The notes beneath the pieces were generated by a model that worked only from the letters and a program-made list of their open reading frames with translations, was not told the origin of the DNA and did not search any database. Source: Terramyces sp. JEL0728 (taxonomy: Eukaryota; Chytridiomycota; Chytridiomycetes; Rhizophydiales; Terramycetaceae). From it: 15,812 nucleotides of DNA. The DNA is taken from the NCBI GenBank assembly GCA_027603945.1, contig JADIIU010000201.1, positions 1 through 15,812 on the forward strand, in the 5' to 3' direction. A program made the translations under genes and the position numbers. The first letter of the stretch is position 1. Each line of letters opens with the position of its first letter. Of this stretch, positions 1-15,812 are shown in pieces.

Positions 1-1526
1 CTTGAGTGGTAGTATCACAAGGAACAGTGGTGGTTTGGACCTTAGGAATGTCGACGGTGGTAGTAGCTTGGGTTTCAGGAGCGTCGGTGGTTGCAGGTGC
101 AGTGGTGGTTGGAACAGATGGAATTGATGGTACAGTAGTGGTTGGAACTGAAGTCTTGACCCTGTTTTGGGTAGAAGTCACTGGTTTGGATTTGCAGTTG
201 GTCCACAAAGTCTTTTGGTGAGACCACAAGGTGTATTCTTCACGCAAAAGTAATTCTTGAGCATATAGGTTGATATCAATTTCTTCATACAATCTAATAC
301 CTAATTCATTGGTTTTGCAGAAGTTGAAAGAGCCAGTGTCGAATTCAAGACCAATTTGGTTATCGATTTCAACTCCGATTTGGAAAGCATCACCGCCCAA
401 GATGTGAGCACCAATGTCAATGATTGGGATAAGGTGAGCAGCAACCTTGATCTGATATTCGTTATCGTAGGTGTATGGATGTGGGTTGAATGCACCTGGA
501 GCGACAGCAGTGATTGTTGGCTTGCTGAAAATACCTTTGTTGGACGAGACTGTGAAATCATATTCCATAGAATAGTCAAACCCAAACTTGAGGTGGGTGA
601 TGTCGTGTTCATAGTAGGAAATAGCAGCATCAAGTTGAATTTCAGGCCCGACACTGAAGATTCCAGGGACACCAACATTCAAGAATGTAAGATCAAGCAA
701 GTTCTTGCGGAATTCAATTTCACCTGCGACATTGATGAACAATTCAACATCCATGTTTACTTTAAAGTCACCAAACAATTTGATTTCATAAGAGTCAATC
801 TTCAAAGCACGGCCTTTAAAGATGGTGTGGATACCGCTCTTTCCAGTAGCATAGCATTCATAGCAGAAGAATTTGTTGGAGTTTGATACAGCAAATTGGA
901 TTGGTGATTGGACAGCAGCGCTGGTCTTGTCGTTATAGTTGAATCCATAAGTATGGACAGCAGAGTTTTCCTTGGTCCATGGGAACAAATCAGAAAGACC
1001 TCTCTTGATAGGAGCAGAAGTAGCTGGCACTTGCTGGGTGGTTTGAACAACTTCCAAAGTAAAAGTATCGACAACAGAAGCTACTGGAATAGCATCAAAG
1101 TCTACCAACAACTTACTTCCAGAGACAGAGACTTTGTTGACAGCATAGGAAGCCATACCTTCGTTTCCATGGCATTTGTTTTCATGTGGAACTAAAATAG
1201 TCAAGTTTTCAGTGGAAGTCCATTCACCGTGGGCTTGTTGCAAGTGAGCATCGTCGTCAAAAGTGATTTGAATTTCATGGTCCAAACAAGTAATATCAGT
1301 AACATGTTCAAAGTTGGCAAGATTGAGTGTTGGTCTGAGAGTTTTCATTGTCAATCCGGCAATAGCAGATTGCCCATTAGTTTCAGGCAACTGGAAAGCA
1401 GCATTAATGTCTGACAATGCAGTGTAGCCGTCTCTAGGAACAGCGACAGAGTTCATGACATTTAAATCTGCAGTAACGGCAGAGGCGACAGCCAAAGCCA
1501 GGGATGAGATACTGAGAAACTTCATC
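1..1526 (-). CDS. Secreted Thr-rich protein, paralogue A (3' end outside window)
   Basis: An uninterrupted frame of 508 codons runs from the ATG at 1526-1524 to the window edge, so the C-terminus is missing. The N-terminus is a clear signal peptide (MKFLSISSLALAVASAVTA). A beta-rich region follows, then a dibasic KR at residues 174-175, a CxxC pair (FCYECY), a VGVPGIFSVGPEIQLDAA segment, and a final LWTNC before a Thr/Pro-rich tail of TTT-type repeats, probably O-glycosylated. It aligns along its whole length with the neighbour at 2235-3965, so the two are tandem duplicates. The CxxC plus PGI-xxGP pattern recalls the fungal secreted family I know as DUF7223, recalled from memory and not searched. 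The biochemical role is unknown; a cell-surface or wall protein is an inference. No intron is needed, unlike most genes here. Confidence 0.88.
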
Positions 1527-2234
1527 TTTCTATTAATGAACGCTTCCTCCCATTTTGTTTATATAGCAAAAAACGAACGTGAATGCGGCCATATTGTCAT
1601 CAAAGCGCAGGCGACCGAACTCCAAATTTGGCACTCAAACGCCGCGACCTCCACAGTACAAAATTAAAAAGAGAAATCATAGAAAATCAACAAATCGAAT
1701 GAGAATTAAACCATCCACTAATAAATTTCCGACACTGCTTGCAAGCTGGGCAGCTTTCAAGCTGAGAATTCAATTGGACACAATGAACATGGTCACCGTT
1801 CAGGGCCCCAACTAAATCGGTAGCGAAAGAGAGAAACGGAGATGAAGGCATTCGCCGACAAATAAAGAAATTAAAAAAATTATTCCGAACTTAATCAAAT
1901 ATTTCTCTGAAAGGTGAGATCTATCACTATAACTTTCAAGAAAATGCTTCAAAACTCGAAGTTCCCGCAAATTTGATTAGGACAAATCACCTTGTGAGCT
2001 ATTCTGTCAGAGATAAACATCCAGATATTGAAGCATAGAAGGATGGTCGGCAGCAATTCCCTCAGTAAATTATACTATTCTTTTGAGTGAACCACATTCC
2101 GGCTTGTGTCTTTCAAGGCACATCAGCATTTGTGCTACAATTAATAACTTGCAAACTAGATGTGCATCTCCCAATTGGCAGTCTACAAAGTTTCGATTTC
2201 CCGATATTATTTAGAATGTAGAAACAAGATTTAT
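1527..2234. other. Intergenic region between paralogues A and B
   Basis: These 708 bases hold the promoter of paralogue A at the left end and the 3' flank of paralogue B at the right end. The open frames here are short and lack ATG-plus-family support. I see no family-recognisable protein, no tRNA fold and no convincing repeat. Confidence 0.6.
1558..1565 (-). promoter_or_regulatory. TATA box of paralogue A
   Basis: The minus strand reads TATATAAA about 32-39 nt upstream of the ATG at 1526. The bases just before the start are TAGAAAG, identical to those before the start of paralogue B. A TATA element this close to the ATG implies a 5' UTR of only a few nucleotides. Confidence 0.55.
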
Positions 2235-3965
2235 TTAATAGTAACCATGATGAGCGGTGGTAGTTGCTGGAGGTTGAGTGGTGGTAGTAGTTGGAATGAC
2301 TGTGGTGATTTTTGGTGCATCAGTGGTAGTGATCTTTGGAGCGTCGGTAGTTGGTTTGATATAACCAGTAGTGGTTTGTGCTTGGGTAGTGGTTGGAGCG
2401 AGAGTGGTTTGGACAGTAGTAGCTCCATTGGTAGTAGTTGGAACGTTGGTAGTAGTTGGAACGTTGGTAGTAGTTGGAACGTTGGTAGTAGTTGGAGCAA
2501 TGGTGCGAGTGGCAGTCTTGAATTTACCATTATCAGTGGTTGCTGGTGGGATTGTTGGCACTTTTGGGGTAGCACAGTTGGTCCACAGGTTTTTGTGGAA
2601 AGTGAACAGGTTGAATGACTGCTTGGATGACAATTCCTTGGCAAACAAGTTGATGTCGGTCTGTTCGTAAAGAGCAACGTTGAGACCATTGGTTGGACAG
2701 AAACGGAAAGCACCAGTATCAAATTCAAACCCAAGCTGGTTGTCAAATTCAACGCCAAGTTCAATCGCACTCATAGTGAGTACTTTCAAAGAAATGTCAA
2801 TGATTGGAATCAAGTGAGCAGCGATTTTAACTTGGATATCCTTGGTCATTTTAAATGGATGCTCGTTAAAAGTGGATTTGGCGACTGAAGTAATGGTTGG
2901 TTTTCCAAAGAGACCGTTGTTGGATGAGATGGTGAACTGCATCGGCAAGTCATAGTCGAAACCAAATGAAAACTCAATGTCTTCAGTAACATCGTAGGAT
3001 ACAGCAGCATCAAGTTGAATTTCAGGGCCAAAAGTAAAGAGTCCAGGCACACCGACTGGACTGAATTGGTATCCAAACAAGTTTTTTCTGTATTCAAAGT
3101 GGCCAGCATTAATATTCATATCCATATCAAGGTTGGTCTTGATTTCGCCAAACAAATCTATTTCGTAAGAGTTGATTTTGAGGAAAATGCCCTTGACAGT
3201 GGCATGGATACCAGCAGATCCCATAGCAAAGCAGTTGACGCAGTCTACTTCAGCAAATTTGGTGGAGAGCAATTGGATTTTTTGTTGAACAGCAGTTTGG
3301 GTAGCAGGGTTGTAGTTGAGATCGTATTCCTTTGAGAAACCGGCATCCTTGGACCAAGTGAGTGCATCCTGGATGGAATTGCCAAGTTTTTTAAATGGAG
3401 CAGAAATAGTATCCCAAAAGTTTCTTTTTGTAAGCGAACCAGAGTTGTCTTTGGATTGGATTACTTCCAAAGTAAAGTTTTGCATAACAGTTCCAATGTC
3501 AAGCGGTTGGAAATCAATGTTCAAAGTTAAGCCTTGAACTACAAGTTTAGATACATGGTAAGTAGACACACCATTGGTTCCGTGGCATTGGGTTTCGTGC
3601 GAAAGGAAGAGTGCGAGATTGGCAGTGTTTGACCATTCGTTGAATGCTTCGTTTACGTGGTTATTGTCATCAAACTTTACTTGAATTTCATTTGGCAGAC
3701 AAGCGACACCAACAATGTGTGGAAAGTTGGCGAGGTTGACAGTTGGTCTGGTGGTTTGAATGTTCATTCCAGCGACGGCAACTTGATCTGAAGTAGCTGG
3801 TAACTTGTAAGCAGCTTTGATAGTAGTGTGGGCAACATAGTCAGTTCTAGGTACGGGGATAGTATCAAGAACAGCTAATGGTTTTTCTTGAGTCTTGTAG
3901 GAATTTTTGCATTTAGGTTTGGAGTATACGGACAATACCAAAGCGGAAACAAACAAAAAGTTCAT
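2235..3965 (-). CDS. Secreted Thr-rich protein, paralogue B
   Basis: A complete intronless frame of 576 aa. Residues 1-16 form a signal peptide. A beta-rich N-terminal domain is followed by a KR dibasic site at 180-181, a C242-V-N-C245 pair, a VGVPGLFTFGPEIQLDAA segment near 304-321, FCPTN at 422-426 and WTNC at 461-464. A Thr/Pro tail from about 469 to the end contains TTTNVP repeats. The tail ends in a polar HHGYY with no hydrophobic segment, so a GPI anchor is unlikely. It shares all landmarks with paralogue A upstream, including the KR position relative to the preceding FTLEV motif. Resemblance to the fungal DUF7223-type secreted proteins is from memory. Function is unknown; an extracellular or wall glycoprotein is inferred. 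An AATAAA hexamer shares the last base of the stop codon. Confidence 0.92.
   Translation of the reverse strand: MNFLFVSALVLSVYSKPKCKNSYKTQEKPLAVLDTIPVPRTDYVAHTTIKAAYKLPATSDQVAVAGMNIQTTRPTVNLANFPHIVGVACLPNEIQVKFDDNNHVNEAFNEWSNTANLALFLSHETQCHGTNGVSTYHVSKLVVQGLTLNIDFQPLDIGTVMQNFTLEVIQSKDNSGSLTKRNFWDTISAPFKKLGNSIQDALTWSKDAGFSKEYDLNYNPATQTAVQQKIQLLSTKFAEVDCVNCFAMGSAGIHATVKGIFLKINSYEIDLFGEIKTNLDMDMNINAGHFEYRKNLFGYQFSPVGVPGLFTFGPEIQLDAAVSYDVTEDIEFSFGFDYDLPMQFTISSNNGLFGKPTITSVAKSTFNEHPFKMTKDIQVKIAAHLIPIIDISLKVLTMSAIELGVEFDNQLGFEFDTGAFRFCPTNGLNVALYEQTDINLFAKELSSKQSFNLFTFHKNLWTNCATPKVPTIPPATTDNGKFKTATRTIAPTTTNVPTTTNVPTTTNVPTTTNGATTVQTTLAPTTTQAQTTTGYIKPTTDAPKITTTDAPKITTVIPTTTTTQPPATTTAHHGYY
2428..2499 (-). 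repeat. 18-bp tandem repeat encoding TTTNVP
   Basis: Three perfect copies of an 18-bp unit (plus-strand ttggtagtagttggaacg) are followed by a fourth that differs at its end. They sit in frame in the Thr-rich tail of paralogue B and encode TTTNVP units. The unit is a multiple of three, so copy-number change would lengthen or shorten the tail without breaking the frame. Paralogue A has similar but degenerate Thr repeats. Confidence 0.9.
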
Positions 3966-4956
3966 CTTTCTATCTAAGCTGGTCCTTTTTTTCTACCCGC
4001 ATTTTTATATCCAAAGATTTTCACACTACGGAGGAGGAATTCCCAATTTGGAAGCGTAACGATAGGAACCAAAGTCGAGAAATTTCGTTTTTTCCGGCTC
4101 GAAATCGGGAAAAAACGTACAGCGTAGCCTTTAGAGCGCAAACTACTCTTACTTTTTTCTTTCATTTACTTACCTTTACTATTGTTTGCTCTATTATATT
4201 TTGTCATGTCCTAGGTTGAACGCCATTTGTGCGCCAGGTTTCAAAAAAACGTGATTTTGACACAAAAGACATGCACAATGGTGATCATCCCAAACTAAAA
4301 TCCAGCAGGATTGCCTTTGTCGGTATTACGTTTTGGTACTGGGATTTAGACGGCTATTTCCAACGATAATCCCAACGTCCGGTGTTTACACAATCTACAT
4401 GATATAAAGATGTTGAGCCTGTAGTTTCACCGCTTTATTTTGCCTAATTCAGCTTTAGTAATCAAGCAACAGATATGTCAATGAGCCATTGGTGCACCTG
4501 CCGAGCTGGTGATCCTTGGCATTACCCTCAAATTTACTCTTACTGTAACATTGTAGACACGCTTTAAATTTCATTTACTTTTGTTATTGGGATGGCTCTT
4601 TATGCGGTGTTTATCGCAAGTTTCCCAGCTGCCAGCGTTAAAGACACCATATGAAGTATGAGAACTCCCAGTCGCGATTTTCAAACATTCTTTGTGAGTA
4701 ATCCCTGAATGATCTGTTAAATACCAAGAGCTTGGTGAGATTTAGTCGTATCAATCGGAAACAAGAAGACCAATCAAAAGGTTTGGTGCGGAGTTGCACA
4801 GAAACATCTTGTGTTGAGCCCTACAATGTGGGACAGTCTGAACCTGGATATTGCAGACAGTATCGAGCAACTACAAATTGCGCTATGCTCCTACCGTTGA
4901 CTGCGCTTGGAAATATATACTATTTTATTGTACTCTTTAAATCTCTACTTAACCGG
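3966..4956. other. Intergenic region of about 1 kb
   Basis: This is the largest gap in the window. It holds the TATA box of paralogue B near its left end and the 3' flank of the cyclin gene at its right end. Open frames within it (for example 3974-4165 minus and the one from 4732 plus, which begins at TTG) show no family resemblance. A 6-bp stem (4341-4346 with 4368-4373) encloses a 21-nt loop, which is weak. I looked for tRNA and U4-like snRNA folds and found none that hold up. Confidence 0.55.
4003..4009 (-). promoter_or_regulatory. TATA box of paralogue B
   Basis: The minus strand reads TATAAAA about 38 nt upstream of the ATG at 3965. As in paralogue A, the start codon is directly preceded by TAGAAAG, so the duplication includes the core promoter end. 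Confidence 0.55.
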
Positions 4957-5587
4957 CTACACACTAGAAGAATCCAAGTGCTTGTCAAAAGTATCTCTAA
5001 TAACAGCAGAAATGGGCTGCTGCTCCATACTAAACGCAGGATTAGAATTCGCCAAATTCAAGTAATAACTCTGTATAGTCGACTCGGAACAAGCCAGCCT
5101 CCAATCCAAAACTTTACAGAACTCCAGTTCAATGATGTTCAATTCCGAGAGAGATATCCCGCCTACTTTTGCAAAGAATGAGTTTGTGGAATATACGTCT
5201 GATATGTACTTGCAGCTAGCAGTGACTGAAGCAATAATGAATCTTGTTAATTTAAAAGTACCTGTGAGCTGTTAGGCTGGATATAGTGAAATTGGGATAT
5301 AGCTTACACATTCTATCGACGTATACTAGCAGCATGATCAACACACTCTTTTCAACGATGGTGTATTTGAATATTCTGGTCAAGTAATCCTGAATACTGA
5401 TTCCTGGAGGCGAGCGAGAGTGAAATCTAGTGATATTCGCCAAGGTAACTGGGATATTATCGTTGTACTGTAAAAGCTTGTTGAACATATCGACGATGAG
5501 TCTGATCAGGTACTCTGGCTGGCAATCAGTGTAGTGCGGTGGCAGAGTAACCGTTTGTGTCTCTATCTTTTGCTTTTTCCGATGCAT
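4957..5587 (-). CDS. Pho80/Pcl-type cyclin, two exons
   Basis: Exons are 5262-5587 and 4957-5242, separated by a 19-nt intron (5243-5261, GTACTTTTAAATTAACAAG). Splicing gives 203 aa. The Pho80-type cyclin box is unmistakable: FHSR, then DYLTRIFKYT, then VDRMCKLYPNFTISSLTAHR before the joint, and FIIASVTASCKYISDVY after it, followed by FFAKVGGISLSELNIIELEF and WRL. Without splicing, the frame stops four bases into the conserved HRF(L/I)I motif, so the intron is strongly supported. Proteins of this family bind Pho85/CDK5-like kinases and act in phosphate, glycogen or cell-cycle signalling. Which subfamily member this is (Pho80, Pcl6/7) cannot be decided from the sequence alone. The protein is little more than the cyclin box, with a short Lys-rich start. 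Confidence 0.9.
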
Positions 5588-6082
5588 AGTGAGTGGTATC
5601 TTTGGCCAGTCTTTTAAAAGGAAACAATGCCTGCCTTTTTCACTCAGTAAAGGGAACTAAGAAAAAAACGTGGTGGATGATTGCTTCAGAGATTTTTAGC
5701 GTAAGCATTGACATTTACATGCATTAAGAGTAGACTGTTTTAATAAAACCTTTATTTCGATTTTTATTAGTTGAGCAGAGATTTACGCAACCCCAGAAAT
5801 AAACCAGAATGCTTCGCCGCTAGAGCATCTAAGTTTGGCCAAAGCCGACAGGTTCCGAATTATGATATACTAGGTACAATCCAACGAAAGAATAGTCAAG
5901 AGATAGTTTCGTCTGGACTCGCATTCATCCGTGATTATTATGCAAGTGATCTATCCGTTTGGCGGCCAAGAAAAGGTTTGGGATATATTCATCCACACGA
6001 AACTAAAGAATCTCTTTCAATAGTCCTTACAATTGGATTTACCCATTTCTCGGCACTCGAATCTTTTCCGACAAACACAAGG
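5588..6082. other. Intergenic region: cyclin promoter and 3' flank of the 7-TM gene
   Basis: These 495 bases separate two minus-strand genes. A plus-strand frame is open from 5771 to 6301, but it begins with TTG, has no recognisable motif, and its right part is antisense to the 7-TM exon. I see no RNA gene or repeat. Confidence 0.5.
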
Positions 6083-6935
6083 CTATTTATTAATTTCAGT
6101 CTGATTTTCTCTTTTCCTAAAGCATTTCACAATATCTTTAAGAGAAAACAAGTTTACCAGTCCAAGAATATTCAACAGAGAATAATTGCCATGACTGATA
6201 TTTACCAGCGCGTTTCCACCAACAATCCCATCAAACCCCCATACAGATACGTCAATACTACTGTTGAAAATACAAAACAGTGCGGAAATAATCCACCATA
6301 ACGAGTACCCAAGTGTAGTTACTCTACACCTTTGTACTTTTTTATGCAGCACATCTTCTTTAATCCGGTCTTTCAAGAACCCTTTTAGTTTTGATGAGAG
6401 GTAAAAGTACTGCCAGAAAACGTGAATAGAAATTATGCACAAGTTGATTGGATAGCCATACCTGCCCCACTAGATTAAAGACACTTACCCAATTCAAGAT
6501 CTTGTTATTGGTGCCAATGAGTAGGTACCCACCGCCAAACGTCAAATTCATACAAACGGAAACTATCTGAAGAATAACGAGTTGCTGGTCGGTTAATCCA
6601 AATAAAATCTTGAAAGATCGTAAATGTTCAATTTCAGTCAACTGTATACAAAGATTATGAAAGAAAATCAGTGTATACTCTGTCCATATCCAGCCCCCAC
6701 CGACCTCCATCCCTCGAATCAACATCCAAGAAATATAAACTCTAATCAGAACCCCGCAAAGTGAAAGTACATTCAAGAAAATATACAGCCTTCTAAAAGT
6801 ATTGTTAAGTCCATGTAGCTTTAGTTTAATAAAAAACATCAAGTTTGTGATGCACGTTAATAGGACTGTTAGGATGTAGAATACTGAGAGGATGAGGAAT
6901 TGGAATGTATTATCGGTTGATAGGGTGTAGAACAT
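6083..6935 (-). CDS. Unrecognised polytopic (about 7-TM) membrane protein, two exons
   Basis: Exons are 6489-6935 and 6083-6469, separated by a 19-nt intron (6470-6488, GTAAGTGTCTTTAATCTAG). The spliced protein has 277 aa. Hydrophobic segments lie near residues 11-37, 47-71, 82-98, 117-141, 155-173, 199-217 and about 225-258. A basic, Lys-rich loop (RIKEDVLHKKVQR) lies between the fifth and sixth. Without splicing, the first frame reads on into a different hydrophobic sequence and stops at 6360. The splice joins ILNW to WGRYGYP and keeps the membrane pattern, but there is no family alignment to confirm the joint. I do not recognise the family; a seven-TM receptor-like layout is only an inference. 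The last codons AAT AAA TAG embed an AATAAA signal. Confidence 0.75.
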
Positions 6936-6958
6936 AATGGGAATTTATGTAGTATTGC

Positions 6959-6966
6959 TTTTATAG
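6959..6966 (-). promoter_or_regulatory. TATA box of the 7-TM gene
   Basis: The minus strand reads CTATAAAA about 24-31 nt upstream of the ATG at 6935, the same close spacing seen at the two secreted-protein genes. Confidence 0.4.
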
Positions 6967-7078
6967 ATTTACGTCATTTGTTATAACCATAGCGGGATTC
7001 TATTTCCACTATAAGCGGGCAATTCCCCACCAACACGTTAGATAAATAGATGAGAATCGCAGATAATAGTGAAACGCG

Positions 7079-8250
7079 CTATTTATTAAGACACCCGGGA
7101 CAGTTGTGCAGCACTTCGTGTATATAAACCTCGCAGTCACCACAAAAAACATTCTGACACTTTCGACACTGAAAAGTGCTCTTGGATTTACAACAAAAAC
7201 AGCTTCCACTCCCATCGACAAAACTAGCAACCGGGAATAAGTGGTGGTACGATCGAGATAAACTTGGCGAGCTAACTAGCGTAAGTAGACAGACGGGACA
7301 ATCCCTTGGTATTTCACACACAATTACTTTGCACCTTGGACACTTGTGTCCACTGGTAATCATCTTTAAATGGCTAATTAATAATAAAGTACCATGCACA
7401 GACAACATCTTTTAAGTGTATTGTATTCGGAAACCCCATCTGTATCATTTGTGATTTTGTCATTAGTGGCGGTGGTGGGATGGTATTAAACAGTAATTCT
7501 CTGTAGTGTGCTTGGTTTTGAACAACGTAAAAGCTGCCTCCGGTTGATTTACAAATCTTTTCACAAATATGCATTTGGGCTGATAGGTTGATTACTGATG
7601 CTCTGATATTGTCTGTTTTTAGTTTATCGATTGTTTGGTCCAAGTCGCCTGGATCACAAGTGTTCAGTGCTCCATATAGTACAAGTATTTCTCTTGATAC
7701 ATGTGTGGGCACTGTTATAAGTGCTTGTCTGGCTAATTCAAGACTGTTTTGCAAACTTGGTTCACCACTAGGACTATATCTCTGATTAACCACTTTTGAC
7801 AGTGAATTAGGCGATGCTAGCCAGTCACTTAGCCGTTCACCAACACCATCTTTTGTAGATAAAAGTAAAATCGAAGAGAGTGGGTTCTGATCAAGGAATT
7901 CCGAAAAGTAGGATGAAAGTAGAGTGAGTGTATGGTCGAGTCTATTTGGTCGCAAATCCAATTCAGCCATTGTCCTGCAATTAGTACTCTTTCAATCTGC
8001 GGTATAACTGCAGATACAGCTGCATGATTCAACTGTGTATGACTTACCTTGAACAGTCAATGATGATTACCAAGTGTCTAATGATGCCACGTTGCACTAC
8101 CAAATCAACCCTATTCGTCTTCTTTTTCTTCAGCGCCAACACTGATTTAAGAATGGATCCATTTTCATCTTCTTTTACTACATCCCAAGATCGTTTGTAC
8201 TGTTCCTCCCATGCATAATTATTTGCCTTTTGTTCCTCGTCGTCCTCCAT
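7079..8250 (-). CDS. SSL1: TFIIH subunit p44 (Ssl1/GTF2H2), three exons
   Basis: Exons are 8048-8250, 7393-7974 and 7079-7373; introns are 73 nt (7975-8047) and 19 nt (7374-7392). The spliced protein is 359 aa, shorter than yeast Ssl1. It begins MEDDEEQ with the typical W-x-x-x-Y-x-R-x-W-x-V stretch, and a vWA-like domain starts at RHLVIIIDCSRTM. Family landmarks follow: LDLRPNRL, DQNPLS, GEPSLQNSLELA, TCDPGDLD, INLSAQMHIC, CKSTGGSFYV and PPP. The C-terminal zinc part contains CACHLK, CPRCKVIVCEIPRDCPVC, LSRSYHHLFPV and a C4 RING-like end closing with CPGC. The 19-nt intron lies inside the C-x-C-H-L motif and the 73-nt one inside DCSR-TM, both exactly repaired by splicing. In TFIIH, p44 contacts and stimulates the XPD helicase in transcription and nucleotide excision repair. 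The start at 8250 is the first ATG of the family-like N-terminus. Confidence 0.95.
7975..8047 (-). other. 73-nt intron with yeast-like TACTAAT branch motif
   Basis: It begins GTAAGT and ends TACTAATTGCAG, and is removed between DCS and RTM of p44. It is the only intron of ordinary length in the window. The branch A lies 6 nt from the end, as in the ultrashort introns, but 66 nt from the 5' end instead of 13-14. Confidence 0.88.
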
Positions 8251-8289
8251 TATGAAACAGATTTCAGAAAGCAAGTTTTACTTTTTTTA
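8251..8289. promoter_or_regulatory. 39-bp divergent spacer between p44 and Bet1-like genes
   Basis: The start codons of p44 (minus) and the SNARE gene (plus) are separated by only 39 bp. Both promoters must therefore share this spacer or lie in each other's transcribed sequence. It contains a run of T on the plus strand but no TATA box that I can see. Confidence 0.7.
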
Positions 8290-8576
8290 ATGTACCAGAC
8301 AGAATACAGCGACTCTCTACATTCCCGAGTCTCACAACTAAAGCAAATATCAATAGATATCGATTCTGAATTACAGTATCAAAAGACAATGATGAAAGAT
8401 ATGGTACAATTTATTTTATTTAGGAATCAGAGTTTGATTTCTTTGGGACCAATTTACAAGGAGCAATTAAAAAAGTCAGGCATTTGATAAAGACTCAGAG
8501 CGGAAGCTGGATGTGGATTTTAATGATGTTTGTAATGGGAGTGTTTATGTTTATCTACTTTTTCCTAATAAAGTAA
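8290..8576 (+). CDS. Bet1/Sft1-like Qc-SNARE, two exons
   Basis: Exons are 8290-8403 and 8424-8576, with a 20-nt intron (8404-8423, GTACAATTTATTTTATTTAG). The 88-aa product starts MYQTEYSD and has a heptad SNARE region (VSQLKQISIDIDSELQYQ, then MMKDM joined to ESEFDFFGTNLQGAIKKV). It ends in a tail anchor (WILMMFVMGVFMFIYFFLI) with two residues after it. The pattern aligns with Bet1, including a glutamine at the presumed zero layer (Q31) and the M-[DE]-S-[EQ]-F-D segment that spans the splice joint. Such proteins drive ER-Golgi or intra-Golgi fusion. The N-terminus is shorter than in yeast Bet1, and Sft1 is a possible alternative. Without splicing, the frame would end without a membrane anchor. 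AATAAA overlaps the last sense codons before the stop. Confidence 0.9.
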
Positions 8577-8767
8577 TCCTGTATAGCATTTGTCGTATGG
8601 TATTTGGACTACCGTGGTTGTCTTGAGAGCGGAGTACGATGGCATGGAACACTAGTTGTCTCTGAATTTATCTTGCAGTTACACAAGTTGGGTAGCCTTT
8701 ACACTGGCTAGCATGATGCTGTATTACTGCCTCTAATGAGTCTCTTGGTTCTTGTTGAATTTATCTG

Positions 8768-9215
8768 TTAACGCAATACCCTCACAAATACAAAAAAGTA
8801 AAGCTTAAAGTTTAATAGTGTTTTCTGGAGCTGATTAAAATGCCCTCCCATTAAAACCAACAACTCTTTTTGGTCCAAATCCTCGTTAAACAACCTCATC
8901 ACAAAGTACCAAACAAGCACTATTCCAATCAACACAATCACTGCTTTAATTGCAAACAAAATTGGCTTTAAAATGAGTTTAATGCTCAAAAGTATAAATT
9001 GAACAGAGAGACAAGTGAGGAAGATTGCAATCTAGATTAATAACAATTACAATTAGAGTTGTTTGTTCCGGGTACAAGTTGTATTCTTTTGGGATTGATT
9101 TTTGAATTAGTTGACTGGTGTGGTAGATTACATTTAATAGAGAAACTGCTACCAGTTGAATCAATTGCAAGATTTCAGACATTTTTAGATTTCTTTTCTG
9201 GACAATTTTGCTCAT
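8768..9215 (-). CDS. Small membrane protein, possibly Apq12-like, two exons
   Basis: Exons are 9051-9215 and 8768-9031, with a 19-nt intron (9032-9050, GTAATTGTTATTAATCTAG). The spliced protein is 142 aa. Hydrophobic stretches lie at about 15-30, 52-72 and 77-101, followed by an acidic short loop (NEDLDQKE) and a Phe-rich end. The intron joins PEQTTLI to IAIFLTCLSVQF, giving one continuous membrane segment, whereas the unspliced frame runs into polar sequence and a stop. Size and layout resemble fungal Apq12, a nuclear-envelope/ER protein for lipid homeostasis and nuclear pore assembly, but this is from overall pattern only. An internal start at Met12 is possible. The C-terminal 35 residues are the least certain part. 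Confidence 0.65.
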
Positions 9216-9360
9216 TGTTACAATGCGATATGTTCACTAGTACCATGCAATCTTAGATCTCCAAGCTGTTTATTCAGAGTAGTTTTTATTATAAAACAAG
9301 TAATAAGAAACCACCAGGCCGACAAGGAAATAAAAGTACGTATTGAATAAGATATCTAGA

Positions 9361-10110
9361 TTAACCGTTCTTACTATTATTCTCCAAGTCAGAAGTGTCA
9401 ATCAAACCCCTGTATATATCAGCTGTGGATTCTGCATCTTGGAATATTTCATGCTCATCTACATCTGTTGAGGCTGAATCGTCCCTGTCTGAGTCCTGGA
9501 TAGCTTTGTTCTCTGAATCACTGTCTACAAATCCACCTTGGGCTGCTTTATGCAACATTTCCTGCAACTCATTCTGATCAAAACTATTAATAATATCAAC
9601 CAAAGCTTTACGTTCATCAATCTCCAATCCAGCCTCTACATTCTCATACGCTACTTGATTTTCCTCTCGCTCTTCACTATCAGTACTAATTTCATCATCA
9701 CTATCGTTGTTTACTTTTTCCATTACCCATATTTTGCCAACATGCTCAGTTTCCCATCCCATACGGTACATGTCCAACGTTTCAGTCAATTCTATTTCAG
9801 AATGCTGGATGAGGTTTATTTTATCTCTGAAATAGTTCAAGTAAGAGTCATTGGTTCGTAGCGAGAGTATTAGTGTGTGAGTAGATGGCACGTAATGGCC
9901 AGTCTTGCTTTTTGTAGCTATTACGTCAATTTCCCATTCAAAAGGCTGTTTTTGTGCAGTGAGGGTGGAGGTGTATGAAAGGTAGTGTGTTTTTAGCTTG
10001 ATTGCCGTGTTTAAAAGGGTTATTGGTTCTGGCTTTGATGTAAAGACGATTTGCGATTCTTTTTGCTGCAGGATTTTGCTCTTGTCTGCTATTGGGTACA
10101 GCAGATACAT
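9361..10110 (-). CDS. Unrecognised protein with acidic C-terminal half
   Basis: An intact frame of 249 aa with no intron. Residues 1 to about 130 are mixed and look like a beta-rich fold (for example FEWEIDVIAT and HTLILSLRTN). From about 133 onward the chain is rich in Asp, Glu and Ser (SDDEISTDSEEREEN and similar), with a predicted helical patch around ERKALVDIINSFDQNELQEM. I do not recognise the family; a small PH-like domain with an acidic tail, as in pICln, is one weak idea. It lies 106 bp downstream of the dehydrogenase gene on the same strand. An ACGCGT element is 5 bp upstream of the ATG. Confidence 0.75.
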   Translation of the reverse strand: MYLLYPIADKSKILQQKESQIVFTSKPEPITLLNTAIKLKTHYLSYTSTLTAQKQPFEWEIDVIATKSKTGHYVPSTHTLILSLRTNDSYLNYFRDKINLIQHSEIELTETLDMYRMGWETEHVGKIWVMEKVNNDSDDEISTDSEEREENQVAYENVEAGLEIDERKALVDIINSFDQNELQEMLHKAAQGGFVDSDSENKAIQDSDRDDSASTDVDEHEIFQDAESTADIYRGLIDTSDLENNSKNG

Positions 10111-10114
10111 TTCA

Positions 10115-10120
10115 ACGCGT
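10115..10120. promoter_or_regulatory. ACGCGT (MCB-like) element 5 bp before the acidic-protein gene
   Basis: The palindromic hexamer ACGCGT, known in yeasts as the MluI cell-cycle box bound by MBF, sits 5 bp upstream of the start at 10110. A second copy sits before the gene at 15553. Function here is unproven and a 6-mer can occur by chance. Confidence 0.25.
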
Positions 10121-10216
10121 CAAAATATTTGCTTGTTTGTTACAGTTTATGCACCAATGATAAAAACAGCACTCTAAAGTGGAGAGACAAAGAAAAAAGT
10201 AAAATAGAGGCTATTT

Positions 10217-11791
<1,575 letters not shown>

Positions 11792-12065
11792 TTTGAAAGA
11801 TGGAAAAAAAGTGGATTTTAATATCACCAGAAAAGGAAGGTGAAAACCTGCTGATTACCTTTCAACCAAACAGTTGGCTTCATCAAGGATATTAGCAATC
11901 GCACCGACAAGTACATTTATTTATTGGTGCTCGGTTTCATGGCGGTAGATTATTCTTGCTGAATGTAATTTCAAGAGACAGCAGTCGACCAATTTAGATT
12001 GACTCTTGGTATTCAACCTTGGCAAGTCTCTTGCAGAATAGTTTTACATTTTTCAGATCATTGAA
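11792..12065. promoter_or_regulatory. Divergent promoter region of E3 and CSN8
   Basis: These 274 bp separate the starts of the dehydrogenase (minus) and CSN8 (plus). CCAAT pentamers are present at 11989-11993 (plus) and 11933-11937 (minus strand). CCAAT boxes bound by HAP/NF-Y control respiratory genes in fungi, so a role at the E3 promoter is plausible but unproven. No TATA box stands out. Confidence 0.35.
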
Positions 12066-12577
12066 ATGCAATCTCTAGTGACAGAAAGAAATTATCCAGA
12101 AATCCTAAAGGAATGTGAATTATTGGAATTGCAGGGAAGTACTGTTATCCAATTACTCACGCTCATCATCACTGACAACTTGGCCGAAGCTAGATTGTAT
12201 ATTCTCGTTAATTTAGTCTTATAAAGCGAACAGCTGCAAGACAACCATTATTCACCCACCTAATTGAAATAGTAAACAAATTGTGGACTATGGATTACCA
12301 TTTTGACTTTGTGAATGTTGAAAATGAAGCACCAGTTGTGCAGGAATTGTATGGACAGCTGCAAGAACGAATCAAGAAAGAAATCAGACACACATTTCAG
12401 TCTTACGAATCGGTTGAATTGGCGACTCTAAAGGAATACATGACGGATGAAGAAATCCGTGCATTTGGAGAGGTGAATGACGGATATGTATATCCAAAGC
12501 CAATCCAAGTTACTCAAATAAGGGATTACAATGTTGTTGAAAAATTGGCAGATTATATTGTAGGATTGCGTTATTAG
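12066..12577 (+). CDS. CSN8: COP9 signalosome subunit 8-like protein, two exons
   Basis: Exons are 12066-12196 and 12217-12577, with a 20-nt intron (12197-12216, GTATATTCTCGTTAATTTAG). The product is 163 aa, close to the small CSN8/PSMD8/eIF3k-type subunits. The N-terminus (LVTERNYPEILKECELLELQ, then NLAEARFLIKRTA across the joint) matches the helical start of CSN8, where an NNARYLWKR-like segment occurs. The C-terminus (VYPKPIQVTQI and VVEKLADYIVGL) matches the winged-helix end of CSN8 and its last helix. The COP9 complex removes NEDD8 from cullins. An Rpn12 or eIF3k identity is less likely because of the C-terminal helix. Family similarity is low even in known CSN8 proteins, so the subunit assignment is less certain than the gene model. 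AATAAA lies 7 nt after the stop. Confidence 0.75.
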
Positions 12578-12761
12578 CTAGTAAATAAAAGGTTAAAAAT
12601 AACTCTCTTTGAAATTAGACCAGTCTAACCATTTGAACAAGGTGAGAATTCCGGGTGCATTCTCATTAAAGATTTGCTTGAGACTAGTTTTCGTTTGAGA
12701 CTAGGATTTGTTTGAGTCAAAATTAATCTGAGTCGTATTTTTTTTTTGAAAAAACAAAAAC

Positions 12762-13516
12762 ATGAGCTTTCACACAATAAAGCTGGAAACAGCCTACTCA
12801 CCAATAACAAATGGAGATTTACAAACGCATTTCACTCAGAAACAACCCAGCAAAAAGGTATATCATGAACTGTTTGTCCGTCTCAATTCTTCAAAACAAG
12901 ATTTTCCAGAAAATACGTTATTTATGGTAAACATACCAGTGGATGCTTCTGAGGCTCATTTAAAGGAATTATTTAACGATTATGGCGAAATATTACAAGT
13001 AAAGCTGCCAGTAATAATGAAAAGTGGATCCAACTGCCATGTGGTTTTCAAGGACAAGGAATCTATCGATATGATACTTGAAATTGAAACCTTACAATGG
13101 CCGGATATTCCAAGCACAAAATATATCATTGAAAAACCAGATGTTACGGCATTGAAGGAAAAAGTTGATGAAGCAATGTTGCTGTTTGAAGACTTGGAAC
13201 GAATCGAAAAGCAAAGAAAATTGGATTCTCGCAATGTCACTGACGAAGATGGGTTCGTGCTTGTTACCCGCCAAGGGAGAAAGAACAACATTGACGGGAA
13301 AGGCGGGTCTCAAGCAACCATTACCAAACAAGAAGCTGAAAAACTCAAACCAAAGAACCATGCGCTACAAGATTTCTATAGATTCCAAATGCGAGAACGA
13401 AAGAGGAACGGTAATTTTATACTAATCTAGAATTGGCTGAATTGAGGAGAAAGTTTGAGTTGGACAAGGAAAAGATTGAAAAGATGAAGCAAGAAGCAAG
13501 ATTCAAACCATACTAA
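12762..13516 (+). CDS. RRP7: Ribosomal RNA-processing protein 7 (Rrp7), two exons
   Basis: Exons are 12762-13410 and 13431-13516, with a 20-nt intron (13411-13430, GTAATTTTATACTAATCTAG) carrying a full TACTAAT. The product is 244 aa. An RRM-like domain begins at FPENTLFMVNIPVDASEAHL (about residue 48) and includes a short FNDYGEILQV strand-helix unit. After a linker with DEDGFVLVTRQGRK comes the diagnostic end, DFYRFQMRERKRNELAELRR then KFELDKEKIEKMKQEARFKPY in the same run. The splice occurs inside RKRN-ELAEL, and without it the protein would lose the conserved FKPY terminus. Rrp7 is part of the UtpC/CURI module of the small-subunit processome in 18S rRNA maturation. The stop codon overlaps an AATAAA hexamer. 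Confidence 0.95.
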
Positions 13517-13607
13517 TAAAGCACAGTAATACACTTAACATTATAGCTAGTAATACTGGTAGAAACCCGTTTATTGAAATACAGTAATGTCTTGAATACC
13601 ATTGTAA

Positions 13608-15129
13608 TTACAGAGTACGCCTGGAAACTCTCACAGGAAGATTTTCAAGCGTGTACCCAGTTCTAGTAACCGGTCTAGCAACGAAATCATCCGCTAATTC
13701 AAAACGGTATTTTTGAAGTAAATGGATAATAATCACCTTGACTTCAATCAGCGCCATTTTTTGTCCAATACAATTATGCGGACCTAAATTAGCCATCACA
13801 TACCATCGCCAAAGGGAAGATAAGATCCAGGAACGTGAGGATCGTCCCATCTATCAGGATTAAACACCTGTGGATCTGTGTAGTACTTTTCGCTCATATG
13901 GATGGCGCAAATGAGGATGGTGATCATGGTATTCCGAGGAATAGAGTATCCAAGTAGTTCAATGTCGTCCAGGCATTTGCGATCCAACCCATCAAAAATT
14001 GGATACATTCTCAGCACTTCTTTGGTAAACTTGTCCAAATATCTATTTTAGCGCCAGTTACTTTAAATCATTTAATAGTTCAACTTTCGAACTGTTTTCC
14101 AGCTCAAATTCTTTGACTTCGTCGTACAATCGTTCTGCAATTTGTTTATGCTGGCAAACCATGTAAAGTGACCACGTAAGAGTAGCAGCAGTAGTTTCGT
14201 GGCCTGCAAAGTAGAATCCAATGAGTTCGCCATACATCTCCTCCTTTGTAAAGCCCTTGAATTAGCTTGGATTACATTTTCTTCTTGGAGTAATCGAGCA
14301 AGTACGTTTTCTTTTCCGTTGCTCTGACTTGCAAGATTGTCAAAGAAATCAAACAGCTTTTTCCGATTCTTTTGTACAAATGTACTACTGGTAGATACGC
14401 CAATTAGTCCCCACATGAATCGTGGAAATATAACTCTCCATTTGATCGGGCCAAAAGTAAATTCTTCCAATTCTTTCCAGTGCTACATTAAAGACGTTTA
14501 CCCATTCAATATTGTCCTTTAATTTGGAGGTTGCACCGAAATTGTGCCCAAAAGCAACCACAGATATAATATCCAGAGTAATTGACTTGAATGCAGTGGT
14601 AAATTCAATCTCGGATTTACCGGCCAATACCAGATCAAAGTCCTTCATTGTTTGATGCGCAACTTGCCCAGCATGACGAAGATGGAGTGGTGCAAATGCT
14701 GGCTGAATCAATTTCCTGTGCTGTTTCCACACTGGTCCTTCCAATTGGAATAGAGCATTATCCAATAACCCGACTGCTATTGTCTTTACAAACAAGTCTG
14801 ATTTGACAAATCCAGAAGACTTTAATATCCTTTTGGCTTGCTCTGCATCTACAATATAAACTGTTGGGCTATATTAAACAATCGTACCCCAGCAACCACA
14901 GCTTGAAAATATCTCCATATATTCCAGCCATTTTGAGGAAATATTCTTGTCGCTTTCCAGTTATCATTAAATGTATTAGCGAAGGGTTCTTTACAATTGG
15001 ATATGCTTTCGGTCCTGGTATTTTTGACAGCGGACCAAAGTACTCAATTGCTTGATCATATATCACCTTGACTATTACAGCAGCTGATCCGGCAATAGCG
15101 ATTGTAGCAATGTATTTGTTCACTTCCAT
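13608..15129 (-). CDS. Cytochrome P450 monooxygenase, six exons
   Basis: Exons are 14888-15129, 14502-14868, 14276-14482, 14062-14255, 13804-14042 and 13608-13783; introns are 19, 19, 20, 19 and 20 nt. The 474-aa product is complete. It has an N-terminal membrane helix with the hinge LSKIPGPKAYP, a C-helix WKQHRKLIQPAF, the I-helix AGHETT near residue 289, the ExxR motif in KEVLRMYP (about 344-347), the FNPDRW meander, and the heme loop FGDGPHNCIG with Cys421. The last splice falls inside the heme loop and is required to make it. Sequence style (LEGPVWKQHRKLIQPAF, AGHETTA) is close to CYP4/CYP3-like clans, which hydroxylate lipids and xenobiotics, but the substrate cannot be told. It is convergent with RRP7, 91 bp apart. 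Confidence 0.96.
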
Positions 15130-15156
15130 GTTGAATATTTGAAAAAGTTCTTGTAG

Positions 15157-15200
15157 CCGAATCCGCGGATTACATTCGGGAATACTGAAAGCCGCCGAAT
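15157..15200. promoter_or_regulatory. Cluster of CCGAAT/ATTCGG motifs upstream of the P450 gene
   Basis: CCGAAT occurs at 15157-15162 and 15195-15200, and its reverse complement ATTCGG at 15174-15179. A perfect 12-bp palindrome AATCCGCGGATT overlaps at 15160-15171. They lie 28-71 bp upstream of the P450 start. Inverted CGG/CCG triplets are typical of Zn2Cys6 fungal regulators, so an operator-like cluster is plausible but unproven. Confidence 0.4.
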
Positions 15201-15226
15201 GTTTCTATTTAAACCGTTGCATACAG

Positions 15227-15247
15227 GTATAAAGTTATACTAACAAG
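15227..15247 (+). other. Intron-like element (21 nt) with TACTAAC
   Basis: The sequence starts GTATAAAGTT and ends TACTAACAAG, fitting the local ultrashort-intron consensus including the CTAAC-AAG end. No coding exon chain confirms it. It could be a 5' UTR intron of the small ORF that follows. Confidence 0.35.
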
Positions 15248-15272
15248 GAATTGCAATGTTTTTGACTGAATA

Positions 15273-15431
15273 ATGGATACAATTAGATATTGGATTACTA
15301 AAACCAAAGGCAGGAGTATAAATATATTGCCGAGACATGGGCTGTCAATGGAGCAACTAATCGAGTTGAGAATCCCTCTAGCAAGTAAATTGGTATTAAA
15401 CTGGAGATGGCCCTCAATACCTGATTGGTGA
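15273..15431 (+). CDS. Possible 52-aa basic protein
   Basis: An ATG-initiated frame of 52 codons encodes a basic peptide (WITKTKGRSINILPRHGLSM, then QLIELRIPLASKL, ending SIPDW). The composition looks protein-like and soluble. It lies 25 nt after an intron-like element on the same strand. I recognise no family; a small mitochondrial ribosomal protein is only a guess from its basic character. The region is also open on the other strand, so the call is tentative. Confidence 0.35.
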   Translation: MDTIRYWITKTKGRSINILPRHGLSMEQLIELRIPLASKLVLNWRWPSIPDW

Positions 15432-15540
15432 TTTTTGTCGCAGCCCTTATAGAAGACTGCCATGTTAATATTGATTGAAGAGTTATGCCATCAATTTCAG
15501 ATTTCACTAGAATTCTCGCCTATTAATAGGATTTGAATTT

Positions 15541-15546
15541 ACGCGT
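15541..15546. promoter_or_regulatory. ACGCGT (MCB-like) element 6 bp before the last gene
   Basis: The same hexamer as at 10115-10120 lies just before the ATG at 15553. Both flanked genes encode acidic unknown proteins. The significance is unproven. Confidence 0.25.
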
Positions 15547-15552
15547 TTTTTG

Positions 15553-15812
15553 ATGATTCACAGTGAAGGAGAAGAACTAGAGCTGCTACAAAAAGTATAT
15601 CACACTAACCCAGTTTTTAATTCATATCGCAACTCAGGATTACAAAAATGCTATTCCATTAGCAGAAAAATTACACAAGTTGAACCCCGATAATCAAATG
15701 TTTGAAGAATACAAAGTTGTTTTAGATCAACGACAAAAGCAGATTGAAGAAGAATTACTAGAGCTGGAAAGCGAATCTGAGAGTGACGAAAGTGAATCAG
15801 AAGAATCTGAAT
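15553..15812 (+). CDS. Acidic protein with TPR-like start (3' end outside window)
   Basis: Exons are 15553-15594 and 15614 to the window edge, with a 19-nt intron (15595-15613, GTATATCACACTAACCCAG). The first 14 residues are MIHSEGEELELLQK. The spliced chain then reads FLIHIATQDYKNAIPLAEKL and HKLNPDNQMFEEYKVVL, which resembles a single TPR-like helical pair. A Glu-rich helix follows, then an acidic Ser/Glu run (ESESESDESESEESE). The layout recalls metazoan glutamate-rich proteins with a short TPR-like domain, but no family is assigned. Without splicing the first frame soon stops. The gene is cut by the window edge. Confidence 0.7.

What the first reader, a model, noticed from the sequence alone, without database searches (positions are those of the whole stretch)
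5243..15613. Nineteen introns of only 19-21 nt in ten genes
Seen: removing 19-21 nt GT-AG (one GC-AG) segments restores single reading frames in every broken gene: cyclin 1, 7-TM gene 1, p44 1, SNARE 1, Apq12-like 1, E3 6, CSN8 1, RRP7 1, P450 5, last gene 1. Joints fall inside conserved motifs (P450 heme loop, E3 catalytic HAHP-TLSE, p44 C-x-CHL, cyclin HRFII, Rrp7 RKRNELAEL). Known: fungal introns are usually about 50-100 nt, and introns near 20 nt are documented in only a few lineages such as chlorarachniophyte nucleomorphs and, shorter still, the ciliate Stentor. A free-standing gene-rich fungal genome using them as the main class is, to my knowledge, remarkable.
Basis: partly seen in the sequence, partly recalled or inferred. 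Interest (0 to 1): 0.95.

Follow-up and report, generated by a model that had tools for sequence, protein, structure and literature searches.

The report
Chytrid fungus with 20-nucleotide introns
Ten genes in this stretch of a chytrid fungus are interrupted by introns only 19 to 21 letters long, and samples from the rest of its genome show the same, a size that we did not find reported as the main class in any fungus.

Summary
Confirmed. All 19 segments are there (nine of 19 nt, nine of 20, one of 21) and removing them restores the frames. Thirteen of 19 joints fall inside strong homology matches. The contig is from Terramyces sp. JEL0728 (Chytridiomycota). In 250 kb from 25 other places of the 15-Mb assembly, a length-blind gene finder put 54 of 137 predicted introns at 19-21 nt; seven wrong dinucleotide pairs gave 1-5. 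With splice signals, 275 of 412 are 19-21 nt; six controls gave 6-29. Anatomy: GTA donor, YTRAY branch site, mostly 14-16 nt from first G to branch A, 5-6 nt tail, AG. Two of 17 aligned relatives carry inserts that fit a 21-nt intron at the RRP7 site. U2 snRNA, Slu7, SF1, Prp18, CWC25 and a U2AF65-like gene are present; U6 and U1 were not found. Most likely these are U2-type spliceosomal introns near minimal length. p44 also has a 73-nt intron. No RNA evidence was available. Similar sizes are reported for nucleomorphs, mikrocytids and heterotrich ciliates; ten literature searches showed no fungal case.

The parts
5243..5261 (-). 19-nt intron, cyclin gene (ATG at 5587, stop at 4957)
   Evidence: joint inside PF08613 match 49-158, 122 bits
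6470..6488 (-). 19-nt intron, putative 7-TM gene (6935-6083)
   Evidence: frame and signal only, no Pfam match
7374..7392 (-). 19-nt intron, TFIIH p44/SSL1 gene (8250-7079)
   Evidence: inside phmmer stretch 10-359 to SSL1
7975..8047 (-). 73-nt intron of the same p44 gene, GTAAGT...TACTAATTGCAG, not in the finding
   Evidence: joint IIDCS|RTMAELDLRPNR aligns without gap to SSL1
8404..8423 (+). 20-nt intron, small SNARE-like gene (8290-8576); branch motif TTTAT instead of YTRAY
   Evidence: only a sub-cut-off Use1 match, 16.9 bits
9032..9050 (-).
   Evidence: no Pfam match; a Boothiomyces annotation matches up to the joint, then departs
10280..10299 (-). 20-nt intron 6 of the dihydrolipoyl dehydrogenase (E3) gene (11791-10217)
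10923..10941 (-). 19-nt intron 5 of E3
   Evidence: also found by the content-only model; NCBI protein P0097 differs here
11342..11361 (-). 20-nt GC-AG intron 4 of E3
   Evidence: also found by the content-only model; NCBI protein P0097 differs here
11463..11483 (-). 21-nt intron 3 of E3, in-frame TGA if retained
   Evidence: the 19-nt alternative breaks the frame
11620..11639 (-). 20-nt intron 2 of E3
11748..11767 (-). 20-nt intron 1 of E3, in the presequence
   Evidence: outside the homologous stretch, but NCBI model P0097 has the same joint
12197..12216 (+). 20-nt intron, CSN8-like gene (12066-12577)
   Evidence: PF10075 match 20.1 bits, under the 23.7 cut-off
13411..13430 (+). 20-nt intron, RRP7 gene (12762-13516 including stop)
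   Evidence: NCBI protein P0001 100% identical; two relatives have a 7-residue insert at this site
13784..13803 (-). 20-nt intron 5 of the cytochrome P450 gene (15129-13608)
   Evidence: joint after aa 416 inside PF00067 38-448
14043..14061 (-). 19-nt intron 4 of P450, branch CTAAA
   Evidence: inside PF00067
14256..14275 (-). 20-nt intron 3 of P450
   Evidence: inside PF00067
14483..14501 (-). 19-nt intron 2 of P450
   Evidence: inside PF00067
14869..14887 (-). 19-nt intron 1 of P450
   Evidence: inside PF00067
15595..15613 (+). 19-nt intron, last gene (ATG at 15553, runs off the contig)
   Evidence: frame and signal only, no Pfam match
9356..9374 (-). possible further mini-intron at the end of the gene 10110-9361 (signal score 9.5, loop 14, tail 5); the present stop codon would lie in its branch site
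   Evidence: unresolved: a Boothiomyces homologue ends at an equivalent place

Best explanation
These are U2-type spliceosomal introns that have shrunk to near the minimum in Terramyces and probably its close relatives. Shown by sequence: donor GTA (often GTAAT), a YTRAY branch motif with mostly 14-16 nt from first G to branch A, a 5-6 nt tail, AG, total mostly 19-22 nt; removal restores conserved proteins; the same class dominates the sampled 250 kb; U2 snRNA with the usual branch-binding stretch and genes for SF1, Slu7, Prp18, CWC25 and a U2AF65-like protein are present. Inferred: the major spliceosome removes them by the ordinary two steps, making a lariat of about 14-15 nt with a tail too short for a polypyrimidine tract; donor and branch site, nearly touching, are probably read together or in turn, and the narrow spacing may be part of what marks an intron. 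A 73-nt intron in p44 shows that longer introns are still used, so the machinery seems extended downwards rather than replaced.
For: Frames and joints. Length peak against controls. Geometry: (18 of the 19 window introns have loop 14-15 and tail 4-6 as scored; the SNARE one is ambiguous). Homology at joints outside the window, 12 genes sent of 33: CDK 4 of 4 joints in gap-free stretches against CDK2, Slu7 3 of 3 inside PF11708, bestrophin 3 of 4, AP-2 alpha 5 of 7, HMG 2 of 5, cyclin B 2 of 4, Rad51-like 1 of 2, Brix 1 of 2, EF-hand protein 0 of 2. Relatives: 2 of 17 with inserts GNPIANI and GNFVSNV, tree. Machinery.
Against: No transcript data: excision itself is not shown. U6 was not found by a covariance search and three patterns, nor U1 by Rfam (no positive control). 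The U2AF65 match is under the family's cut-off when read exon by exon (251.7 against 310.3 bits), and that search also rang in two bacterial control genomes. The signal model is trained on its own output and its branch motif was seeded with YTRAY, so motif counts lean that way; its TG..AG control still gives 29 at 19-21 nt and controls give 22-58 at 18-23 nt against 314. The TOP1 model has two joints at one position and inserts of about 7 residues against TOP1. Twelve of 17 RRP7 relatives run through the site without an insert and three depart there. Depletion of exonic decoys is weak: 25 observed at 19, 20 and 22 nt against about 31 from the mean of other lengths.
Confidence: 0.93

Rival explanations
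1. The segments are sequencing or assembly insertions, or the genes are decayed, and the splice-like look is chance.
For: Strings of GT..TAAY..AG of this size are common by chance here, and no RNA was examined.
Against: Separate loci share one donor, branch motif, spacing and length; wrong dinucleotide pairs give a small fraction of the count; conserved housekeeping genes are involved; two relatives have compatible inserts at the same site.
Confidence: 0.01
2. The elements are removed or bypassed without the spliceosome (IRE1/tRNA-type splicing, or ribosomal bypassing as recalled from some yeast mitochondria).
For: They are shorter than usual introns, and U6 and U1 were not located.
Against: GT-AG ends, a branch motif that suits the U2 GUAGUA stretch, presence of branch-site and second-step factors, and a 73-nt intron with the same signals.
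Confidence: 0.02
3. Mini-introns are frequent but not the main class: the models overcount them because they were trained on them, and longer introns are under-detected.
For: A 73-nt intron lies in the window; the signal model was trained on elements of 18-23 nt; some high-scoring long candidates exist; the content-only model stops at 130 nt and the signal model at 200 nt.
Against: The content-only model with one flat cost for 8-130 nt already peaks at 19-21 nt. The signal model gave equal prior mass to 12-24 and 25-200 nt, and found 95 at 24-200 nt against 274-360 in the controls; the control counts are raised because real mini-introns stay unexplained there, so this does not bound the number of long introns.
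Confidence: 0.1

Closest known systems
Chlorarachniophyte nucleomorph introns (18-21 nt; PMC10245619, passages and all of section 7 read)
   Same: Same narrow size range; many introns
   Different: That is a relic nucleus with more than 800 introns in about 300 genes; this is a 15-Mb fungal assembly
Heterotrich ciliate introns, Stentor (15-16 nt; PMC9505925, passages read)
   Same: GUA donor; AU-rich (75.63% there, 75% of the interior here); short tail; narrow length
   Different: Branch A at position 10-11 there, mostly 14-16 here; no strong branch consensus there; Slu7 and Prp18 listed as not found there, found here
Mikrocytid introns (16-17 nt; PMC10245619, section 7)
   Same: Short and uniform
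   Different: 224 introns and 17-19 spliceosomal proteins in a parasite; here 314 predicted at 18-23 nt in 250 kb
Trichomonas short introns (23-25 nt beside longer ones; PMC12316389, passages read)
   Same: A short class with a longer class beside it
   Different: 63 active introns in an intron-poor genome
Other fungi (PMC8476143, passages read)
   Same: Chytridiomycota are described as keeping high intron densities
   Different: Two Chytridiomycota in its Table 1; its example of short introns is Cryptococcus (mean 63 bp); no case near 20 nt in the passages seen

Membership tests
U2-type (major) spliceosomal introns | GT-AG (or GC-AG) ends | tested here: met
   19 of 19 in the window; 313 GT and 1 GC of 314 predicted outside it, where GT/GC and AG were required by the model; wrong pairs give far fewer
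U2-type (major) spliceosomal introns | Branch motif near the 3' end | tested here: met
   TTAAT, CTAAT, TTAAC, CTAAC are the commonest (206 of 314); A followed by 5-6 nt in 267 of 314; the motif model was seeded with YTRAY and sought 4-14 nt from the end. Also plain in introns found without signals
U2-type (major) spliceosomal introns | U2 snRNA with the branch-binding GUAGUA | tested here: met
   140.2 bits over the 46-bit cut-off, GTGTAGTATCTGTTC
U2-type (major) spliceosomal introns | U6 and U1 snRNA | tested here: inconclusive
   not found; the U1 search had no positive control
U2-type (major) spliceosomal introns | Branch-site and second-step proteins | tested here: met
   Slu7 (39), SF1 (47), Prp18 (67), CWC25 (68; 36.6 bits) over cut-off; U2AF65-like 251.7 bits, under its 310.3 cut-off (48)
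U2-type (major) spliceosomal introns | Excision in RNA through a lariat | not testable with these tools
   no transcript data
U12-type introns | Donor RTATCCTTT (recalled) | tested here: not met
   commonest donors are GTAAT, GTAAG, GTAAA; GTATC is not among the 14 commonest; AT donors and the U12 branch site were not tested
Mini-intron genomes with reduced machinery (nucleomorph, mikrocytid) | Narrow length distribution under about 22 nt | tested here: met
   275 of the 314 predicted at 18-23 nt are 19-21 nt
Mini-intron genomes with reduced machinery (nucleomorph, mikrocytid) | Reduced genome and spliceosome | tested here: not met
   15.0 Mb; four of five splicing proteins sought are over cut-off and the fifth matches under it; the rest of the spliceosome was not surveyed
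Heterotrich-type introns | 15-16 nt with branch A at position 10-11 | tested here: not met
   branch A at 14-16 in 292 of 314

The most novel reading that the evidence does not exclude
A clade of chytrids (at least Terramyces and near relatives) converted nearly its whole intron set, in the order of 19,000 introns by extrapolation, to 19-22 nt while keeping the second-step factors Slu7 and Prp18 that Stentor is reported to lack, and reads donor and branch site as one composite element whose fixed 14-16 nt spacing is itself an identity signal.
Probability: 0.4. Interest if true: 0.88.

Novelty: new variant of a known kind. Interest (0 to 1): 0.77.

Why it matters
The mini-intron genomes described in the papers seen are relic nuclei, reduced parasites or ciliates. 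A fungus with the tested splicing factors in place would show that neither genome reduction nor loss of Slu7 and Prp18 is needed to reach 20-nt introns, and that a fungal spliceosome accepts a lariat loop of about 14 nt. That makes the lower size limit of splicing testable in a comparative fungal setting. It also warns about gene predictions: the deposited Terramyces E3 differs at two of six introns, and two relatives' proteins carry insert residues that fit retained introns.

Tried and rejected
Codon-usage scan with strict thresholds found nothing; with loose thresholds it rose at 19-20 nt for GT-AG over noisy controls. Whether loss of Slu7 or Prp18 explains the short branch-to-AG distance: rejected, both were found. 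U6 snRNA: two hits of 27 bits, under the cut-off, are near-identical duplicates and gave no Rfam match at gathering score. Of nine pattern places I read two, of six one; by eye none shows further U6 features; control patterns read backwards also matched. Selection against exonic decoys at intron spacing: weak, not claimed. In-frame stops in 21-nt introns (54 of 60) could echo counter-selection of readable introns as in Paramecium (recalled), but the gene finder favours such introns, so not claimed. The further mini-intron 9356-9374: unresolved. Amses et al. 2022, which I recall as the probable genome paper, is not held. Passages on introns in three chytrid genome papers gave no intron lengths, and a fourth has no such word.
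Full report
Observation. The window is contig C201 (15,812 bases) of an assembly of 15.0 Mb in 231 contigs. I rebuilt each gene from its ATG. Removing the 19 segments gives open proteins of 484 (E3), 474 (P450), 359 (p44), 277 (7-TM), 244 (RRP7), 203 (cyclin), 163 (CSN8-like), 131 (Apq12-like), 88 (SNARE-like) and at least 80 residues (last gene, cut by the contig end). Nine segments are 19 nt, nine are 20 and one is 21. The third E3 intron must be 21 nt (11463-11483); a 19-nt version stops after 100 residues. In addition p44 has a 73-nt intron, 7975-8047, whose joint aligns without a gap to SSL1.

Homology at the joints. Against a mitochondrial E3 in the PDB (3rnm; human, as recalled) the spliced protein aligns from residue 19 to 484, and five of six joints lie inside with no gap at the joints. 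Five of five P450 joints lie inside the PF00067 match 38-448, and the cyclin joint inside PF08613. Both p44 joints lie inside the match to SSL1. The RRP7 product is identical to the deposited protein of Terramyces sp. JEL0728. That makes 13 of the 19 mini-introns. CSN8 and SNARE joints have only sub-cut-off matches. The other four rest on frame and signal.

Organism. The deposited RRP7 and E3 proteins named Terramyces sp. JEL0728 stand on a contig of the same length, 15,812; Rhizophydiales, Chytridiomycota.

Is it genome-wide? I took 250 kb from 25 other places: the same stretch of the 20 longest contigs and five more, one of them chosen because it holds Slu7. A hidden Markov gene finder that uses coding content only, with any GT/GC..AG of 8-130 nt at one flat cost, predicted 137 introns there; 54 are 19-21 nt. 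The same finder with seven wrong donor-acceptor pairs put 1, 1, 2, 2, 3, 4 and 5 at 19-21 nt. It is insensitive: in the window it found two of the 19. A second model adds donor and branch signals learned from the first set (window introns excluded, branch motif seeded with YTRAY) and gives equal prior weight to 12-24 and 25-200 nt; in the window it finds 16 of the 19. Outside the window it predicts 412 introns: 314 at 18-23 nt (275 at 19-21), 3 at 12-17 and 95 at 24-200. Six controls give 22-58 at 18-23 nt, 6-29 at 19-21 nt, 6-39 at 12-17 nt and 274-360 at 24-200 nt. The long class thus does not rise over the controls; but the controls leave real mini-introns unexplained, which inflates their long counts, so the number of real long introns is not bounded. 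The density is 1.58 mini-introns per kb of predicted coding sequence, and 91 of 120 predicted genes have one. Scaling 314 per 250 kb to 15.0 Mb gives about 19,000; this is an extrapolation, and the assembly seems to hold some duplicates.

Independent genes. Of 33 predicted complete genes with only short introns (97 introns), I sent 12 to homology searches. CDK: four of four joints fall in gap-free stretches against CDK2. Slu7: 3 of 3 joints inside PF11708; AP-2 alpha 5 of 7 inside adaptin domains; bestrophin 3 of 4; HMG protein 2 of 5; cyclin B 2 of 4; Rad51-like 1 of 2; Brix protein 1 of 2; EF-hand protein 0 of 2; the mitochondrial carrier has 1 of 4 in its best stretch (two further stretches were not located) and CybS one of 2 at the very edge. 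TOP1 is clearly TOP1, but its model has errors: two joints at one position and inserts of about 7 residues.

Anatomy. Donors: GTAAT 79, GTAAG 33, GTAAA 31, GTATT 30 of 314, so +5G is not favoured. Branch five-mers: TTAAT 88, CTAAT 56, TTAAC 36, CTAAC 26. First G to branch A: 14 nt in 140, 15 in 122, 16 in 30, 17 in 6, under 14 in 16. After the A: 5 nt in 134, 6 in 133. Acceptors: TAG 203, CAG 80, AAG 28, GAG 3. Interior AT 75% against 60.5% for the sample. The window's introns, not used to train the signals, show the same: loop 14-15 and tail 4-6 in 18 of 19; the SNARE intron has only a TTTAT branch.

Relatives. I aligned 18 of the 96 RRP7 hits, Terramyces included. Of the 17 others, two environmental proteins (P0004, P0005) carry seven extra residues exactly at the Terramyces intron site, GNPIANI and GNFVSNV; three (Globomyces, P0015, Gorgonomyces) depart there; twelve run through without an insert. 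The two inserts can be read as G plus GTAAY...CTAAY.TAG, a 21-nt intron left in the frame; this is back-translation, not seen DNA. In a 23-row tree a supported branch (99/97) unites them with Terramyces, Globomyces, Kappamyces and two others, with weak support inside and P0004 on a long branch. The deposited E3 of Terramyces (P0097) differs at two of six introns, one of them the GC-AG one, and the Boothiomyces entry lacks the same residues at the other (15 of the 120 listed hits were aligned). A Boothiomyces annotation matches the Apq12-like gene up to the intron site and then departs.

Machinery. Searches of the assembly found U2 snRNA at 140 bits with the usual GTGTAGTATC stretch, Slu7 (39), SF1 (47), a U2AF65-like gene under the family cut-off (48), Prp18 (67) and CWC25 (68). 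Only these five proteins were sought. Stentor, with 15-16 nt introns, is listed as lacking Slu7 and Prp18 (PMC9505925, table passage). U6 and U1 were not found; I draw no conclusion from that.

How it works. The simplest account is ordinary U2-type splicing at close quarters. With 14-15 nt between the first G and the branch A there is little room between donor and branch-site contacts, and a 5-6 nt tail leaves none for a polypyrimidine tract; both points are inferred from general knowledge of splicing. The sharp lower edge at 14 nt suggests a steric limit of this spliceosome, larger than Stentor's 10.

What is known. Section 7 of PMC10245619 gives 16-17 nt for mikrocytids, 18-21 for chlorarachniophyte nucleomorphs and 15-16 for heterotrichs. 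Passages of PMC12316389 give 23-25 nt for one class in Trichomonas. Passages of PMC8476143 describe fungal intron diversity without such a case. Ten searches of the open library listed no paper whose title or abstract reports a fungus with introns near 20 nt. Three of the listings were capped (20 of 185, 15 of 209, 20 of 343), most listed papers were not opened, subscription papers are not covered, and the probable genome paper is not held.

Verdict. Real in the window, dominant in the sample, and most likely normal spliceosomal introns at near-minimal length in a chytrid. The kind is known; the host and the company of the tested splicing factors are new to me and to the searches made.

Noticed in passing
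window 7975-8047: A 73-nt intron in p44 beside its 19-nt one, with the same donor and branch signals: longer introns are still in use.
   Followed up: yes
window 9356-9374: A strong mini-intron signal at the end of gene 10110-9361; if spliced, the stop is removed and a hydrophobic C-terminal tail is added. A Boothiomyces homologue ends at an equivalent place, so unresolved.
   Followed up: partly
window 15227-15247: A mini-intron-like element (GTATAAAGTTATACTAACAAG) on the + strand upstream of the last gene, perhaps in a 5' UTR.
   Followed up: no
window 1-1525 and 2235-3965: Two similar genes on the - strand without predicted introns for probably secreted proteins with threonine-rich C-terminal ends; the second matches DUF7029 and holds an exact 18-nt tandem repeat at 2428-2496.
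   Followed up: partly
G000: C199 and C111; C30 and C33: Near-identical sequence or equal match scores on different contigs, as from separated haplotypes or recent duplicates.
   Followed up: no
G000, whole assembly: U6 snRNA not found by Rfam or three patterns; missing, diverged or itself split by introns.
   Followed up: partly
predicted introns in L002-L021 and L035-L039: Of 60 predicted 21-nt introns with known phase, 54 hold an in-frame stop if retained; confounded by the gene finder.
   Followed up: partly
P0097, P0140, P0219: Deposited annotations of Terramyces and Boothiomyces differ at mini-intron sites, and P0219 seems to run from one gene into the Apq12-like neighbour.
   Followed up: partly
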